Shown: positions 1 to 64,000 of the stretch, piece by piece
Layout of the letters: each line of letters begins with the position of its first letter
Numbering within the stretch: position 1 is the first letter of the stretch
Source: Bernardetiaceae bacterium
Lineage (GTDB): Bacteria; Bacteroidota; Bacteroidia; Cytophagales; Thermoflexibacteraceae
Length of the DNA: 64,000 bases
Reading direction: 5' to 3'
Assembly (NCBI GenBank): GCA_025056255.1
Contig: JANWVT010000002.1
Coordinates: 1 to 64,000 of the forward strand
Translations under genes and position numbers: made by a program
The notes under the pieces: model-generated
What the model was told of the DNA's origin: nothing
Databases searched by the model: none
What the model saw: only the letters and a program-made list of their open reading frames with translations

Positions 1-361
1 ACAGGAAAGAGTGGAAGCTTTGTCTGAGACAGGTTTAGTCGCAATCCATCTCTGATTGAAGGGAGTACTCCGACCTTCGTGGGAAGAAAGCGATTACGTT
101 TCTGCTTTTGTCGCAATCCATCTCTGATTGAAGGGAGTACTCCGACAGGCCTGCGGGACGTTTATCGTTTCGACGCAATCTGTCGCAATCCATCTCTGAT
201 TGAAGGGAGTACTCCGACCACACTCCGGAAAATGCAGATACTCGATCAGCACTGTCGCAATCCATCTCTGATTGAAGGGAGTACTCCGACTCCATTATAT
301 GTGGTGGGATAAAAAGGAAGAAAAGTCGCAATCCATCTCTGATTGAAGGGAGTACTCCGAC
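1..361 (-). CRISPR. CRISPR array, 5 complete 37-nt repeats, open at the window edge
   Basis: Five identical 37-nt repeats lie at 38-74, 110-146, 182-218, 254-290 and 325-361. Spacers are 35, 35, 35 and 34 nt. Positions 1-2 (ac) match the last two bases of a repeat, which leaves a 35-nt spacer at 3-37, so the array almost certainly continues upstream of the window. The repeat begins GTCG and ends CGAC on both strands, contains the palindrome GGAGTACTCC, and can fold CAATC/GATTG. Read on the minus strand it ends in ATTGCGAC, similar to the 8-nt 5' crRNA handles (ATTGAAAC type) left by Cas6. Together with the A/T-rich leader at 362-509 and the co-directional cas genes this supports minus-strand transcription. 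Orientation is inferred; subtype cannot be assigned. Confidence 0.97.
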
Positions 362-509
362 ACTAACTGCCGCTTAGCGCCTTGAATATCAGCCATATAG
401 TCTTTAAAAATCCTTGTACTTTTTATAAGACCTTGCATTTTTCTGACTTTTATTTGCATTTTTCAAGTGCGCTGCAGTAGCAACTTACCTGTAAGTTAGG
501 ACAGAATGG
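362..509 (-). promoter_or_regulatory. Probable CRISPR leader between cas2 and the array
   Basis: This 148-nt gap separates the cas2 stop codon from the first repeat and is mostly A/T-rich. It holds two exact 11-bp direct repeats, TTGCATTTTTC at 433-443 and 454-464, spaced 21 bp start to start. It also holds an inverted repeat AACTTAC-CT-GTAAGTT at 482-497, just after cas2. Position, composition and repeats fit a leader carrying the array promoter and motifs read during spacer integration. The role is inferred from position. Confidence 0.6.
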
Positions 510-1205
510 TTAAAAAAACAAAGTGTTGGCTCTACCTAAGGTAATTTCCATGTCTATCTCGCGCCCGATTAGTCTCATGGAGCGTAGGTCTTGCTCTGCC
601 ACAGGAACAATTATGATGGTATCTTCATTTTCGTAAGCAGCTTGCAGGGCATGCATGGTTTGGTATATTTCCTGATAAACCTTTTGACTAAGCTGCCCTA
701 AAAAAACCGATTTTTGTATACGTTGTAAGCCTTTTTCGACTAAGTAATCAGCTATTTTTTTTCGGATTCGGTTATCTTCAATATCGTACATTACAAAGCA
801 TAGCATATAGCCAATAGGTTTGGGTTTTAGCTGAGCAAAGTAGCTTTTAAGCGCTTCTACTCGTTCGGCGGCGGCGGCAAGTTGCTCGCTGTTGGGTTGG
901 GGCATTCCTCTTGTTGAACAAGTTTTGCGGGTTTGTGGGCATGAACGAGCGAGTTCTGCGGTTTGTTGTACCCATGCTTGGTCTGTTTGGGGCGGCGACT
1001 CATCTAATAAGAAAAACGACAGCCCAAAAGCATCCGCGGGTGTTGCTTCTTCGGTTGTATGGAACTGGTTGGGGTGTTCTTCTGAGGAGGTGTTGTTAGC
1101 AGGGACATAAGGCGTATCAATACCTAATAGGCGATTGTGGATTGCCTGATTTCGCCTTTGTAAAGACTTGTTGAGTTGCCGCATAAGTTCCACAGGGTCT
1201 TTCAT
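510..1205 (-). CDS. cas2: CRISPR-associated endoribonuclease Cas2 with N-terminal extension
   Basis: The 231-aa product has a full Cas2 domain at about residues 129-231: the MYDIEDNRIRKKIADYL strand and helix with the conserved Asp, then QRIQKSVFLG and the TIIIVPV strand. Cas2 dimers bridge two Cas1 dimers in the spacer-integration complex. Cas2 is usually about 90-110 aa, so residues 1-128 are extra. That part is polar, has no motif I recognise, and contains Ser/Thr/Pro/Gln-rich stretches. An in-frame ATG at 905 (residue 101) would give a nearly standard 131-aa Cas2, so the long form may be a start-codon artefact, although the frame is open from the ATG at 1205. It lies 63 bp after cas1 on the same strand, next to the array. 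Confidence 0.9.
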   Translation of the reverse strand: MKDPVELMRQLNKSLQRRNQAIHNRLLGIDTPYVPANNTSSEEHPNQFHTTEEATPADAFGLSFFLLDESPPQTDQAWVQQTAELARSCPQTRKTCSTRGMPQPNSEQLAAAAERVEALKSYFAQLKPKPIGYMLCFVMYDIEDNRIRKKIADYLVEKGLQRIQKSVFLGQLSQKVYQEIYQTMHALQAAYENEDTIIIVPVAEQDLRSMRLIGREIDMEITLGRANTLFF

Positions 1206-1268
1206 AGGGGCGATGTTGTTTTTTTACTTTGTGCTTTACATTTTTTGGGTTTTGGTCGGGGGTTCTCT

Positions 1269-2252
1269 TCAGGTTTCCATTTTAAGTAGTTGCTGAGCTA
1301 ATTCGTGGGCGTCGTCTTGTATATGAGTAAGGCGAGTACGTCGGCGGCGGTTGTACTCTATCACCTCTGTCAGGTAGTCGTTGAAAGCAGTAGCTAGGAG
1401 TCGTTTGCCATCGGCTTCCATCCAATAGCCCCCTTGCTGAAAAACAGCCATGGAGGGTATGAGCAGCCGGCGGAAGCAGAGTTGCATCAGTACGGCTTCT
1501 GCCCAATGTCGGTATCGTTCAATCATATCGAAAGCCAACACGGGGCGGTTGTATTCATCGGCGTGCAGTACGCCAAGGTAGGGGTCTATACCTGCTTTGA
1601 TAAGTGCGCCTTCTACATTGCCGTACAAAATGCCATATAGGTAGTTGAGCGCGGCATTGAAAAGGTCTTGTGCAGGGCGCCGGCTACGCGTCTCAAAGCG
1701 GTATTGCTCTGGGAGCAGTTCGGAAAGGGTTTCAAAGTAGATGCGCGAGGAGTTGCCTTCATATCCACGCAACAGCGAAGCCCATTCGTGGGTAGGTGCT
1801 TGTGGCAATTCTCCGATGCGTTGTGCAAAAACATCTTTCCGGGCAATGGCTTCGCTGATGAGGGCTTGTTGTGCGGGTCGGTCGCGTGCGATGGCGCGTA
1901 AGATGGCTTGTTGTGCGCGAATGCGTTGCAAGGCATTGGCTTTAATCCACTGGCCACCTGCTTCTCCTTTGGCAAACAAGACTTGTTGCTTGCGGATGGT
2001 ACTGATACTGCCATACTTATGGCTCCATACGCGCCCGACAGGATGCCCGCGGCGGTCGGTAAATAGAATTTCAATTTCGTTTTCAATAGCCAACAAAACA
2101 GCGTCTGAACTGATGCGAGCAGCTGTGCTGATAATAATGCTGCGAATTTTTTCGGGTGCAATGCGTGTTTTACCCTCTTGAGTAACAATTTCGAAGCTGC
2201 CTTGTACGCGGTGCACAGCCGCACCATAGGCGTTGATATGGATTTGGGTCAT
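1269..2252 (-). CDS. cas1: CRISPR-associated endonuclease/integrase Cas1
   Basis: The 327-aa product has normal Cas1 length. It has an N-terminal beta domain (SIIISTAARISSDAVLLAIE, IEILFTDRRGHPVGRVW) and a C-terminal helical catalytic domain. The metal-binding residues are visible: Glu in LYGNVEGAL, His in GVLHADEY and Asp in LAFDMIE. Cas1 inserts new spacers at the leader end of the array together with Cas2. Its ATG overlaps the stop codon of the upstream DUF3761-like gene by 4 nt (ATGA), so the two are probably translated as a coupled pair. No Cas3, Cas9, Cas10 or Cas6 gene is present here; effector genes could lie beyond position 1 or elsewhere. Confidence 0.96.
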   Translation of the reverse strand: MTQIHINAYGAAVHRVQGSFEIVTQEGKTRIAPEKIRSIIISTAARISSDAVLLAIENEIEILFTDRRGHPVGRVWSHKYGSISTIRKQQVLFAKGEAGGQWIKANALQRIRAQQAILRAIARDRPAQQALISEAIARKDVFAQRIGELPQAPTHEWASLLRGYEGNSSRIYFETLSELLPEQYRFETRSRRPAQDLFNAALNYLYGILYGNVEGALIKAGIDPYLGVLHADEYNRPVLAFDMIERYRHWAEAVLMQLCFRRLLIPSMAVFQQGGYWMEADGKRLLATAFNDYLTEVIEYNRRRRTRLTHIQDDAHELAQQLLKMET

Positions 2253-2860
2253 GGCTGTTGATGGGATTTGTATCGTTCAATAGTTTTTCGGATAAACCAT
2301 CCTACTTGTAGGAAAGCAAGAGCAATGATGAGAATATCAACAAAAATGGCAGCAGGATGACGGCTTTTGTAAATCCACCCATAGGTTTGGTCGGGTTCTA
2401 TCATGGCTCGTTGTTCGTAAGGCATACCATAGTATGGTTCTAAGGGTATTTCGCGATAGTTTCCGCGCCGGCGTTTGCCGGGCGCTATTTGCACGAGTTT
2501 TTCTAAGGGGGTGTTGGGAGGGGTTCCGGGCGGTCCGTAGAGCCAGAAGGCTACGCCGCCGTGTCCAGAGCAAGTACCGCTATTTACCGAGTAGCTGCGG
2601 GTACCGTCTTTGCAAATTGCCCCCACGCGGATGTAGGTGCGCAAGGTTTCTGGGTCGGGCTCAGAAGAGGGGTCTGGAGGGGGATTTTCGCCATTGGTTT
2701 TGTTGCCTCCGTTGGGAGCGGGTTGCACCCGAACAGGCAGGTTATCTTTATTTTGGTCGCCGAAAAAGCCCGGCGGCACCTCGGTATCGTTTTGAGCACA
2801 GAGCCTATTGGTAGCTATCCAAAACAACAATACACACCACAGAGAAGAGCAAACAGGCAT
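2249..2860 (-). CDS. Secreted/membrane protein with DUF3761-like motif, coupled to cas1
   Basis: The 203-aa protein has a Sec signal peptide ending near the Cys-Ala-Gln of NRLCAQ, a Pro/Asn/Asp-rich linker, then a segment at about residues 85-110 reading CKDGTRSYSVNSGTCSGHGG. This resembles DUF3761 (C-x-DGT-x-S...G-x-CS-x-HGGV-x-W), a small domain of unknown function with two conserved Cys. A single transmembrane helix (FVDILIIALAFLQVGWFI) sits near the C terminus, followed by a basic tail. The product is therefore likely anchored with most of it outside the cytoplasm. The gene overlaps cas1 by 4 nt and follows the next upstream gene by 11 bp, so it is probably co-transcribed with the adaptation genes. 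The domain call is from memory of the motif and its function is unknown. Confidence 0.75.
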   Translation of the reverse strand: MPVCSSLWCVLLFWIATNRLCAQNDTEVPPGFFGDQNKDNLPVRVQPAPNGGNKTNGENPPPDPSSEPDPETLRTYIRVGAICKDGTRSYSVNSGTCSGHGGVAFWLYGPPGTPPNTPLEKLVQIAPGKRRRGNYREIPLEPYYGMPYEQRAMIEPDQTYGWIYKSRHPAAIFVDILIIALAFLQVGWFIRKTIERYKSHQQP

Positions 2861-2871
2861 ATGTTTCCTAA

Positions 2872-3276
2872 TTAGTAGCTTAGTAAAAAACCAAAGGTAA
2901 TATTGTTGTAAAAGGCATAGAGGTACACATGGTTGTTTTCCTTATCGGCAATCAGGCGCACTCGGCATTTGATTCCTTCTTCGTCGATGGCTTGGTATTC
3001 TAAGTAGTTGTCGCCGTCGTGGTCTTTGCCTTCTTTTATCAGATAGAGCAGGTCGAACTTCGTATTAGCTTTGTTGTAAAACTGGATTATCATTTTATCG
3101 AAATCCATCACCACTTTAATGGTATTATCAATATCTTGCCAATCGGAAAACTTAGCGTCGGTTACTTTTTTTTGGCATCCGGCAATATATCGCATTACTA
3201 TTACGTTGCTTTGCGCCCAGAGCGTATGGCTAGCACAAATAAGCAGGAAAGTAGCCCAGCAAATTATTTTTTTCAT
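2872..3276 (-). CDS. Small secreted protein of unknown function
   Basis: The 134-aa product starts with a clear Sec signal peptide (MKKIICWATFLLICASHTLWAQ, cleavage after Ala or Gln). The rest is a polar, probably beta-rich domain (IKVVMDFDKMIIQFYNKA, CRVRLIADKENNHVYLYAF) ending in aromatic residues. I do not recognise the family. It sits between an ECF sigma factor gene and the DUF3761-like gene on the same strand, 11 bp from the latter. Export is well supported and function is not. Confidence 0.7.
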   Translation of the reverse strand: MKKIICWATFLLICASHTLWAQSNVIVMRYIAGCQKKVTDAKFSDWQDIDNTIKVVMDFDKMIIQFYNKANTKFDLLYLIKEGKDHDGDNYLEYQAIDEEGIKCRVRLIADKENNHVYLYAFYNNITFGFLLSY

Positions 3277-3329
3277 ATGTGTAAAATGTTATTAAGGCAG
3301 GTTAGTTGAAGAAAGATTGTATTGAAGTA

Positions 3330-3357
3330 GCAAAGCGCACAACTGGGTGCGCATTGC
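3330..3357 (-). terminator. Hairpin after the sigma factor gene
   Basis: GCGCAC/GTGCGC arms extend across one mismatch to a stem of about 10 pairs (GCAA/TTGC at the base) with a 6-nt loop, 6 nt beyond the sigma-gene stop on the minus strand. No U-run follows, so it may be a partial terminator or an mRNA stability hairpin. Confidence 0.4.
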
Positions 3358-3362
3358 TCCGG

Positions 3363-3869
3363 TTAGCTCATCTGAAAGGCTTCGGGAACCTGTTTGCGCA
3401 ATAGGGTGCGTACATTTTGAATAGCCCGAAACTTTTGCTTTTTAGCAGCGTTTTCAGAAGGCAACCCAAAGTAATGAGCAATTTCTACCATGCTCTTTTT
3501 GTCTAAGTAAAAGGCAGCGAGTATCTGTTTAGTGCGGTCTTCGGGTAGGTTTTCAAAGGCGCATAGCACGGCTTCTTCCTCTATGGGGCTGCGCAAGGGG
3601 TTGTTTTGCTCCGTATGCCATTGTAGGCGGGCACAGTGCCTGAGGGCAGTACGACGACGGCGCAACTCTTTCATCCATAGCCGGCTGGCTACTGCACATA
3701 TGTAGGTAGCGGGAGTGGCTTTGGAGAGGGGTTTTCTCTTAGTGAGGAAAACTAAAAGAGCTTCAGACAAAATCTCTTCGGCATCTTCTACAGAACCGCT
3801 GTTGCGAACAACCATTTTTCTTACAAAAGGCAGGCAGGCATTGCGCAGCACATCAAACTGTATTTCCAT
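3363..3869 (-). CDS. ECF-type sigma-70 family RNA polymerase sigma factor
   Basis: The 168-aa protein has the two-domain ECF layout. Sigma region 2 is at about residues 10-75 (SVEDAEEILSEALLVFLTKR then ATYICAVASRLWMKELRRRR). Region 4 is at about 105-160 (LPEDRTKQILAAFYLDKKSM followed by a helix-turn-helix EIAHYFGLPSENAAKKQKFR). It would direct core polymerase to a small regulon. No anti-sigma gene is adjacent, although the two exported proteins downstream could belong to its circuit. All genes from here to cas2 run in the same direction, with an 86-bp gap after this one. Whether it controls the cas genes is speculation. Confidence 0.85.
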   Translation of the reverse strand: MEIQFDVLRNACLPFVRKMVVRNSGSVEDAEEILSEALLVFLTKRKPLSKATPATYICAVASRLWMKELRRRRTALRHCARLQWHTEQNNPLRSPIEEEAVLCAFENLPEDRTKQILAAFYLDKKSMVEIAHYFGLPSENAAKKQKFRAIQNVRTLLRKQVPEAFQMS

Positions 3870-4206
3870 AAGAGTGAATTGTATTAGAATTAGAGTGTTT
3901 TGCTGTTGTTTAATAACAGAATTGTGCCGCGCGTTCCCATTTTTTAAAAATTTTTTTTAAGTTGCTGACAGTCAAGCTGTTGCAACTTTTCGAAAGGAGC
4001 AAAAAAAGCAAGTTAAAACGATTTTTTATCAGTTTTTGACAGTTAACCGTCAGTTTTTGATAGCAAAACAACCTACAGCTCAAACTGTACTTATTTGCAA
4101 GTGATGCAATGGAGCAAAAAATTCGATTTCCACGGCGCGAGGCTGCCGTTGGACGAACCATCAGTAAGAGGGAGGTAAGCGTGTGCTTTTTATTTGCTGG
4201 TATTGG
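3870..4206. other. Intergenic region, 337 bp, with 21-bp-spaced direct repeats
   Basis: This gap separates the sigma gene and the mazG-like gene. It has an A/T tract near 3944-3959 and the direct repeats at 4029-4063 listed separately. A possible 83-codon minus frame (3910-4161) is rich in Ser, Cys and Lys and shows no domain, so I do not call it. I see no RNA gene here. Confidence 0.6.
4029..4063. repeat. Two 14-bp direct repeats, 21 bp apart
   Basis: TCAGTTTTTGACAG at 4029-4042 and TCAGTTTTTGATAG at 4050-4063 differ at one base and are spaced by exactly two helical turns. A GTTAAC palindrome lies between them. This geometry is that of a tandem-site operator, as for LytTR-type regulators. 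It lies 160 bp upstream of the sigma factor start codon. Confidence 0.55.
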
Positions 4207-4533
4207 TTAATGGAGTTTTTCGTTGTGTTGATGCCGGGTAGCATCGCGGCGAGTTTTCTTTTCCATGCGCTTTTGAAAGGCTGTTGTGAGGTCTATTCCT
4301 GTTTGATTTGCTAAACAAATGAGCACAAACAGCACGTCTGCCAGTTCTTCGCCTAGGTCTATTTCGCGGTCGGAGTCTTTGAAAGACTGTTCGCCATATT
4401 GGCGCGCCATAATGCGCGCCACCTCGCCTACTTCTTCCATGAGGATAGCTGTATTGGTCAGCTCATTGAAATAGCGCACTCCAACGGTGCGAATCCACTC
4501 GTCTACTATTTGTTGTGCTTGGTGAAGTGTCAT
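4207..4533 (-). CDS. MazG-like nucleotide pyrophosphohydrolase
   Basis: The 108-aa single-domain protein has the all-alpha NTP pyrophosphatase signature: LMEEVGEVARI in the first metal-binding helix and EELADVLFVLICLANQ in the second (E-x2-E ... E-x2-D). Such proteins hydrolyse (d)NTPs to monophosphate and pyrophosphate, often for house-cleaning of damaged nucleotides. Its length fits the short MazG-like type rather than full-length two-domain MazG. The start codon overlaps the dtd stop by 4 nt (ATGA), making it the last gene of MFS-surE-dtd-mazG. The substrate cannot be told from sequence. Confidence 0.9.
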   Translation of the reverse strand: MTLHQAQQIVDEWIRTVGVRYFNELTNTAILMEEVGEVARIMARQYGEQSFKDSDREIDLGEELADVLFVLICLANQTGIDLTTAFQKRMEKKTRRDATRHQHNEKLH

Positions 4534-4982
4534 TTTCTGTTTTTCGAATCGATGATAATAGTAACCGGTCCGTCGTTAAGTAGTCGGACTTTCATATCGG
4601 CTCCAAAAATGCCAGTTTGTATTTTTTTCCCTGTCAGGGCTTGCAGCCGCTCAATCATCAGCTCGTAAAGGGGAATAGCTACTGGCGGTGGTGCTGCTTC
4701 GGTAAAAGAAGGTCGGTTGCCTTTTTTGGTGCTGGCATGTAGCGTAAACTGGCTAATGAGCAAAATATTGCCATTTACTTCTGCCAAAGAAAGATTCATT
4801 TTTCCTTGTTCGTCGCCAAAAATGCGCAACCCTGCAATTTTACCGGCTAGCCATTCTACATCTTCTAAGGTATCGTGGTGGGCAATGCCCAGTAGCACTA
4901 ACAATCCTGCTGCAATTTGCCCATGTATGCGTCCGTCTATGGTTACGGAGGCTTCGGTAACACGTTGAATGACAGCAATCAT
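4530..4982 (-). CDS. dtd: D-aminoacyl-tRNA deacylase
   Basis: The 150-aa product hydrolyses D-aminoacyl-tRNAs (and glycyl-tRNA-Ala) so that wrong residues do not enter translation. Family marks are the start MIAVIQRVTEASV, the active-site motif SQFTLHA, the pair GNRPSFTEAAPP and the Gly-cisPro motif NDGPVTI near the C terminus. I chose the ATG at 4982 because it gives the canonical N terminus; a longer frame to 5138 overlaps surE and has no homology. It lies 8 bp after surE and overlaps mazG by 4 nt. Confidence 0.96.
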   Translation of the reverse strand: MIAVIQRVTEASVTIDGRIHGQIAAGLLVLLGIAHHDTLEDVEWLAGKIAGLRIFGDEQGKMNLSLAEVNGNILLISQFTLHASTKKGNRPSFTEAAPPPVAIPLYELMIERLQALTGKKIQTGIFGADMKVRLLNDGPVTIIIDSKNRK

Positions 4983-4990
4983 GAATAGTC

Positions 4991-5824
4991 TTAAAAATTG
5001 TCGAAGTGTTCTTGTATGGTGCGCGGAGCAGTTTCTTTGAGAATTTGCCATTCGTAGTTGAGGGTAGCAATGGCATGGTGAGCCGTTAAGTCGAACAAGC
5101 AAGGTACTACAGAAACGTAATTGTGTGCAATTGCCCATTCGTCAGTATCCTCTCCTTTGTCAGGGTTTTCGAAACTGCCAGCTAGCCACAGGTACTTTCT
5201 GCCGTAGGGGTCGGTTCGCTCGTCGAACTCTTCTTTCCAACGGGCATTAGCTTGGCGGCAAATTTTAATTCCCTTAATTTGCTCATGGCTTTTTCGGGGG
5301 AAATTTACATTTAGGGCGGTACCGCGCGGCAATCCGGTTTGCAACACTTGTTGTGCAATGGCCGAAACGTAGGTAACCACATGGCTAAAGTCGGCATTTT
5401 TCTCATAGTCGCACAAGGAAAAGCCAATAGCAGGCATTCCTTCAATGGCAGCTTCAATGGCAGCCGACATGGTGCCCGAGTACAAAATGCTAATAGAAGT
5501 ATTGCTGCCGTGATTGATGCCGCTAACTACTAGGTCGGGGGTGCGCCCTTTGAGCACGTAGTACTTGGCTAATTTGATGCAGTCGGCAGGGGTGCCAGAG
5601 CTTTCATAGGCTTCTACGCCCAAGTCGTCGAATACTGTGGAGCGGTAGATTTTCAGCGGAGAGTGGATAGTAATGGCATGCCCCATACCCGACTGCGGGC
5701 TATTGGGTGCAACCACCAACAATTCGCCTAAGGGTTGCATGGTTTCCACTAATACGCGTAGCCCTTTTGCCGTGATGCCGTCGTCGTTAGAAATAAGTAT
5801 GAGTGGTTTGTAGGTATCTTTCAT
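4991..5824 (-). CDS. surE: 5'/3'-nucleotidase SurE
   Basis: The 277-aa metal-dependent phosphatase removes phosphate from nucleoside 5'- and 3'-monophosphates. Visible motifs are ISNDDGITAKG (metal-binding ND-DG), VVAPNSPQSGMGHAIT, the GTPADC loop and SGINHGSN, followed by YSGTMSAAIEA. The length is within the family range. The ATG at 5824 overlaps the stop codon of the upstream MFS gene by 4 nt and gives the expected N terminus; the frame remains open to 5950 but inside that gene. Placement with dtd and mazG suggests a nucleotide/tRNA quality-control operon. Confidence 0.97.
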   Translation of the reverse strand: MKDTYKPLILISNDDGITAKGLRVLVETMQPLGELLVVAPNSPQSGMGHAITIHSPLKIYRSTVFDDLGVEAYESSGTPADCIKLAKYYVLKGRTPDLVVSGINHGSNTSISILYSGTMSAAIEAAIEGMPAIGFSLCDYEKNADFSHVVTYVSAIAQQVLQTGLPRGTALNVNFPRKSHEQIKGIKICRQANARWKEEFDERTDPYGRKYLWLAGSFENPDKGEDTDEWAIAHNYVSVVPCLFDLTAHHAIATLNYEWQILKETAPRTIQEHFDNF

Positions 5825-7068
5825 GTTGACAGTGCAGAAGTGCTTTTTCTTAAATCGGTAATAAACAAAATGCTCAAAATAAGCACTACTGCCAATGGAA
5901 TGGCAATAAGCGCTAACAATACCACTGGGGTGAACATTTTGCTCGACCACTGAAAGGCAAGCGTGCCTGTTAAAGTGGCAAGCGACATAACAAAAGTAAT
6001 CAATCCTAATATAACACCGCGTTGCAAAGCGGGTGTATGATAGGTGATAGTACCTGTCAGAATAGGTACCACTCCGCCGTTGAAAAAAGCTGCTACAATA
6101 ACGAAGAGGATGGGAGTAGGCAGTTCTGCCATGGTGTCGGGTATAGCAACAGCAGGATATTGATAGTAACTAATGCAAAATCCCATCACACAGCCAATAC
6201 TGGCTATTAAGAGCACCTGTAATATGGTCAGCAATCGTAGGTAGTGCACTAAGGCGGCTACTACAAGCCTGCCACAGATAGTAGAAATGGCAATGATTAT
6301 AGAAAACTGCCAAAGCAGCGTGTCGCTCAGCTGTAAAGTAGTAGTATTAAAAAAATGAATCCAATTGAGCAGATAGGTAGTAGTAGCTACCATGAAGCCC
6401 AAGCAAGCCATAGCAAGAATCACTAAGGTGCTGCCTAAGGCGCGGAATAGTTGTAGAAAGGCTCTCCATCCGGTAAGCATTACAGCCTTAGCTGACACAC
6501 TTGGCTGCTGGGCAAACCACGATGCTTTTTTAATAGCCACTATGCCAATAGCAGCACATACCACAGCAGCCACTATATATAGGTGATGCAGCTCAATCTG
6601 TTGATATTGCATCAGCAGCCCCGAAACAAGGGTAATAACCAAAATACCCACCACATACACTGCCTCCAAATGGGACACGTCGGAGAGTAAACCGGCTTGT
6701 TGGCTATTGAGGGAAGCTAATTCGTTGGTAAAGCCTATCTGCAAGCCGCCAAAAGCAAGCCCAAGCACTACATAAAGCAGCACAAACCCCCAAGCAGTAG
6801 GATAAATGAAAACAAGTGCCGAAAGCCCAGCTATTAGCAAAAAACAGAAAGAAATAACTTTCCGGATACCCACAGCAGGTATCACACCAGCCAATAATAA
6901 ACCGCTCAACAAGGTTGCCAGCTCTCTGTACAAGCCGATATTTTCCAAAGAGGCACCCTCTATATCGTACTGATAAGCTGCCATGCCAACAAAATTGGCG
7001 GAGAAAATCAAAGTAGCGGCAATGCCATAACACCAGTACATCACATTGCGCAGCCTAAATACATTCAT
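5821..7068 (-). CDS. Major facilitator superfamily transporter
   Basis: The 415-aa inner-membrane protein has about 12 hydrophobic helices in two halves separated by a hydrophilic loop near residues 185-205 (KKASWFAQQPSVSAKAV). An MFS-like turn between helices 2 and 3 (AVGIRKVISF) and paired Gly-rich helices support the call. The substrate is unknown; membership of the surE-dtd-mazG operon does not decide it. The ATG at 7068 lies 26 nt below a minus-strand TACTTTTG element that matches the Bacteroidota -7 consensus. Confidence 0.85.
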   Translation of the reverse strand: MNVFRLRNVMYWCYGIAATLIFSANFVGMAAYQYDIEGASLENIGLYRELATLLSGLLLAGVIPAVGIRKVISFCFLLIAGLSALVFIYPTAWGFVLLYVVLGLAFGGLQIGFTNELASLNSQQAGLLSDVSHLEAVYVVGILVITLVSGLLMQYQQIELHHLYIVAAVVCAAIGIVAIKKASWFAQQPSVSAKAVMLTGWRAFLQLFRALGSTLVILAMACLGFMVATTTYLLNWIHFFNTTTLQLSDTLLWQFSIIIAISTICGRLVVAALVHYLRLLTILQVLLIASIGCVMGFCISYYQYPAVAIPDTMAELPTPILFVIVAAFFNGGVVPILTGTITYHTPALQRGVILGLITFVMSLATLTGTLAFQWSSKMFTPVVLLALIAIPLAVVLILSILFITDLRKSTSALST

Positions 7069-7093
7069 AGCAACAGCAACAAGTGCAGGTAAG

Positions 7094-7108
7094 CAAAAGT
7101 ATTACTTT
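7094..7108. promoter_or_regulatory. Palindromic divergent promoter element (MFS-surE operon / aroK)
   Basis: The minus strand reads TACTTTTG (TAnnTTTG, -7 element) at 7101-7094. The surrounding bases form a perfect palindrome AAAAGTA-T-TACTTTT at 7095-7109. The gap between the divergent start codons is 93 bp. The -33 element is unclear. A near-copy lies between the divergent pgi/pmi and pyrC genes at 50521-50539. Confidence 0.45.
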
Positions 7109-7161
7109 TACGCTATAATAAAGGCTTTTGTATATTGCGCCCGAAATAAAACTTTTTCAGT

Positions 7162-7689
7162 ATGATTCCATCCCGCATTTATCTGGTAGGAATGCCCGGT
7201 TGTGGCAAAACCACCTTAGGAAAATTGTTGGCAAGCCGTATGGCATACCATTTTGTAGATTTGGATGAGCTAATTGCCGAACAAGAACAAATGAGCATTG
7301 CCGACCTTTTCGCTCAAAAAGGTGAGCCCTACTTTAGGGAAAAGGAAAAAGAAGCCCTGCACCGCACCTTTAAAATGACGCGCACGGTAGTTGCTACTGG
7401 CGGAGGAACACCTTGCTTTTACGACAACATGGAACAAATTAACAAACACGGATTGGCTGTTTTTATCAATATCCCACTTTCCATTATTGCCGGCAGAATA
7501 GAGCGCCAACAGCAGCAGCGACCTTTGCTTACTGCACAAAGTGTAGAAGATATTCTTACCCAGCTCAAAGAATTGTATCAGCAACGATTTCCTTATTACG
7601 ACCAAGCAGAAGTGGCTGTTAGCGGCACCGAGTTAAATGCCGACTATATTTACAACAAAATACACCAATACATTTCTGCCAATCAATAG
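7162..7689 (+). CDS. aroK: Shikimate kinase
   Basis: The 175-aa P-loop kinase phosphorylates shikimate at O3 with ATP in chorismate synthesis. It has Walker A GMPGCGKTT (residues about 10-18), the shikimate-binding DLDELI, the FREKEKEAL segment with the conserved Arg and Glu, the GGG triplet (VVATGGGTP) and an Arg-rich lid region (RIERQQQQRPLL). Length is typical. It is transcribed divergently from the MFS-surE operon; 471 bp downstream of it lie the metY leader elements. Confidence 0.96.
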   Translation: MIPSRIYLVGMPGCGKTTLGKLLASRMAYHFVDLDELIAEQEQMSIADLFAQKGEPYFREKEKEALHRTFKMTRTVVATGGGTPCFYDNMEQINKHGLAVFINIPLSIIAGRIERQQQQRPLLTAQSVEDILTQLKELYQQRFPYYDQAEVAVSGTELNADYIYNKIHQYISANQ

Positions 7690-7729
7690 CCCTTGATTTA
7701 TAATTTTTTGCAAAAAAAAAGCCAGTAAA

Positions 7730-7761
7730 TTTGGAATTGACAAAAGTAGTTTATTTATTTG
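7730..7761 (+). promoter_or_regulatory. Candidate promoter of the metY leader
   Basis: TTTG at 7730-7733 and TTG at 7737-7739 precede TATTTATTTG at 7752-7761, a near match to the Bacteroidota TTTG-N19-TAnnTTTG promoter, with the -7 half stretched by 2 nt. Transcription would start near 7768, before the riboswitch and including the possible anti-P1 strand at 7771-7778. Confidence 0.35.
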
Positions 7762-7785
7762 CAATATCAGTCAATTGCAAAAGCA

Positions 7786-7896
7786 GCAATTGATTTATAA
7801 AGAAAGGGGGAGAGATTAGGCTCTGTGAACCCTTAGCAACCTGAGCTATTCAAGGTGCTAATTCCTAACCCATAAAGGGAAATATAAATTGATTGC
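7786..7896 (+). promoter_or_regulatory. SAM riboswitch (SAM-I/S-box family)
   Basis: The conserved core is recognisable: gagattaggctctgtgaac, then cttaGCAACC, then AAGGTGCTAATTCC. The P1 helix is complete: 7786-7799 pairs with 7883-7896 over 14 bp with two G-U wobbles. The element lies upstream of metY and ends 4 nt before the ATG of a 50-codon leader ORF. SAM binding should stabilise P1 and so occupy the bases just upstream of that ATG, suggesting control of translation initiation rather than a terminator, since I find no U-tailed hairpin. An upstream segment can compete for the 5' P1 strand (see findings). Confidence 0.9.
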
Positions 7897-7900
7897 TATT

Positions 7901-8053
7901 ATGAACACACAAAACATTCTCATTGGTTTTTTAGCTGCATTTTTCCACACCTTTGGCACTTTAAGCTGCCGTTTTTCCACTTGTTCCTACACTTTGCTAA
8001 TTGCTCCAATGGCAAGCATATTGGCGCGAATGCGCTGTTGTTGCTGTTGTTAA
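7901..8053 (+). CDS. Poly-cysteine leader peptide upstream of metY
   Basis: This is a 50-codon ORF from ATG 7901 to TAA 8051-8053. It starts MNTQNILIGFLAAFF and ends MASILARMRCCCCC, with five consecutive Cys codons (TGT TGT TGC TGT TGT) directly before the stop; 7 of 50 residues are Cys. It begins 4 nt after the SAM riboswitch and ends 108 nt before metY. An internal ATG at 8009 would give only the last 14 residues. A Cys run at the end of a small ORF ahead of a sulfur-assimilation gene is what a ribosome-mediated cysteine sensor looks like; Cys-run upstream ORFs of this kind are known in mycobacteria. Regulation is inferred: no clear terminator/antiterminator pair is visible between 8053 and 8162. 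Confidence 0.75.
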   Translation: MNTQNILIGFLAAFFHTFGTLSCRFSTCSYTLLIAPMASILARMRCCCCC

Positions 8054-8086
8054 TTTGCTGACTACGTATTGCTTTTTCGCTGTTAG

Positions 8087-9484
<1,398 letters not shown>

Positions 9485-9509
9485 CATTTTCGTAGTAATG
9501 CAAAGGCGG

Positions 9510-9553
9510 GGGCACCCCAAACTGTGGATAAGGCAGGTGCCCTCTTTGCCTGC
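9510..9553 (+). repeat. Overlapping inverted repeats between metY and metX
   Basis: GGGCACC (9510-9516) pairs with GGTGCCC (9536-9542). GCAGG (9533-9537) can pair with CCTGC (9549-9553). The two hairpins share bases and exclude each other. No U-run follows. They may tune expression of metX relative to metY, or be chance. Confidence 0.35.
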
Positions 9554-9574
9554 GCATGGAAACTTAATCAATAT

Positions 9575-10624
9575 ATGAACACCCAATCACCCAGCTATAT
9601 TTTCAGATGGCAACATCCCTTTTCCTTGGAACAAGGTACTGTATTGCCTGAGCTGCAAATTGCTTACACTACCTTAGGAACACTTAACACGAATGCCGAT
9701 AATGTAGTGTGGGTATGCCATGCACTTACTGGAAATGCGGATGCAGCCAGTTGGTGGTCTGGTTTAATTGGTCAAGGATGCTTTTTTGACCCTAAGCAAT
9801 ACTTTATTGTTTGTGCCAATGTGATTGGTTCTTGCTATGGCAGCACGGGCCCGCTTACAGTGAATCCGCTGACTGGGAGCCATTACTATGCCGACTTCCC
9901 TGAAGTAACCATTCGCGACATGGTTCGTGCGCACGAGCTATTGCGCAAACACCTGAATATCAAAAAAATACATACTTGCATAGGAGGGTCTTTGGGCGGG
10001 CAACAAGCCTTAGAGTGGGCTATTATGAACCCTTCCCTCATTGAGCACTTGGTTATTATGGCATCCAACGCGCAACACTCTCCTTGGGGCATTGCCTTTA
10101 ACGAAGCCCAACGAATGGCTATCTACGCCGACCCTACTTGGTGCGAACCTCGCCCCGATGCTGGCTTAAATGGGCTAAAAGCTGCCCGAGCCATGGCTCT
10201 GCTTTCATATCGCAATTATGAAGCCTACCAGCTACGACAGCAAGAAACAAGCCATGATAAGCTAACCGGCTTTAAAGCTGCCAGTTATGTACAATATCAA
10301 GGAGAAAAGCTCACCAAGCGATTCAATGCCATTGCCTACGTGCGCTTGTCACAAGCCATGGACAGCCACAACATAGCACGCGGTCGTGGCGAGGTGCCCG
10401 AAGTGTTGGCAAGCATCTGCGCACAAACCTTAGTGATAGGTATCTCGTCCGATATACTATTCCCTACTATCGAGCAGAAACTCATTGCCCAACATATCCC
10501 CGGTGCTACTTATCAGGAAATTGACTCTGTTTTTGGGCATGATGGTTTTTTGGTAGAATATGAACAAATTGCAGCCGCATTAAAACTATTCTATCAATCA
10601 AATGCCCTGAGGGTAGCAGCTTAG
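9575..10624 (+). CDS. metX: Homoserine O-acetyltransferase
   Basis: The 349-aa alpha/beta hydrolase transfers acetyl from acetyl-CoA to homoserine, providing the MetY substrate. The nucleophile elbow is GGSLGGQQALEW (Ser). The oxyanion-region motif is CHALTGNADAASWW, and the catalytic Asp and His lie in ISSDILFPT and FGHDGFLVEY. I chose ATG 9575 (MNTQSPSYIF); an upstream in-frame start at 9524 would run through the hairpin region. It lies 90 bp after metY on the same strand, so the pair probably shares the SAM/Cys-controlled leader. Confidence 0.95.
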   Translation: MNTQSPSYIFRWQHPFSLEQGTVLPELQIAYTTLGTLNTNADNVVWVCHALTGNADAASWWSGLIGQGCFFDPKQYFIVCANVIGSCYGSTGPLTVNPLTGSHYYADFPEVTIRDMVRAHELLRKHLNIKKIHTCIGGSLGGQQALEWAIMNPSLIEHLVIMASNAQHSPWGIAFNEAQRMAIYADPTWCEPRPDAGLNGLKAARAMALLSYRNYEAYQLRQQETSHDKLTGFKAASYVQYQGEKLTKRFNAIAYVRLSQAMDSHNIARGRGEVPEVLASICAQTLVIGISSDILFPTIEQKLIAQHIPGATYQEIDSVFGHDGFLVEYEQIAAALKLFYQSNALRVAA

Positions 10625-10626
10625 AT

Positions 10627-11040
10627 ATGTGTCAGAAATGTTGGTTGTTTTGTTTACTTGTATGGACATCTGCAGTTGTCAATGCTCAAACCGAAAAGGT
10701 TACCTTTATTTCATACGATGGCGCCCTTATAGCCGGGTATGTTAACAACGGTGCATTCTTGAATTGTACTGGTCCTAATATAAGCATAGTAAGGAACCAT
10801 ACACGGCTACTTTTAGGGATGTTGCCTTCACTGCGTTTCAAGCAAGACCATTCAAATCCGCATAATGCCTTTGTAACGCCTGCCTTAGGGGTAGGCTTAA
10901 CATTTTGTTATAAAGCTTTAGCATTGCAGTTGCCAGCGTACTACAATGCTAAAACCGCGACTGCCAGCGGACAATGGCACTTAGGTATAGGTATTGGACT
11001 GAGAATGAGCCATTTCAACCGCCGCAACCCTAAACCTTAG
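10627..11040 (+). CDS. Small exported protein of unknown function, downstream of metX
   Basis: The 137-aa protein has a signal peptide (MCQKCWLFCLLVWTSAVVNA, cleavage before QTEK) and a short beta-rich body with alternating hydrophobic strands (LLLGMLPSLRF, FVTPALGVGLTFCYKALALQ, WHLGIGIGLRM). This looks like a fragment-size outer-membrane barrel or a small porin-like protein. It begins 2 nt after the metX stop, so it is probably translated with metX. Its last 4 nt overlap the end of the convergent MFS gene. I do not recognise the family; the methionine link is by position only. Confidence 0.65.
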   Translation: MCQKCWLFCLLVWTSAVVNAQTEKVTFISYDGALIAGYVNNGAFLNCTGPNISIVRNHTRLLLGMLPSLRFKQDHSNPHNAFVTPALGVGLTFCYKALALQLPAYYNAKTATASGQWHLGIGIGLRMSHFNRRNPKP

Positions 11041-12263
11041 GAGTGTGCCATAGCGGGCTTTTTGTTGCGCATCAGGAAAAACAAAAATCCAAATGCTGCT
11101 ATCAGAATGGTTGGTATAATGGCAATGTTGGCTAGTGTTGCCTGCCCAGCTGCAAGCTCAGCCACTTCTTGGGCTACGCCTTGAGCAAGCACTTTTTCAC
11201 GGTTAGAGTCTAACCAATTGCCAATAATAGGCTGGAAAATAGAGGCACCAAACATGCCTGCTCCTCCCATTAGCGACATTCCCAGTGCTCCTGTTTTAGG
11301 CATGTATTCGGCTACAAATGAAATCATGTTAGGCCAGAAGTAACATACCCCAACTGCAAAAAGCACTGCATACACATACACCATGGCACCTGTAGCAGAG
11401 CTCATCAAATAGATGGATATGGCCGAAATAATGGCAGACGCTAACAATACACCTGTGATGTTGAGGCGATGTACAATAGGTCCGGCAAAGAACCTACCAA
11501 CAGCCATTAGCCCAGTTACTAATGCCAACACTAACAAAGGCTCTGCTCCTGAGTTACCCAAAATTCGCTCTACCCACTGCTGAGTGCCTAACTCGGTAGT
11601 AGCCGTCATGGTCATGCAAACCATCATGAACCAAAACAAAGGCGAGGTGAAAATGGTGCGGAAGTTTTCTGCATTGGAAGAAGAGATGCTGCCGCCACTC
11701 TGCTCAGGAAACGGCTGCCCAAAAAACAAGAACCCATAAATGAGCGTAGGCAAATACATGGCTGCAATTTTCACTTGCCAAGGCATTCCCATTTGCGTAA
11801 GCACAAAGGCTATCAACGACCCAATCACAATGCCCCCGGGGAACCATACGTGAAAGCGGTTGAGCATGGTAGTTTTGTTTTCATCGTACATGTTGGCAAT
11901 CAGGGGGTTAAAAGCAGCTTCTACCATACCGTTGGCAAAGCCAATCAAGAAAGTAGAGAGAAACAGCGGCCAGAAGCTATTGGAAAGCAGGGTAAAAGTG
12001 ATGCCCAGCATGTGCCCAAAAAATGCGATAAAGCCAAGTTTTTTAGGTCCTAAACTGTTGTACAGGGGTCCGCCTATCATAGTGGCTATAGGAAAGCCTA
12101 AAAAGGCCATTTGGTTAATCCAACCTTTTTCCGTATCGGAAAGACCAAGCGTTACAGTCAGGTCGTTCATGATGCCAGCACGAATAGCGAAAGCCATAGC
12201 CGTGGTGATGAGCGCCAAACAACTTGCAACAAACAAGCGGCTTTTGTTGATGTTTCGATTCAT
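11037..12263 (-). CDS. Major facilitator superfamily permease
   Basis: The 408-aa protein has 12 predicted helices. It starts MNRNINKSRLFVASC and has the helix 2-3 region GGPLYNSLGPKKLGFIAF (MFS G-x3-D/N-x2-G-x-K-like loop), a central cytoplasmic loop near residues 185-215 (PEQSGGSISSSNAENF) and GLMAVGRFFAGPIVHR in the second half. It resembles sugar or organic-acid permeases of Bacteroidota, but the substrate is not evident. I chose ATG 12263; the frame extends to a GTG at 12296. It is convergent with the metX operon, overlapping by 4 nt. Confidence 0.85.
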   Translation of the reverse strand: MNRNINKSRLFVASCLALITTAMAFAIRAGIMNDLTVTLGLSDTEKGWINQMAFLGFPIATMIGGPLYNSLGPKKLGFIAFFGHMLGITFTLLSNSFWPLFLSTFLIGFANGMVEAAFNPLIANMYDENKTTMLNRFHVWFPGGIVIGSLIAFVLTQMGMPWQVKIAAMYLPTLIYGFLFFGQPFPEQSGGSISSSNAENFRTIFTSPLFWFMMVCMTMTATTELGTQQWVERILGNSGAEPLLVLALVTGLMAVGRFFAGPIVHRLNITGVLLASAIISAISIYLMSSATGAMVYVYAVLFAVGVCYFWPNMISFVAEYMPKTGALGMSLMGGAGMFGASIFQPIIGNWLDSNREKVLAQGVAQEVAELAAGQATLANIAIIPTILIAAFGFLFFLMRNKKPAMAHS

Positions 12264-12344
12264 ATTTACTAGAGTTTTAGGTGAGAGGGTTTTCACGGAA
12301 AGATAATTTTTTTTTTGCTTGGCTAATCAGACAAGCCAAGAAAT

Positions 12345-13484
12345 TTAGGGATTGTAGTCAATGGGCAAGCGTTCAGCTATGCGTTGATACTCCCAGTATC
12401 CGTACACTTCTACTGTGAGGGGGTTGTAAAAATAGCCAAGCCGGTTAAACATAACTCGCTCACTTCTGGAAGCTAGCCAAGAAGCCCGAAAGCGCTCGGG
12501 TAGGCGTTGGATACGCGTCATGCGGTTCACAAACCGACGGTATGCCATGTCTTCACCTGCTCCGTAGTAGTTAATTTGCATCTGGTCGCGCGCAAAAACA
12601 AAACTAAACTCATACGGCGACTCAGTGGGCTGTATAACAGAAGTAGGTGACTGTGCAACCTTACTAGCAGGCTCTTGGGTATGGTAAAAATATTCTGTTC
12701 CGCGCAAGCGAAAAACTTTAAAGAGCGAATCGTTTTCGGCAGTTGCTAAGCAGCGCAAAAATTGCATCAGTGAGCCCCTGTAAGCCACTTGCCTATTTTT
12801 GCGCCATTTTTCGGCAATGTGAGGGTCAATGGTGGCAATAGGTTCAAAAAAAAGACATCCGTCGAAAACAGCTACTTGTCCGGCAACTGCCATCTGCTCT
12901 AAGTAGCACCTTATTCTGTAGCCAAGTGCCATGTTTTCTATTAGCAGCAAATCGTTGGCAAGAGCGCGCCATTCCTTAGAATTAGTGTATTCAAAATAAA
13001 TGACCCACGGATTCAGTATGCGCACTTCGCTTGCCCAATCCGATGTTCCGAGAAAATGCGCTTTGAATTTGTGATAGAAAAAATTCCATTCTTTATATTT
13101 GGTTCGCGCCAGCATTTCTTCAAGTGACTTAGGGCGAAGCGGAAGCAAGCATATGGTATCTGTTAAAGCAGGCTCTTTGGTACCGTCGGCAATGATGCGG
13201 CGTGGCAAATAGCCAGTAGCTGACACTACAATTTCATGCCTACCCATCGGTACGCCACTGAGTCGGTAGGCACCACTCCGCAAACTAACTGTGTCGAGCG
13301 TGGTGTTATTGACAAAAATCCACGCTGCTTGTACAGGGCGTTTGGTAAGGCTGTCTACAACTACCCCCTTGATGAGAAAATGGGCAGGTAAGCAGAGGCT
13401 GTCGGATACTAACGCATGATGTGCCCGCAAACAACAGGGCAGGCAGCAAATTACAAACAAGCACCTGATAAATGAAGCGCTCAT
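12345..13484 (-). CDS. Exported carboxypeptidase-like regulatory-domain protein
   Basis: The 379-aa protein has a signal peptide (LFVICCLPCCLRA), then a carboxypeptidase-regulatory-like Ig fold at about residues 35-105 (IKGVVVDSLTKRPVQAAWIF ... SGVPMGRHEIVVSATGY), followed by a 270-aa region rich in Trp, Tyr and Arg. This domain is usual on TonB-dependent receptors and surface proteins of the phylum, but no plug or barrel is attached here. The start codon overlaps the mutL stop by 4 nt, so it is cotranslated with mutL, although a functional link is not obvious. Confidence 0.8.
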   Translation of the reverse strand: MSASFIRCLFVICCLPCCLRAHHALVSDSLCLPAHFLIKGVVVDSLTKRPVQAAWIFVNNTTLDTVSLRSGAYRLSGVPMGRHEIVVSATGYLPRRIIADGTKEPALTDTICLLPLRPKSLEEMLARTKYKEWNFFYHKFKAHFLGTSDWASEVRILNPWVIYFEYTNSKEWRALANDLLLIENMALGYRIRCYLEQMAVAGQVAVFDGCLFFEPIATIDPHIAEKWRKNRQVAYRGSLMQFLRCLATAENDSLFKVFRLRGTEYFYHTQEPASKVAQSPTSVIQPTESPYEFSFVFARDQMQINYYGAGEDMAYRRFVNRMTRIQRLPERFRASWLASRSERVMFNRLGYFYNPLTVEVYGYWEYQRIAERLPIDYNP

Positions 13485-15295
13485 ACCAAAAGACTGTCTA
13501 AGGTATCAAGGTTGATAATAGCAGTTGTTTTGCGTCCGTCGGGCGTGTAGTGGGGCTGCTGGCAAGCAAACAATCGGTTAATGAGCGCCTGCATAGCTTC
13601 TTCTGAATCAGGCAAAGCCATGCTAGCAGCTTGCCGCTTAGCAATAGCAGCAGCTACACTTTCATGTTTACCCAGTCGCAATTGGTCGGTATAAAACGAA
13701 GCTTGCTCTGCTAAGGTAGCCATCACCTCAGCCGGATTAATCTGTTGACAGCTTGCTGGAACAGTTTTGCACACCAGCCCATGATTGCCCTCAGTCTCTA
13801 TTTGGAAGCCAAGCCGTATTAGCTCGTCGGCAAAGGTAGCAATCTGTATCAGCGCTGCCGGCGCAAGTTCTATCTTTACGGGAAACAAGAGTGGTTGTGC
13901 AACTTCTGGGGTGTGCACTCCACACTTACTCAACTGCTCTTCGTAGCAGATGCGCTCATAGGCAGCGCGGATATCTAACACCATCAGCCCCGATTTTACT
14001 TGACTGAGCAAGTAGCGCCCATGTAAAAGCAACAGTCCGGGTTTGGGAGCCGTATCGGGGAAAAGTGCTAGTTTCTGCTCAGGATTAACTTGAGTTAAGC
14101 GGTCTGGATAACGATTGGACTGTTCCAAAGAGCGGTTAGGAGGCGGATAGAGTTGTTGCCAAGCAGAGGACTGAGTGGCTTTGTGCACATGAGACTGTAA
14201 AATTTTGTACTCTTGTGGAGAAAGTGGCGTATCGTCTTGTTGGTCGGTCATGCGTCCGGGCTGGTCGAAATTAGCATCTATTGTAAAATCAATAGCAGGG
14301 CTAAGGTGATGCACCCCTAAGGCTTGGCGCACGGCAGTCTGCACAAGGGCATACATGCTCCGCTCGTCTTCCAATTTCACCTCCGTTTTGGTAGGATGCA
14401 CGTTTACGTCTATACTGGCAGGGTCTACTGTGAGTTTGATAACGTAAAATGGGAAACTACTCTCGGGAATCAGCCGCTCAAATGCCGTCATGACGGCGTG
14501 GTGCAGGTAGGCATGCCGAACATAGCGATTGTTGATAAAAAAGAACTGCTCGCCACGCGTTTTGCGAGCCGTTTCAGGTTTTCCTATGTAGCCATACAAG
14601 GCAGCATGGCTCAACTCTTCGCGACATGGCAACAAGTTTTCTTTCCAAGTTTTTCCAAATAAAGCTACAATCCGCTGAGCTAAATTGCTTGCTTTCAGGT
14701 GCATTACTTCCGCATCGTTGTGCCAAAGGCTAAAACTGATTTCGGGGCGTGCCAATGCCATGCGTGTAAATTCCTCTACAATATGTTTCCACTCTACCTG
14801 ATTAGATTTGAGAAAGTTACGACGCGCGGGTACATTAAAAAACAGGTTTTTAACGCTTACTTGTGTGCCCGGCGGATGTGCACATGGCTGTTGGGAAAGC
14901 ACCTTAGAACCTTCAATAACAACGTGCGTGCCCAACGTATCGGTAGGGCGGCAGGTCTTCAAATCTACTTGCGCTACGGCAGCAATAGAAGCCATTGCCT
15001 CTCCACGAAACCCAAAACTGCGAATGTTAAACAGGTCTTCTACCCGACTAATTTTGGAGGTAGCGTGGCGCTCAAAGCACATGCGTGCATCGGTAGGGCT
15101 CATACCAATGCCATTATCGGTTACTTGAATGAGTGCTTTGCCTGCTTCTTTAACAACTAACTGAATGTAAGTAGCCCCTGCATCTACAGCATTTTCTAAT
15201 AACTCTTTCACCACAGAGGCTGGGCGTTGAACCACTTCGCCAGCAGCAATTTGATTGGCAAGGCTATCGGGCAAAAGGCGAATGAGGTCGGGCAT
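13481..15295 (-). CDS. mutL: DNA mismatch repair protein MutL
   Basis: The 604-aa protein has the GHKL ATPase N-terminal domain: VVKELLENAVDAGAT (motif I), VTDNGIGM (motif II), ATSKI and FGFRGEAMASI (motif III), and PARRNFLK. A linker at about residues 335-420 leads to the C-terminal dimerisation domain. The endonuclease motifs of Mlh1/Pms-type MutL are altered: the DQHA-x2-E-x4-E site reads DIRAAYERICYE and the CPHGRP site reads TPDGRK. It probably couples MutS to downstream factors; nicking activity is doubtful. The start codon is 18 nt after the upstream non-overlapping region, and the 3' end overlaps the next gene. Confidence 0.97.
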   Translation of the reverse strand: MPDLIRLLPDSLANQIAAGEVVQRPASVVKELLENAVDAGATYIQLVVKEAGKALIQVTDNGIGMSPTDARMCFERHATSKISRVEDLFNIRSFGFRGEAMASIAAVAQVDLKTCRPTDTLGTHVVIEGSKVLSQQPCAHPPGTQVSVKNLFFNVPARRNFLKSNQVEWKHIVEEFTRMALARPEISFSLWHNDAEVMHLKASNLAQRIVALFGKTWKENLLPCREELSHAALYGYIGKPETARKTRGEQFFFINNRYVRHAYLHHAVMTAFERLIPESSFPFYVIKLTVDPASIDVNVHPTKTEVKLEDERSMYALVQTAVRQALGVHHLSPAIDFTIDANFDQPGRMTDQQDDTPLSPQEYKILQSHVHKATQSSAWQQLYPPPNRSLEQSNRYPDRLTQVNPEQKLALFPDTAPKPGLLLLHGRYLLSQVKSGLMVLDIRAAYERICYEEQLSKCGVHTPEVAQPLLFPVKIELAPAALIQIATFADELIRLGFQIETEGNHGLVCKTVPASCQQINPAEVMATLAEQASFYTDQLRLGKHESVAAAIAKRQAASMALPDSEEAMQALINRLFACQQPHYTPDGRKTTAIINLDTLDSLLV

Positions 15296-15313
15296 GGAGC
15301 AAGATGCATCAAA

Positions 15314-15730
15314 TTATCCTTTTATTTGGCTGTCTTCATACTTAGAAGGACATTTCATCAGGATTTCGGAAGCTATAAATTGTCCGTCTTTCACACGCCC
15401 AATCACTACTACTTGCTCGGAGCGCTTGAAGTCTTGCATAGAGGGGGGCGGGTTGTAACATACAACGCGACGGATTTCGTTATTGTTATCTATCATGTTG
15501 AAGGCAAGGTAGTTGGGGTCGCGAACGGGGTCGTAATTGATTCCAACAACATCGCCAGAAGGAGTGCGTTCCAGCCTGCCTACCACGTGCACTTTGCTAT
15601 TGTCGCCCGCCTCAGCCATAGCAAAGGCTTCTTTAAAAGATACATATTGACTGGCATCGCCAGCAGAAGAAATAATCACACCAATGGCAATCGCGATAAC
15701 AATAATGCCAAATATATACGACTTTTTCAT
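15314..15730 (-). CDS. ccmE: Cytochrome c maturation heme chaperone CcmE, CxxxY type
   Basis: The 138-aa protein has one N-terminal membrane anchor (YIFGIIVIAIAIGVIISSA) and an OB-fold domain: HVVGRLERTP, NYLAFNMIDNNN, VVCYNPPPSMQDFKRSEQVV and VIGRVKDGQFIASEIL. The C-terminal heme-binding motif, usually HxxxY, reads CPSKY, so a Cys replaces the His as in the CxxxY variants known from some archaea and other bacteria. CcmE carries heme from CcmC to the CcmF/H ligation complex. Its start overlaps the upstream ccmD-like gene by 4 nt. Confidence 0.88.
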   Translation of the reverse strand: MKKSYIFGIIVIAIAIGVIISSAGDASQYVSFKEAFAMAEAGDNSKVHVVGRLERTPSGDVVGINYDPVRDPNYLAFNMIDNNNEIRRVVCYNPPPSMQDFKRSEQVVVIGRVKDGQFIASEILMKCPSKYEDSQIKG

Positions 15731-15972
15731 GGCTCCGACTTTTCAATTTTAGTGATTTTGCGGTCTAACATTATTAAGTAAACAAACATGCCAGCAAGCA
15801 CAGTTCCGAGCGTTCCAACCACTACGTAAATCTTTCCTTCTTTGCGAAAAGTATCGGCCATTTCTACAGTTGGGTTGCCGTAGTCTCTCTCAGTAATGGC
15901 AATTTTTTCCTGTGCCCTTACCCAAACACTTATACCACCCCAAAGGCACGCCGTTAATAGTAGCTTTTTCAT
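15727..15972 (-). CDS. ccmD: CcmD-like small membrane protein
   Basis: The 81-aa protein has a signal-like N-terminal helix (MKKLLLTACLWGGISVWVRAQ), a short polar section, and a second helix (IYVVVGTLGTVLAGMFVYLIML) followed by the charged tail DRKITKIEKSEP. CcmD proteins are small single-helix subunits that help release CcmE from CcmABC. Overlap with ccmE by 4 nt supports the call, since sequence conservation in this family is low. Confidence 0.72.
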   Translation of the reverse strand: MKKLLLTACLWGGISVWVRAQEKIAITERDYGNPTVEMADTFRKEGKIYVVVGTLGTVLAGMFVYLIMLDRKITKIEKSEP

Positions 15973-15981
15973 GTTGCAAAT

Positions 15982-17250
15982 TTAGGAGGGAGTGTTAGAT
16001 TGTTCAAGCCTTTGTTTTAAAGCTGCTATTTCAGCATCTTTTTGTACTATTTGCTCTTTGTGTTTTTCCATTATGCGTTCTATCATTTTCTGCTGTGTTA
16101 TTCGCAAAGCCTCCATGCGTTTTTGTTCTTCTTGCTTCATGTGGTTCATTTCTTCCATCTGTTTTTCTAGTTCTGCCTGCATTTGAAATGCTTGTTCCAC
16201 ATTCTGGCGCATCAATTCTTCCTGCGCACGCATTTGTTCAGTTTGCAGGCTAAGCTCTTCTACCAGTCGCCGATTGCGCAAGGCTGCAATAGAACCTGCA
16301 ATGGAGGCTGCAATACTTTCGCCGAGCCGTTCTACAAATGCTACTTGATAGGGTTGGAAAGGTGAAAAGGAAGCAATTTCAATGATGGCAAAAGCAGTGT
16401 CATTAATCACTGCTGGCACAATAAGCAGTGCTTTAGGAGGCGCTTCGCCAATTCCTGAGCGAACTATGAATTGCCCTTCGGAAAGGTCGTTAATAAGAAT
16501 CGTGCTTTTATCTTGAAAAGCCTGTCCCACCAGTCCTTCGCCAATATCGTAGGTAGTGCCTATTAGTTCGCTGTCGTGGGCATAAGCACCTGTTAGGCGC
16601 AAGAAATCTATTCCTGCCTCGTCGGTTTCTACCACATAAATACCTCCTTGATGGGCGTTGAGGTATTGTACCAAGTGAGAGATAATAACGCGGCTAAGCT
16701 CTTCAATACTTTGATTACCCGAGCGCCAAATTTCAACAAACTTAGCAATCCCTTGCGTTATCCAGGTTCTTTCTGCCTCTTTGGCAGCAAAGGCAATATC
16801 TTGCTCGTAGAGTTCTTGCAATGCTTTGGCAAGAGGATTTTGCTGCAACTGCAAAAAAGTGAAATAATCGGCTTTATTGTCTACCTGAAAGTGTATCATA
16901 GCATTAACAAGCGCATGAGCAGCTTTCAGGTTATCGCGCAAGTTAGTAACCGTCCGGTTAAATTTAATGAATAACCGGTTGTTGTAGTAAGGTACCGGAA
17001 CAGTATAGTCGCCGTTGGCAATGGCTTCCAACACATTAGAAAGTTGTATCATGGGGTTAACAAGCCCTATCATCAAAACCAGATACATAATCCCTACAAT
17101 ACCCAGTAGGGCGCCATAGAGTATTTCATCTTTCCAAGTAGCCTCGTTACCAGTAAAAATGTAGCAGAGTACAATGGTAAGTACCAATACAACAGCAGCA
17201 AGATTAATTAAACCGCGAACAGAAAAGTGATTAACAGACTGTTTTTGCAT
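15982..17250 (-). CDS. Membrane-bound HAMP-GAF sensor protein with C-terminal coiled coil
   Basis: The 422-aa protein has two N-terminal helices (GLINLAAVVLVLTIVLCYIF and a second near residues 45-65), a HAMP-like segment (LSNVLEAIANGDYTVPVPYY) and a GAF domain at about residues 180-325 with the core IGEGLVGQAFQDKST. A long Gln/Glu/Met-rich coiled coil (about 330-418) follows. There is no kinase, cyclase or phosphatase domain, so it probably signals by protein contact. The GAF core closely resembles those of the two downstream proteins at 19979 and 20841. I chose the ATG at 17250; a TTG lies at 17262. Confidence 0.85.
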   Translation of the reverse strand: MQKQSVNHFSVRGLINLAAVVLVLTIVLCYIFTGNEATWKDEILYGALLGIVGIMYLVLMIGLVNPMIQLSNVLEAIANGDYTVPVPYYNNRLFIKFNRTVTNLRDNLKAAHALVNAMIHFQVDNKADYFTFLQLQQNPLAKALQELYEQDIAFAAKEAERTWITQGIAKFVEIWRSGNQSIEELSRVIISHLVQYLNAHQGGIYVVETDEAGIDFLRLTGAYAHDSELIGTTYDIGEGLVGQAFQDKSTILINDLSEGQFIVRSGIGEAPPKALLIVPAVINDTAFAIIEIASFSPFQPYQVAFVERLGESIAASIAGSIAALRNRRLVEELSLQTEQMRAQEELMRQNVEQAFQMQAELEKQMEEMNHMKQEEQKRMEALRITQQKMIERIMEKHKEQIVQKDAEIAALKQRLEQSNTPS

Positions 17251-17388
17251 GACTAACAGCAACTTATGTGGAACGCAAAAGCGGCAAACTCTACAGGATA
17301 ATAATGGTACAAAGAAATGATTTTTTCGCGTAAAAACGCTTTGCGCTTACTATTTTGTATGTCAAACAAATTATATACGATATAGTGC

Positions 17389-17396
17389 TATTTTTG
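17389..17396 (+). promoter_or_regulatory. Candidate -7 element upstream of bioB
   Basis: TATTTTTG is an exact TAnnTTTG match 25 nt before the bioB ATG. No good -33 TTG is found at the standard distance, so the promoter call is weak. Confidence 0.35.
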
Positions 17397-17421
17397 CTCG
17401 TAAATTATGATGTAAGCCAAA

Positions 17422-18450
17422 ATGAACACACTACAGCCTATTGCCCCCAATTCAATTTCTTCTCATCCTTCCGTAGGAACTATCCGCAACGATTGGACAG
17501 TGGAAGAAATCAGAGAAATATACTTTTCACCGCTTTTAGAACTGATTTATCGTGCGGCAACTGTCCACCGCCTCTATCACGACCCACAAGAAGTACAAAT
17601 TTGTACCCTGCTGTCGGTCAAAACAGGTGGTTGCCCTGAGGACTGCGCCTACTGTCCGCAGGCTGCTCGTTATCATACCAACATCCATACACATAAACTC
17701 TTAGACGTAGAAACCGTGTTAGCTCGCGCCCGCGAAGCACATGCCCAAGGTAGCACTCGCTTTTGCATGGGAGCGGCTTGGCGCGAGGTGCGTAACAATC
17801 GGGATTTCGACAAAGTAATTGAAATGGTAAAAGGTGTCAGCGCTCTTGGTATGGAGGTTTGCTGCACGCTTGGCATGCTTACACACGAGCAAGCCATGCG
17901 ACTTAAAGAAGCAGGTTTGTATGCCTACAACCACAACTTAGACACCAGTGAAGGCTACTACGACAAAATTATCACCACTCGTACCTACCAAGACCGTCTA
18001 GAAACCTTGGAGAATGTGCGCCAAGCTAATATTTCGGTATGCTCTGGTGGCATTATTGGCATGGGTGAAACCCACGAAGACCGCATTGGGATGTTATGGA
18101 CACTGGCAAACCTACCCCAGCATCCTGAATCGGTACCTGTGAATGCACTAGTAGCTGTAGCGGGCACTCCTCTTGAAAAACAAGAGCGCGTGCCGGTTTG
18201 GGATATGGTGCGAATGATTGCTACTGCTCGCATCCTGATGCCGCGCGCCATGGTGCGCCTCTCTGCTGGTAGGGTAAGTATGAGCCCTGAAGAGCAAACC
18301 TTGTGCTTTATGGCAGGAGCGAACTCCATCTTTGCAGGCGAAAAACTGCTGACTACTCCGAACCCTGATGTAGATGCAGACAAACAACTTTTCCAAATAT
18401 TGGATTTGAAACCCCGAAAGGCTTTTAAAGGCAATAACAACGGCAAATAA
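17422..18450 (+). CDS. bioB: Biotin synthase
   Basis: The 342-aa radical-SAM enzyme inserts sulfur into dethiobiotin. The radical-SAM cluster motif is CPEDCAYC (Cys-x3-Cys-x2-Cys). The second [2Fe-2S] cluster ligands lie in [20 protein letters not shown] and [12 protein letters not shown], with the Arg ligand in [10 protein letters not shown]. Length is normal. It stands alone here: no bioA, bioD or bioF is adjacent. It is divergent from the HAMP-GAF gene and followed by cheR after 52 bp. Confidence 0.97.
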
Positions 18451-18502
18451 TCGTTAGCGAAATAGGGTTCATTTTTGGCTTCTACATACTTATAAGCAAG
18501 CT

Positions 18503-19351
18503 ATGTCTACCGAATTAGATATTGAAATTGCAGACATTCGGCGACTTACCGACCTGATAAAAGATAAATATGGCTATGATTTTAAAGACTACGCCATGTC
18601 TTCTTTTCGTAGGCGGATTAAGCGCGTCATAGAATTGTACAAATTTAAAACGGTTGACAAACTCATTCAGGTTTTAGATACTACTCCTTCATTTTTTGAA
18701 GAATTTATCTCGGAAATTACGGTAAACGTAACCGAAATGTTCCGCGACCCTACTTTTTGGCGGGTGCTCAAAGAACAGATTATCCCTAACATTATTCTTA
18801 ACCACGACCGCATCAGCATTTGGCATGCTGGCTGCTCTTCTGGCGAAGAGGTGCTGTCAATGGTTATTACACTGCATGAGATGGGTTTTCTCGATAAAGC
18901 CAAAATCACAGCTACCGACATTGACACTGCCATTATCAACAAAGCAAAAACTGCCTCTATTCCACTAAAAAACATGGAATTAAACCAACGAAACTATACA
19001 GCAGCTTTTGGCAGTGAAAGCGGTGCACCTTTGAACCTGAAAAAATACTTCCGCGACATAGGACAAGAGTCAGTCTTTGACAAGTCGCTGCTACAAAACG
19101 TAACCTACCGCAAACATGACTTAGTGCAAGGGGCTGTTTTTTCTAAGTTCGATTTGATACTGTGCCGCAATGTCATGATTTATTTCAACCAGACACTTCA
19201 AAACGCCGTGTTAGCTAAGCTGCACGAAAGCATGTTTAAGTACGGATATTTAGCCATTGGCTCCAAAGAGTCGCTAATTTGGTGCGACATTGCCAATAAA
19301 TTTATTGTTGTAAATAACGAAGAGAAAATTTACAAAAAAATTAAAGACTGA
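18503..19351 (+). CDS. cheR: CheR-type protein-glutamate O-methyltransferase
   Basis: The 282-aa protein has the CheR N-terminal helical domain (about residues 1-75) and the SAM-binding methyltransferase domain: IWHAGCSSGEEVLSMVITL (motif I), KITATDIDTAIINKA, and FDLILCRNVMIYFNQ. CheR methylates glutamates on chemoreceptors. No chemoreceptor, CheA or CheW is in the window. CheB follows after 22 bp, then a GAF protein and the SiaA-like phosphatase, so its target may be one of the sensors here rather than a flagellar array. Confidence 0.93.
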   Translation: MSTELDIEIADIRRLTDLIKDKYGYDFKDYAMSSFRRRIKRVIELYKFKTVDKLIQVLDTTPSFFEEFISEITVNVTEMFRDPTFWRVLKEQIIPNIILNHDRISIWHAGCSSGEEVLSMVITLHEMGFLDKAKITATDIDTAIINKAKTASIPLKNMELNQRNYTAAFGSESGAPLNLKKYFRDIGQESVFDKSLLQNVTYRKHDLVQGAVFSKFDLILCRNVMIYFNQTLQNAVLAKLHESMFKYGYLAIGSKESLIWCDIANKFIVVNNEEKIYKKIKD

Positions 19352-19373
19352 AACCGGCAGTTGAACAAGCGCC

Positions 19374-19982
19374 ATGTTGGGAAAATACAAAGTGAGCGGT
19401 AAGTACAGGGCGGTGGTAATAGGGGGGTCTGCAGGTAGCTTTCAAGCCATTAACAAAATCCTTGCAGAACTGCCCAAAGAATTCCCTTTGCCCATTTTCA
19501 TGTGCTTGCACCGCTTAAAACACGTTCGCAACGGCTTTGTAGAGGCGCTCTCTATTAAAAGTTCCAAGCCGGTAGTAGAACCCTACGATAAAGAACCTGT
19601 TAAGCGAGGACAAATCTATTTGGCACCTGCCAACTACCACATGTGTTTAGAACTGGGTAACAGCATCGCACTCTCCACCGAAGAAATGGAAAACAACTCC
19701 CGCCCTGCCATCGACTATACTTTCGATACTGCAGCCTACGTGTACCGCGACCGGTTAGTAGGTATTTTACTGTCGGGAGCCAACCGAGACGGTGCCTACG
19801 GCATGATGCGCATTAAACAGAAAGGAGGCTTAACCATTGTACAAGACCCACAAGAAAGCACTATTAATGCCATGCCCAATGCCGCTTTGGCACAAACAAA
19901 AGTGGATATGATTTTGAAAGTAGATGAAATTATAGAATTTTTGTTAGAACTTGACCAAGCCTGTAAAATGGCGCAAATGTGA
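19374..19982 (+). CDS. cheB: CheB-type methylesterase without receiver domain
   Basis: The 202-aa protein is only the CheB catalytic domain. The triad is visible: Ser in VIGGSAGSFQA, His in MCLHRLKHV and Asp in LSGANRDGAYGM. It hydrolyses glutamate methyl esters or deamidates glutamine in signalling proteins. The normal N-terminal response-regulator domain is missing, so activity must be controlled in some other way. The stop overlaps the GTG start of the GAF gene. Such CheR plus single-domain CheB pairs are common in Bacteroidota. Confidence 0.93.
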   Translation: MLGKYKVSGKYRAVVIGGSAGSFQAINKILAELPKEFPLPIFMCLHRLKHVRNGFVEALSIKSSKPVVEPYDKEPVKRGQIYLAPANYHMCLELGNSIALSTEEMENNSRPAIDYTFDTAAYVYRDRLVGILLSGANRDGAYGMMRIKQKGGLTIVQDPQESTINAMPNAALAQTKVDMILKVDEIIEFLLELDQACKMAQM

Positions 19983-20815
19983 AACTTATGCGGCTTTTTT
20001 TGTCTATCCTTGCTCTTTCTTTTGCCGTTGGGCTGCTGCTGATATTGTACCACATTGGCTACCTTGCTCCACAGCAACTAGCAGAGGCGCTTGCCATGAA
20101 AGGCAGCCCTGCACAACAACAAGAAGCAGCCAACCAAGTGGTTAGGCAAATACTCATTTACGTTTCCATTGAGCTGGTAGTAGCGCTCATATTAGTTATT
20201 GCACTTGCCCTGTATATTCGGCAAACCCAAAATGCAAATGTGATATACGTAGCAAGTGCAGAGCAAAACCGCCCAACCGACAACAACGCTGCACAATTAC
20301 AAGCCAGCACGGACGACTACCTCCTAGAACGCTTGACACAGCAGATTGCATCGCTAGTGCAACAAGCTAAGCAATCAGCTGAAAATAACCCAACACAACT
20401 CAACCAACTACTCTCTGCTATTTGCCATGCTACCAACGCCGTAGCAGGAGTGTGTTTTAAAACCAATCCTTACAGCCAAACCATTCATGCCATAGCGGGC
20501 TTTGCGCTTATGCAGCCCTTGCCTACCGAAGCGTTCGCCTATGGAGAAGGTTTTGTAGGGCAGGCAGCACAAGCAGGAAAACCCATATACCTACACCCTG
20601 TTCCGCAAGACTACATCCCTGTACAGACGGGTTTAGGCAAAGCCCAACCGGCTTCCCTACTCTTTTTGCCCGTTGTGGCAAACAACCAAACTTGGGGAGT
20701 GATAGAATTAGCCTTCTTCCAACAAGTTTCGGAAAAGTTGCTGGAAAACCTTCAAAAAAACATACATTTGTCAAGTCCGCTGTTTGCCAACGAAAGCGCA
20801 CAGCCCAACGCCTAA
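19979..20815 (+). CDS. Membrane-bound GAF domain protein
   Basis: The 278-aa protein has two N-terminal helices (LFLSILALSFAVGLLLILYHI and IYVSIELVVALILVIALALYI) flanking a 50-residue periplasmic loop, then a cytoplasmic GAF domain at about residues 130-265 with the core YGEGFVGQAAQAGKP. It has no output domain. The GTG at 19979 overlaps the cheB stop (ATGTGA); an ATG at 19988 is an alternative. Its GAF domain is paralogous to those of the neighbours at 15982 and 20841, which suggests a shared ligand or hetero-association. Confidence 0.85.
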   Translation: MKLMRLFLSILALSFAVGLLLILYHIGYLAPQQLAEALAMKGSPAQQQEAANQVVRQILIYVSIELVVALILVIALALYIRQTQNANVIYVASAEQNRPTDNNAAQLQASTDDYLLERLTQQIASLVQQAKQSAENNPTQLNQLLSAICHATNAVAGVCFKTNPYSQTIHAIAGFALMQPLPTEAFAYGEGFVGQAAQAGKPIYLHPVPQDYIPVQTGLGKAQPASLLFLPVVANNQTWGVIELAFFQQVSEKLLENLQKNIHLSSPLFANESAQPNA

Positions 20816-20840
20816 GCCAAACTGATACTGCAACAACTTT

Positions 20841-23800
20841 ATGTTTAACGAAATCAAGATAGGAAGCAAAATATCCGTATTGTTGCTCGGTGTAGTAACT
20901 ATTGTTATTCTCTCGATAACCTTCCTCTCTTACCGTTTTGGCAAAGACTCTTTCGAGCAAGGCTTTTTGCAAGCACTCAACGTTAAAAGTTCTATTATTA
21001 GCTCGCAATTAGACGATATGTTTGAGCAGTTGGAGTATAACCTGCGCATGATTCAAAGCTCCAACCGCGTGCTGCAAAGCCTAATGCAAGCAAGCACTAT
21101 CAACAATGTGGACAGCGCATATTTTGTAATTGAAAAACGACTCAACGATTACTTAGTACCCATTCAAGAAATATACGGCTACAATAACATCCTGCTGCTA
21201 AATACACAAGGATTAATCATCTACAAAACCAACAAAAATTTAGACAACCTACTGGTTGGTGAAAATTTTCCCGACTATGACCAAATTAAACTCAACGCAA
21301 GCAAAAAAATCTATTATGGTGCTATCAATAAGGTATCGGAAAAAAAAGCTCTCTTAAATGTTGCCATCCCCGTGTTCGACTTAAACGAGCAACTTATTGG
21401 TCATGTTATTGCTGAATTTGACATGGCAAAAGTATACCGACTTACTTCCGATACACTTGGTTTAGGGCGTACTGGCGAGGTAATTATTAGCCGACTTTCA
21501 GGTAACAAAATTGACTATCTGAACAAACCGCGCTTGTCCTCCTTTCCCTTGCTCACCCAATCTTCTATTGTAGATGAGAACAATCCAGACCCAATTTACT
21601 TAGCAGCCATTGGCGAGTCAGGGTTTGGTTTAATGCAAGATTACCGCGACAAAAAAGCCCTTGCTGTATGGCGGCACCTGCCCCGAGTAAACTGGGGCAT
21701 AATTGTAAAAATGGATCAAGAAGAACTTAACAAACGCTTAGACGTGTTGTTAATGTCTTTTTTGTTTGCAGCTGTTTTTATTCTACTGGTTGCTTTTGCC
21801 ATTTCACTAATATTTTCTAACTACCTTACCACACCACTACAATCGCTAAAAGCCATTTTGAGCTTAGTAGCTCAGGGAATACTGCCTGAAAAAGTAGCCA
21901 TACAAAGCCGTGACGAAATTGGCGAAATGGCTATAGCTGTGAGCAACTTAGTAAGCACCTTGCGAAACCATGCCGACTTTGCCCGCAAAATTGGTGAGGG
22001 GCAGTACGATGTAGCCTTCCAACCAGCAAGCGCCAACGATGTACTGGGCAATGCGCTCATTACCATGCGCGATAACATCAAACGCGCCGAACAACGCGAT
22101 GAAGAACGCAACTGGATTGTATCGGGGGTAGCAGAAGTAGGGCAGATTTTACGCTCTGGCAATAGCTTGCAAGAAGTAGGCTACGAAGTGCTTGCTTACA
22201 TTGTGCAAAAAATAGAAGCAGTGCAAGGAGCATTTTACGTAGTCAATGAGCAAGCCGACGGACAGTCGCTAATTGAACTGATTGCCTCTTATGCCTATGC
22301 CAAGCGTAAGTATTTGAAAAGCACTTTCCGGATTGGCGAAGGACTAGTCGGGCAAGCCGTCATAGAGCAAGACACCATTCTGCGCACCGAAATACCGGCA
22401 CATTACATGACAATCTCTTCGGGTATCTTAGGCGACCGAAAGCCAGAGTGCTTACTGTTGGTACCCTTGATAACCAACGAAACAGTATACGGCGTACTGG
22501 AACTTGCCGGTTTTGAGCGATTCAACGAAGTAGAAATAAAATTTGTAGAAGAAATCAGTGCCATTACCGCTCGCACCATTTTCAACATCAAAGTAAACGA
22601 ACGCACGCTACGCTTGCTAACAGAAGCCCAACAAATGAGCGAAGAGTTGCAAGCAAGAGAAAAAACCCTGCGCGAAAATGCGGTCATCATGGAAGCTACC
22701 CAAGAAGAGTTGCGCCGCATCAATGCCCGCTTAGAAGAGCAAGTACAAGAAGTAAACCGCTCTCAAAAACGAATGCAGTTACTCTTAGAAAATGCTTCCG
22801 AAGTAATTACTATCTATGAACAAGACGGTTATATCCGCTATATCAGCCCTTCGGTAGAATCTATCTTGGGCTACACCCAAGAAGAGATGATAGGTATCAA
22901 CGATATCATCTACGTACATCCAAACAGTGTAGCTACTGCTCGCCAAATGTTCCAGTCCTTGCTGGAAAACCCCGAAGAAAAAGTGATGGTACAGTTTGAA
23001 TACTTGCGCAAAAACGGGGAAGCCATTTGGCTGGAAGCAACAGGCAACAACCTGCTCTCCGACCCTGCTATCAGGGGTATTGTGGTCAACTACCGCGACA
23101 TTACCGAACGCTTGCTCGCTGAGCGCGAAGCACGCATGCGCGGACAAATGCAAGCCCTCTCCGAAAACTCTCCTGACCTGATCACCCGCATCAACCCAGA
23201 GGGCAAACTGTTCTACATCAACCCCGTTATCACTTCTTACACCGGCAAAATGCCTTCCGAGCTACTCGGAAAACGCATCCAAGAGACTGGCTTGCACGAA
23301 GAACTTATCAAACAATGGTCTAACTTGTTGCACAATGCTATTGCTGCTAACAGAATCATCAAGACAGAAATGAATTTCCCCTCTCTGTCGGGCAACCGCA
23401 TTATGCAAGTTAACGCTATACCTGAGCAAAATGAGAATCAAGAAATAGAGTCGGTGTTGATAGTTTCACACGACATCACAGAGATGAAAGAAGCCGAGAT
23501 GGAAATACTTTCCATTAACCGGAAAATTACCGAAAGTATCAACTACGCCAAGCGAATCCAAAGTGCTATCTTACCCGATACAGCAACTATACAAAGAATA
23601 TTACCCGACTCGTTTATTTACTACCGTCCGCGCGACGTAGTCAGTGGCGACTTTCCTTGGTTCTTGCAAAAAGGCAGCGATATTTACATTGCAGCCGTAG
23701 ACTGTACTGGGCACGGCGTACCGGGCGCCCTTATCTCCTTAATCGGCTATTTTATTCTCAACGATGTAGTCAATAGCCAACACGCTGCTCATGTAGGGCA

Positions 23801-24278
23801 AATTTTAGATTTGTTAAATGAAGGAGTAACGCGCACACTGCGCCAGCAAGATGTTAACGCAACCACCCGCGATGGCATGGACATAGCCCTGTGCAAGATT
23901 AACCTGCTTTCGCGCAAAGTACAATATGCCGGTGCACACCGACCACTCTACTATGTTACCAATGGCGAATTGAAAGTACTAAAAGGTGACAAATTTCCGA
24001 TAGGCGGCGGACAGATTCGTAACCGAATTAGCTTTAGTAGTCATGAATTTACAGTATCTAAAGGCGACTCCTTATACCTGTTCTCCGACGGTTTAGCCGA
24101 CCAGTTTGGCGGTCCAGACAATCGGAAGTTTTCACCACGCCAAATTAGAGAACTGATTAGCACCCATCATCATAAACCTATGAACGAAATAAGACGTATA
24201 TTTGACCAAGCATTTGAAAGCTGGCGAAATGGACACATGCAAACCGATGATATCTTACTTATTGGGATTAAATTTTGA
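20841..24278 (+). CDS. Sensor PP2C-type phosphatase (SiaA-like): Cache-HAMP-GAF-PAS-PAS-SpoIIE
   Basis: The 1145-aa inner-membrane protein has, in order: helix 1 (about 12-33), a periplasmic double-Cache region (34-300), helix 2 (about 305-330), HAMP (about 330-430), GAF (about 440-590, core IGEGLVGQAVIEQDT), a coiled coil, PAS (about 645-765), PAS (about 770-890) and a PPM/SpoIIE phosphatase domain (about 910-1145). Metal-binding motifs are SGDFPWF, AAVDCTGHGVPGALIS, and DGMDIALC with FSDGLADQFGG. By analogy with Pseudomonas SiaA it would dephosphorylate the SiaC-like protein encoded downstream. HAMP and GAF parts match the neighbouring sensors. Confidence 0.93.
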   Translation: MFNEIKIGSKISVLLLGVVTIVILSITFLSYRFGKDSFEQGFLQALNVKSSIISSQLDDMFEQLEYNLRMIQSSNRVLQSLMQASTINNVDSAYFVIEKRLNDYLVPIQEIYGYNNILLLNTQGLIIYKTNKNLDNLLVGENFPDYDQIKLNASKKIYYGAINKVSEKKALLNVAIPVFDLNEQLIGHVIAEFDMAKVYRLTSDTLGLGRTGEVIISRLSGNKIDYLNKPRLSSFPLLTQSSIVDENNPDPIYLAAIGESGFGLMQDYRDKKALAVWRHLPRVNWGIIVKMDQEELNKRLDVLLMSFLFAAVFILLVAFAISLIFSNYLTTPLQSLKAILSLVAQGILPEKVAIQSRDEIGEMAIAVSNLVSTLRNHADFARKIGEGQYDVAFQPASANDVLGNALITMRDNIKRAEQRDEERNWIVSGVAEVGQILRSGNSLQEVGYEVLAYIVQKIEAVQGAFYVVNEQADGQSLIELIASYAYAKRKYLKSTFRIGEGLVGQAVIEQDTILRTEIPAHYMTISSGILGDRKPECLLLVPLITNETVYGVLELAGFERFNEVEIKFVEEISAITARTIFNIKVNERTLRLLTEAQQMSEELQAREKTLRENAVIMEATQEELRRINARLEEQVQEVNRSQKRMQLLLENASEVITIYEQDGYIRYISPSVESILGYTQEEMIGINDIIYVHPNSVATARQMFQSLLENPEEKVMVQFEYLRKNGEAIWLEATGNNLLSDPAIRGIVVNYRDITERLLAEREARMRGQMQALSENSPDLITRINPEGKLFYINPVITSYTGKMPSELLGKRIQETGLHEELIKQWSNLLHNAIAANRIIKTEMNFPSLSGNRIMQVNAIPEQNENQEIESVLIVSHDITEMKEAEMEILSINRKITESINYAKRIQSAILPDTATIQRILPDSFIYYRPRDVVSGDFPWFLQKGSDIYIAAVDCTGHGVPGALISLIGYFILNDVVNSQHAAHVGQILDLLNEGVTRTLRQQDVNATTRDGMDIALCKINLLSRKVQYAGAHRPLYYVTNGELKVLKGDKFPIGGGQIRNRISFSSHEFTVSKGDSLYLFSDGLADQFGGPDNRKFSPRQIRELISTHHHKPMNEIRRIFDQAFESWRNGHMQTDDILLIGIKF

Positions 24279-24401
24279 TTGAATGCCATGCGAAGTGTTC
24301 AAAAAGTTATTAAATTGAGCCGCTGAATATGACACAGTTTTTTGACGGGTTCCGGCTGTATTGCCCCGTAGTAAGTTTTGTACTGAAAACCCGAGTACGC
24401 A

Positions 24402-24950
24402 ATGAAATACATCTATGATTTGCACAGAATCATGCTAAGGCAGAACCTGATTTTGGTGTACGAGGGTGAATTCACCCAAGAAATCACCAAGTCGGTTTTG
24501 GCAATGGCAGAGCGCAACATGGATGCTTTTGGAGAAGAAGCAGCCATTAAGCGAAAGGTATTTAATGTAATGGTGGAATGTTTGCAAAATATTTGCAAGC
24601 ATGCCGAAGCATACGATACAGATGGTTATGGCAGAAACAGTGCTATTTTTATGATCGGAAAGCACAACAACGAGTACATTATTACCTCCGGTAACGCCAT
24701 TCCTCAAGATAGGGTAGAGGAGCTTTCCGCTCGTCTTGAGCATATCAACAGTTTAGACAAAGAAGGCTTGAAAAACCTTTATAAAGAAATCATTAAAAAA
24801 GGCGAACTTTCTTCCAAAGGCGGAGCCGGGCTTGGTTTTATTGATATGGCTCGTAAATCCGGGCACAAGTTGCGCTACGACTTTGAACCCATTAATGATT
24901 CACTTGCTTTCTTTTCGCTGAGAACTACCATTTCAAGAACCAATAGCTAA
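24402..24950 (+). CDS. siaB: SiaB family protein kinase
   Basis: The 182-aa protein resembles SiaB/DUF6272, a GHKL-like kinase of partner-switching modules. Features: ILVYEGEFTQEITKSVLAMA, the helix NVMVECLQNICKHAE that corresponds to the ATP-binding N-box, and the glycine-rich SSKGGAGLGFIDMARKSG near the C terminus (G-box). In Pseudomonas aeruginosa SiaB phosphorylates SiaC and SiaA removes the phosphate. Here the SiaA-like gene lies 123 bp upstream and SiaC 13 bp downstream, an order that preserves the cycle. Confidence 0.9.
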   Translation: MKYIYDLHRIMLRQNLILVYEGEFTQEITKSVLAMAERNMDAFGEEAAIKRKVFNVMVECLQNICKHAEAYDTDGYGRNSAIFMIGKHNNEYIITSGNAIPQDRVEELSARLEHINSLDKEGLKNLYKEIIKKGELSSKGGAGLGFIDMARKSGHKLRYDFEPINDSLAFFSLRTTISRTNS

Positions 24951-24963
24951 TTTACTATAATCA

Positions 24964-25329
24964 ATGGAAATCATCAACTTAGAAGGCACTGAGGATACGC
25001 CAAGAATCATTTTAGATAAAGAAAAGGCGCTATTTGAAATTTCCGGAAGATCGTTGCCCGAAGATGCCGCAGAATTTTATGCGCCTATTTTAGAGTGGCT
25101 CGATAAATACCAAACTATGCCTAATCCGGAAACCAATTTTTCATTTAAACTTGAATATTTTAATACAGCTTCTTCTAAATTGATTTTAGATATACTGTCG
25201 AAATTGGACAATATACCAGGGTCGCGCGTTACATGGTACTACCACGAAGACGACGAAGACATGGAAGAAGCCGGAGAAGAATTTTCAGAATTAGTTGAAA
25301 ACTTGCCCTTTGAGTTTAAATCGTACTGA
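24964..25329 (+). CDS. siaC: SiaC family regulatory phosphoprotein (DUF1987)
   Basis: The 121-aa protein matches the SiaC/DUF1987 pattern: TPRIILDKEKALFEISGRSL, PILEWLDKY, then FKLEYFNTASSKLILDIL. The phosphorylated Thr of Pseudomonas SiaC lies in the equivalent FNT-x-SS segment. Unphosphorylated SiaC binds and activates the cyclase SiaD in that organism; no GGDEF gene is present here, so the partner is open. An acidic stretch (YHEDDEDMEEAGEEF) follows near the C terminus. A strong terminator stands between it and the ABC transporter. Confidence 0.92.
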   Translation: MEIINLEGTEDTPRIILDKEKALFEISGRSLPEDAAEFYAPILEWLDKYQTMPNPETNFSFKLEYFNTASSKLILDILSKLDNIPGSRVTWYYHEDDEDMEEAGEEFSELVENLPFEFKSY

Positions 25330-25358
25330 ATCGCTTGTTTGACTTCTTTATTTGATAG

Positions 25359-25405
25359 CACTGCAAGGTCATAGTGCTGCCGCCCAAAGACTTTGCAGTG
25401 TTTTT
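25359..25405 (+). terminator. Rho-independent terminator after siaC
   Basis: CACTGCAAGGTC (25359-25370) pairs with GACTTTGCAGTG (25389-25400) over 12 bp with one G-U, followed by TTTTT. An alternative small hairpin, AGCACT (25357-25362) with AGTGCT (25373-25378), uses part of the same 5' arm and would exclude the terminator stem. Confidence 0.8.
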
Positions 25406-25432
25406 ACTACAGCACAGCAGTTGTAACGAACT

Positions 25433-28400
25433 ATGAGTGAGGAAATACTCAAAGCATTAACCCAACTTTTCGCCATCATTTCTAAGCAGGATACAGGCGT
25501 AAGCGAAGCTGAGCGCAACTTTATCATCAGCTTCTATCAGCAAGATCTTGACTCAGAAACGATGGCTGAATACTTAGCGCTTTACGACAAATATGCCGAA
25601 TACGGTATTGACGAAGACTCCGACGAAGGTGATACCAAAGTAGAGCGCAAAAAGAGAGTTACCCGCGTTAACGAAGCTGTGCGCGTATTGTCGCTTTGCA
25701 GGCGAATTAATAAAACCCTAACCCAGAAGCAGAAAGTCATTGTACTGTTTAAACTGCTGGAGATGGTAGGCACTAACCGCAGCTTTACCGCCCAGCGCAT
25801 GGAAATTATCCAAACCGTAGCTTCTGTTTTCAATATTCCCAAAGAAGAGTACAAACTCATGGAATCTTTTGCCATAGAAGAACACTCCTCAGCATTAGAT
25901 TCCGAAGATATTCTCATTTTTGATGATGAGCCGCCTACCGAAGGTAGCAAACGCCGCTACATAGACAGCGGCAAATTAGACGGAGAAATTATTTTTATCC
26001 GTGTAAAAAGCGTCGATTTATACTTTATTAAATACACCGGACACGACGAAATTTACCTTAACGGACAACTTGTTAAACGCAACAGCATTGTACTGTTCTC
26101 CAATGGTAGCATTATTAAAACACCCAAAGGGGCACCGCTGTATTACAGCGATTTGGTGAGCAAGTACACCGCCGACAAAGTCAAAAATAATATTTCCTTC
26201 AACGTCGATTCGGTTTGGTTCAAATTTCCCAACGGCACAATTGGCTTGCGCAATATCAATATTTCGGAAAGCGCCGGCAAGCTGATAGGTATTATGGGAG
26301 CCAGTGGAGCAGGTAAAACCACTCTGCTTAATGTGATGGCAGGGTTGGAAACACCCTATCAGGGAAAAGTAACCATCAATGGCTTCAACGTGCACCACCC
26401 CATAGAAAAGAAAAACATAGAAGGTGTTATTGGCTACGTTTCCCAAGATGACTTGCTGATAGAAGAGCTAACTGTATTCCAAAACCTTTTTTATAATGCT
26501 AAACTCTGCTTCCGCGACCTTTCGGATGAGGAAATTACCCAAAAAGTAGTAGCCATTTTAGAAAGTTTGGGTTTAGACCGCATTATGCACCTCAAGGTAG
26601 GCAATCCGCTCAACAAAAAAATAAGTGGAGGGCAACGCAAACGTCTTAATATAGCCCTTGAACTTATCCGTGAACCCAGCATCCTATTCTTAGACGAGCC
26701 TACCTCAGGTCTTTCCTCCCGCGACTCAGAAAACGTAATAGACCTTCTCAAAGAACTTTCTTTGAAAGGGAAGCTTGTGTTTGCCGTTATCCACCAACCC
26801 TCGTCAGACATTTACAAAATGTTTGACAAAATGTACATTCTCGACACCGGCGGCTATCCTGCTTTTTATGGCAACCCAATAGAAGCCGTCACCTACTTTA
26901 AAAAAGCAACCCGCCAAGTAGGCAGCGAACGTGGGCAGTGCATGACTTGCGGCAACGTGAATCCTGAACAAATATTCAACATTATTGAAGCACGTGTAGT
27001 AGACGAATATGGTGAGTTTACTAACAAAAGGAAAATCACGCCGGAGGAATGGTACGAAATGTATGAGGCAAACTTTAAAATAGACCGAGTGGAAGAAGTA
27101 CGAGAAAAGCCACCCAAAAACCTCCATATTCCTTCTAAAATAAAGCAAACACTGATTTTTGCCACACGAGATGCTATCGCCAAAATTAGCAACAAACAAT
27201 ACCTCACGGTAAACCTTATAGAAGCGCCAGCACTTGCTCTGCTAATGTCTTTGGTGATTCGCTATAAAGATAGCTTAGGAAAAGGCGAGTATGTATTTCG
27301 CTACAACGACAATATCCCCGCCTATATTCTTATCTGCATCATCATTGCTCTGTTTATGGGACTAACGGTGAGTGCAGAAGAAATTATCAGCGACAGAAAA
27401 ATACTCAAACGAGAGTCGTTCCTCAATCTGAGTAGAACAAGTTACTTGTTTTCTAAGTTAATTATTCTTTTCAGTTTGTCTGCTATCCAAACCCTTTCGT
27501 TTGTTGTTATTGGCAACCTGATTCTCGGTATCGACGAGCAATACATCACTTATTGGCTCATATTATTTTCAGTTTCGTGTTTTGCTAACGTATTGGGTTT
27601 GAACATATCTTCTGCATTCGACAACGCTGTTACCGTATATGTACTTATTCCGCTGTTATTAATTCCGCAAATGATTCTCAGCGGCGGTATTTTTAGTTTC
27701 GATAAGCTCAACAATGCCATCACTAGTAAAGGCAAAACCCCGCTTATTACCGATATTTGGGCGTCGCGCTGGGCATATGAAGCTATCTGCGTAGAACATT
27801 TTAAGACTAACCCTTATGAACGTTTGTTTTACGAGATAGACCTAAAAGAAAGTGTGGCTAATTACAGAACATCGTTTTGGCTGCCCAAAATTGATGAGTT
27901 GCTGGTTGCAGCAGGCGAATGGAGCAATAGTAAGGTTAAATCTGAGCAAGAGCAAATGAGAGCTAACCTTGCTATTGTTGCTCACGAGCTTGCCAACGAT
28001 AAAACCCCTTTACCCGGCAAAGAGGCAATTTTAGCCTTATTAACCCCTGCCTCTTTTAACGAAGAGGCAATAGAGAAAGTACGTGCCTATACTAAGCAAC
28101 TCAACATTACATATGGACAGATTCAAGCCAGAATGGCAGACAGCCGCGACTCGGTGATTATGATGTGGGAGCAACAGGCAAAACAACAAGGAACATTTGC
28201 CAATATTAACCAACTCAAAGACTTATACTATAACGAACGCCTTGCCGAGTTTGTAAAAAACGAAAACGTACTTGAAAAAACATCCATAGAAGGAAATAGA
28301 ATTATCCAAAATACAGACCCAGTATTTACCCTGCCTAGCCCACAAGGATGGTGGGACTATAGAACCCACTTTTTTGCCCCTTTAAAACACTTCGGTGGTC

Positions 28401-28534
28401 GGTTGTTCAGCACTTATTATTTCAACTTAGTGGTTATTTGGCTGATGACCGTATTGTTGTATATTGCGCTCTACTTCGAATGGTTACGTAAATTTGTCAA
28501 GTTATTCAGCAAGTTAGACCTACCAAAGAAATGA
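25433..28534 (+). CDS. ABCG-type ABC transporter with TerB- and FHA-like N-terminal regions
   Basis: The 1033-aa protein has four parts. An alpha-helical TerB-like region at about 1-150 (KALTQLFAIISKQDTGVSEA) is followed by an FHA-like beta region at about 155-250 (IYLNGQLVKRNSIVLFSNGS). The ATPase follows: Walker A GASGAGKTTLLN (about 287-298), signature ISGGQRKRLN (about 395), Walker B ILFLDEPTSGLSSRDSENV. The ABC2-type membrane region then runs from about 590 to the end, with a large soluble insertion at about 785-985. A CMTCGN motif precedes the membrane part. Half-transporter order (ATPase before membrane) is that of ABCG exporters. The substrate is unknown. Confidence 0.92.
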   Translation: MSEEILKALTQLFAIISKQDTGVSEAERNFIISFYQQDLDSETMAEYLALYDKYAEYGIDEDSDEGDTKVERKKRVTRVNEAVRVLSLCRRINKTLTQKQKVIVLFKLLEMVGTNRSFTAQRMEIIQTVASVFNIPKEEYKLMESFAIEEHSSALDSEDILIFDDEPPTEGSKRRYIDSGKLDGEIIFIRVKSVDLYFIKYTGHDEIYLNGQLVKRNSIVLFSNGSIIKTPKGAPLYYSDLVSKYTADKVKNNISFNVDSVWFKFPNGTIGLRNINISESAGKLIGIMGASGAGKTTLLNVMAGLETPYQGKVTINGFNVHHPIEKKNIEGVIGYVSQDDLLIEELTVFQNLFYNAKLCFRDLSDEEITQKVVAILESLGLDRIMHLKVGNPLNKKISGGQRKRLNIALELIREPSILFLDEPTSGLSSRDSENVIDLLKELSLKGKLVFAVIHQPSSDIYKMFDKMYILDTGGYPAFYGNPIEAVTYFKKATRQVGSERGQCMTCGNVNPEQIFNIIEARVVDEYGEFTNKRKITPEEWYEMYEANFKIDRVEEVREKPPKNLHIPSKIKQTLIFATRDAIAKISNKQYLTVNLIEAPALALLMSLVIRYKDSLGKGEYVFRYNDNIPAYILICIIIALFMGLTVSAEEIISDRKILKRESFLNLSRTSYLFSKLIILFSLSAIQTLSFVVIGNLILGIDEQYITYWLILFSVSCFANVLGLNISSAFDNAVTVYVLIPLLLIPQMILSGGIFSFDKLNNAITSKGKTPLITDIWASRWAYEAICVEHFKTNPYERLFYEIDLKESVANYRTSFWLPKIDELLVAAGEWSNSKVKSEQEQMRANLAIVAHELANDKTPLPGKEAILALLTPASFNEEAIEKVRAYTKQLNITYGQIQARMADSRDSVIMMWEQQAKQQGTFANINQLKDLYYNERLAEFVKNENVLEKTSIEGNRIIQNTDPVFTLPSPQGWWDYRTHFFAPLKHFGGRLFSTYYFNLVVIWLMTVLLYIALYFEWLRKFVKLFSKLDLPKK

Positions 28535-28630
28535 CCTTTCTTCATAACGTTCATTTTTGGCTTTTTTTTTGATTAACTTAAAACGTAGACAACCGTGGAC
28601 GCTATTTTAACATCAAGATTTGTTTCAATT

Positions 28631-29536
28631 ATGAAAAGATTATATTTATCCTTTTCTCTAGTATTAGTGCTAGCTTGCGGGGCTAATACTGCTGACAACA
28701 ATAAACAACAAGCAGCCGACCCCCTAGTACAAGCTGCTAATGAGCCTGCTTTGCCCCAAATCTCAGACGACTTGGTTGCTAACATTATGCAGTCTATTCC
28801 TTCTCCCATAGAAACCTCGTTTCTCATTAAAGGAATAGGCGCGCCTTACAATGTTTCTAACCTGAACGACCACAACTTGGTCTCTAACTACAACACCAAC
28901 TACAGCCAAGCGCTCAACTTAGGTGTTTACAGTACCGATTTGGGTTTTGCTAATCTCTACGACAAAAATCAGGATGTTCTTAACTACCTAAACGCCGTTA
29001 AGAAGCTTGCCGACAACTTGGGAATCGGTCAGTACTTTGACTACAAAACCATTAAAGAATTAGCCTCTACCAGTGGTAACGTAGAACAGCTACTACAACT
29101 GACCCAACAAAATTTGGAAAAAATTCACAACCACCTCAATGAGCAAAAGCGGGAAAGCTTAACCATTCTCATCTTAACAGGTGGCTGGGTAGAAGCACTG
29201 TATCTGACAACACTTGTCTACCAGAAAACTAATAACAAGGAACTCCGCGACCGAATCGGCGAACAGAAAATTGCACTAGAGCAAATTTTGACTATCTTAG
29301 ATGTCTACAAAACCAAGCCTAACTTTGCCAATCTGATTGCTGATTTGAAAGAATTAAGCAAAATTTACAGCAAAGTACAGATCAAGACTACCGTTGGTAA
29401 ACCTACACAAAAGGTTGTAAACGGCGAGATTATCACCGAAGATAATACAGTTAGCACTGTTATTATACAAGATGCTGATGTTCAAGAGATTACCAGCATG
29501 GTAAGGTCAATTCGTAATAAAATTATTAAGTCTTAA
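28631..29536 (+). CDS. Lipoprotein of unknown function linked to the ABC transporter
   Basis: The 301-aa protein has a lipoprotein signal peptide ending in the lipobox LACGAN (Cys about residue 17). The mature part is helical and Gln/Asn-rich, with segments such as YSQALNLGVYSTDLGFANLY and LQLTQQNLEKIHNHL, and a Gly-Trp helix in LILTGGWVEALYLTTL. It lies 96 bp after the ABC transporter on the same strand. I have the impression of a Bacteroidota-only family at such transporter loci, which needs a search. I chose ATG 28631; a GTG at 28595 would spoil the signal peptide. Confidence 0.75.
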   Translation: MKRLYLSFSLVLVLACGANTADNNKQQAADPLVQAANEPALPQISDDLVANIMQSIPSPIETSFLIKGIGAPYNVSNLNDHNLVSNYNTNYSQALNLGVYSTDLGFANLYDKNQDVLNYLNAVKKLADNLGIGQYFDYKTIKELASTSGNVEQLLQLTQQNLEKIHNHLNEQKRESLTILILTGGWVEALYLTTLVYQKTNNKELRDRIGEQKIALEQILTILDVYKTKPNFANLIADLKELSKIYSKVQIKTTVGKPTQKVVNGEIITEDNTVSTVIIQDADVQEITSMVRSIRNKIIKS

Positions 29537-29562
29537 TCCTTCTTAATTTTTAATTTGTGAAT

Positions 29563-29994
29563 ATGCGGAATGCACTAACTAAGACAGCAGCGTTATTGCC
29601 TTTGTTATTCTTCTCTGTAGGCGCTTTTGCACAATGCGATGCAGAAGGATACAGTCAAAAGGCTCTGAAAGCATTGCAGCAAGGTTATACCTTTGTGAAA
29701 AGCTATAAGGTGGATGGTAAAAACGGCGTCCGCAAAAACATTGAATACACTTGCGTATTCAGCAAAGACACAAACTACATGCTTCGTATCGAAGGCAAAG
29801 ACGGCGGTGCTAAAGGCATCGTAGCTACTTTGCTAGATAATCAAAGGCAAGAGTTAACAACCAATAACCTAAATGGGAAATCTTACCCAGGCTGGACTTA
29901 TCGCTGCCGCTCCACAGGTATTTACTACATCCTATTCTCATTTAAAGACTCTGAAAGCTATTGTGGTGCAGCGGTGTTAGGTTTCAAGCGATAA
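29563..29994 (+). CDS. Small secreted protein of unknown function
   Basis: The 143-aa protein has a signal peptide (ALLPLLFFSVGAFAQ) and a mature domain of about 120 residues that looks like a beta sandwich: IEYTCVFSKDTNYMLRIEG, GIVATLLDNQRQEL and GIYYILFSFKDSESYCGAAV. It contains four Cys that could form disulfides. It follows the lipoprotein gene by 26 bp and precedes a strong terminator, so it probably ends this transcription unit. ATG 29563 is used rather than the GTG at 29557. The family is not recognised. Confidence 0.75.
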   Translation: MRNALTKTAALLPLLFFSVGAFAQCDAEGYSQKALKALQQGYTFVKSYKVDGKNGVRKNIEYTCVFSKDTNYMLRIEGKDGGAKGIVATLLDNQRQELTTNNLNGKSYPGWTYRCRSTGIYYILFSFKDSESYCGAAVLGFKR

Positions 29995-30020
29995 GTCATT
30001 CCAAAAGATTTTCCACCAAG

Positions 30021-30057
30021 TAAAAAGTCATTCCAAGCAAAGTGGAATGACTTTTTA
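30021..30057. terminator. Bidirectional Rho-independent terminator
   Basis: A perfect 15-bp stem (30021-30035 with 30043-30057) with a 7-nt loop is flanked by an A-run on one side and a T-run on the other. It serves the plus-strand transporter/lipoprotein unit and could also stop minus-strand transcription. The remaining bases to 30277 show nothing I can name. Confidence 0.9.
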
Positions 30058-30277
30058 TATTGGTGCAGCCGGGAAATTAAAAATTCAATTTGCACGTTGC
30101 CGTTGCACACCGCGCTGTTGTTCATGTCTTGACAAGCTTATTTTCACACCAATTCCCTGCCATAATACCTCCATAAGGTTGCTCACCCATTAAAAACCAA
30201 TGGGATTGCTGCGGCAGACAAAGAGTAGTTCAAATCAGATATGGAATGGCATTTTTATCGGTGCTGATGCAAAAAAT

Positions 30278-31486
30278 TTAGACTGCTTGCCGCTCAAAAA
30301 AACCAATAGTACCCCCTACCCACGTCATTCCTTTGTTGAAGTCTACCCCCATCATTTTGCCTTTGCTCAGGCGTACCAAGTTGGTGAGTAGTTCCATTTT
30401 ACCGTTTACACGAACAAACAACAAACGCACTTCTGCTTTGGCAGGCTGGTCTAGTGTTTCTATTACCGGTTCATATTGAACCTTGCGCATGAGTATATAG
30501 TTGCTGCGCTGATTGTCGGGAATAGCATCTATATCGGCGCGGGTTACATCGAATTTGACACCTGCTCCGGCAAAAGAAAATAGGGGTTTAAGCACATAGT
30601 TTTCCAAATCATTGGGAATAGTGGCAATTTCATGCAAGAAATGCGTTTGGGGTACATAGCGGCTGTCTAAAAACGGCAGGGTAAACTTGCTCATCTTAAA
30701 AAACCAATTTGGATGCCCAGCCCACTGTACCTCTAACTCGTCAGTAAAATTGAAATGCAGCGATAAATCGGTACGATGACTGAGTTCATCAAAAATAACG
30801 CGATTGTAAATGCGTTCAATCCAAATTTTTTTCCCATTTTGCTTGTAGTATAGCTTTTTACCCTCTTTGCGTACGGCAGTGATACAAACAGGTTTTACGC
30901 CTAGGAAGCGCTCTGTGCAGGCAAAGTCGATACGGGTTTTTTGCTTCTCAGGCGTGATTTCCAGCAAGATAGTATTCTCTGGCGTAGCATCTGCTACAAT
31001 TGCATGGCGCAACTTCTCTATGTACAATTCTTCGTTTTGTTGCAGTTCGGCAGGGAAAAAATGCGTGAGAGTATGAGGTAACTCATAATGTTTTCTGAAC
31101 ATGCCTGCAATGAAATGTTGGAAGCAAAATAGTGATGGAAAGCCTTGCAACTCAATTAGTTGTGGTATCAATTCGCCGTTGTGGTCTTTGCTGATAGCAA
31201 AATCTATGGCAGCAAAGTCGGGCATATCGGTATCATGGGGCACGAACAGATGTGGCGGAATAGCCCGGTGCATCTCGCGGCGATAGTACTCGCTATTCAC
31301 TTGTTGCCAAATAGTCTCTCCGGCTTCTTGCAGGCGTAATTGCAAAGTTGGTGGAATAAAAATAGGGGTTTCGCAAATTTTAAAAGCCACTTCAAAGCCA
31401 AACTGTGCATTAATGTCGGCAAGCAAGGTGTTGTAGCGAGCTTGGGTGAACTTTTGGTTGAATGTTTGGCGGTATGGAGATAACAT
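30278..31486 (-). CDS. ATP-grasp-like protein of unknown function
   Basis: The 402-aa cytoplasmic protein has no signal or membrane helix. Features in the C-terminal half fit an ATP-grasp fold, possibly the circularly permuted type: YVLKPLFSFAGAGVKFDV (a glycine-rich loop after a Lys), YILMRKVQYEPVIETLD, and the metal-binding-like KAEVRLLFVRVNGKMEL with LVRLSKGKMMGVDFNKGMTW. The N-terminal half contains a IDFAISKDHNGELIPQLIEL segment, similar to ATP-grasp-like enzymes with Asp/Glu ligands. Such proteins ligate acids to amines or amino acids; the substrate is unknown. It is a single gene, divergent from the thioesterase. Confidence 0.65.
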   Translation of the reverse strand: MLSPYRQTFNQKFTQARYNTLLADINAQFGFEVAFKICETPIFIPPTLQLRLQEAGETIWQQVNSEYYRREMHRAIPPHLFVPHDTDMPDFAAIDFAISKDHNGELIPQLIELQGFPSLFCFQHFIAGMFRKHYELPHTLTHFFPAELQQNEELYIEKLRHAIVADATPENTILLEITPEKQKTRIDFACTERFLGVKPVCITAVRKEGKKLYYKQNGKKIWIERIYNRVIFDELSHRTDLSLHFNFTDELEVQWAGHPNWFFKMSKFTLPFLDSRYVPQTHFLHEIATIPNDLENYVLKPLFSFAGAGVKFDVTRADIDAIPDNQRSNYILMRKVQYEPVIETLDQPAKAEVRLLFVRVNGKMELLTNLVRLSKGKMMGVDFNKGMTWVGGTIGFFERQAV

Positions 31487-31723
31487 AACAGGTGTATTAA
31501 CAAATAAAATATCCGAAAATCAAATTTAGGAAACACAAGTCAGCTAATCAAAACCTAAAACATTGGTTGAGGTTAAGCTGGCTAACGAAGCTACCTGTGT
31601 TTGGATGGCTTTGTGCCTACTTGCACAAGACTCGTTTCAAAGCAGTATAAAAAACTTGCACCAATGTATTGATTTTTTATATCCTGTTATGTTTTTTTGA
31701 GTGCGCTCATTGTTTTATTGCAC

Positions 31724-32272
31724 ATGCTTCTTATAGACCCTCACAAAGAATACCCGAAAGAAACCGTTTCGCAGGCTATTATTCGTTTTCAGGATTGCGA
31801 CCCTTTGCAACACTTAAACAATGCAAAGTATTTCGACTATTTCTTTAATGCGCGTGAAGACCAAGTGCCTAAGTTGTACGGACTGCGCCCATTAGATATT
31901 TTTCAACAATTTCATGCGGCTTGGGTAGTGTACAATCATCACATTGCCTACGTACGCTCAGCAATGGTAGGTGAATGGGTTACTATTTATTCGCGACTAA
32001 TTCACTACAACGAAGATACGGCTGTTATAGAATATGTAATGACTTGCGAGGAAGACATTACTTTTAAAACACTTTTGTGGACTACACTCAAATACATTGA
32101 TGTAAAAACAGGAAAAAGGCAGCCTCATCATCAGCCGGTAATGCAATATTTACAAGCTATTCACTACCAAGCATTTGATTTTAACAGCACCTCTTTTGAA
32201 GCACGCATCAAGCAAATATCGGCAGCTTATAAGGAAAAAAAACAACAAAAAAACCATCATAACTTACTTTAA
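31724..32272 (+). CDS. Hotdog-fold acyl-CoA thioesterase (4HBT type)
   Basis: The 182-aa protein has the single hotdog domain of 4-hydroxybenzoyl-CoA thioesterase type: IIRFQDCDPLQHLNNAKYFDYF contains the Asp/His/Asn core (xDCDxxxHxNN), followed by VYNHHIAYVRSAMVGEWVTI and VIEYVMTCEEDITFKTLLWTT. It would hydrolyse acyl-CoA thioesters. The chain-length preference is not readable. I chose ATG 31724; the frame opens from a TTG at 31697. It ends in a Lys/Gln/His-rich tail. Confidence 0.88.
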   Translation: MLLIDPHKEYPKETVSQAIIRFQDCDPLQHLNNAKYFDYFFNAREDQVPKLYGLRPLDIFQQFHAAWVVYNHHIAYVRSAMVGEWVTIYSRLIHYNEDTAVIEYVMTCEEDITFKTLLWTTLKYIDVKTGKRQPHHQPVMQYLQAIHYQAFDFNSTSFEARIKQISAAYKEKKQQKNHHNLL

Positions 32273-32350
32273 AATTTGTAAGTACCATTTGTATTATTTA
32301 GATTAGGGGTTATGAAACCTTTGTTTGCCATTTTTTAACCCCGTTGTTAT

Positions 32351-32836
32351 ATGTATCTGCGCCTGACTAACTCTGAGCGGAAAGTAAAGCTCTGCCGGCA
32401 GGGTTACTCGTTTCTTAAAAAGAAAGGCATGGACCAAGGATGGCGTCTCCATTCTGCTGGCTATGCTGTTTTGCAATTTACCCAGTTTGGTCGTATCCAA
32501 ACTTATTACATGCACAAACTCTTAGCTGACCAATTTTTGCAAAAGCCTAATGCAGGTAAAAAACTTTTTGTTCGCATGAGAAATGGTGATAAGTTAGATT
32601 GTAGGATAACAAATTTAGAATGGACAACAATGTCCAACCTAAGAAGACAACAAGCTGTACACAACCATTATAGAGGAGTTTCCAAAGATGGTAACAAGTA
32701 TCGTGCTGTGCTTTATGACAAAGGAGAGCGCATCTATTTGGGCGTTTTTGATACTCCTGAGGCAGCTGCACGAGCCTACAACGAAGAATCTTTAAGACGC
32801 TTTGGCATCACTAACAGTTTAAATGCTATTGATTAA
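32351..32836 (+). CDS. AP2-domain protein with degenerate HNH motif
   Basis: The 161-aa protein has an HNH-derived region at about residues 30-105 (MHKLLADQFLQKP, then RNGDKLDCRITNLEWTT) and an AP2/ERF-like DNA-binding domain at about 107-153 (YRGVSKDGNKYRAVLYDKG, IYLGVFDTPEAAARAYNEES). Phage and homing HNH-AP2 nucleases usually read VNHxNGxxxDNRxxNLEW; here the NH is replaced by RM and the second N by C, so nuclease activity is probably lost. It may be a domesticated DNA-binding protein. Its 3' end overlaps the next gene by 14 nt. A transposon boundary is not visible. Confidence 0.82.
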   Translation: MYLRLTNSERKVKLCRQGYSFLKKKGMDQGWRLHSAGYAVLQFTQFGRIQTYYMHKLLADQFLQKPNAGKKLFVRMRNGDKLDCRITNLEWTTMSNLRRQQAVHNHYRGVSKDGNKYRAVLYDKGERIYLGVFDTPEAAARAYNEESLRRFGITNSLNAID

Positions 32837-34679
32837 TTACCGAAATGACATCCTGATTATTCTGTCGGTCTTATTTTTAGCAACTTCCAGTTGGGCAAAA
32901 ACCCTCAGCCCTACTGTTATTACACTCAAAAAAAGAGTGTTACATATCAGGCTTATCAACGACCAACTCAAAATTACCGCCGATAATGTTCTTGTTATCC
33001 AGCATGGGCAACAGCGTACCGATTTGTCCCCTTTAGAACGGGTGGGGTATTCTAAGTTCAACCGATTGCTTAGCATTTGTGCATTTACAGTCACTCCACG
33101 TGGAGATACCCTACGGGTTACAAAGTTTAGCGACCAAAGTGCTGTGCAATCTGGCGTTTTTTACGACGACTACATGGAGCGCGTGTTTTTGTTTCCCGGA
33201 GTTATTGCAGGAGCTATCTCCTATTTATACTATACGGAAGAACTTATTGAGCCGCATTTTTTGGGCAGTTATTATTTTAACTCTTATCTACCTGTATTGC
33301 AAAGCGAGTTTGAGATTTACTGCGACAAACAAATCCAATTAGCGTTTGCTTCCTTTAATGTGGCTTCGGTCAGTTTTCAGCAAAAAAAACAGCGCAAACA
33401 ACAAGTATATCAGTGGAAGGCTACCCACGTACCTGTATTTCAAAAAGCACATGGCGAAACAAATATAAGTTACCGTGCGCCTCATGTGATTCCGCGGATA
33501 GCCTACTACAAACTGGCTGACAAAACCAAGGTGCCGATACTGGCTACACTCAAAGACTTATACACTTGGTACAGCACCTTACTCGACAGTACCGAGGAAA
33601 AAACACATACTCACCTGCTTATGCAACTGGTAGACAGCCTCACGGCAGGTATTAATAGTACAGAAGCAAAAGCAAAAGCTATTTTTCACTGGGTACAGCA
33701 AAATATCCAGTATGTTGCTTTTGAAGATGGCTATGGAGGCTTGGTTCCTCGAAAAGCTACTGAGGTATTGCGCAAGCGATATGGCGACTGCAAAGATATG
33801 ACAGCCCTGTTAGTTGCTCTGATGCGGCGTGCTGGTATTGAGGCATACTTTGCATGGATTGGCACACGCCGCTTGCCATATCGATACCTCCAACTACCCA
33901 CTCCTATGACCGACAACCACATGATAGCAGCTGCCAAAATTGACAACCGCTGGTTGTTTTTAGATGCAACCGACCCCGAACTGCCTTTTGGTTTGCCCTC
34001 TGCCATGATTCAAGGAAAAGAAACGCTTATTGGTACCTCGCGCCACACTTATGAAGTAACAACCATACCTATTGCTAATGCCGCCCAAAGTGTTCTGTAC
34101 GATAGTGCACAGGTAATACTAGCTCCCGATACCGTTCGAGTAAGTGGCTACATAAGTGGAAGCGGATATATGAAGGGAGAACTAACCGGAAAAAACCCGC
34201 TATTAGCTGAGCGCACGCTCTTGATAAGCCAATGGGAAACACAACCAAGAGGCTCCTCTGATACCCTACAAACAATTACTTATCGCTATCAACAACATCA
34301 CGCCGTAATCATTCACAACAACCAACTCTATTTTAACCCTCATACAGCATTTGCTAAGTATCAAGAAAAGTGGATGCCTCCTCAGCACTTATCCCGACCT
34401 TGGGAATTAGAATATGCCTTTACACTTCGGCAACGGCAGTGGATTGAGCTGCCTGCAGGCTGGCAGCTGGCATGGCTACCTGCTAATGCTAGTGAGCAAC
34501 ATGCTGCTTTTGGTTTCGACATCTGCTATGAAAAAAAAGCCGGAGGCATCTTGGTTAACCATATGGTATTTGTTAACACGCTTTCCATAACAGAGCAGCA
34601 ACTAAGCGAATGGCAAACATGGATGGAAAATTACCGACATCATCTCCGCCAAAATATTATTTTGTATCCGATTCACTAA
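32823..34679 (+). CDS. DUF3857 and transglutaminase-domain exported protein
   Basis: The 618-aa protein has a signal peptide (IILSVLFLATSSWA), a DUF3857-like beta region at about 50-220, a transglutaminase-like domain at about 270-400 and a further beta region. The transglutaminase Cys lies in KRYGDCKDMTALLVALMRR, His in TDNHMIAAAKID and Asp in WLFLDATDPELPFG, so the papain-like triad is complete. Such proteins are common in Bacteroidota near cell-surface genes; they may be proteases or crosslinking enzymes in the periplasm. ATG 32823 overlaps the AP2 gene. The following gene encodes a related protein without the Cys. Confidence 0.85.
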   Translation: MLLINYRNDILIILSVLFLATSSWAKTLSPTVITLKKRVLHIRLINDQLKITADNVLVIQHGQQRTDLSPLERVGYSKFNRLLSICAFTVTPRGDTLRVTKFSDQSAVQSGVFYDDYMERVFLFPGVIAGAISYLYYTEELIEPHFLGSYYFNSYLPVLQSEFEIYCDKQIQLAFASFNVASVSFQQKKQRKQQVYQWKATHVPVFQKAHGETNISYRAPHVIPRIAYYKLADKTKVPILATLKDLYTWYSTLLDSTEEKTHTHLLMQLVDSLTAGINSTEAKAKAIFHWVQQNIQYVAFEDGYGGLVPRKATEVLRKRYGDCKDMTALLVALMRRAGIEAYFAWIGTRRLPYRYLQLPTPMTDNHMIAAAKIDNRWLFLDATDPELPFGLPSAMIQGKETLIGTSRHTYEVTTIPIANAAQSVLYDSAQVILAPDTVRVSGYISGSGYMKGELTGKNPLLAERTLLISQWETQPRGSSDTLQTITYRYQQHHAVIIHNNQLYFNPHTAFAKYQEKWMPPQHLSRPWELEYAFTLRQRQWIELPAGWQLAWLPANASEQHAAFGFDICYEKKAGGILVNHMVFVNTLSITEQQLSEWQTWMENYRHHLRQNIILYPIH

Positions 34680-34728
34680 ATAATTCGTAGATTTATTCGT
34701 TATACCTTGCAAAAAAACGTTTACATCT

Positions 34729-36780
34729 TTGACTGTTCGCATCCTAAACCTCATTGTTGGTGGCAGCATTATTTTATGCTTGCAACTTTGTTTGCCCTCT
34801 GTGTCTGGTGCCTTTGTTTCAACTAAAAGGCTAGTAGGCGGGCTATCTGCTAATCCCAGTAACAAACTGACCTTTGGTGCCCTTTCTGTTGCTGGCATAT
34901 TTGAAAATGAACAATACGATTGGCAAGCGCAAAGGCACCCTATCGGCATTCCTTTTAACATGACATACAGCGAGGCTGTAATAGTAGAAGACCGTCGCAT
35001 TTTAGAGTATGCTCAGCTCAATCAAGAAATGCACCTCTACGAAACTGTACACAAAATCATTCGCATTAATAGCCGGCAAGCTATCAGTCACTTTAACAAA
35101 GTATATATCCCTTTAGCCGATGCCAATCATGTGATCGCTATTAAAGCTCGAACGGTGCATCCGTCAGGAGCTATTAACGAGGTAGCTCCTAAGGCTATGC
35201 GTTCCTTAGAAGTAGAAAACACAGATGCTTACCTAATTTTTGCCTTTGAAGGCATTGAACAGGGCAGCGAAATTGAATACATTTATAAAATACGCCGCGA
35301 CCCACGTTTTTTTGGCAGAGCTATCTTTGAAGCAAACTTTCCTATTTGGTATTTGGAATTTGAAATTATCACCCCTGAACACTTAATTTTTGAAGCCAAA
35401 AGCTATAACCATTTTCCAGATTTGAGTTTGTTACCGCTACGGTATCCGGGGAAAAACTCGCTATATGCACGCATACAGCAACTTTTGCCTCCTGAAAAAA
35501 AATCAACCGACAGCCGCCACTTATCTGTTATGCGTGTAGACTATAAACTGTCGTATAACAAGCAACAAAGCAGCGAAATGCCATTGCATACTTGGGCAGA
35601 TGTGGCGTACATGGTGCGCAGTTTAATCTATGATTTCGATGCACTTACAGATACTGAGATAAGCCAACTGCATCAAGTAATATCTGCCTTGCTAAAAAAT
35701 GCGTGTAATGAACAAGAAAAAATAAACGCTATTATTCGGTTTGTGAATGAAAACATCCGGATAGAGCCTCAAGAACAGCGCCTGCATGAATCAGTGTTTG
35801 CCACCCTTGCAACACATATTGGCGGAAGAATGGATATCATCCAACTTTACGCCTTACTGTTTACCATTGCCGACATTCCTCACCAACTACTCGTTACAGC
35901 AGACCGCAACCAAACAGGTTTCGACAGTAATTTTGCTACACTTTATGCCTTAGAGGAATTTGTGTTTCACTTCACCTACTCCAACCTCTACTTTTCGCCC
36001 ATACATACCGAGTATAACTTAGGCATGATACCCGCCATGCTGCAAGGCAATCATGCCCTAGTAGTTACTCCCCCCTTTGACGATTGGGAGGAACCCCTTA
36101 CCGAACAGTTGATAGACAGCTTGCCCGTGAGTCATTTCATGCAGTCATTAGACCAAAATTGCATCCATTTACAAGCCGACTCTACCATGACAAGCATCAC
36201 TACTCACTGGGAAAGAACGCTCACCGGACATCTGGCTGTTTTGCTGCGCAAGTGGTATCGCAACACGTCTGATAAAGAATTTGAAGCCCTTATGCAAAAA
36301 GTAGTGGAATACCACGTACCGCAGGCGCTTGTCACTCATATAACTTGGAAGGAAACACAACTGCCCGACAACTTGCCATGTATGGCTATTCAAGCTACCC
36401 TAAAAGCTGATAACTTGTTAGAACACGCCGGAGAAACCCGCTTGTTGCGAATTGGCAGAATGATAGAAACAAGCATAAAAAAATACTCACCCGACTATCC
36501 CTTTGGCAGACATTATCAAATCCATGTGCAAATACCGGCTGGCTGGCACATAGCTAACATAGACCAACTAAACAAAGCAGCCGTATTACAAGAGAATCAA
36601 ATCATATATGCAAGTTTTCACTCTTCATGCACTTGGAATGGCAACACGCTGGTAATTAATGTTGAAGAATATTTTCCTCAAGTTGATATTCCACAGTCGC
36701 TCCATGAGCAATACCAGCGAATAAAAAACTGTGCCGTTGACTTTGGGTATGTAACTTTGGTTATACAAAAGGCGCAATAA
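34729..36780 (+). CDS. DUF3857/transglutaminase-like exported protein, catalytic Cys missing
   Basis: The 683-aa protein has a signal peptide (LIVGGSIILCLQLCLPSVSGA), a DUF3857-like domain at about 75-290 (ETVHKIIRINSRQAISHFNK, IYKIRRDPRFFGRAIFEANF) and a transglutaminase-like region at about 320-420. At the Cys position the sequence reads IGGRMDIIQLYALLFTIADI, with Met-Asp instead of Cys-x-D, so the protein is probably a non-catalytic partner of its upstream neighbour. There is no ATG near the start: the only sensible start is TTG at 34729, which directly begins a signal peptide; the next ATG is at about residue 78. The gene lies 49 bp after the related gene. Confidence 0.8.
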   Translation: MTVRILNLIVGGSIILCLQLCLPSVSGAFVSTKRLVGGLSANPSNKLTFGALSVAGIFENEQYDWQAQRHPIGIPFNMTYSEAVIVEDRRILEYAQLNQEMHLYETVHKIIRINSRQAISHFNKVYIPLADANHVIAIKARTVHPSGAINEVAPKAMRSLEVENTDAYLIFAFEGIEQGSEIEYIYKIRRDPRFFGRAIFEANFPIWYLEFEIITPEHLIFEAKSYNHFPDLSLLPLRYPGKNSLYARIQQLLPPEKKSTDSRHLSVMRVDYKLSYNKQQSSEMPLHTWADVAYMVRSLIYDFDALTDTEISQLHQVISALLKNACNEQEKINAIIRFVNENIRIEPQEQRLHESVFATLATHIGGRMDIIQLYALLFTIADIPHQLLVTADRNQTGFDSNFATLYALEEFVFHFTYSNLYFSPIHTEYNLGMIPAMLQGNHALVVTPPFDDWEEPLTEQLIDSLPVSHFMQSLDQNCIHLQADSTMTSITTHWERTLTGHLAVLLRKWYRNTSDKEFEALMQKVVEYHVPQALVTHITWKETQLPDNLPCMAIQATLKADNLLEHAGETRLLRIGRMIETSIKKYSPDYPFGRHYQIHVQIPAGWHIANIDQLNKAAVLQENQIIYASFHSSCTWNGNTLVINVEEYFPQVDIPQSLHEQYQRIKNCAVDFGYVTLVIQKAQ

Positions 36781-36798
36781 TTGCCTAACTTTGTAACC

Positions 36799-38919
36799 AT
36801 GAGAAAGTTACAAAGCCTCTTCCTCTTCACTTGCTTGCTAACAAGCATAAGTACACATGCACAAGTACAAAAGCCCATTAGTTGGACAGCCAAAGTTGAA
36901 AAAGACCGCGTAACAATAGGCTCCACCGTAGATATTATCTTTACAGCTAGTATAGACGGCGACTGGTACTTGTACTCCTCTGACTTTGACCCTAATCTAG
37001 GACCTACTGTTACTACTTTTAAGTTTACCCCCAACTCCTCCTATGAGCTTGTAGGAGGCATCCGCCCTATTGGTGCAAAAAAAAAGTACGACCCTATTTG
37101 GGAAGGAGAGTATACCTACTTTAAGGGCAAGGCAGAGTTTCGGCAAACCGTGCGAGTGCTAAGCGAGCGATTTAATGTAGTGGCAACTGTTAACTACCAA
37201 GTTTGTACCGATGTGGACGGGCGCTGCATTCCATTGGAAGATGATTTTTCGGTAGGTGCAGAAGTACAAGTGTTGCCAGCTCAGGCACCTATGCCTTCAC
37301 AACAACCTACTGCGATTGCGCCGCCTACTAACTCAGAAACACCCGACAAACAGCCAACTATTCAAGCCGATACAAATGCTAACTCTGGCGCAACTAATGT
37401 GATTGATACAACTGCCATTGTGAAGCCGCTTGCGACAAACGATGCGCTCTCCCCAACCGATGAGTCAGTCATAGGCTTTATGATAGCGGCATTTATTAGC
37501 GGTTTACTTGCCTTGCTCACGCCTTGCGTATTTCCCATGATTCCAATGACAGTTTCGTTTTTTATTCGCAAGAGTCAGTCGCGTGCGCAAGCCATTGGCA
37601 AAGGCGTGCTTTTTGGCTTGTCTATCATTGGCATTTACATGATAATAGGCATCTTGTTTTCCATTATTTTTGGAGCAGATGCTGCTAATTTATTAGCAAC
37701 ACATTGGCTTCCTAATGTATTGTTTTTCCTCATCTTCTTCATTTTTGCCTTGTCGTTTTTTGGCATGTTCGAAATTGTACTGCCAGCCAGTTTAACTACC
37801 AAAATTGATGCACAGGCAGATAGGGGCGGCTTAGCAGGTATTTTCTTCATGGCACTAACGCTGGCAGTCGTTTCTTTTTCTTGTACAGGTCCTATTGTTG
37901 GTACTGTGTTAGTAGAAGCAGCAGGAGGGTCGCTATTTAAACCCGCACTAGGGATGTTTGCTTTCTCGCTTGCTTTTGCACTACCTTTTGCCTTGTTTGC
38001 CATCTTCCCCTCAATGCTCAGCAGTTTACCTAAATCGGGAGGTTGGCTGAACGTAGTAAAAGTGATGCTTGGCTTTATAGAGTTAGCACTGGCTTTCAAA
38101 TTTTTGAGCGTTGCCGACCAAGTATATCACTGGGGACTGCTCGACCGTCCGATATTTATTGCCATCTGGATTGCTATTGCCCTTACTGCTGGTTTTTATT
38201 TGTTGGGTAAAATTCGGCTACCACACGATAGTCCAGTAGAATCTATTGGGGTGCCTCGTTTGCTTTTAGCCGTAGCCTCTTTCGCCTTTGTAATTTATCT
38301 GTTGCCTGGCATGTTTGGTGCACCGCTTGCTGCACTTTCTGGCTATCTACCCCCACAAACTACGCACGACTTTGATTTGGTGAGCATCATCCGCCAAAAT
38401 GCTGCAATGCCAACTACCCCTTCTGGGAACATATCTTCAAATGTGAAGTATGGCGACAAGTTTAAATTGCCACATGGCTTAAAAGGGTATTTTGAGTACA
38501 AAGAAGCACTTGCTGCCGCCAAAAAAGAAAATAAGCCCCTCTTTATTGATTTTACAGGACATGGTTGCGTTAATTGCCGAAAAATGGAAGCCAATGTGTG
38601 GTTCCATCCTGAGGTGATAAAACGCCTACAAAACGATTACGTGATTGTGGCACTGTATGTGGACGACCCCACAGAGGTTCCTGAGAACGAATGGATTACT
38701 TCAACCTACGATGGCAAAGTGAAAAAAACTATTGGTAAAATTAACGCCGATTTGCAAATCACCAAGTTTAACAATAATGCGCAACCTTACTACGTGCTGC
38801 TGGGACATGACGAACTGCCATTAGTAGCACCTATGGCTTATGATGAGAATGTAATCAACTTTATTCGCTTCTTGGATGCGGGAAAAGCTGCCTTCCATGC
38901 TAAATTGGCTAAGAATTAA
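36799..38919 (+). CDS. dsbD: Thiol:disulfide interchange protein DsbD
   Basis: The 706-aa inner-membrane protein moves electrons from cytoplasmic thioredoxin to periplasmic disulfide reductases. In order: signal peptide (LFLFTCLLTSISTHA), N-terminal immunoglobulin-like domain with the pair in YQVCTDVDGRCIPLEDDF, eight membrane helices with Cys in LLTPCVFPMIP (about 241) and SFSCTGPIVG (about 360), then a C-terminal thioredoxin domain with CVNC (about 589-592). All six cysteines are present. ATG 36799 is preceded by TAACTTTG at 36786-36793, an exact -7 consensus, but the nearest TTTG lies 26 bp upstream, so a near-leaderless transcript is only a possibility. Confidence 0.95.
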   Translation: MRKLQSLFLFTCLLTSISTHAQVQKPISWTAKVEKDRVTIGSTVDIIFTASIDGDWYLYSSDFDPNLGPTVTTFKFTPNSSYELVGGIRPIGAKKKYDPIWEGEYTYFKGKAEFRQTVRVLSERFNVVATVNYQVCTDVDGRCIPLEDDFSVGAEVQVLPAQAPMPSQQPTAIAPPTNSETPDKQPTIQADTNANSGATNVIDTTAIVKPLATNDALSPTDESVIGFMIAAFISGLLALLTPCVFPMIPMTVSFFIRKSQSRAQAIGKGVLFGLSIIGIYMIIGILFSIIFGADAANLLATHWLPNVLFFLIFFIFALSFFGMFEIVLPASLTTKIDAQADRGGLAGIFFMALTLAVVSFSCTGPIVGTVLVEAAGGSLFKPALGMFAFSLAFALPFALFAIFPSMLSSLPKSGGWLNVVKVMLGFIELALAFKFLSVADQVYHWGLLDRPIFIAIWIAIALTAGFYLLGKIRLPHDSPVESIGVPRLLLAVASFAFVIYLLPGMFGAPLAALSGYLPPQTTHDFDLVSIIRQNAAMPTTPSGNISSNVKYGDKFKLPHGLKGYFEYKEALAAAKKENKPLFIDFTGHGCVNCRKMEANVWFHPEVIKRLQNDYVIVALYVDDPTEVPENEWITSTYDGKVKKTIGKINADLQITKFNNNAQPYYVLLGHDELPLVAPMAYDENVINFIRFLDAGKAAFHAKLAKN

Positions 38920-38948
38920 CTTTTATTACAACTCAATAAAATAGAACC

Positions 38949-39608
38949 ATGCTCGACAAGAACGGAATTGCCAAAAGAATTGCACGCGAACTTCGAGACG
39001 GCTATTACGTAAACCTTGGTATCGGCATTCCTACGCTGGTAGCAAATTATATTCCCGAAGGAATGAATGTAGTGTTACAATCGGAAAATGGGCTATTGGG
39101 CATCGGGCCCTTCCCTACCGAAGAAGAGGTAGACCCCGACCTCATTAATGCAGGAAAGCAAACCATTACCATGATACCCGGTTCAAGTTTGTTCAGTTCT
39201 GCTGACAGCTTCGCAATGATTCGCGGCGGACATATAGATCTGACTATTTTGGGTGCCATGGAAGTTTCCGAAAAAGGAGACATTGCCAACTGGAAAATAC
39301 CCGGCAAAATGGTTAAGGGCATGGGAGGAGCCATGGACTTAGTTGCCTCTGCTAAGAACATTATTGTAGCTATGCAGCATTGTAGTAAAGACGGTAAGTC
39401 TAAATTGCTCAAAGAATGTACCTTACCCCTAACTGGTATCCGGTGCGTGAAAAAAATTGTAAGTGATTTAGCAGTAATGGACATCTTGCCAGAAGGCGGT
39501 TTTAAACTATTGGAGCGAGCCCCGGGGGTTAGTGTAGATTATATCCGCTCAGTAACAGAAGGTAGACTGGTTGTAGAAGGTGAAATTCCCGAAATTGTTT
39601 TAGACTGA
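38949..39608 (+). CDS. scoB: 3-oxoacid CoA-transferase subunit B
   Basis: The 219-aa protein is the beta-type subunit of succinyl-CoA:3-ketoacid (or acetate/acetoacetate) CoA-transferase. Features: GYYVNLGIGIPTLVANYIPE, the catalytic Glu in QSENGLLGIGPFPTEEE, SFAMIRGGHIDLTILGAMEV and VKGMGGAMDLVASAKNIIVA. Normally it is paired with a subunit A of similar size encoded next to it; no subunit A is adjacent or elsewhere in this window. A hairpin after the stop at 39617-39648 seems to end the transcript. Confidence 0.93.
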   Translation: MLDKNGIAKRIARELRDGYYVNLGIGIPTLVANYIPEGMNVVLQSENGLLGIGPFPTEEEVDPDLINAGKQTITMIPGSSLFSSADSFAMIRGGHIDLTILGAMEVSEKGDIANWKIPGKMVKGMGGAMDLVASAKNIIVAMQHCSKDGKSKLLKECTLPLTGIRCVKKIVSDLAVMDILPEGGFKLLERAPGVSVDYIRSVTEGRLVVEGEIPEIVLD

Positions 39609-39616
39609 GGCAAGTG

Positions 39617-39648
39617 CAAAAGTCTTAAATTGCTTAAAAAGACTTTTG
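39617..39648 (+). terminator. Hairpin after scoB
   Basis: CAAAAGTCTT (39617-39626) pairs with AAGACTTTTG (39639-39648), a 10-bp stem with a 12-nt loop. The stem ends one base before the ATG of the next gene. The T-run is inside the stem, so termination strength is uncertain. Confidence 0.55.
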
Positions 39649-39649
39649 T

Positions 39650-40681
39650 ATGCGGACTATTGTTGCTATTTTTTGCCTACTGACGGTGGTGGAACTCAAT
39701 GCCCGTCAGCCTGCTATGACCACCTACGAAATTGCGCCTTTCAGCGAAGTAGTTTTCAGTGTCGGCGATTTGAGCCGTACCGAACGTTTTTACACGAATG
39801 TTTTAAAATGGCAGGTTGTCCATCGCGGCAACACCGACCGAAGCATACTGCAAGCATGGCGATTGCCCGCGTCTGCCACTGCCCGCGAGGTAGTGCTGGC
39901 TTCACCCGATAAGCCCGAAAATGGGCGGCTACGGCTGATACAGTTTGACGGTGTGCCAAAGGCTTACATCCGACCGGGCGGCAAAATCTGGGACACGGGC
40001 GGCATTTACGACATAGACCTGCGCTGCGCCAACATCCACGCCCTCTACGACACCCTGCGCGAACACGGTTGGCACGGGCTTAGCAACCCCATCCGCTACA
40101 AAATGGGACCTTTTGAGGTGTGGGAGTTGCTCATTAAAGGGCATGATGACTTAGTGATTGCATTCATTGAGCGCATTGAGCCGCCACTGCCCGAACCGCC
40201 GCCGCGCAGTTGGGCTTTCGGCAACATCATCAATTCTGCACAAATCGTCAAAAATTACGACCAAGCCAAAGATTTTTATATCAGCAAACTTGGCTTTGTG
40301 CCAATTTTAGAAACAACCATCCGCAATGAACAGCCCGGGGAAAACATCCTTAGCCTGCCCTATAATTTGAGCACGCAAGTAACTGCCAAACTGCTGCTTT
40401 TCTCACCCAACGGCAAAAGTGAGGGCATGATGGAACTGCTGGCAATGGACGGGGCAACAGGAGAAGATTTCAGTAAAAACGCCGTGCCACCTAACCGCGG
40501 CGTGCTGATGTGCCGCTATCCGGTCAAAAATTTGAATGCCTATCATGAAAAAATCCTAAAAAACGGTGTTCAACCCGTTGTCAGCCTTCAAAAGGTAAGT
40601 TGGGGCGGAATTGGCGAAGCACGCATGTTTGCCGTGCAGTCGCCCGAAGGGGCATGGATTGAATTTTTTGAAGCCCCGTAA
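39650..40681 (+). CDS. Exported protein with two VOC (glyoxalase-like) domains
   Basis: The 343-aa protein starts with a weak signal peptide (IVAIFCLLTVVELNA). Two VOC modules follow: about residues 27-170 (FSEVVFSVGDLSRTERFYTN, GIYDIDLRCANIHALYDTLR) and about 190-343 (SAQIVKNYDQAKDFYISKLG, GVLMCRYPVKNLNAYHEKIL, FAVQSPEGAWIEFFE). VOC proteins are metal-dependent isomerases, dioxygenases or binding proteins; the reaction is not evident. G+C is clearly higher than in the flanks (for example near 40180-40230), shared with the next gene 5 bp away, which suggests acquisition of the pair from another source. Confidence 0.85.
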   Translation: MRTIVAIFCLLTVVELNARQPAMTTYEIAPFSEVVFSVGDLSRTERFYTNVLKWQVVHRGNTDRSILQAWRLPASATAREVVLASPDKPENGRLRLIQFDGVPKAYIRPGGKIWDTGGIYDIDLRCANIHALYDTLREHGWHGLSNPIRYKMGPFEVWELLIKGHDDLVIAFIERIEPPLPEPPPRSWAFGNIINSAQIVKNYDQAKDFYISKLGFVPILETTIRNEQPGENILSLPYNLSTQVTAKLLLFSPNGKSEGMMELLAMDGATGEDFSKNAVPPNRGVLMCRYPVKNLNAYHEKILKNGVQPVVSLQKVSWGGIGEARMFAVQSPEGAWIEFFEAP

Positions 40682-40686
40682 GTCGT

Positions 40687-42741
40687 ATGCAACAGCAAAA
40701 ACGGCTGATTTTCGGGTTTTTATTGCCGATAATTTTAACCGTTGCCAATGTTCGGGCATCGGAACTGCCCGTAACACACCTGACGGCAGACCGAAACGAG
40801 CGGCAAACAGTCGCTTATCAACGGCTAAGCCCCGAACAATTTGCCCGCAAACAAGCCCTTGTTACCGTAAAATCACCTGATAATCAACAGCATTACTTCG
40901 GTTTTATCCTGAAAAACGATTCGGGCAGCCCGCAATGGCTGGCGTTGGATGTTGGGCGTTGGGGACAGATAACAGCCCTTGTGCAACGCGGCAAGCAGTG
41001 GCAGCGTCTGACAAACGGCGGTGAACTGCCCATGTCGCAGCGCAGTTTTTTTCATCATTATCCGCTGCTTCCGCTGTCGCTGGCAGCAGGCGAAGAGGTG
41101 CAAGTGCTTGTACAGGCAGGCGGCAGGTTCAGTTACTTTGTGCCGCAGCAGCTTGCAGTCAGCTTGCTGACCCACACCGCTTTCCATGCCGAACAACAAC
41201 AACGCTGGATAAGTCAAGGTGTTTTTCTGGGTGTAATACTGGTAATGGTGATGTACAACTTCCTGATTTACATCATCGTGCGCGACATCAGCTACCTTTG
41301 GTTTGTGCTTTCGCTGGTGGGCGTAGGCGTATATTTTGCCTTTTTTTACGGGTTTACCATAGAGTTCATTTGGCAGGAAAGCCCCGTTTGGGACGTGCAC
41401 AGTTTTGTTTTTGTGCTTTCGTTCACAGGGTTTGCACGGTTATCTTTTACCCGAAGCTACTTGCACACGCCCGAGCAATTACCCCTGATTAATAGGCTGT
41501 TGTATTTGTTGGCAGCCTTGTATCTGATTCCGTTGTCGCTGGCTGTCATTAGTCTGAGCGGTGGTGGCGACTACGTGGCGGAACTTATCCAAATCATCGG
41601 TGCGCTGGGAACTGCCGTGCTGCTCATGATGCTACTGGCAGGCATTGCAGGCTATCGCAAAGGCTACAAACCCGCGCTGTTTTTCATCATCGCCAACGCT
41701 TTGTTTATCGTGGGGGCTATTCTGTTTATTTTCCGCGAAACAGGCTGGTGGGAAGACAACTTTTTTACGCGCTATGTTGCTCAAATCGGCATTATTGCAC
41801 AAGTAATCATCTTTTCTTTGGGTTTGGCATATCGGCTTAACCGCGCACAGTTAGAGCTTACCAACGAGAAATTAGCCAAAGAGCGATTGGCTGCCGAACA
41901 GGCGCGGGAAAAATCGTTGCTGATTGCCGAGCAGAAGCAGGCATTGGAACGCGAGGTAGCCCAGCGCACGGCAGATTTGCGCCAAAAAACAACGGCGTTG
42001 GAAGAAGCCTTACAGCGCATTTCCGATTCGGAAAACCACCTGCGCCAACTCAATCAGGTTAAAGACAAGCTTTTTTCCATCATCTCCCACGACTTGCGCA
42101 GCCCCGTCGTAACGCTGGATTCATTCCTGAACCTTATCAGCCGCCATGCCGAACGACTCAGCCCCGAAGAGATGCGCAAACTTTCCGTAAAAACGCGACA
42201 GGCGCTTAGTAATTTGTCATTTTTGCTGGAAAATTTACTACATTGGTCTAAAACACAAATGGCGCATTACACCGTGCAGCGTGAGCGGCTGGATATTGGC
42301 GACCTGATAGAAAAAAATCTGTTGCTGTTCGACTATCAGTTTGAGGAAAAAAATATTGACCTCTATCGCCGCATAGTGCAGCCTTCGGAGGCTATTGCCG
42401 ACCGAGCCATGATGGACATTGTATTGCGCAACCTTATCAGCAATGCGCTCAAATTTACGCCTCAAGGCGGAGCCATCACCATAGAAACCTTTGTAAGCCC
42501 CAACGATAATGCCTTGATTGTTCGCATTGCAGACAGCGGCAAAGGCTTTTCCGACATACAATTACAGGCGGTTTTGCACGGCGCTAAACCCGAACCCGAA
42601 CGCGGTACGAGCAATGAAAAAGGCACCGGCTTAGGTCTGATGATTGTTCGCGAGTTGGTAGCCGCCAATGGCGGCAGCATAACTTTTTCCAATTTATTGG
42701 AAAGCGGAGCCATGGTGGAAGTGCGTTTGCCTTGTAAATAA
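40687..42741 (+). CDS. 7TMR-DISM sensor histidine kinase
   Basis: The 684-aa protein has a signal peptide, a periplasmic DISMED2-like beta domain at about 25-165, seven membrane helices at about 178-385 (7TM diverse intracellular signalling module), a coiled coil at about 390-460 and a HisKA/HATPase kinase. H-box is FSIISHDLRSPVVTLDSFLN (His phosphoacceptor), N-box VLRNLISNALKFT, G1 IADSGKGF and G2 GTGLGLMIVRELVAANGG. No response regulator is adjacent. The DISMED2 type usually binds carbohydrates or similar ligands. It starts 5 bp after the VOC gene and has the same higher G+C. Confidence 0.93.
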   Translation: MQQQKRLIFGFLLPIILTVANVRASELPVTHLTADRNERQTVAYQRLSPEQFARKQALVTVKSPDNQQHYFGFILKNDSGSPQWLALDVGRWGQITALVQRGKQWQRLTNGGELPMSQRSFFHHYPLLPLSLAAGEEVQVLVQAGGRFSYFVPQQLAVSLLTHTAFHAEQQQRWISQGVFLGVILVMVMYNFLIYIIVRDISYLWFVLSLVGVGVYFAFFYGFTIEFIWQESPVWDVHSFVFVLSFTGFARLSFTRSYLHTPEQLPLINRLLYLLAALYLIPLSLAVISLSGGGDYVAELIQIIGALGTAVLLMMLLAGIAGYRKGYKPALFFIIANALFIVGAILFIFRETGWWEDNFFTRYVAQIGIIAQVIIFSLGLAYRLNRAQLELTNEKLAKERLAAEQAREKSLLIAEQKQALEREVAQRTADLRQKTTALEEALQRISDSENHLRQLNQVKDKLFSIISHDLRSPVVTLDSFLNLISRHAERLSPEEMRKLSVKTRQALSNLSFLLENLLHWSKTQMAHYTVQRERLDIGDLIEKNLLLFDYQFEEKNIDLYRRIVQPSEAIADRAMMDIVLRNLISNALKFTPQGGAITIETFVSPNDNALIVRIADSGKGFSDIQLQAVLHGAKPEPERGTSNEKGTGLGLMIVRELVAANGGSITFSNLLESGAMVEVRLPCK

Positions 42742-42894
42742 CTTTTCTGCCATTCATTATTTTTTGCCTAAATGACTCCTTAAACAAGATGACAGGATGA
42801 ACGAGATTTCAGTATTGAGTAGTTGACAAAGCTACATTGTAGTGCCTGTCCTTACTTGCAAAGGTGTTGCTTGTAAGGAAACAAGCAAAAATGA

Positions 42895-42930
42895 TTTTGC
42901 TTTCATGCATGAATATGAATGAAGGCAAAA
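42895..42930 (-). terminator. Inverted repeat between the converging kinase and miaE genes
   Basis: TTTTGCTTTCAT (42895-42906) pairs with ATGAAGGCAAAA (42919-42930), 12 bp with one T-G wobble and a 12-nt loop. On the minus strand a short T-run follows a few bases after the stem, so it may end the miaE transcript. The rest of the 259-bp gap has no feature I can name. Confidence 0.45.
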
Positions 42931-43000
42931 TACATTTACCCAAACCTCAACAATTACTTACTCTTGCATCATTTGCATTAAATTAGAACAGCCCAATAGC

Positions 43001-43582
43001 TTAGTGCATTTTTCCTGCCCTTACGCCCAGTGTTTCAATTATCTGAGCTTCAGCTTTCAAAAATTCTTGCCAGCGAGCATCCACTATTGGGCGTGGCATA
43101 ATTTCGCGCGCTAATTCAATAAAATTGACATAATGCCCCGCCTCAGATGCCATCAGTTCATAGTAGAACTGGGACAGTTCTTCGTCGGCGATGTGTTGCC
43201 ACAACATCTTAAAGCGCTCACAACTACGTGCTTCAATCAGTGCACAAATGAGCAGTTTATCTACCAAACGCTGTTGGCGCGAGCCTCCTTTGGTAATTAG
43301 CTGATTGAGTGCAACTACATACTCGTCTTTACGCTGTTTGCCCAACTTGAAACCGCGTTTCTTGATTTGCGCCAACACCCGCTCGAAGTGTTGCCATTCC
43401 TCAGCCACAACAGGGGTAAGTACTTCTACCAATTTCTCTTCTTCGGGATATTCTACAATCAAAGAAATACAGGTAGAGGCAGCCTTTTGCTCACAATAGG
43501 CATGGTCGGTTAAAATATCTTCCAAACTTTTTTCAGCAATATCAGCCCAACGCGGGTCTGTTGGCAATTTCAAATGCAGCAT
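43001..43582 (-). CDS. miaE: tRNA-(ms2io6A37) hydroxylase MiaE-like
   Basis: The 193-aa ferritin-like diiron protein hydroxylates the 2-methylthio-isopentenyl group at tRNA position 37. The helices contain the iron ligands in pattern: DHAYCEQKAASTCISLI, VVAEEWQHFERVLAQI, ALIEARSCERFKML and LMASEAGHYVNFIEL (E-x2-H repeats). The N terminus LKLPTDPRWADIAEKSLEDI is typical. I chose ATG 43582; another ATG at 43594 adds four residues, and the frame reaches a TTG at 43627. It is a single gene, converging on the kinase gene. Confidence 0.93.
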   Translation of the reverse strand: MLHLKLPTDPRWADIAEKSLEDILTDHAYCEQKAASTCISLIVEYPEEEKLVEVLTPVVAEEWQHFERVLAQIKKRGFKLGKQRKDEYVVALNQLITKGGSRQQRLVDKLLICALIEARSCERFKMLWQHIADEELSQFYYELMASEAGHYVNFIELAREIMPRPIVDARWQEFLKAEAQIIETLGVRAGKMH

Positions 43583-43696
43583 ATTAGCAAACATTACAAA
43601 TTCAAAGGCAAATTTCGTTAGAATCAACGATATTCACAGGTGTTATAAAGGCTCGGAAAACAAAAGACAAATCCAAAATGTTTTTTACAAAAACTC

Positions 43697-44236
43697 ATGA
43701 TGAAATACTGGGCTATTGCATCTTTGGTATGTTTTTTTGCCAATTGCACAAACGGACAACATATGGACATGACCTCAAAAAAGCTCAAAGTAGATGAAAA
43801 GGCTTTGGCAAACGTAGAAAAAGTGGTAAAGACAGAAGAAGAATGGCGCAAAATTCTCACTCCTGAGCAATATTACATTTTGCGTGAGAAGGGCACGGAA
43901 CGTCCTTTTTCAGGTAAATTCTATTTACACAAAGAAAAAGGAGTTTACACTTGTGCAGCATGTGGCTATGAATTATTTACCTCTGAACAAAAGTTTGACT
44001 CAGGCTGTGGCTGGCCGAGTTTTTATGATGAAATGAGCAAAGGCAGAATCAGATACAGAACTGATACTTCACATGGCATGATTCGCACCGAAATTATGTG
44101 CGCTCGCTGCGATGGGCATTTAGGACACGTATTTGACGACGGTCCGGCACCCACTGGCTTGCGATATTGTGTGAATTCGGTCTCAATTAACTTTAAAAAA
44201 GCAGCACCTGCCGACAAAAAACAAGAGGAAGAGTAA
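43697..44236 (+). CDS. msrB: Peptide-methionine (R)-S-oxide reductase, exported
   Basis: The 179-aa protein repairs oxidised methionine (R-sulfoxide). It has an N-terminal signal peptide or lipobox (SLVCFFANCTNG, Cys about 17), so it acts outside the cytoplasm. The MsrB fold is seen in YILREKGTERPFSGKFYLHK, zinc-binding CAAC and CARC pairs, GCGWPSFYDE, GHLGHVFDDGPAPTGLRYC and the catalytic Cys in LRYCVNSVSINF. The C-terminal tail is Lys/Glu-rich. It is divergent from miaE and followed by a strong terminator. Confidence 0.95.
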   Translation: MMKYWAIASLVCFFANCTNGQHMDMTSKKLKVDEKALANVEKVVKTEEEWRKILTPEQYYILREKGTERPFSGKFYLHKEKGVYTCAACGYELFTSEQKFDSGCGWPSFYDEMSKGRIRYRTDTSHGMIRTEIMCARCDGHLGHVFDDGPAPTGLRYCVNSVSINFKKAAPADKKQEEE

Positions 44237-44295
44237 ATTGATTATGCGCCCGTGTTTTGGTGGAAATTACATGGCGCAGGTAAAATTATGATGGT

Positions 44296-44335
44296 AAAAA
44301 ACCTGACAAGTTTTTTTAGCCTTGTCAGGTTTTTT
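44296..44335. terminator. Bidirectional Rho-independent terminator
   Basis: A perfect 15-bp stem (44296-44310 with 44321-44335) with a 10-nt loop and A- and T-flanks lies between msrB and the converging peptidase gene. It can stop both transcripts. Confidence 0.92.
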
Positions 44336-44404
44336 GGTAATCATGCAAGTACTCTGATGCAACATTGTATTACTCAACAGCGTTTGCCGCATATGATGTA
44401 CCGT

Positions 44405-45424
44405 TTAGTCTTTGTAGATGGCAATTTTTTTCTTGCCGTCAGGATAGATACAAGCCCTATACATGCCTGCTGAGTTGAATGGCATAGCAATATTCCCTTT
44501 ATTGTCTATTGCAATAACGCCTCCTTCACCCCCCAGTTGAACTAATTTTTTCATTACTACTTCGTCAGCAGCTTTCTTTAGCGACATTTTTTTATATGCC
44601 ATAAGGGCGGAAATATCATGTGCTACTACTGCTCGCATGAAAAACTCTCCGTGCCCTGTGGCAGAAACTGCACAAGTTTGGTTATTGGCATATGTGCCTG
44701 CTCCAATGATAGGCGCGTCACCAACCCTGCCAAAGCGCTTGTTAGTCATCCCACCTGTTGAGGTACCGGCAGCCAAGTTCCCGTACTGGTCTAAGGCGAC
44801 ACAGCCAACTGTACCAAACTTTCGATCTTTTACGAAAGAGTCTTCCTTAGGTAGCCAATCAGGATGGAGGCGTCCTTCGCCAATGCTATCGCGAGCCTTT
44901 ATTTTCAGCCATTGCTGATAGCGTCGCTCGTCGCGAAAGTAACTATTGGGTACTATTTCCAAACCCTGTTGTTCGGCAAACAGCTCTGCCCCGCGTCCTA
45001 TCATCAATACATGCGGCGACTGTTGCATTACTGCTCTGGCTGCCATAATAGGGTTTTTGATAGTAGTAACGCTTGCTACAGCTCCGGCGGCTAATGTTTT
45101 GCCATCCATAATAGCAGCATCTAATTCATTTTTTCCTTCATTAGTAAATACAGCCCCTTTCCCTGCATTGAACAATGGCGAGTCTTCCAGAATCCGAATG
45201 GCAGCCACAACAGCTTCCAACGAGGTGCCACCTTTCTGCAAAACAGCATAGCCCGCTGACACAGCCTCGTCTAATTTTTCAGTATACTGTTTTTCCATTT
45301 CGGCAGTCATGTTGGCTTTTGAAATAGTGCCTGCCCCCCCGTGGATAGCAATGGCAATACGTGTTTGTGCCTGTGCAAGACATGACAAGCAAAAACAGCT
45401 CATCATCATGTAAATGATTTTCAT
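44405..45424 (-). CDS. Isoaspartyl peptidase/L-asparaginase, exported
   Basis: The 339-aa N-terminal nucleophile hydrolase removes isoaspartyl residues and hydrolyses asparagine. A signal peptide (MMMSCFCLSCLAQA) precedes the alpha chain: IAIHGGAGTISKANM, SLEAVVAAIRILEDSPLFNAG. The autocleavage site is in KFGTVGCVALD, with Thr becoming the N-terminal nucleophile of the beta chain. GTSTGGMTNKRFGRVGDAPI and GTYANNQTCAVSATGHGE hold the substrate pocket. Length is normal. It ends against the shared terminator at 44296-44335. Confidence 0.95.
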   Translation of the reverse strand: MKIIYMMMSCFCLSCLAQAQTRIAIAIHGGAGTISKANMTAEMEKQYTEKLDEAVSAGYAVLQKGGTSLEAVVAAIRILEDSPLFNAGKGAVFTNEGKNELDAAIMDGKTLAAGAVASVTTIKNPIMAARAVMQQSPHVLMIGRGAELFAEQQGLEIVPNSYFRDERRYQQWLKIKARDSIGEGRLHPDWLPKEDSFVKDRKFGTVGCVALDQYGNLAAGTSTGGMTNKRFGRVGDAPIIGAGTYANNQTCAVSATGHGEFFMRAVVAHDISALMAYKKMSLKKAADEVVMKKLVQLGGEGGVIAIDNKGNIAMPFNSAGMYRACIYPDGKKKIAIYKD

Positions 45425-45434
45425 ACTTTTACGC

Positions 45435-45468
45435 TTTGCGCTAAAATTAACCCAAAAGTTTATTTTTG
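45435..45468 (+). promoter_or_regulatory. Bacteroidota-type promoter for the thioesterase gene
   Basis: TTTG (45435-45438), 22 bp, then TATTTTTG (45461-45468), an exact TAnnTTTG. Start of transcription would be near 45475, 16 nt before the ATG. The spacing is at the long end of the known range. Confidence 0.55.
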
Positions 45469-45490
45469 TATACGTACGCTTTTAGAATCT

Positions 45491-46075
45491 ATGCAGCCCA
45501 TATTACAACAAAGCCGCCCTGTAAGTTATTCTCATACAACTATCACTGAACTGATGATGCCTCACCATGCCAATTTTGAAGGGCGCGTACATGCAGGTAT
45601 ATTATTGAGCCTAATGGATAAAGTGGCTTTCACGTGTGCCAGTCGCCATGCAGGGAACTACTGCGTAACAGCTACGGTAGAGGAGATAGAATTTACCTTT
45701 CCTGTTAAAGTAGGCGACTTAGTGACTGTAACCGGCTCAGTAAATTATGTAGGACAAACCTCATTAATTGTAGGCATTCGCGTAGATGCGCAAGATATTC
45801 GCAGCAAAGAAGAAAAACATACCAACACTGGTTACTTCCATATGGTTGCCAAAGACCCCAGCGGCAAAGCTGCTCCGGTTCCTCAATTGTTATTAGAAAC
45901 ACCAGAGGAATTGCGCCATTTTTATGAAGCCATTGTGCGCAAAGATGCTCGTACTGCTATGCGTACTAAAATTATAAAAGACCTCGACAACTACACCATC
46001 GACCAAGTGTTAGAGCGCTTGCGACGCGAACGCTGTAAAATTGGATTCGATATAAACTCCATTACTTCTATCTGA
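45491..46075 (+). CDS. Acyl-CoA thioesterase (YciA/BFIT-like hotdog)
   Basis: The 194-aa protein has a hotdog domain at about 10-130: ITELMMPHHANFEGRVHAGI (the Asn and His of the active-site helix region), LSLMDKVAFTCASRHAGNYC, VEEIEFTFPVKVGDLVTVTG and TNTGYFHMVAKDPSGKA. It would hydrolyse acyl-CoA. A C-terminal helical tail of about 50 residues (RTKIIKDLDNYTIDQVLERL) is extra compared with YciA. The gene is divergent from the peptidase and 42 bp upstream of an unknown membrane protein that couples to lpxB. Confidence 0.9.
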   Translation: MQPILQQSRPVSYSHTTITELMMPHHANFEGRVHAGILLSLMDKVAFTCASRHAGNYCVTATVEEIEFTFPVKVGDLVTVTGSVNYVGQTSLIVGIRVDAQDIRSKEEKHTNTGYFHMVAKDPSGKAAPVPQLLLETPEELRHFYEAIVRKDARTAMRTKIIKDLDNYTIDQVLERLRRERCKIGFDINSITSI

Positions 46076-46117
46076 TAAAGCACTTAACTTTTTGAGGGTC
46101 TGTTGCGTTTTAGCAGT

Positions 46118-47284
46118 ATGGAGTGGCTTTTAAAACCAAAAGAAATAGTATCTTTTCAACAAAAGCCCGAGTTATGGGAGCATTTTGGCAGTGAAACTAT
46201 CTGGGGTATTGTTTCTACATGCATTGCCATTTACTCGGCGAGCATTTATTCGCGAGTAGGATTCCTGATAGGGCTATTGGGGGCTTTTTTTAATTTTCGC
46301 TACATCTATTTAGACTGGCACAAAAAATTTATTAACAGACTTGTGCTTACGCCTTTTAGGTTGAGTTTGTCCTTAGGAGCTCGTAAGCAGCAGATTGAAT
46401 TGCTACTCAACGATATTGCCCAAATGGAAGTGCGATATGTCCATTCTTTAAAAGGAGTGATCACTGCCCGTGCTGCTCATCACGAATTTGAGCGCCTGCT
46501 GCAATTAATTCAACAAGATAATCACATCACGGCAGACTGTTATCTCATATTAAAAAATAGCGAAAAAATAACTCTTCGAGCAGCTTATTTTCCGGGAAAA
46601 AGTTTTGTCGATTTTGTTAGCCACTTGCACCAATTTTTAACAAACCATTCATCAGTCGAACAGGCATCTCTTGCTCAGCCAGATAGCTGTCAAGATGCAG
46701 TTACCCTGCATATACAAGCCATTATGAAGGAAAATCAGGCTTATTTGCAAGCCGACTTGGAGCTAAAAATGCGCTTAGAGCAGGCACAGCGACAAGCTTA
46801 CGAAATGCTTTATGTTCCTCGTGATGAATTTGACCGGCAAAAAATGGTAGGACAAGCTATTATTGCCCAATTTGTTGATGCTAACCAAAAAAACGTGTAC
46901 TTTTTTAAAGATGACTACAAGCAAGAGTTAGAAGCCGATGAAATAGAAGCCGGCGAAAACCTGATACAGTCTGCTAACGACAATCTTCAATTGGTGAATG
47001 CGCGAATAGAATCGTACCAAAAAATAGCTCGTGAGCTACAAAGGCTAACAGACAAACACATCAAACGCCAACAACTCAACCGCCTTGCTAATAACCTCAA
47101 AGAATTGCAAGAAGAAAACACTGCCCGAACAATTCAACAAAACAGCCTTGCTTCCATACAGCTTTCAGAAACAGATTTTTCTACATTAGAACAGTTGGCA
47201 CAACTCAACGAGCAAGTTGCTCAAGCCGACACATTGGAGAAAACACTTTTGCTTAGAGAACATATTGCCCTGTTTAAAAAGTGA
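46118..47284 (+). CDS. Membrane/coiled-coil protein of unknown function, coupled to lpxB
   Basis: The 388-aa protein has two hydrophobic helices near the N terminus (IWGIVSTCIAIYSASIYSRV and GFLIGLLGAFFNFRYI) and then a long helical region with high Gln, Glu, Leu and Ala content from about 190 to the end. This suggests a coiled coil, broken by VGQAIIAQFVDANQKNVYFF. No family is recognised. Its stop overlaps the GTG of lpxB (GTGA), so they are translated together. ATG 46118 is preferred over the TTG at 46103. A role at the inner membrane or in lipid A handling is a guess from position. Confidence 0.65.
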   Translation: MEWLLKPKEIVSFQQKPELWEHFGSETIWGIVSTCIAIYSASIYSRVGFLIGLLGAFFNFRYIYLDWHKKFINRLVLTPFRLSLSLGARKQQIELLLNDIAQMEVRYVHSLKGVITARAAHHEFERLLQLIQQDNHITADCYLILKNSEKITLRAAYFPGKSFVDFVSHLHQFLTNHSSVEQASLAQPDSCQDAVTLHIQAIMKENQAYLQADLELKMRLEQAQRQAYEMLYVPRDEFDRQKMVGQAIIAQFVDANQKNVYFFKDDYKQELEADEIEAGENLIQSANDNLQLVNARIESYQKIARELQRLTDKHIKRQQLNRLANNLKELQEENTARTIQQNSLASIQLSETDFSTLEQLAQLNEQVAQADTLEKTLLLREHIALFKK

Positions 47285-48402
47285 AATACTACCTCATAGC
47301 TGGTGAAAAATCAGGCGATCTGCACGGTGGCAACCTGATACGTGCCCTGAAAAAACATGCTCCGCAGGCAACCTTCCGTGCATGGGGCGGCGACGCTATG
47401 CAAAAAGCTGGTGCAGAGCTGGTTCGACATATTAAAGATACTGCCTTTATGGGCATTGGCGAAGTAGTTGCCAACCTTGGTAAAATCACCCAACTAATGG
47501 CAATTTGCCGTGAAGACATGCAGCAATATCAGCCCGACGTAGTTATTTTAATTGATTATGCAGGTTTTAATTTGCGCATGGCAGCTTTTGCCAAAAAGCT
47601 GGGCTGTACAGTTTTTTATTATATCTCGCCAAAAGTGTGGGTGTGGAATAAAAAACGCATCCGACAAATTAAAGCATACGTAGACAGAATGTTTGCTATC
47701 ATGCCTTTTGAAAAAGAATTTTACATTCGAGAAGGCTATGACAAAGTGGACTACATCGGCAATCCGCTATTTGATGCAGTAGCAACATTTCAACCTGACC
47801 CCGCTTTTGAAGCGCTGATTAAAAAAGACAGCCGCCCACTGATTGCACTATTACCCGGCAGCCGTGTGCAAGAAGTAAAAAAAATACTACCTGTTATGGT
47901 ACAAGCTGCTCAACGGTTTCCTATGTACCAATTTGCAGTGGCAGGCGTAGTTCATTTGCCTCCACAACTTTATGCGCCCGCCCTCAATACAGGTATTGCT
48001 GTATATCCCGAAAAAACATATGATTTGCTTTACCATGCAAAAGCTGCTTTGGTTGCTTCGGGCACTGCTACCTTAGAAACAGCCCTTTTTCGCGTGCCAC
48101 AAGTGGTATTATATCGCACCGGCTGGATTTCTGCTTTGTTTTTTTGGCTTTTTATTCGGCTCCCCTTCGTATCGTTGGTCAACTTGATAGCAGAAAAAGA
48201 AATAGTAACAGAATTGCTGCAATTCGATTGCACTCCATCTCGCATTGCTGATGCGTTGAATCACCTACTCAGCTACAAGCGTGCTTACACGCTAAAAGCT
48301 TACGATGAACTGATTGCAAAAATTGCAATGCCTAAAAGTGCCTCGGAAACAGCTGCAGAGCTAATGGTGCAATATGCAGCACAAACTGACGACAAAAGGT
48401 AA
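47281..48402 (+). CDS. lpxB: Lipid-A-disaccharide synthase
   Basis: The 373-aa GT-B glycosyltransferase joins UDP-diacylglucosamine and lipid X to form the lipid A disaccharide at the inner membrane. Motifs: LIAGEKSGDLHGGNLIRALK, AFMGIGEVVANLGKI, IDYAGFNLRMAAFAK, YYISPKVWVWNKKRI, ALLPGSRVQEVKKIL and VASGTATLETALFRVPQVV. The start is GTG 47281, overlapping the stop of the upstream gene, and gives the canonical N terminus. No other lpx gene is nearby. Confidence 0.96.
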   Translation: MKYYLIAGEKSGDLHGGNLIRALKKHAPQATFRAWGGDAMQKAGAELVRHIKDTAFMGIGEVVANLGKITQLMAICREDMQQYQPDVVILIDYAGFNLRMAAFAKKLGCTVFYYISPKVWVWNKKRIRQIKAYVDRMFAIMPFEKEFYIREGYDKVDYIGNPLFDAVATFQPDPAFEALIKKDSRPLIALLPGSRVQEVKKILPVMVQAAQRFPMYQFAVAGVVHLPPQLYAPALNTGIAVYPEKTYDLLYHAKAALVASGTATLETALFRVPQVVLYRTGWISALFFWLFIRLPFVSLVNLIAEKEIVTELLQFDCTPSRIADALNHLLSYKRAYTLKAYDELIAKIAMPKSASETAAELMVQYAAQTDDKR

Positions 48403-48590
48403 GCGTAGGTGTGCAACGGGCGCGCTACCTGTAATGTTTAGGTCGGCTGTAGGTTTTTTTACAACCTTAGGTCAAATAAAACTTTTCTGATGCAGCATTG
48501 GCGTGCATCCTTGCTTGACCTTTCGCATTTGCTTATCTGCAACCACCTGACTATCAAGCCCGATAGGCTAATTATTAGCCAAGTAAATTT

Positions 48591-49496
48591 TTATTCCCAA
48601 AATGTATTGGCATCGTCAAATTGTCCCTTGAAGCGAAGGTTCCGGTATTCCCGATAAGCCATCTGCAGGTTTTTGGCAGCACGAAGAAACCTTCCTGTAA
48701 ACAGCAAATTGAGCACCGTTAGTGCGCGTGGGGCAAGTTCGCCAATACGCGAAGCATGGGTAAGGTGGTCGTTTTCAAATAATACTCGGTTGCGGCGGGT
48801 AGGCGGGTATTGCGCAGGTAGCAAGTTGGCTTTGTCGCGCACAATAATGTTGACACCATCCCACCAACCCTCACGCGCCTCCATTTCTTGTACAGGGGTC
48901 ATATTAGTGGGATGGCAAGGCGTATAAGCTTCAAAAAGTAATTTGAATTCGGGATGTGTCACCAAAAAATCGCGATTGGCTTGGCGCACGTGCAAATAGT
49001 TGCTATCATCTACCACAATTACGGCATCATCCGTCAAGTAAGGCTTTGCCAATAGCAGGCACATGAGCTGGCTGCGATAGTCGTGCGGTCCGTCAATAAA
49101 ATACACACCTATTTTGCGCCCTTGTGTGTGCACCATTAAATTTTCCATCGCATCTTCGTAGTCCATATTAATCAGATGTGCATTGTTAAGATGCAACTTT
49201 TGCCGACGCTCCAATAACACGCTCATGTTTTTCTTTTCTGGGTCATGCGCTTGAAAATTATCTATTCCAAAACAAGGCACAGTTGGATTAGCACCTGCTA
49301 CTGAGAGCAACGTAAGTCCTTGGAAAACACCAACTTCCAAATAACAAGCCTCGTTTTGTCCTTCCAAAAGAGAGGTAAAATGCTGCAAGGCAGCAATCAT
49401 TCGCTTACCTGAATAGCCCGTGAGCAGCGGCGAAGCAAAAGCATTGACAGGATGCTGCTGTACCTGTTCAATTACCTGTCTGATGCGGTCAATCAT
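48591..49496 (-). CDS. Class I SAM-dependent methyltransferase
   Basis: The 301-aa protein has a Rossmann methyltransferase core of the Methyltransferase_24 type: ACYLEVGVFQGLTLLSVAGA (motif I), CFGIDNFQAHDPEKK (acidic residue of motif II), VYFIDGPHDYRSQLMCLLLA and VIVVDDSNYLHVRQANRDFL. This type is frequently found in polysaccharide or surface-glycan clusters, and the upstream gene makes sugar phosphates; the substrate is not evident. ATG 49496 overlaps the pgi/pmi stop by 4 nt. Confidence 0.85.
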   Translation of the reverse strand: MIDRIRQVIEQVQQHPVNAFASPLLTGYSGKRMIAALQHFTSLLEGQNEACYLEVGVFQGLTLLSVAGANPTVPCFGIDNFQAHDPEKKNMSVLLERRQKLHLNNAHLINMDYEDAMENLMVHTQGRKIGVYFIDGPHDYRSQLMCLLLAKPYLTDDAVIVVDDSNYLHVRQANRDFLVTHPEFKLLFEAYTPCHPTNMTPVQEMEAREGWWDGVNIIVRDKANLLPAQYPPTRRNRVLFENDHLTHASRIGELAPRALTVLNLLFTGRFLRAAKNLQMAYREYRNLRFKGQFDDANTFWE

Positions 49497-50506
49497 GCAG
49501 ATACTGTAGCCAGTTTGTTTTTTAAATGGTTGATTACATCAATTTCATAGGCATCTACGCCATTTATTTCAGCAAGGAAGTAAGATACCCAGTCGGTTAA
49601 ATGAATGAAGTGCAGCACTTGTGCCGCCAGCGAATTACCCTGCAAGGGTAAATGCACTACGTCGGCAGCAAGCTGGCGAAAGATAGGCTCACAAACTGCC
49701 ATTCGCACCTCTACACGCGGGTGGTTGTGTGTAGACCGCAGCAGAATTACAACCGACTGTTGCAAATGCTGTACAGGTAGCCGCCAACCGACCAGTTCAT
49801 TGTGGTTCATTTCAGGAAACACGTTCACATGCGCCATCTGCTTGGCGTTTTCGTTGATTTGTTGCTGAAAACGAAGCGCAAGGGCACCAAGCCGTTCATC
49901 GGCATATATAAAAGGTAGCCGATTGGCGCATCGGGCAGCAATGGCGCGAGCAGTCTGCTGAATGCTATCCTGTGAAGCCTGCACCAATGCTGCACCTTCT
50001 TCTATATCAGCAGCCAATGCAGCGGGGGCAAGCCCAAGATTAATAAGTACATAAAGTTGTGCAATGAGCGAATAAGCCAAAAACTGGCGCGGACAAGGCT
50101 CCTCAAAAGGCATTTGTACCCAATCCCAACCGTTAGCTTTCGCCCAATTTGCCAGCTGCCCGCCCGTAGTAATAGCAACAATTTGGGCGCCTTTAGTAGC
50201 TGCTTGTTGCACAACGGTGAGTGTTTCTTCAGTATTCCCAGAATGAGAAGAAGCTAACACTAATGTGTGTTTGCCTATCCATGCAGGCACGTCATAGCTT
50301 TTCAATACCTCCACAGGAACGGATAGGGTTTGTACGGTCAGTGCCTTGACAAGGCTACCACCAATACCCGAACCACCTAAGCCGGCAATTACAACCTGAC
50401 GAATTTCTGCTGAAGGCGTAGCCAGTTGTTGTTGTTTTCCCAATGCTATCGCTTGCAACACTTGTGTAGGATAGCTTTCAATCAATTTTCGGATAAGTCC
50501 GCTCAT
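49493..50506 (-). CDS. Bifunctional phosphoglucose/phosphomannose isomerase
   Basis: The 337-aa SIS-fold isomerase interconverts fructose 6-phosphate with glucose 6-phosphate and mannose 6-phosphate. The SIS1 motif is VVIAGLGGSGIGGSLVKAL, the phosphate loop LASSHSGNTEETL, and the C-terminal bis-PGI/PMI part has FPEMNHNELVGW and FIHLTDWVSYFLAEINGVDA. The family is typical of archaea and some bacteria including Bacteroidota. ATG 50506 gives the standard start; the frame reaches a TTG at 50524. It is first in an operon with the methyltransferase. Confidence 0.92.
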   Translation of the reverse strand: MSGLIRKLIESYPTQVLQAIALGKQQQLATPSAEIRQVVIAGLGGSGIGGSLVKALTVQTLSVPVEVLKSYDVPAWIGKHTLVLASSHSGNTEETLTVVQQAATKGAQIVAITTGGQLANWAKANGWDWVQMPFEEPCPRQFLAYSLIAQLYVLINLGLAPAALAADIEEGAALVQASQDSIQQTARAIAARCANRLPFIYADERLGALALRFQQQINENAKQMAHVNVFPEMNHNELVGWRLPVQHLQQSVVILLRSTHNHPRVEVRMAVCEPIFRQLAADVVHLPLQGNSLAAQVLHFIHLTDWVSYFLAEINGVDAYEIDVINHLKNKLATVSA

Positions 50507-50520
50507 AGTTATAGTTTGTT

Positions 50521-50539
50521 GCAAAAGTAGTTACTTTGC
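50521..50539. promoter_or_regulatory. Near-palindromic divergent promoter element (isomerase / pyrC)
   Basis: GCAAAAGTAGTTACTTTGC lies between two divergent genes. On the minus strand it contains TACTTTTG, an exact TAnnTTTG -7 element 16 nt before the isomerase ATG; on the plus strand TTACTTTG is one base short of the consensus. It resembles the element at 7093-7109. Confidence 0.5.
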
Positions 50540-50606
50540 TGGCAATTCACCTGAGCCCAAACAACTCAAATGCGGACTTCTAATCCATCTACCTATCTTT
50601 TAAGTC

Positions 50607-51950
50607 ATGTCATCTATTCTAATTTTGAATGCCCGAATGGTTAATGAGGGCAAAATTGTTGAGCAAGATGTGTTTATTAACAAGGGTCGTATTGAGCGCA
50701 TGAGTGGCGACTTGGCACATCTGAAAGCCACACATGTAATTGACGCAACTGGCAAACACCTGCTCCCCGGCGTAATTGACGACCAAGTACATTTCCGCGA
50801 GCCGGGACTAACCCATAAAGCAACCATTGCTACAGAATCGCGTGCAGCTGTTGCCGGCGGCACTACCACTTTTATGGAAATGCCTAACACCGTTCCCAAC
50901 ACACTCACCCAACAACTATTGGCAGAAAAATATGCTATCGCTGCTGGTAGTTCACTTGCCAATTATTCCTTTTTCATGGGTGTTTCCAACGACAACATTG
51001 AGGAAGTGCTGCGTACCAATCCACGCAACGTATGTGGCGTGAAAATTTTTATGGGGTCTTCTACTGGCAATATGTTAGTGGACAATCCGCAGACCTTAGA
51101 AACTATTTTCAGCCAATGTCCGCTGCTGATTGCTACCCATTGTGAAGATGAGACTACCATTCGCGCCCAGTCGGCTACATACCGCCAAAAATACGGCGAC
51201 AATGTGCCCATGCACTGTCATCCTGAAATCCGTAGCATAGAGGCTTGTTACAAATCTTCTTCTTTGGCTATTGAACTGGCAAAAAAACACCACACACGCC
51301 TGCACATTCTGCATATTTCTACTGCCGAGGAGACCGCCCTTTTTAATAACAGCTTACCCTTGGCACAAAAACACATTACCTCAGAAGCCTGTGTGCATCA
51401 CTTATGGTTCGATGCTGCACAATACCATACACTTGGTGCACAAATTAAGTGTAATCCAGCTATTAAAGAAGCTCGTCACAAAGATGCTATTTTACAGGCT
51501 GTTTTAGACAATCGCATCGATATTATTGCTACTGACCACGCACCACATACTTGGGAAGAAAAATCGCAAAACTACTGGAAGGCACCCTCAGGCTTGCCTT
51601 TGGTGCAACATAGCTTGCAAATGATGCTCGACTTTGTGTCGCAAGGCAAACTAACCTTAGAGCGCATGGTAGAAAAAATGAGCCACGCCCCCGCCATTTG
51701 CTTTCAAATAGAAGAACGAGGCTTCATTCGTGAGGGCTATTGGGCAGATTTGGTACTGGTAGATTTGAATCGTCCTTACACTGTTAACAAAGCAAATATC
51801 TTGTACAAATGTGGCTGGTCGCCTTTGGAAGGACATACTTTCAGCTCAACCATTACGCATACCATTGTCTCAGGACATTTGGCATTTGCCAATGGCATAT
51901 TGAACGACAGTAAATTGGGTGAAAGAATTTTGTTTACGCGCAACGTTTGA
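50607..51950 (+). CDS. pyrC: Dihydroorotase
   Basis: The 447-aa amidohydrolase closes carbamoyl aspartate to dihydroorotate in pyrimidine synthesis. Motifs: GVIDDQVHFREPGLTHKATI, GGTTTFMEMPNTVPNTL, VKIFMGSSTGNMLVDN (the position of the carboxylated Lys), LLIATHCEDE, LHILHISTAEE and IIATDHAPHTWEEK. The first metal ligand of the usual HxH is Gln here (QVH), as I recall for class I dihydroorotases of this phylum. Length is that of the long class I type. It is followed by tRNA-His. Confidence 0.94.
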   Translation: MSSILILNARMVNEGKIVEQDVFINKGRIERMSGDLAHLKATHVIDATGKHLLPGVIDDQVHFREPGLTHKATIATESRAAVAGGTTTFMEMPNTVPNTLTQQLLAEKYAIAAGSSLANYSFFMGVSNDNIEEVLRTNPRNVCGVKIFMGSSTGNMLVDNPQTLETIFSQCPLLIATHCEDETTIRAQSATYRQKYGDNVPMHCHPEIRSIEACYKSSSLAIELAKKHHTRLHILHISTAEETALFNNSLPLAQKHITSEACVHHLWFDAAQYHTLGAQIKCNPAIKEARHKDAILQAVLDNRIDIIATDHAPHTWEEKSQNYWKAPSGLPLVQHSLQMMLDFVSQGKLTLERMVEKMSHAPAICFQIEERGFIREGYWADLVLVDLNRPYTVNKANILYKCGWSPLEGHTFSSTITHTIVSGHLAFANGILNDSKLGERILFTRNV

Positions 51951-51988
51951 TTTTACGGAGTTGTTATGCTAAATTTGCAATCCCATAC

Positions 51989-52063
51989 GGAGATCGTAGC
52001 TCAGTTGGTTAGAGCGCCAGATTGTGGCTCTGGAGGTCGCGGGTTCGAATCCCGTCTTTCTCC
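51989..52063 (+). tRNA. tRNA-His (anticodon GTG)
   Basis: The cloverleaf is complete: T8 A9, D arm gctc/gagc, anticodon arm ccaga-ttGTGgc-tctgg (anticodon GTG), variable aggtc, T arm gcggg-ttcgaat-cccgt. The extra G at -1 (51989) faces C73 (52063), the histidine identity pair. No CCA is encoded. The acceptor stem GAGATCG/CTTTCTC has two adjacent mismatches (positions 5-68 U-U and 6-67 C-U). Confidence 0.95.
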
Positions 52064-52067
52064 CGTC

Positions 52068-52101
52068 AAAGCCGTTCCAAGTTTAATTGGAACGGCTTTT
52101 T
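52068..52101 (+). terminator. Rho-independent terminator after tRNA-His
   Basis: AAAGCCGTTCCAA (52068-52080) pairs perfectly with TTGGAACGGCTTT (52087-52099) over 13 bp, loop of 6 nt, with the T-run to 52101. The A-rich foot also allows use by the minus-strand crtZ gene. Confidence 0.93.
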
Positions 52102-52130
52102 GCTGGGTATCGTGTAAGGTAAAAGGCTTG

Positions 52131-52589
52131 CTATTTTTCCTTTTCGAAGTAAATGCGACTTACCCAGAGTAATCCGAATGCCTCACCTCCTTCTTTTTCC
52201 GTATGTTTATGATGAGCGTGATGGGCGCGGCGCAATGCCCTAAAATAGCGATTGTTGCTATAACGCAGCAAAGGAGGGTATCGCTGGTGAATGAATACAT
52301 CGTGTACAATAAAATATACTAATCCATACAAAGCAATACCCAACCCAATGTAGAGCTGGAAGTTGGAGCCAGCAATGCCTTGATAAATAAAGTAGGCACC
52401 CGGAATAGCAAAAAACAGAAAGAACAAATCGTTCCATTCGAAAAAGTGGCTATGGTCTTTTTGATGATGCGATTTGTGTAAAATCCACAAAAATCCGTGC
52501 ATCACATATTTATGTAGCATCCAAGCCACCCCTTCCATAAGCAAGAAACTGCTTATTAGCACGACTGTATTGATTATCCAATTTTCCAT
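52131..52589 (-). CDS. crtZ: Beta-carotene hydroxylase CrtZ-type
   Basis: The 152-aa membrane-bound diiron hydroxylase of the fatty-acid-hydroxylase family adds 3-hydroxyls to beta-carotene to form zeaxanthin. The His clusters are WMLHKYVMHGF, LHKSHHQKDHSHFF, VHDVFIHQRYPPLL and RRAHHAHHKHTEKE, within four hydrophobic segments. Length is typical. No other carotenoid gene is adjacent. The organism is therefore likely to make yellow-orange xanthophylls. Confidence 0.92.
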   Translation of the reverse strand: MENWIINTVVLISSFLLMEGVAWMLHKYVMHGFLWILHKSHHQKDHSHFFEWNDLFFLFFAIPGAYFIYQGIAGSNFQLYIGLGIALYGLVYFIVHDVFIHQRYPPLLRYSNNRYFRALRRAHHAHHKHTEKEGGEAFGLLWVSRIYFEKEK

Positions 52590-52660
52590 TGCATTTGTAT
52601 TTTACAGGTGAACCATAATGAAAACTCTTTAACAAAAAACCACCTAACAGCCTGTTCTGT

Positions 52661-53659
52661 TTATTCTGCCGAAATAGGTTCTCCTTCAAAAAGCGTTTCC
52701 ACAGCTTGTGCGTCTATTGCTTTTTCCTGCAAATATCGGCTGAAAATGTGTGTGTAACCATGTGTAACCAAAACTTGCTGAGCTTGCGTGGCCTCAATAG
52801 CACTTAGTAATCCTTCCCAGTCGGCGTGGTCGGAAAGGACAAAACCTCGGTCAACAGCAGCGCGCCTTTTATTGCCGCGCAACTGCATCCATCCGGAAGC
52901 AATAGCAGTGCTGTAAGGCTGAAAACGACGCATCCAATTGGTATTCAGTGCTGAGGGAGGAGCAATAATAATGCTGCCGCGCCACTCTTGTTTACCAGCC
53001 GCTGCCTCTATGCGGCGCCATGCCGGAAGTTGTAATCCCGACTGTGCAAGCGCTTCATTAACATTTGCTACTGCTCCGTGTACATAAATGTTTCCAATAG
53101 AAGTATCTAACCCTTTCATGAGGCGCTGTGCTTTGCCAAGCGCATATCCACAGAGAATACTCACCCGTCCTTCATCGCGATTTTGTTGCCACCACGCATT
53201 GATAGCTGCATATATTTCTTGTTGAGGTTTCCACCGAAAAATGGGTAAGCCAAAAGTTGATTCTGTTACGAACGTATGGCAACGCACTGGTTCAAACATG
53301 CCGCTAATACCATCATCGTAAGTTTTGTAGTCGCCTGAAACTACCCATATCTCCCCACGATACTCTACACGCACTTGTGACGAGCCAATGATGTGTCCTG
53401 CTGGATGAAGAGACACTCGCACGCCATTGATATGTAAAAACTCTCCATATTCTACCGTTGTAAGTACAATATCAGCACCCAGCCGAAGTCGCAACACCTC
53501 TTCGGAGTGCTTATGAGCTAAGTAGTACTTATGCTCTCGGCGTGCATGGTCGGCATGTGCATGAGTGATAATAGCCCTATGAACTGGCTTCCATGGGTCT
53601 ATGTAAAAATCTCCTTGCGGGCAATAGATGCCATTGGGAGAGAATTCAAGTAGAGGCAT
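52661..53659 (-). CDS. Ligase-associated DNA exonuclease (metallo-beta-lactamase fold)
   Basis: The 332-aa protein belongs to the MBL/beta-CASP-like exonucleases that are usually encoded with an ATP-dependent DNA ligase and a helicase. The metal motif is AIITHAHADHARREH (HxHxDH), with AGHIIGSSQVRVEYRGE, VVSGDYKTYDDG and the C-terminal RGFVLSDHADWEGLLSAI and LVTHGYTHIFSRYL. The partner ligase is not adjacent in the window. The enzyme is thought to trim ends during repair. It starts 6 bp after the upstream LysM gene's stop. Confidence 0.9.
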   Translation of the reverse strand: MPLLEFSPNGIYCPQGDFYIDPWKPVHRAIITHAHADHARREHKYYLAHKHSEEVLRLRLGADIVLTTVEYGEFLHINGVRVSLHPAGHIIGSSQVRVEYRGEIWVVSGDYKTYDDGISGMFEPVRCHTFVTESTFGLPIFRWKPQQEIYAAINAWWQQNRDEGRVSILCGYALGKAQRLMKGLDTSIGNIYVHGAVANVNEALAQSGLQLPAWRRIEAAAGKQEWRGSIIIAPPSALNTNWMRRFQPYSTAIASGWMQLRGNKRRAAVDRGFVLSDHADWEGLLSAIEATQAQQVLVTHGYTHIFSRYLQEKAIDAQAVETLFEGEPISAE

Positions 53660-53665
53660 AACTAC

Positions 53666-54142
53666 TTAGGGTCTGGGGATGAGAATTACGCGCCCTTCTC
53701 TGAATTGGCGCGGTGGATTTTGGATATTATTAGCCTTTAACAGTGCTTGCTCGCTAATGCCATAGAGGGCAGCTACTTTGCCAGCCACCTCACCTGCTTT
53801 GATTTGATGAAGCGCGCGAATACGGACTTTCAATTTTTGTCCCTCGCGGATATGGTCGGAGGTAAGCCCGTTTACCAATTTGATAGAGTCTACTGGAAAG
53901 CGAAACAGTTCAGCAATTTGGCTCAGCACTTGCCCTGCAGGCACGCGATATTCGCCATACACAGTGTCAGCAAAATACACAACCGAGTCGGCTGAAGACT
54001 GCAATAGTAGTAAGGAGTCGGCTTGTTTTTTCTTTTTCATCCAAGGCGGTGTAGTTTTTGTCATAATGTCAATGGTAAAATAAATCATCAACCCCAGAAA
54101 AACAGCCGACATAAGCAACAATAAGGTTTTGCGATTATACAT
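53666..54142 (-). CDS. Membrane-anchored double-LysM protein
   Basis: The 158-aa protein has one N-terminal transmembrane helix (LLLLMSAVFLGLMIYFTIDI), a Lys/Gln/Ser-rich linker, and two LysM modules: about residues 65-108 (YRVPAGQVLSQIAELFRFPV ... LREGQKLKV-like) and about 112-156 (HQIKAGEVAGKVAALYGISE ... FREGRVILIP). LysM binds peptidoglycan N-acetylglucosamine. It has no catalytic domain, so a structural or scaffolding role in the periplasm is likely. It is 6 bp upstream of the exonuclease gene, probably co-transcribed. Confidence 0.88.
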   Translation of the reverse strand: MYNRKTLLLLMSAVFLGLMIYFTIDIMTKTTPPWMKKKKQADSLLLLQSSADSVVYFADTVYGEYRVPAGQVLSQIAELFRFPVDSIKLVNGLTSDHIREGQKLKVRIRALHQIKAGEVAGKVAALYGISEQALLKANNIQNPPRQFREGRVILIPRP

Positions 54143-54250
54143 AAGTGAAAAGCCAGCTTATTGTAAAGTTACAGCTAAGTCATGAGTTTTCATACGTGTA
54201 TTGTAAATTGCGGGGCAAACTAATTAAACACGGGAAATAAAATAAAGCAA

Positions 54251-55240
54251 ATGAAAGTTGCAGTAGTAGGCGCAACCGGATTGGTTGGCGGTGAAATCCT
54301 GAAAGTATTAACTGAGCGTCAGTTTCCGGTAGAAGAACTGATTCCTGTGGCATCAGAAAAATCAGTAGGTACGGAGGTAATGTTTAAAGGCAAATCCTAC
54401 AAGGTATGTAGTATAGATGATGCCATTGCGATGCGTCCAGCCATTGCTATTTTCTCAGCAGGAGGAAGTACTTCTTTACAACATGCCCCCCGATTCGCCC
54501 AGGTAGGCACTACGGTAATTGACAATTCCTCTGCTTGGCGAATGGACCCAACCAAAAAACTTATCGTACCGGAAATTAATGCACACTTACTCACCAAAGA
54601 AGATAAAATTATTGCCAACCCTAACTGCTCTACCATTCAAATGGTAGTAGTGTTAAATCCTTTGCACAAGCGCTACACTGTAAAACGCGTAGTGGTTAGC
54701 ACTTACCAATCTGTTACTGGAACGGGTAAAAAGGCAGTTGACCAACTAATGAACGAGCGCGCTGGAGTAGAAGGTCCGAAAGCTTATCCTCACCCAATTG
54801 ATTTAAATGTGCTACCTCATATTGACGTTTTTTTAGAAAACGGCTACACCAAAGAAGAAATGAAAATGGTCAATGAAACCAAAAAAATTATGGGCGACGA
54901 GAACATCCGCGTAACAGCTACTACTGTGCGTGTACCTACCATTGGAGGACATTCGGAAGCGGTAAATGTAGAGTTTGCCAATGATTTTGATTTGGAGGAG
55001 GTTCGTCAAATTTTGAGCCACGCACCGGGGGTAGTGCTCATGGATGACCCTCAAAACAATATCTATCCGATGCCCATTGTTTCACACGGTAAAGACGATA
55101 CGTTCGTAGGGCGGCTGCGCCGCGACGAAAGCCAACCCAATACGCTAAACATGTGGATTGTAGCCGATAACTTGCGCAAAGGTGCAGCCACTAATGCCGT
55201 ACAGATTGCGGAGTACTTGCTTGCAAACCAGTTAGTATAG
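54251..55240 (+). CDS. asd: Aspartate-semialdehyde dehydrogenase
   Basis: The 329-aa enzyme reduces aspartyl phosphate to aspartate semialdehyde, the branch point to lysine, methionine and threonine. Motifs: AVVGATGLVGGEIL (NADP binding), SAGGSTS, IDNSSAWRMD, IIANPNCSTIQMVV (catalytic Cys), STYQSVTGTGKKAVDQL and PTIGGHSEAVNVEFAN (catalytic His). Length and motifs are normal. It is a single gene with a strong terminator, away from metX/metY. Confidence 0.97.
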   Translation: MKVAVVGATGLVGGEILKVLTERQFPVEELIPVASEKSVGTEVMFKGKSYKVCSIDDAIAMRPAIAIFSAGGSTSLQHAPRFAQVGTTVIDNSSAWRMDPTKKLIVPEINAHLLTKEDKIIANPNCSTIQMVVVLNPLHKRYTVKRVVVSTYQSVTGTGKKAVDQLMNERAGVEGPKAYPHPIDLNVLPHIDVFLENGYTKEEMKMVNETKKIMGDENIRVTATTVRVPTIGGHSEAVNVEFANDFDLEEVRQILSHAPGVVLMDDPQNNIYPMPIVSHGKDDTFVGRLRRDESQPNTLNMWIVADNLRKGAATNAVQIAEYLLANQLV

Positions 55241-55277
55241 CTAAGTGCACTAACTCAACTTTGCTTGTTGAGATACT

Positions 55278-55315
55278 AAAACCCCGATGGGAATACGCAA
55301 TCCCTCGGGGTTTTT
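55278..55315. terminator. Rho-independent terminator shared by asd and the next gene
   Basis: AAAACCCCGA (55278-55287) pairs with TCGGGGTTTT (55305-55314), and inside it GGGA pairs with TCCC around an 8-nt loop, with a one-base bulge. T-runs flank the stem on both strands, so it can end asd and the converging lipoprotein gene. Confidence 0.92.
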
Positions 55316-55343
55316 AAGCCAAATTGTTAACAATTGCTATTGC

Positions 55344-56324
55344 TCAATAGCTACTGATTTTTTCTATCTCCGAAGAGAGAAGTTTTAAATCTTGTTTCAT
55401 CAAGTTAACATGCGCCTCTAATTGGTCGTACATATTAGCCCTATTCATCAATTGGTCTGCCGAATAGGTACCTCCTTCACCAAAAAATAGGTCGTATATT
55501 TTTTGCCTATCCTTTTGTTTTGTATCAGCAATCTGACCAAAGGCTAACCATTTATCAGCCAGTTGTTGCCTAAGCGATTTTTCATTTGTGTGGGGCTTGC
55601 AATAGTTGAGGTAATACCAAACAGCTCTTGGAAAAATGGAAGATGTTTCAGGAGCAACCCAAATGTCCCGGAGTGCATTTCGGGGATGATAAAAATGGAT
55701 TGTTGGCTTGTATGACAAAATAAGTAACCCTAAAGTAGCCTCTACTAATCCTGCCCCTATTCCAATGATTTCCGGCGTACTGTCTGCATTGTTATTAGCT
55801 AATAAAACCCCCGCTGCAATAGCGCCGGCTGCTCCTGCAACAATAGCACCAACTGTCAGCTTACTTTCTGTATCATCTTCCTGCTTTTTCAAATAGCTGG
55901 CAACTTGGTCAGCGCGCTCTTCTTCGCAGTCCATTTCACTTGCTACTGCCGATATCTCAAGCGAAGCAACGTGAATTCTCTGATGAATGTTTTGCAACAA
56001 TGCTACAAGCTGAATTTTTTTCTCAAGGGAAGGATTTACCCGATAGTCATCGTTCAGCTGTACAAACGCTGTTAGCAAATCTAAAATGCCGATGGCATTA
56101 GCAACATGCAACGATTGGAAGGAAAACCGATTGACCAATGCAGTATCTAAATGAATAAGATGAATCGGTTGAGGCAAGTCTTGTTTAGTATAGGAAAAAG
56201 CTCTTTGCTGGTTGCAGTTGTTATTAATAGCAGCTAATTGTATGTTGCGGGTGATAGTACAGGCGCTCGCCAATAGAATGATTGACACTGATGCAATAAA
56301 ACTAGTAAATTTCTGACCAACCAT
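55344..56324 (-). CDS. Lipoprotein of unknown function with glycine-rich helix pair
   Basis: The 326-aa protein has a lipoprotein signal (SIILLASACTITRN, lipobox SAC, Cys about 22). After a helical region it carries a Gly/Ala-rich hydrophobic hairpin at about residues 175-215 (VGAIVAGAAGAIAAGVLLAN and IIGIGAGLVEATLGLLILSY), which looks like a membrane-inserting glycine-zipper segment. The C-terminal third is hydrophilic and helical. No family is recognised. It follows the BamA-like gene by 76 bp on the same strand, so a shared envelope role is possible. Confidence 0.72.
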   Translation of the reverse strand: MVGQKFTSFIASVSIILLASACTITRNIQLAAINNNCNQQRAFSYTKQDLPQPIHLIHLDTALVNRFSFQSLHVANAIGILDLLTAFVQLNDDYRVNPSLEKKIQLVALLQNIHQRIHVASLEISAVASEMDCEEERADQVASYLKKQEDDTESKLTVGAIVAGAAGAIAAGVLLANNNADSTPEIIGIGAGLVEATLGLLILSYKPTIHFYHPRNALRDIWVAPETSSIFPRAVWYYLNYCKPHTNEKSLRQQLADKWLAFGQIADTKQKDRQKIYDLFFGEGGTYSADQLMNRANMYDQLEAHVNLMKQDLKLLSSEIEKISSY

Positions 56325-56400
56325 TTATGCACAGGAATGTATTAACTGAGCAAATTTTTTTATCTCATTTTTTGCCAAAATCATAGGCAGTTTAAGAAAA

Positions 56401-57885
56401 TTAAAAATCGGTCATTAAATTAAAGAAAAAACCTTTGTCTCCTTCTCGATTGAGCGAGTACTCAAAACGCAATACAGCAGAGTTATACAACACTAAGTCT
56501 AAACCTGTTCCTACACCAATAAGCCAACGGTTAGTAAGTCGTTTATTTTCCATGCTTACAAAAGGGTTATCTACATACCCCGCATCGGCATATGTTTTCA
56601 AATAAATGGCAACAGGAATCGACTTGAACTGCTCCATAGGAATAACATTGCGCAAAAAATGGTCATTGGCAAATAGGCGCCAGCGAAGCGTATTTTTCCA
56701 GACACCATAACGCGGACCGTCTACTACGTACAAATCGTAGCCACGAACAAAAGTGCTACTGTAGCCAAACCCACGCATTTCAGCAAAAGGCACACGCAAG
56801 GGAAGAATCAACTGACCGCGCCAACTTGTAGAAAAATACCATGATTGACTAAGTTGGAGAAATTGGGCATAAACAATTCTAAAATCAAACAAATTCAAAT
56901 CGTCGGCTGCACTCAAGCCTTTTTGTAAGGCGGTAATTTGAAGATAACGCCCTTTGAGTGGATAGTTTGCCATGTCGCGCAGGTCTCGATTGAAAACATA
57001 AGCAACCTCAAAATATTTTTGTTGGGTAGTATTATTTGCAAAATACTCTGGGTTGAGGCGAGCAATCGTATCGGCAATACGGTAGTGATGATAGCGCAAC
57101 TCAAAAAAGTGCGTGTTGTAGAATTGGCTGCGTTTAAAAATAGCCAAGTCAGCCATGAAGCGGCTGCGCAACACCTCTTCTGAGCGCAAAAACAGTAGTC
57201 GGTTTTCAGCTGTTTTGTAGGCTAAATTTTTGTTATTATCATATAAAAAACTAAAATTTAAACCGGTAGTTTGTTTTTTGTCTATGTAAGGAATGTTATA
57301 CTCTATTTCAAATTTGCGGGTAAATCCCAGTTGGAAGGTAAGTTTTAAATATTCATTTCTGCCTCGTACATTTTGTTGCGAAAGGCGAATGCCATAAATT
57401 AGGCGGTCTAAGTCACGTCCTCGCTGTTGCCACCACTCGTTGAAATTTCTATCGGCAAGTTCTACGTAGGGTATTGGGTAAAGGTACCATTTTTCCATAA
57501 CAGCTACTATCAGGTCAATGGTATCGCCGGCAACAGGAAAGTAAAATACTTCAGCCAGTACAAACAAATTAGTATTAAATATTTTGCTTGCCTCTTTTTG
57601 TAGTGTAACTTGGATATTTTCTTTCGCAATTTTGTCTCCCGGCTGGTAGGCAAGTTCACGTAGGATAATACGGTCTAAGGTGCGCTTGTTGCAGTCTACG
57701 AATATGTTGCGAATCAGAAAGCTATCAGATTGAGCAGTAGCAGGTGCTGGTAAACTATCTGAAAAAGGCAGCGGTTTACATGCTAATATTTTTATATCTG
57801 CAATAACACAAAAGCAACAAAATAGTAATTGTAAAGTAATCTGCCTCATCCGATAAAACAGTACCAACTGTTTACAAAATTGCAT
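56401..57885 (-). CDS. BamA/TamA-like outer-membrane protein
   Basis: The 494-aa protein has a signal sequence, one POTRA-like domain at about residues 55-140 (IRNIFVDCNKRTLDRIILRE, INTNLFVLAEVFYFP-like strand) and a beta-barrel of the surface-antigen (D15) type from about 145 to the C terminus, which ends in a Phe (NLMTDF) as outer-membrane proteins do. The barrel motif GFGYSSTFVRGYDLYVVDGP contains the conserved RGY of Omp85 proteins. With one POTRA it is a short Omp85 member and is not the main BamA. ATG 57885 is used; ATG 57849 is an alternative. Confidence 0.82.
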   Translation of the reverse strand: MQFCKQLVLFYRMRQITLQLLFCCFCVIADIKILACKPLPFSDSLPAPATAQSDSFLIRNIFVDCNKRTLDRIILRELAYQPGDKIAKENIQVTLQKEASKIFNTNLFVLAEVFYFPVAGDTIDLIVAVMEKWYLYPIPYVELADRNFNEWWQQRGRDLDRLIYGIRLSQQNVRGRNEYLKLTFQLGFTRKFEIEYNIPYIDKKQTTGLNFSFLYDNNKNLAYKTAENRLLFLRSEEVLRSRFMADLAIFKRSQFYNTHFFELRYHHYRIADTIARLNPEYFANNTTQQKYFEVAYVFNRDLRDMANYPLKGRYLQITALQKGLSAADDLNLFDFRIVYAQFLQLSQSWYFSTSWRGQLILPLRVPFAEMRGFGYSSTFVRGYDLYVVDGPRYGVWKNTLRWRLFANDHFLRNVIPMEQFKSIPVAIYLKTYADAGYVDNPFVSMENKRLTNRWLIGVGTGLDLVLYNSAVLRFEYSLNREGDKGFFFNLMTDF

Positions 57886-57915
57886 ACTTTTAATTGCTAT
57901 GATGAGAATTTAAGA

Positions 57916-57946
57916 ATAATTAACCTGTTCGCTATGTGTTAATTAT
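57916..57946. repeat. 9-bp inverted repeat in a divergent promoter region
   Basis: ATAATTAAC (57916-57924) and GTTAATTAT (57938-57946) are perfect inverted copies with a 13-bp spacer, 22 bp centre to centre. They lie between the divergent BamA-like and lipoprotein genes, 19 bp before an ATG preceded by GGAGGG. It could be an operator or a 5'-UTR hairpin. Confidence 0.6.
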
Positions 57947-57964
57947 CGTAAAAAAGGAGGGTCT

Positions 57965-58660
57965 ATGTTTCGCTTCGTATTAGCTGCAATGATAATCTTA
58001 TTAATTACTGGCTGCGACACTCGCCCCTTAGAGCCGCTGAATCCGCAAGCAGGCAGCGAATATTTTCCATTAGAAAAAGGTCGCTTTGTGTCTTATAATG
58101 TGCGCCAAACTATCTATCGGCTCAATCAGCCGCCTGAAGTTGTCAGTTTTCAACTCAAAGAAGTCGTCAGCGAGCGCTACATCACTCCGGCTGGTGAAGA
58201 AGCATGGCAACTGGTGCGCTACAGGCGGGCAAATGGTAGGCAAAATTGGGAAATTATCAATGTTTGGACGGTACGAAAAACCGCTACCTTTGCCATGCGA
58301 ACCGAAGAAAACGTACCTTTCTTGCGACTAGTTTTTCCCATAAGCGTTGGCAAAACATGGAACGGAAACCAATACAATACCTTAGGACGGGAAAACTATC
58401 GGATTACAAGCATCGGCAAAAGCCATATGTTTGATGGCAAACCGTATAACCAAACTTTAACTGTTTTACATCGCAACGATTCCACCTTAGTAGGAAAAGA
58501 CAAGCGAATGGAAATTTACGCCCCCAACATAGGGCTAATTTACCGCCTTGCTGAACAAGTAGCATATTGCCAAACGCCAAACTGCATTGGACGGGCAATT
58601 ATTGAAAGCGGAACTGTAACAGAGCAAAGTATCTTTGACAGCGGAATAGAACCAGATTAA
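57965..58660 (+). CDS. Lipoprotein of unknown function
   Basis: The 231-aa protein has a lipoprotein signal (FVLAAMIILLITGCDTRP, lipobox TGC). The mature part looks beta-rich: GSEYFPLEKGRFVSYNVRQT, FQLKEVVSERYITPAGEEAW, WEIINVWTVRKTATFAMRTE and LIYRLAEQVAYC. It may be a single beta-sandwich or barrel-like domain. A GGAGGG Shine-Dalgarno sequence precedes the ATG by about 4 nt, which is unusual in this window. The Ppx gene follows after 14 bp, so the two are probably co-transcribed. The family is unknown. Confidence 0.72.
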   Translation: MFRFVLAAMIILLITGCDTRPLEPLNPQAGSEYFPLEKGRFVSYNVRQTIYRLNQPPEVVSFQLKEVVSERYITPAGEEAWQLVRYRRANGRQNWEIINVWTVRKTATFAMRTEENVPFLRLVFPISVGKTWNGNQYNTLGRENYRITSIGKSHMFDGKPYNQTLTVLHRNDSTLVGKDKRMEIYAPNIGLIYRLAEQVAYCQTPNCIGRAIIESGTVTEQSIFDSGIEPD

Positions 58661-58674
58661 ACAAACTTCTGAAA

Positions 58675-59595
58675 ATGAGACTTGCAGCAATAGATTTAGG
58701 AACCAATCAGTTTCATCTGCTAATAGCTGAGCAAAACCCAGACGGCAAACTGAACATTTTGTTGAAAGAAGACCGTTTTGTACGCATTGGCGAAGGAGGC
58801 ATCAACGAGTCGCTAATTATGCCCGAGGCAATGGAGCGTGCTATTAGTGCAATGCGCGATTTTAAGACGCTTATTGAACAATATCATTGCCAAAAAGTAG
58901 GCGCTGTGGCTACCAGCGCTGTTCGCAATGCAAAAAATGGCACAACACTTATCAACCGAATTGCAGAACTAACTGGCATCCACGTAGAAATAATTGACGG
59001 GGAGAAAGAAGCAGTACTCATCTACGAAGGCATCCGTCATACAATCAATATTGCTCAAATTTCCCTCGTTGCCGATATAGGAGGCGGTAGTGTTGAATTT
59101 ATTATCTGCGATGCAGCCAAAATTTATTGGAAAGCCAGTTTCGAGATAGGCGCACAACGCTTGTTCTATAGCTTTCACACTATCGACCCCATTCCAGCAG
59201 AAAACGTAGTAGCACTTAACCACTATCTTTCACACATTTTACAACCGCTGTCCGACGCCGTGGCACACTACAAGCCTGCTAATATTATTGGCTCTTCGGG
59301 TTCTTTCAGTACACTTTACAAACTGTACGCTGGCATGGAAGGAATTGTGTATGAAAAAGGATTGCCGCAATATGAGTTACCCGTTGAAGGATACTACAAA
59401 GTACATAAACAACTGCTGCTCAAAAATCGAAACGAGCGCGCAGAAATGCCCGGTATGAGACCAGAACGAAAAGATATGATTGTAACAGCTTCTTGCATCA
59501 TCTATTTTCTCATTCGCTTGTTAAATCCTGAAAAAATTACAGTAGTGTCTGCCTCGCTTCGAGAAGGTTTATTGGCATCATTAATAGACAAATAG
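58675..59595 (+). CDS. ppx: Exopolyphosphatase/guanosine pentaphosphate phosphohydrolase family
   Basis: The 306-aa protein is a Ppx/GppA-like member of the ASKHA (actin-like ATPase) fold: AAIDLGTNQFHLLIAE (phosphate 1), VGAVATSAVRNAKNG, SLVADIGGGSVEFIICD (phosphate 2) and NIIGSSGSFSTLYKL. It hydrolyses polyphosphate or pppGpp. At about 300 aa it is the short type, without the C-terminal HD domain. It is in line with the upstream lipoprotein and 30 bp before recF. Confidence 0.93.
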   Translation: MRLAAIDLGTNQFHLLIAEQNPDGKLNILLKEDRFVRIGEGGINESLIMPEAMERAISAMRDFKTLIEQYHCQKVGAVATSAVRNAKNGTTLINRIAELTGIHVEIIDGEKEAVLIYEGIRHTINIAQISLVADIGGGSVEFIICDAAKIYWKASFEIGAQRLFYSFHTIDPIPAENVVALNHYLSHILQPLSDAVAHYKPANIIGSSGSFSTLYKLYAGMEGIVYEKGLPQYELPVEGYYKVHKQLLLKNRNERAEMPGMRPERKDMIVTASCIIYFLIRLLNPEKITVVSASLREGLLASLIDK

Positions 59596-59625
59596 TAGGA
59601 TTTTTGAGATTGTATCATTTACCTC

Positions 59626-60705
59626 ATGTACTTGAAAGAACTTCATTTGCGCTATTTTAAAAACTATCATGAAGCTACATTCAACTTTTCACCCGGTATT
59701 AATGGCATTGTTGGAAAAAATGGTGCAGGCAAAACTAATTTGTTAGATGCTATCTATTATCTGTGCATGACCAAAAGCGCTTTCCAAAATACAGACCAAG
59801 CCAACATGCACTTTGGTCAACATTTCTTTACTGTGGAAGGTACTATTGAGCATGAAGATGTCCCTGTGCATTTACAGGTGAGTTTCTCTCGCGAACGAGG
59901 TAAGATTTTTAAACTTAATAAAAAAGTCTATTCTAAACTCAGTGAACATGTAGGAAGATTTCCCTGTGTATTAGTAACACCATACGATAGCGATTTAATC
60001 AGAGAAGGCAGTGAAGTTCGTCGTCGGTTTTTCGATGCTATGCTCTGCCAAATTAACAAAACCTACTTAGAAGAACTGATGCGCTACAACAGGCTACTAC
60101 AGCAACGAAATAGCTTGCTAAAACAAGTGGCAGCATTAAAACAAGCTATGACGATGCTGGAAGTTTATGATGAGCAAATGGCTTATTGTGCACACTTTAT
60201 TGCAAAAGCACGCACGCAATTCGTAAACTTATTTCTGCCTATGTTTTTAAATCATTATCGTTTTATCAGTCAATCAGAAGAATTAGTATCCCTTGCTTAC
60301 CAAACTTGTATTTTCTCTGCCTCATCATTTGTTGATTTGATGCGGCAGCACCTCAACAAAGATATTGCCTTGCAATATACTTCTCAGGGCATCCACCGAG
60401 ACGATTTCATTTTTGAAATGAATGGCAATTCGGTTAAAAAATTTGCTTCTCAAGGTCAGCAAAAGTCTTATACACTTGCCTTGCGATTAGCTCAATTTGA
60501 AGTATTAGCTACTCAAACTGGCAAGAAACCTATTTTATTACTAGATGATATTTTTGATAAATTAGATGATGTTCGAATTAAACAATTGATGCTACTGATG
60601 TCAGAAAACAGATTCGGGCAAGTATTTGTTACCGATGCCCGACCTGAAAGAACTGAAAAACTATTTAATAGCGATAAAATCCCAATTCAAATCGTTCAAG
60701 TGTGA
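59626..60705 (+). CDS. recF: DNA replication/repair protein RecF
   Basis: The 359-aa SMC-like ATPase loads RecA at gaps with RecO and RecR. Motifs: LHLRYFKNYHEATFNF, Walker A GIVGKNGAGKTNLLDAIYYL, SKLSEHVGRFPCVLVTPYD, the signature FASQGQQKSYTLALRLAQ and Walker B ILLLDDIFDKLDDVR. Length is normal. It is not next to dnaA, dnaN or gyrB, where recF often lies in other bacteria. The 3' neighbour is convergent. Confidence 0.97.
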   Translation: MYLKELHLRYFKNYHEATFNFSPGINGIVGKNGAGKTNLLDAIYYLCMTKSAFQNTDQANMHFGQHFFTVEGTIEHEDVPVHLQVSFSRERGKIFKLNKKVYSKLSEHVGRFPCVLVTPYDSDLIREGSEVRRRFFDAMLCQINKTYLEELMRYNRLLQQRNSLLKQVAALKQAMTMLEVYDEQMAYCAHFIAKARTQFVNLFLPMFLNHYRFISQSEELVSLAYQTCIFSASSFVDLMRQHLNKDIALQYTSQGIHRDDFIFEMNGNSVKKFASQGQQKSYTLALRLAQFEVLATQTGKKPILLLDDIFDKLDDVRIKQLMLLMSENRFGQVFVTDARPERTEKLFNSDKIPIQIVQV

Positions 60706-60748
60706 GTACTGATAAAAATAGTTGTAGCGAAACGAAAATGCTAACTAA

Positions 60749-61213
60749 CTACACAAGTTTATAAGCTATTTTCCTAGAACCAGGTATTTTCTCAGCAATT
60801 ACTTTATTTTGTTTTTTCATTTCCGATAAAATTCGGTAAACATTGGCGCCAACCTTCTGTGCATAACTCTCGTCTAAACCCTGATTTTCTATAATAGAGG
60901 CTTGAATATCGGCTACCTCTACAAATTTTCCATTAGCAGCTTGCAGCGCTTGCAACACTAAGTTGTCATAGTCTAACTTAAGATAGCTGCTTTGTTTGCG
61001 CTTGCTGATGGCTTTAGCACCGCGTTTCTTGCTGGTTTTTTCAGCGCCCTCCGGTTTCTTTTTCAGCTCACTGCTAAGCTCATTAATTTCGGCTTCAATT
61101 TCTTTAATCTGACTTTGTAACAATTTAATTTGCTCTTGCAGTTTAGCTTTTTTTTCTTCGTAAGCTTTTATAATAACCGGATACATCTCTGGAGTAATAG
61201 TGATTGTTTTCAT
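60749..61213 (-). CDS. Coiled-coil protein with C-terminal winged-helix-like region
   Basis: The 154-aa protein has a coiled coil at about residues 15-60 (KAKLQEQIKLLQSQIKEIEA), a Lys-rich basic linker (EKTSKKRGAKAISKRKQSS) and a helical C-terminal domain of about 75 residues resembling a winged helix (LVLQALQAANGKFVEVADIQ, AQKVGANVYRILSEMKKQNK). The combination suggests a small DNA-binding or nucleoid protein. ATG 61213 begins MKTITITPEMYPV; another ATG at 61246 adds 11 residues. Function is not recognised. Confidence 0.72.
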   Translation of the reverse strand: MKTITITPEMYPVIIKAYEEKKAKLQEQIKLLQSQIKEIEAEINELSSELKKKPEGAEKTSKKRGAKAISKRKQSSYLKLDYDNLVLQALQAANGKFVEVADIQASIIENQGLDESYAQKVGANVYRILSEMKKQNKVIAEKIPGSRKIAYKLV

Positions 61214-61320
61214 AGCTTTATCACATCTAAATTTTGGGGATAACATGCAATATTAAAAAATAAAACCCAACAATCAAAAAAAAGTTATGTAAAGTAACAA
61301 ATTTTAAACTTTGAATAAGC

Positions 61321-61758
61321 ATGCGATTTGTAATCAACACTCAGGTTCGCGCAAATTTAGCGACCGTGTGGGCTAATTTTAACAAAAATCTTTTTCAAGC
61401 ACTCTCCCCACCTTTTCCTCCTGTTCGCCTGTTGCGTTTTGATGGCTCTTTAAAAGATGACGAGGTGCACTTACAACTTGATTTTTTCGTTTTTAAACAA
61501 ATGTGGATAAGCAAAATCTCTGAACAAGAAACTACCCCAGAGCAAATTTCATTTGTAGATGAAGGTATCCAATTGCCTTTTTTTCTGAGTTATTGGCGCC
61601 ACAAACATGTGTTGCAAGCACTACCCAACGGTGGAACGCGCATCTCAGATGAGGTTACTTTTAAGTCTTCTATAAAGATGATTGAATATGTGCTCTTCCC
61701 CGTGTTGTATTTGCAGTTTTTGTATCGCAAGCCCATTTACAAGCGCTATTTCCAGTGA
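61321..61758 (+). CDS. SRPBCC (START-like) family protein
   Basis: The 145-aa cytoplasmic protein has the START/Bet v1-like pattern: MRFVINTQVRANLATVWANF with the first helix, a run of alternating beta strands (EVHLQLDFFVFKQMWISKIS, GIQLPFFLSYWRHKHVLQAL), then GTRISDEVTFKSSI and a long C-terminal helix (YVLFPVLYLQFLYRKPIYKR). Such folds bind hydrophobic ligands. The family position is clear in outline, the ligand unknown. Confidence 0.8.
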   Translation: MRFVINTQVRANLATVWANFNKNLFQALSPPFPPVRLLRFDGSLKDDEVHLQLDFFVFKQMWISKISEQETTPEQISFVDEGIQLPFFLSYWRHKHVLQALPNGGTRISDEVTFKSSIKMIEYVLFPVLYLQFLYRKPIYKRYFQ

Positions 61759-61786
61759 GTAATTTAATATTGTAGCTATGGTTAGC

Positions 61787-61813
61787 AAAAACGGCAAGCT
61801 ACAAAGCTTGCCG
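61787..61813 (-). terminator. Minus-strand Rho-independent terminator
   Basis: CGGCAAGCT (61792-61800) pairs with AGCTTGCCG (61805-61813), a 9-bp stem with a 4-nt loop. On the minus strand it is followed by TTTTTGCT, and it lies 33 bp beyond the stop of the lipoprotein gene at 61846. Confidence 0.85.
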
Positions 61814-61845
61814 AGCTAATCTCCAATGTATAAGCAAATACTGGC

Positions 61846-62346
61846 TTAATTCACTTTTGTATAAACAGTCTCCTTTTCATAGAAGAAACTCAACTTATCG
61901 TTCTCTTGAATGAAGGCTCGCAAGGCTTCCGAATTATCGAACTTTTCACGCACGTTTTCAGTAACAGGCAACAGCGTAACCTTTCCACCTTCGGCAGTTT
62001 GCATTTTAAAAATCAGAAAGTCGGCATTAGGTACAGCGTTATTCCCTTGACGTGTCATTTTCACATTTAAAAAAATCATATCACCTATCGAGGAAGTATG
62101 CGCCACATACGTTTTTCGCTCCACTGCGCCTTCTATTTTGTGTGTGTGCTCCACGATTTGATACGTATACTCATTAAGCTTGGAAATTTCATAAAAGTCT
62201 TTCCCATTTACATCTACTTTCCATCTGCCCAATAATTCGTCTCTTACCGGCTGATTGGGCGCATCTACCGGAACAGGAGATTGATAGGGGCATGCTGTGC
62301 ACAAAAACAAAAGAGCAACTAAACTCAATAAACCGAACTTTTTCAT
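61846..62346 (-). CDS. Small lipoprotein of unknown function
   Basis: The 166-aa protein has a lipoprotein signal (KKFGLLSLVALLFLCTAC, lipobox TAC, Cys about 19). The mature domain starts after PYQSPVPVDAPNQPVRDELL and looks like a lipocalin-like beta barrel (LGRWKVDVNGKDFYEISKLN, YTYQIVEHTHKIEGA, DMIFLNVKMTRQ), a type common in Bacteroidota. ATG 62346 gives the best signal peptide; an ATG at 62373 adds nine residues. It is a single gene ended by its own terminator. Confidence 0.78.
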   Translation of the reverse strand: MKKFGLLSLVALLFLCTACPYQSPVPVDAPNQPVRDELLGRWKVDVNGKDFYEISKLNEYTYQIVEHTHKIEGAVERKTYVAHTSSIGDMIFLNVKMTRQGNNAVPNADFLIFKMQTAEGGKVTLLPVTENVREKFDNSEALRAFIQENDKLSFFYEKETVYTKVN

Positions 62347-62781
62347 AACCTTGTTAGTAGAATGATGGAACAATACACATCTTAAATCAAAAACTTTGCA
62401 AAAAAGAATTAAGAACGATATTTTTCCAAGTGAAAAGTTCCGTTAGAGATGATGTAAATATTCCTCAAAAAGACTTATACCACTGATTATCAGCAGCCTA
62501 AACAAATATTTAACTTACCAAAATTAACTAACTTTTGCAATAGTGAGCCAATAAAATCGATGAAAGTAGGCTCATGCCGGTGCTAAAAACCCGATTAGTA
62601 ATGCTTATTGGAAAAGTTGGTGGAATGCCGTGCTTCAGTATTTTCGCCATACAGACTGTTTCCTTGCAATATAACTGCTCGTTCGCCTAAAAATTTTCTT
62701 GTTGAGTGCAAAGAATATGCTCAGGTTAAATTAAATTAGGTTGGCAATAATTAAACGCAGTGTTTTTAATCAATCAGCAAC
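62347..62781. other. Intergenic region, 435 bp, no feature found
   Basis: I found no convincing ORF, RNA gene, promoter or repeat in this stretch between the divergent lipoprotein and PAS genes. Its composition is A/T-rich at both ends and mixed in the middle (about 62560-62680). Confidence 0.5.
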
Positions 62782-63375
62782 ATGGAATTTCTGGCAAACT
62801 CATCTACCTTTTACCATATCATCACCGATTTGGAAGGGCGCTATGCCTATGCGAACAATTACTTCTTAGAGAAGTTTGGCTTTGTAGAAGAGGAAATTAT
62901 GGGTACCAATTTTAGCAACTCTGTGCACCCCGACGATGTGGAACGCTGCAACCAAGTAGCTTATGAAATTATTACCCATCCTGAAAAAATTATTCCCATA
63001 GACATACGGAAACCCAACAAGCAAGGAGGCTTTTTTTGGACGGCGTGGGAGTTTTCTATGGCAAAAGATGGTAGCGGCAATCCAGTCGGCATTCGCTGCA
63101 TTGGATTTGACATCACCGCCGCACAAAAAGCACGTAAAGACCTTGAAGCCTATACTGAGCGGATCAAAAAACTCATGACGATTGAGGAACAAAAAAAAGC
63201 CAATGTTAAAAACGTATTGGCAACTTTACCCGAAGAAATCAAGGACTCCCTCATTGGCATTTTCGGGCTGATTCAAGTATTTAATTTCGAGGATTATCAG
63301 GATGATTTCAACAAAATCGTCATAGAGCGCTTGGCAGAGTATAGCGAGGTGCTCGACAAACTTATTTTCGAATAA
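62782..63375 (+). CDS. PAS-domain protein with C-terminal helical region
   Basis: The 197-aa protein has one PAS domain at about residues 1-115 (FYHIITDLEGRYAYANNYFL, GFVEEEIMGTNFSNSVHPDD, GIRCIGFDITAAQKARKDLE) and a helical C-terminal part of about 80 residues that looks like the dimerisation helices of a histidine kinase without the catalytic domain. The H-box His is not evident. It may be a signalling adaptor or a shortened kinase. The gene is complete with its own stop. Confidence 0.85.
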   Translation: MEFLANSSTFYHIITDLEGRYAYANNYFLEKFGFVEEEIMGTNFSNSVHPDDVERCNQVAYEIITHPEKIIPIDIRKPNKQGGFFWTAWEFSMAKDGSGNPVGIRCIGFDITAAQKARKDLEAYTERIKKLMTIEEQKKANVKNVLATLPEEIKDSLIGIFGLIQVFNFEDYQDDFNKIVIERLAEYSEVLDKLIFE

Positions 63376-63405
63376 GTTAAATAGCCAAAACTTACGAACA
63401 ATTAC

Positions 63406-63436
63406 TTGCAAATAAAAGCCTACACCTTTAACTTTG
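63406..63436 (+). promoter_or_regulatory. Bacteroidota-type promoter of the DUF177 gene
   Basis: TTG (63406-63408), 20 bp, then TAACTTTG (63429-63436), an exact TAnnTTTG. Transcription would start near 63443, about 16 nt before the TTG start codon. Confidence 0.65.
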
Positions 63437-63458
63437 CGCACTCAAAAGCTATCGGCTG

Positions 63459-64000
63459 TTGAAAGCGTTCAAGCCATACGATATTGATATTCTCGCCCTC
63501 AAAGAAAAGACGCATCGCTATGAATATGTAATAGACGAAACGTTCTTTGCCCTTTTTGAAGGCAGATTGGTAGAGCGCGGTACGTGCAAGGTGGTGTTGC
63601 ATGTGGAAAAGTCGTTAAACGTTCTGACCTTCCATTTCAACATATCTGGCACATTAGAACTGACTTGCGACCGCAGCCTTGAACCTTTTACCGACCCGAT
63701 AGCTTTACAAGAGCGCATCTTCTACAAATTTGGCGAAGAAGCAAAAGAATTGACCGAAGATGTGATGATTATTCCACATGGTACCACCACCATCAATGTG
63801 GCACATCACATATATGACTTCATATCGCTTGCCATTCCTATGAAAAAATTGCATCCGCGCTTTAGGAACGAGGAAGCACTTCTGGCAGACGATAACCAAG
63901 AAACGCTGCTGATTTACTCTTCACCTTTTAGCGAAGAAGAAAACCAGCAATCAACAGCAGACGACACGGTAGAAGAGCAGTGGAAATGGATATTAAGAGA
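63459..64000 (+). CDS. DUF177 (YceD-like) protein, partial at the window edge
   Basis: The frame runs from TTG 63459 to the window end, 180 codons with no stop, and so is truncated. The product starts (M)KAFKPYDIDILALKEKTHRY and continues with ETFFALFEGRLVERGTCKVV, SGTLELTCDRSLEPFTDPI and FGEEAKELTEDVMIIPHGTT. This matches the DUF177/YceD family, usually encoded upstream of rpmF (ribosomal protein L32) and involved in 23S rRNA and ribosome assembly. rpmF should follow just outside the window. The TTG start is supported by family alignment to MKA-type N termini and by the promoter placed 23 nt before it. Confidence 0.85.
   Translation, partial: MKAFKPYDIDILALKEKTHRYEYVIDETFFALFEGRLVERGTCKVVLHVEKSLNVLTFHFNISGTLELTCDRSLEPFTDPIALQERIFYKFGEEAKELTEDVMIIPHGTTTINVAHHIYDFISLAIPMKKLHPRFRNEEALLADDNQETLLIYSSPFSEEENQQSTADDTVEEQWKWILR

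Follow-up and report, generated by a model that had tools for sequence, protein, structure and literature searches.

Polycysteine leaderless short ORFs of mycobacteria have reportedly been described by Canestrari and colleagues, in 2020, as cysteine-responsive attenuators. In the classical S-box riboswitch, the competitor of helix P1 is located in a downstream antiterminator. Leaders with a run of Cys codons near the stop codon precede cys operons in Mycobacterium and Propionibacterium, and cbs in Bifidobacterium; for the mycobacterial ones no conserved terminator hairpin was seen, as far as the available part of the source goes (PMC1262725). A review, likewise available in part only, presents the mycobacterial leaders as cysteine-responsive attenuators (PMC9031893). 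The statement of the preliminary description of the present locus, that Cys-run leaders are known in mycobacteria and other actinobacteria, is borne out by these partial sources. Other reports, each available in part, describe uORFC-8-2, found before cysS in Rhodobacterales with tandem Cys codons and a predicted ribosome-mediated attenuation (PMC8632094), the metA SAM-II riboswitch of Sinorhizobium meliloti, where an AUG, a terminator and a second AUG come in this order and which acts at a distance (PMC9373788), and Bacteroid-trp, one of the Bacteroidetes motifs listed (PMC2864571).

The locus reported here lies in the window, i. e. the whole stretch of 64,000 nucleotides that was analysed, and all its features are on the forward strand. 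A SAM-I (S-box) riboswitch aptamer at 7792..7890 belongs to RF00162, its sequence and structure scoring 75.1 bits for a curated gathering score of 44.4, and is the sole RF00162 match in its genome at E ≤ 0.001. Downstream, a leader ORF of 50 codons (7901..8053) runs from ATG at 7901 to TAA at 8051-8053, with a product ending ARMRCCCCC. Its five Cys codons (TGT TGT TGC TGT TGT, 8036..8050) stand directly 5′ of the stop and constitute the proposed stall site. A stretch without any structure better than shuffles (8054..8161) leads to metY, encoding O-acetylhomoserine sulfhydrylase (8162..9484; TIGR01326, 681 bits for a cut-off of 495), and further on to metX, of the homoserine O-acetyltransferase family (9575..10624), which is just above cut-off with NF001209 and below it with TIGR01392, and whose start codon at 9575 was picked by eye. 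Re-reading of the window confirmed the ORF, its length and its C-terminus as given in the preliminary description, and the matches to RF00162 and TIGR01326 confirmed its position between a SAM riboswitch and metY. The distance of 4 nt from the P1 helix to the ORF has to be corrected to 3 nt, as P1, once folded, ends at 7897. Three further species of the genus were read; their leaders have 5, 7 and 7 consecutive Cys codons, ending at the stop or two codons earlier. Four Cys codons followed by TRR occur 12 times in the genome of the window, and the backward pattern, used as a control, once; ten of these sites were read, of which eight overlie long ORFs in another frame or strand, one (L220) is in the own frame of an open stretch of 121 aa, and that of the window is the intergenic leader.

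The element thus presents the features of a polycysteine leader: a short ORF, consecutive Cys codons near its stop, and conservation among relatives. It shares with the mycobacterial and actinobacterial Cys leaders, as described in the available parts of the sources, a short upstream ORF with Cys codons near the stop, placed before sulfur genes. The mycobacterial type is leaderless and no riboswitch is mentioned in those parts, whereas the Bacteroidota ORF, in another phylum, starts behind a SAM-I aptamer. Because the ORF lies 3′ of the aptamer, and not at the mRNA 5′ end, the element lacks the leaderless feature and we do not assign it to the mycobacterial leaderless type; −7-like elements are situated up to 80 nt 5′ of the aptamer in 125 of 167 loci. 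Like known SAM-I riboswitches, it has an aptamer above the gathering score, upstream of methionine and sulfur genes; it differs in that its presumed output is the initiation of a leader peptide, and in that the competitor of P1, a hairpin named P0 below, lies upstream. Two signals are also read in one leader by tandem riboswitches, reportedly described as a Boolean gate, and by leaders of the mgtA type. We know of no case of a SAM-I riboswitch gating an amino-acid-sensing leader peptide. A literature search that did not cover subscription papers and preprints returned, among the matches listed, no case of a Cys leader combined with a SAM riboswitch, and within this scope the preliminary description, whose author knew of no such combination in Bacteroidota, was not contradicted. 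The alphaproteobacterial uORFC-8-2 differs by having two Cys codons, at positions 14-15, and a terminator, no SAM aptamer being mentioned in the available part of the report (PMC8632094). With the metA SAM-II riboswitch, AUG2 is in frame with AUG1, translation proceeds from AUG2, and the part available mentions no Cys run (PMC9373788).

RF00162 was then searched in 59 genomes, that of the window and its relatives, of which 45 gave a match (101 rows). Ninety of the 101 aptamers were read together with their downstream DNA, the seven lowest-scoring ones being omitted and four having no sequence. For 35 of these 90 aptamers, the downstream DNA contained a short ORF whose stop was preceded, directly or at a distance of up to three codons, by 3-7 Cys codons; 36 had been flagged originally, and one (L012), with a run at +420, was set aside as chance. 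According to the 5′ strand of P1, aptamers were of two kinds, TTTAT (n = 61) and CTTAT (n = 24), five fitting neither. Among the 61 TTTAT cases, 54 had an ORF 10-90 codons long with its start 4-16 nt 3′ of the aptamer; CCC was found among the last 12 residues of 33 of these 54 leaders, and at least two Cys among the last 10 residues of 42. Only 4 of the 24 CTTAT aptamers had such an ORF and none had the Cys run, which was present in 3 of the 5 aptamers fitting neither kind. When the 250 nt downstream were searched for at least three Cys codons lying no more than 3 codons from a stop, 32 of the 61 TTTAT aptamers were positive, compared to a mean of 0.28 in dinucleotide shuffles (maximum 3 in 100 rounds), 1 on the antisense strand and 0 on the upstream side. 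No leader ORF by the criteria used was seen behind 7 of the 61 TTTAT aptamers, and CCC was absent from the last 12 residues in 21 of the 54 leaders. We conclude that the ORF and the Cys run behind the SAM aptamer are real, and not produced by chance, and that a defined SAM-I subclass is recognisable by a P1 5′ strand TTTATA, by P0 and by an ORF at about +9. Aptamer kind was assigned by the P1 3′ end in the tests of P1 extension and of runs of other residues, and by the P1 5′ strand in those of chance, P0, partner swaps and the −7 element, which is why group sizes vary between tests. Among the seven low-scoring aptamers left out of the counts, G006:C34 has a Cys-run leader (L294). The second Bacteroidota aptamer kind, with P1 CTTATC/GATAAG (e. 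g. L029, L069, L085), has no Cys-run leader; some of its members precede ORFs which start, by eye, like metH.

Poly-Cys leaders might have been a general trait of these genomes, irrespective of riboswitches. Five Cys codons followed by a stop were found 24 times in 19 genomes, that of the window included; 22 matches were read, two having been dropped by a position filter, and 12 of the 22 were intergenic. A SAM core stood beside 11 of these 12, so this possibility was rejected. Over 41 genomes of family f26, the same scan gave 12 matches, 10 of them over long ORFs, and a SAM core in none. The single intergenic exception in the 19 genomes (L291, G015:C1 around 544308) is a stand-alone leader of six Cys codons and a stop with no Rfam match, and the ORF downstream begins, by eye, like a TonB-dependent receptor. 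Another locus, in family f26 (L318, G261:C21 around 173505), has 16 TGY codons before a stop without link to a SAM aptamer, and is probably a simple repeat.

The genes following Cys-run leaders were examined on a set of 148 loci, reduced to 144 after removal of four contigs duplicated between two collections; most tests were run on the 144, and the terminator test with the Cys run as 5′ arm on all 148. The first downstream gene was metY in 98 of the 144 cases, as judged from its N-terminal motif, another gene in 44, and was not found in 2. Family searches with single representatives placed above cut-offs CysH (PAPS/APS reductase) and a YfhL ferredoxin, and Pfam placed above cut-offs OsmC, RimK-like ATP-grasp, amino-acid permease and nitrite/sulfite reductase domains; additional genes were allotted to each group by their N-termini. 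Below NCBIfam cut-offs were MetX-like, O-succinylhomoserine-sulfhydrylase-like (a fragment), thioredoxin-reductase-like and SusC/RagA-like (a fragment) proteins, and the gene downstream of L158 had no Pfam match. Genes of sulfur amino acid metabolism, mostly metY and also cysH, metX-like and sulfite-reductase-like genes, are thus found downstream, as expected of a polycysteine leader. The preliminary description had made its case depend on conservation of the Cys run in related metY leaders; the run does recur there, and in leaders of other sulfur genes.

To estimate the taxonomic spread, one genome per species (84,980 species) was scanned for an aptamer core followed by TATAA, four Cys codons and a stop, and at least 120 loci were obtained. 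A covariance model made from 34 aptamers of relatives, which has only 14 base pairs and is therefore mostly a sequence model, detected the aptamer in 113 of the 120 listed loci. Seven of these 113 were checked with Rfam, six being at or above the gathering score and one (L096) below it. The aptamer was not found by either model in the seven remaining listed loci, labelled Clostridium, Bacillota MAG, Actinomycetota MAG, Cedecea, Bacteroides MAG, Marinigracilibium and Mucilaginibacter, which look like chance matches. An in-frame start was present 5-15 nt 3′ of the aptamer in all 113 listed loci (110 ATG, 3 GTG), for a search window of 4-20 nt; the pattern had selected for the Cys codons and the stop, and for neither start nor frame. 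According to record titles, Mucilaginibacter accounts for 53 of the 113. Other listed carriers are Pontibacter, Hymenobacter, Thermoflexibacter and further Cytophagales, Chitinophagales, Saprospiraceae, Sphingobacteriaceae and a few Flavobacteriales. In a sample of the phylum, RF00162 matched in 167 of 198 Bacteroidota genomes (that of the window included) and 69 of the 70 best-scoring loci were read, L232 being omitted. These best-scoring loci are mostly of the leader-less kind, with CCC in the last 12 residues in 2 of 69, both from family f23; they give no fair frequency, because rows were picked by their score with the Rfam model. We conclude that the Cys-run leader element is recurrent, and widespread within only part of Bacteroidota.

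Some individual loci deserve mention. The complete chromosome of the gammaproteobacterium Glaciecola amylolytica (CP034120.1, L121, locus 666-922 and downstream) has an aptamer exactly at the gathering score, a leader ending CCCCCC and a MetX-like gene downstream. This gene shares 79% identity with its counterpart in a Flavobacteriales MAG (L096), and the two leaders are similar; a horizontal transfer of the whole regulatory cassette into G. amylolytica is probable. A locus labelled Thalassobius (L176) comes from a MAG and may be mislabelled. In eight loci (L023, L025, L040, L046, L053, L055, L063 and L072), the RF00162 match stops early, with CATATAAAAA directly after the CCTG segment, which apparently leaves the aptamer without its last helix. 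The leader starts with GTG in seven of them, and with ATG in L072. The named Hymenobacter loci L116, L165 and L178 also use GTG, but with the usual longer spacing.

Within the leader peptide, conservation is concentrated at the end. In leaders of the TTTAT kind, 46.8% of the last 8 residues are Cys, versus 1.8% in the body, and for Met the shares are 6.2% and 1.8%. Runs of three or more of any other residue in the last 12 were limited to one MMM, one AAA and one LLL. The body was compared in Mucilaginibacter using 153 pairs of leaders of equal length and 72-98% identity, only 5 such pairs being available from other lineages. Differences amounted to 1017, 872 and 801 at codon positions 1, 2 and 3, about the same at all three, so that no purifying selection acting on the peptide body can be seen. 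The comparison of the run with the rest of the peptide, suggested in the preliminary description, therefore gives a recurrent run and, in Mucilaginibacter, a body devoid of third-position bias. An N-terminus MKSL recurs in the Mucilaginibacter group. A function of the peptide in trans was considered and is not supported, the body being without codon-position bias. The five residues before the terminal run contain 18.8% Met and 22.5% Cys, compared to 0.4% and 0.8% in the body, mostly in Mucilaginibacter. Ends with Met are CICMCCCC in Mucilaginibacter, and CCCMCCCC and CCMCCCC in other lineages. The leader may thus read Met supply as well, and in some lineages Met is probably sensed besides cysteine. 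Met codons within or before the Cys run are seen in several genera, e. g. in L110, L041, L105 and L182.

How could SAM act on such a leader? As folded, P1 of the window has 15 pairs, 7785-7799 (7785..7799, the 5′ strand) with 7883-7897, and is longer than in the Rfam model; the fold of 7765-7915 that contains it has an MFE z of −2.4. Upstream, 7769-7778 can pair with 7786-7795 into the P0 hairpin (7769..7795); folded alone, 7765-7799 reaches −11.2 kcal/mol (z −5.2), and none of 200 shuffles was as good. The alignment of the four species of the genus (L001, L014, L015, L019) contains P0 in all, with 7 to 9 extra pairs of P1. The alternation of P1 with another helix, a feature of RF00162, is therefore present by prediction, P0 and extended P1 sharing strand 7785-7799. 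In non-Mucilaginibacter loci, the extension of P1, in which DNA adjoining the aptamer on its 5′ side pairs with that separating aptamer and start codon, gave 3.17 pairs with its own partner and 2.26 with swapped ones (z 5.8, 0 of 2000 swaps, n = 102); z was 5.0 in the Mucilaginibacter group (n = 57) and 0.2 in the other aptamer kind (n = 25). The P0 score had a z of 10.1 in the TTTAT kind (n = 61, 33 of which reach 6 or more), 7.8 in named non-Mucilaginibacter loci (n = 50) and 2.4 among CTTAT aptamers (n = 24), and P0 is weak in Mucilaginibacter (z 2.1, n = 57). With swapped partners, P0 had a z of 10.6 and the P1 extension one of 7.1, a score of 6 for both being attained in 45 of 102 loci. 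All these z values overstate independence, because the sequences are related.

The 3′ strand of extended P1 and the following spacer (7883..7900) coincide, from the fold and from base use in 53 leaders, with the translation initiation region of the leader ORF. Leaders start 7-14 nt 3′ of the aptamer, 22 of 53 at 9 nt (search window 4-16 nt), and A is found at −12, −13 and −14 in 64, 74 and 81% of these 53, inside or adjoining the P1 3′ strand. Bacteroidota mRNAs lack Shine-Dalgarno sequences, and in Flavobacterium johnsoniae adenines at −3, −6, −12 and −13 together with an unstructured start region favour initiation, according to the available part of the report (PMC6847099). Given these preferences and the place of the P1 3′ strand, binding of SAM should shut leader initiation. 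SAM thus probably blocks leader translation, an inference from predicted structure made without SAM-binding or expression data. It supports the proposal of the preliminary description that SAM controls initiation on the leader through P1: the P1 extension covaries toward the start codon, a competing P0 lies upstream, and both are absent or weak in the other aptamer kind.

The position of putative promoters was also examined, with TAnnTTTG as what we take to be the Bacteroidota −7 consensus. Such an element was present within 90 nt upstream of the aptamer in 125 of 167 leader-kind loci (9.9 expected), and 118 of these 125 were 16-60 nt before the aptamer. In the other aptamer kind it was present in 17 of 28 loci (1.8 expected), 11 times within 10 nt. 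From these distances, there is room for a transcribed P0 mainly in the leader-bearing kind. The window has a −7-like element, TAAATTTG, at 7726-7733, 58 nt upstream of the aptamer, adjoined by ATTTGGAATT, which is kept in the alignment of the four species of the genus; the frequency of −7-like 8-mers in the window is at chance level.

We then asked how a stalled ribosome could act on the gene. In the window, the RNA behind the leader showed no fold superior to shuffles over 8030-8170 (z −0.01), and the terminator score was 8.9 for a shuffled mean of 6.7. The Mucilaginibacter group was aligned using 54 of 59 distinct sequences, five divergent ones being omitted (L104, L133, L151, L189, L207). 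Hairpin II, 3′ of the stop, joins ACACGU with ACGUGU: 90% of cells are paired, nine cells are changed on both sides, its covariation score was reached in none of 500 shuffles, its pairing is clearly above that of slid versions, and RNAalifold predicted its core unprompted. Two measures for hairpin II did not beat shuffles, namely pair changes on both sides (100 of 500) and further pair types (144 of 500). Counted from the stop, the 5′ arm of hairpin II is 6-12 nt away, a position close to that expected for the leading edge of a ribosome halted at the last Cys codons. In hairpin I (GUGUU with AACAC), the same ACAC pairs with the Cys codons instead, 4 or 5 of the 5 outer pairs being formed in 50 of 54 sequences. 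The 12 nt after the hairpin contain 60% T behind I versus 23% behind II, and mean energies are −7.9 kcal/mol for I and −8.4 for II, which is the more stable in 29 of 54. Hairpin I did not exceed shuffles, 358 of 500 reaching its pairing and 490 of 500 its covariation score. The lack of covariation may be ascribed to the Cys codons, which cannot vary, and would equally be expected if hairpin I were not real. On this model, hairpin I can be terminator-like in Mucilaginibacter, with II as the alternative formed when a ribosome occupies the Cys codons. Among the five divergent leaders, all except L151 have a CACG:CGTG stem behind the stop; some stem behind the stop was found in 54 of 59 sequences, versus 32.0 in shuffles, which is weak evidence.

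Over all lineages, terminator-like hairpins were only mildly enriched (score of at least 10 in 45 of 144 loci, 24.1 expected), and alignments of seven other gene and lineage groups showed no common fold behind the leader. Mutually exclusive hairpins of the trp/his type thus have a candidate in the Mucilaginibacter group, with covariation for hairpin II only, and were not found in the genome of the window. Three general mechanisms were discarded. A universal terminator with the Cys run as 5′ arm gave a mean z of 1.5 in 55 Mucilaginibacter-group loci and 0.65 in all 148, the observed score being reached by 49% of shuffles on average. A mechanism whereby the Cys codons would mask the metY start was not favoured, as this site was not preferred over 130 loci (mean rank fraction 0.71 in 55 loci and 0.62 in 75, for 0.5 at random); the window itself offers such a pairing, between the Cys run and CAACAAC immediately 5′ of the metY ATG (−9.4 kcal/mol). 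A pyrimidine bubble of the Rho type was not distinctive, with a C/G ratio of 1.32 behind the leader, yet 1.33 upstream of the aptamer.

We consider it likely that the element is a two-input leader RNA, in which SAM gates the start of the leader, the supply of Cys determines stalling of the ribosome, and the output is a sulfur gene. In the absence of SAM, P0 would hold the P1 5′ strand, leaving free the A/U-rich 3′ strand, which is the leader initiation region, so that the leader could be translated. In its presence, P1 would form, ending a few nt before the start codon, and leader translation would be blocked. When charged tRNA-Cys is scarce, ribosomes would pause at the terminal Cys codons, and a paused ribosome would prevent the repressive fold behind the stop, allowing expression of metY or another sulfur gene. 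In Mucilaginibacter, this fold may be the terminator-like hairpin whose 5′ arm is made of the Cys codons, and which the alternative hairpin would exclude. High output would thus be limited to conditions of low SAM and low Cys. The ORF, the run, the co-change of P0 and P1, the gene context and the covariation of hairpin II are established at the level of sequence comparison; SAM binding, stalling and the direction of control are inferred, as is, outside Mucilaginibacter, the form of the repressive element. That the Cys codons stall ribosomes under Cys scarcity is probable from the run, its place next to the stop and the sulfur genes behind it, in the absence of translation data.

The run could nevertheless sense something other than tRNA. 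The SAM switch might gate a leader whose poly-Cys nascent end responds to a metal, to sulfide or to an oxidant, as an arrest peptide does, and Cys runs of 3-9 residues located at the stop or close to it, as well as OsmC-like, ferredoxin and thioredoxin-reductase-like genes among the targets, would suit such a sensor. At the stop, however, much of the run is still inside the ribosome tunnel; it is interrupted in CICMCCCC and CCCMCCCC, or followed by a final Trp or Met, Met exceeds expectation before it (18.8% against 0.4% in the body, mostly in Mucilaginibacter), and metY represents 98 of the 144 targets. As the interruptions and the Met enrichment are better explained by the supply of sulfur amino acid codons, we regard redox or metal sensing as unlikely. 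Slightly less credible still is a leader used only for translational coupling or mRNA protection, with SAM setting its translation and the run sensing nothing. The body without codon-position bias, and leaders of the same class with few or no Cys, are compatible with it, but the run is precisely the recurrent part (CCC in 33 of 54, at least two Cys in 42 of 54), and named Cys-run carriers span several orders. Finally, we attach hardly any weight to the idea that a TG-rich repeat, or Leu codons (YTG) in a row in another frame, produced the poly-Cys frame fortuitously: TGY repeats over long ORFs of other frames do exist in these genomes, yet in all 113 listed loci the Cys frame has a start codon 5-15 nt past the aptamer, where start and frame were unselected, and the unselected set gave 32 of 61 against 0.28 by chance.

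We therefore retain the leader RNA gated by SAM and stalled by Cys scarcity; by its anatomy the element works like a riboswitch-gated Cys attenuator, a function deduced without ribosome, RNA or SAM-binding data. With somewhat less assurance, though still favouring it, we propose a widespread Bacteroidota AND gate, in which a P0/P1 SAM-I switch commands leader translation, and thereby a measurement of Cys (and Met), over much of the sulfur regulon (metY, metX, cysH, sulfite-reductase-like and permease genes), with an output at low SAM and low Cys, and one copy apparently moved to a gammaproteobacterium.

Metabolite riboswitches and amino-acid leader peptides are usually seen as alternative solutions; here they apparently stand in series. 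If this is true, the riboswitch decides whether a ribosome is present for the second measurement, and the element would account for sulfur control in many Bacteroidota, as well as provide a natural two-input RNA gate that is testable and reusable. The architecture suggests that, in these Bacteroidota, two sulfur signals are read serially by one RNA.
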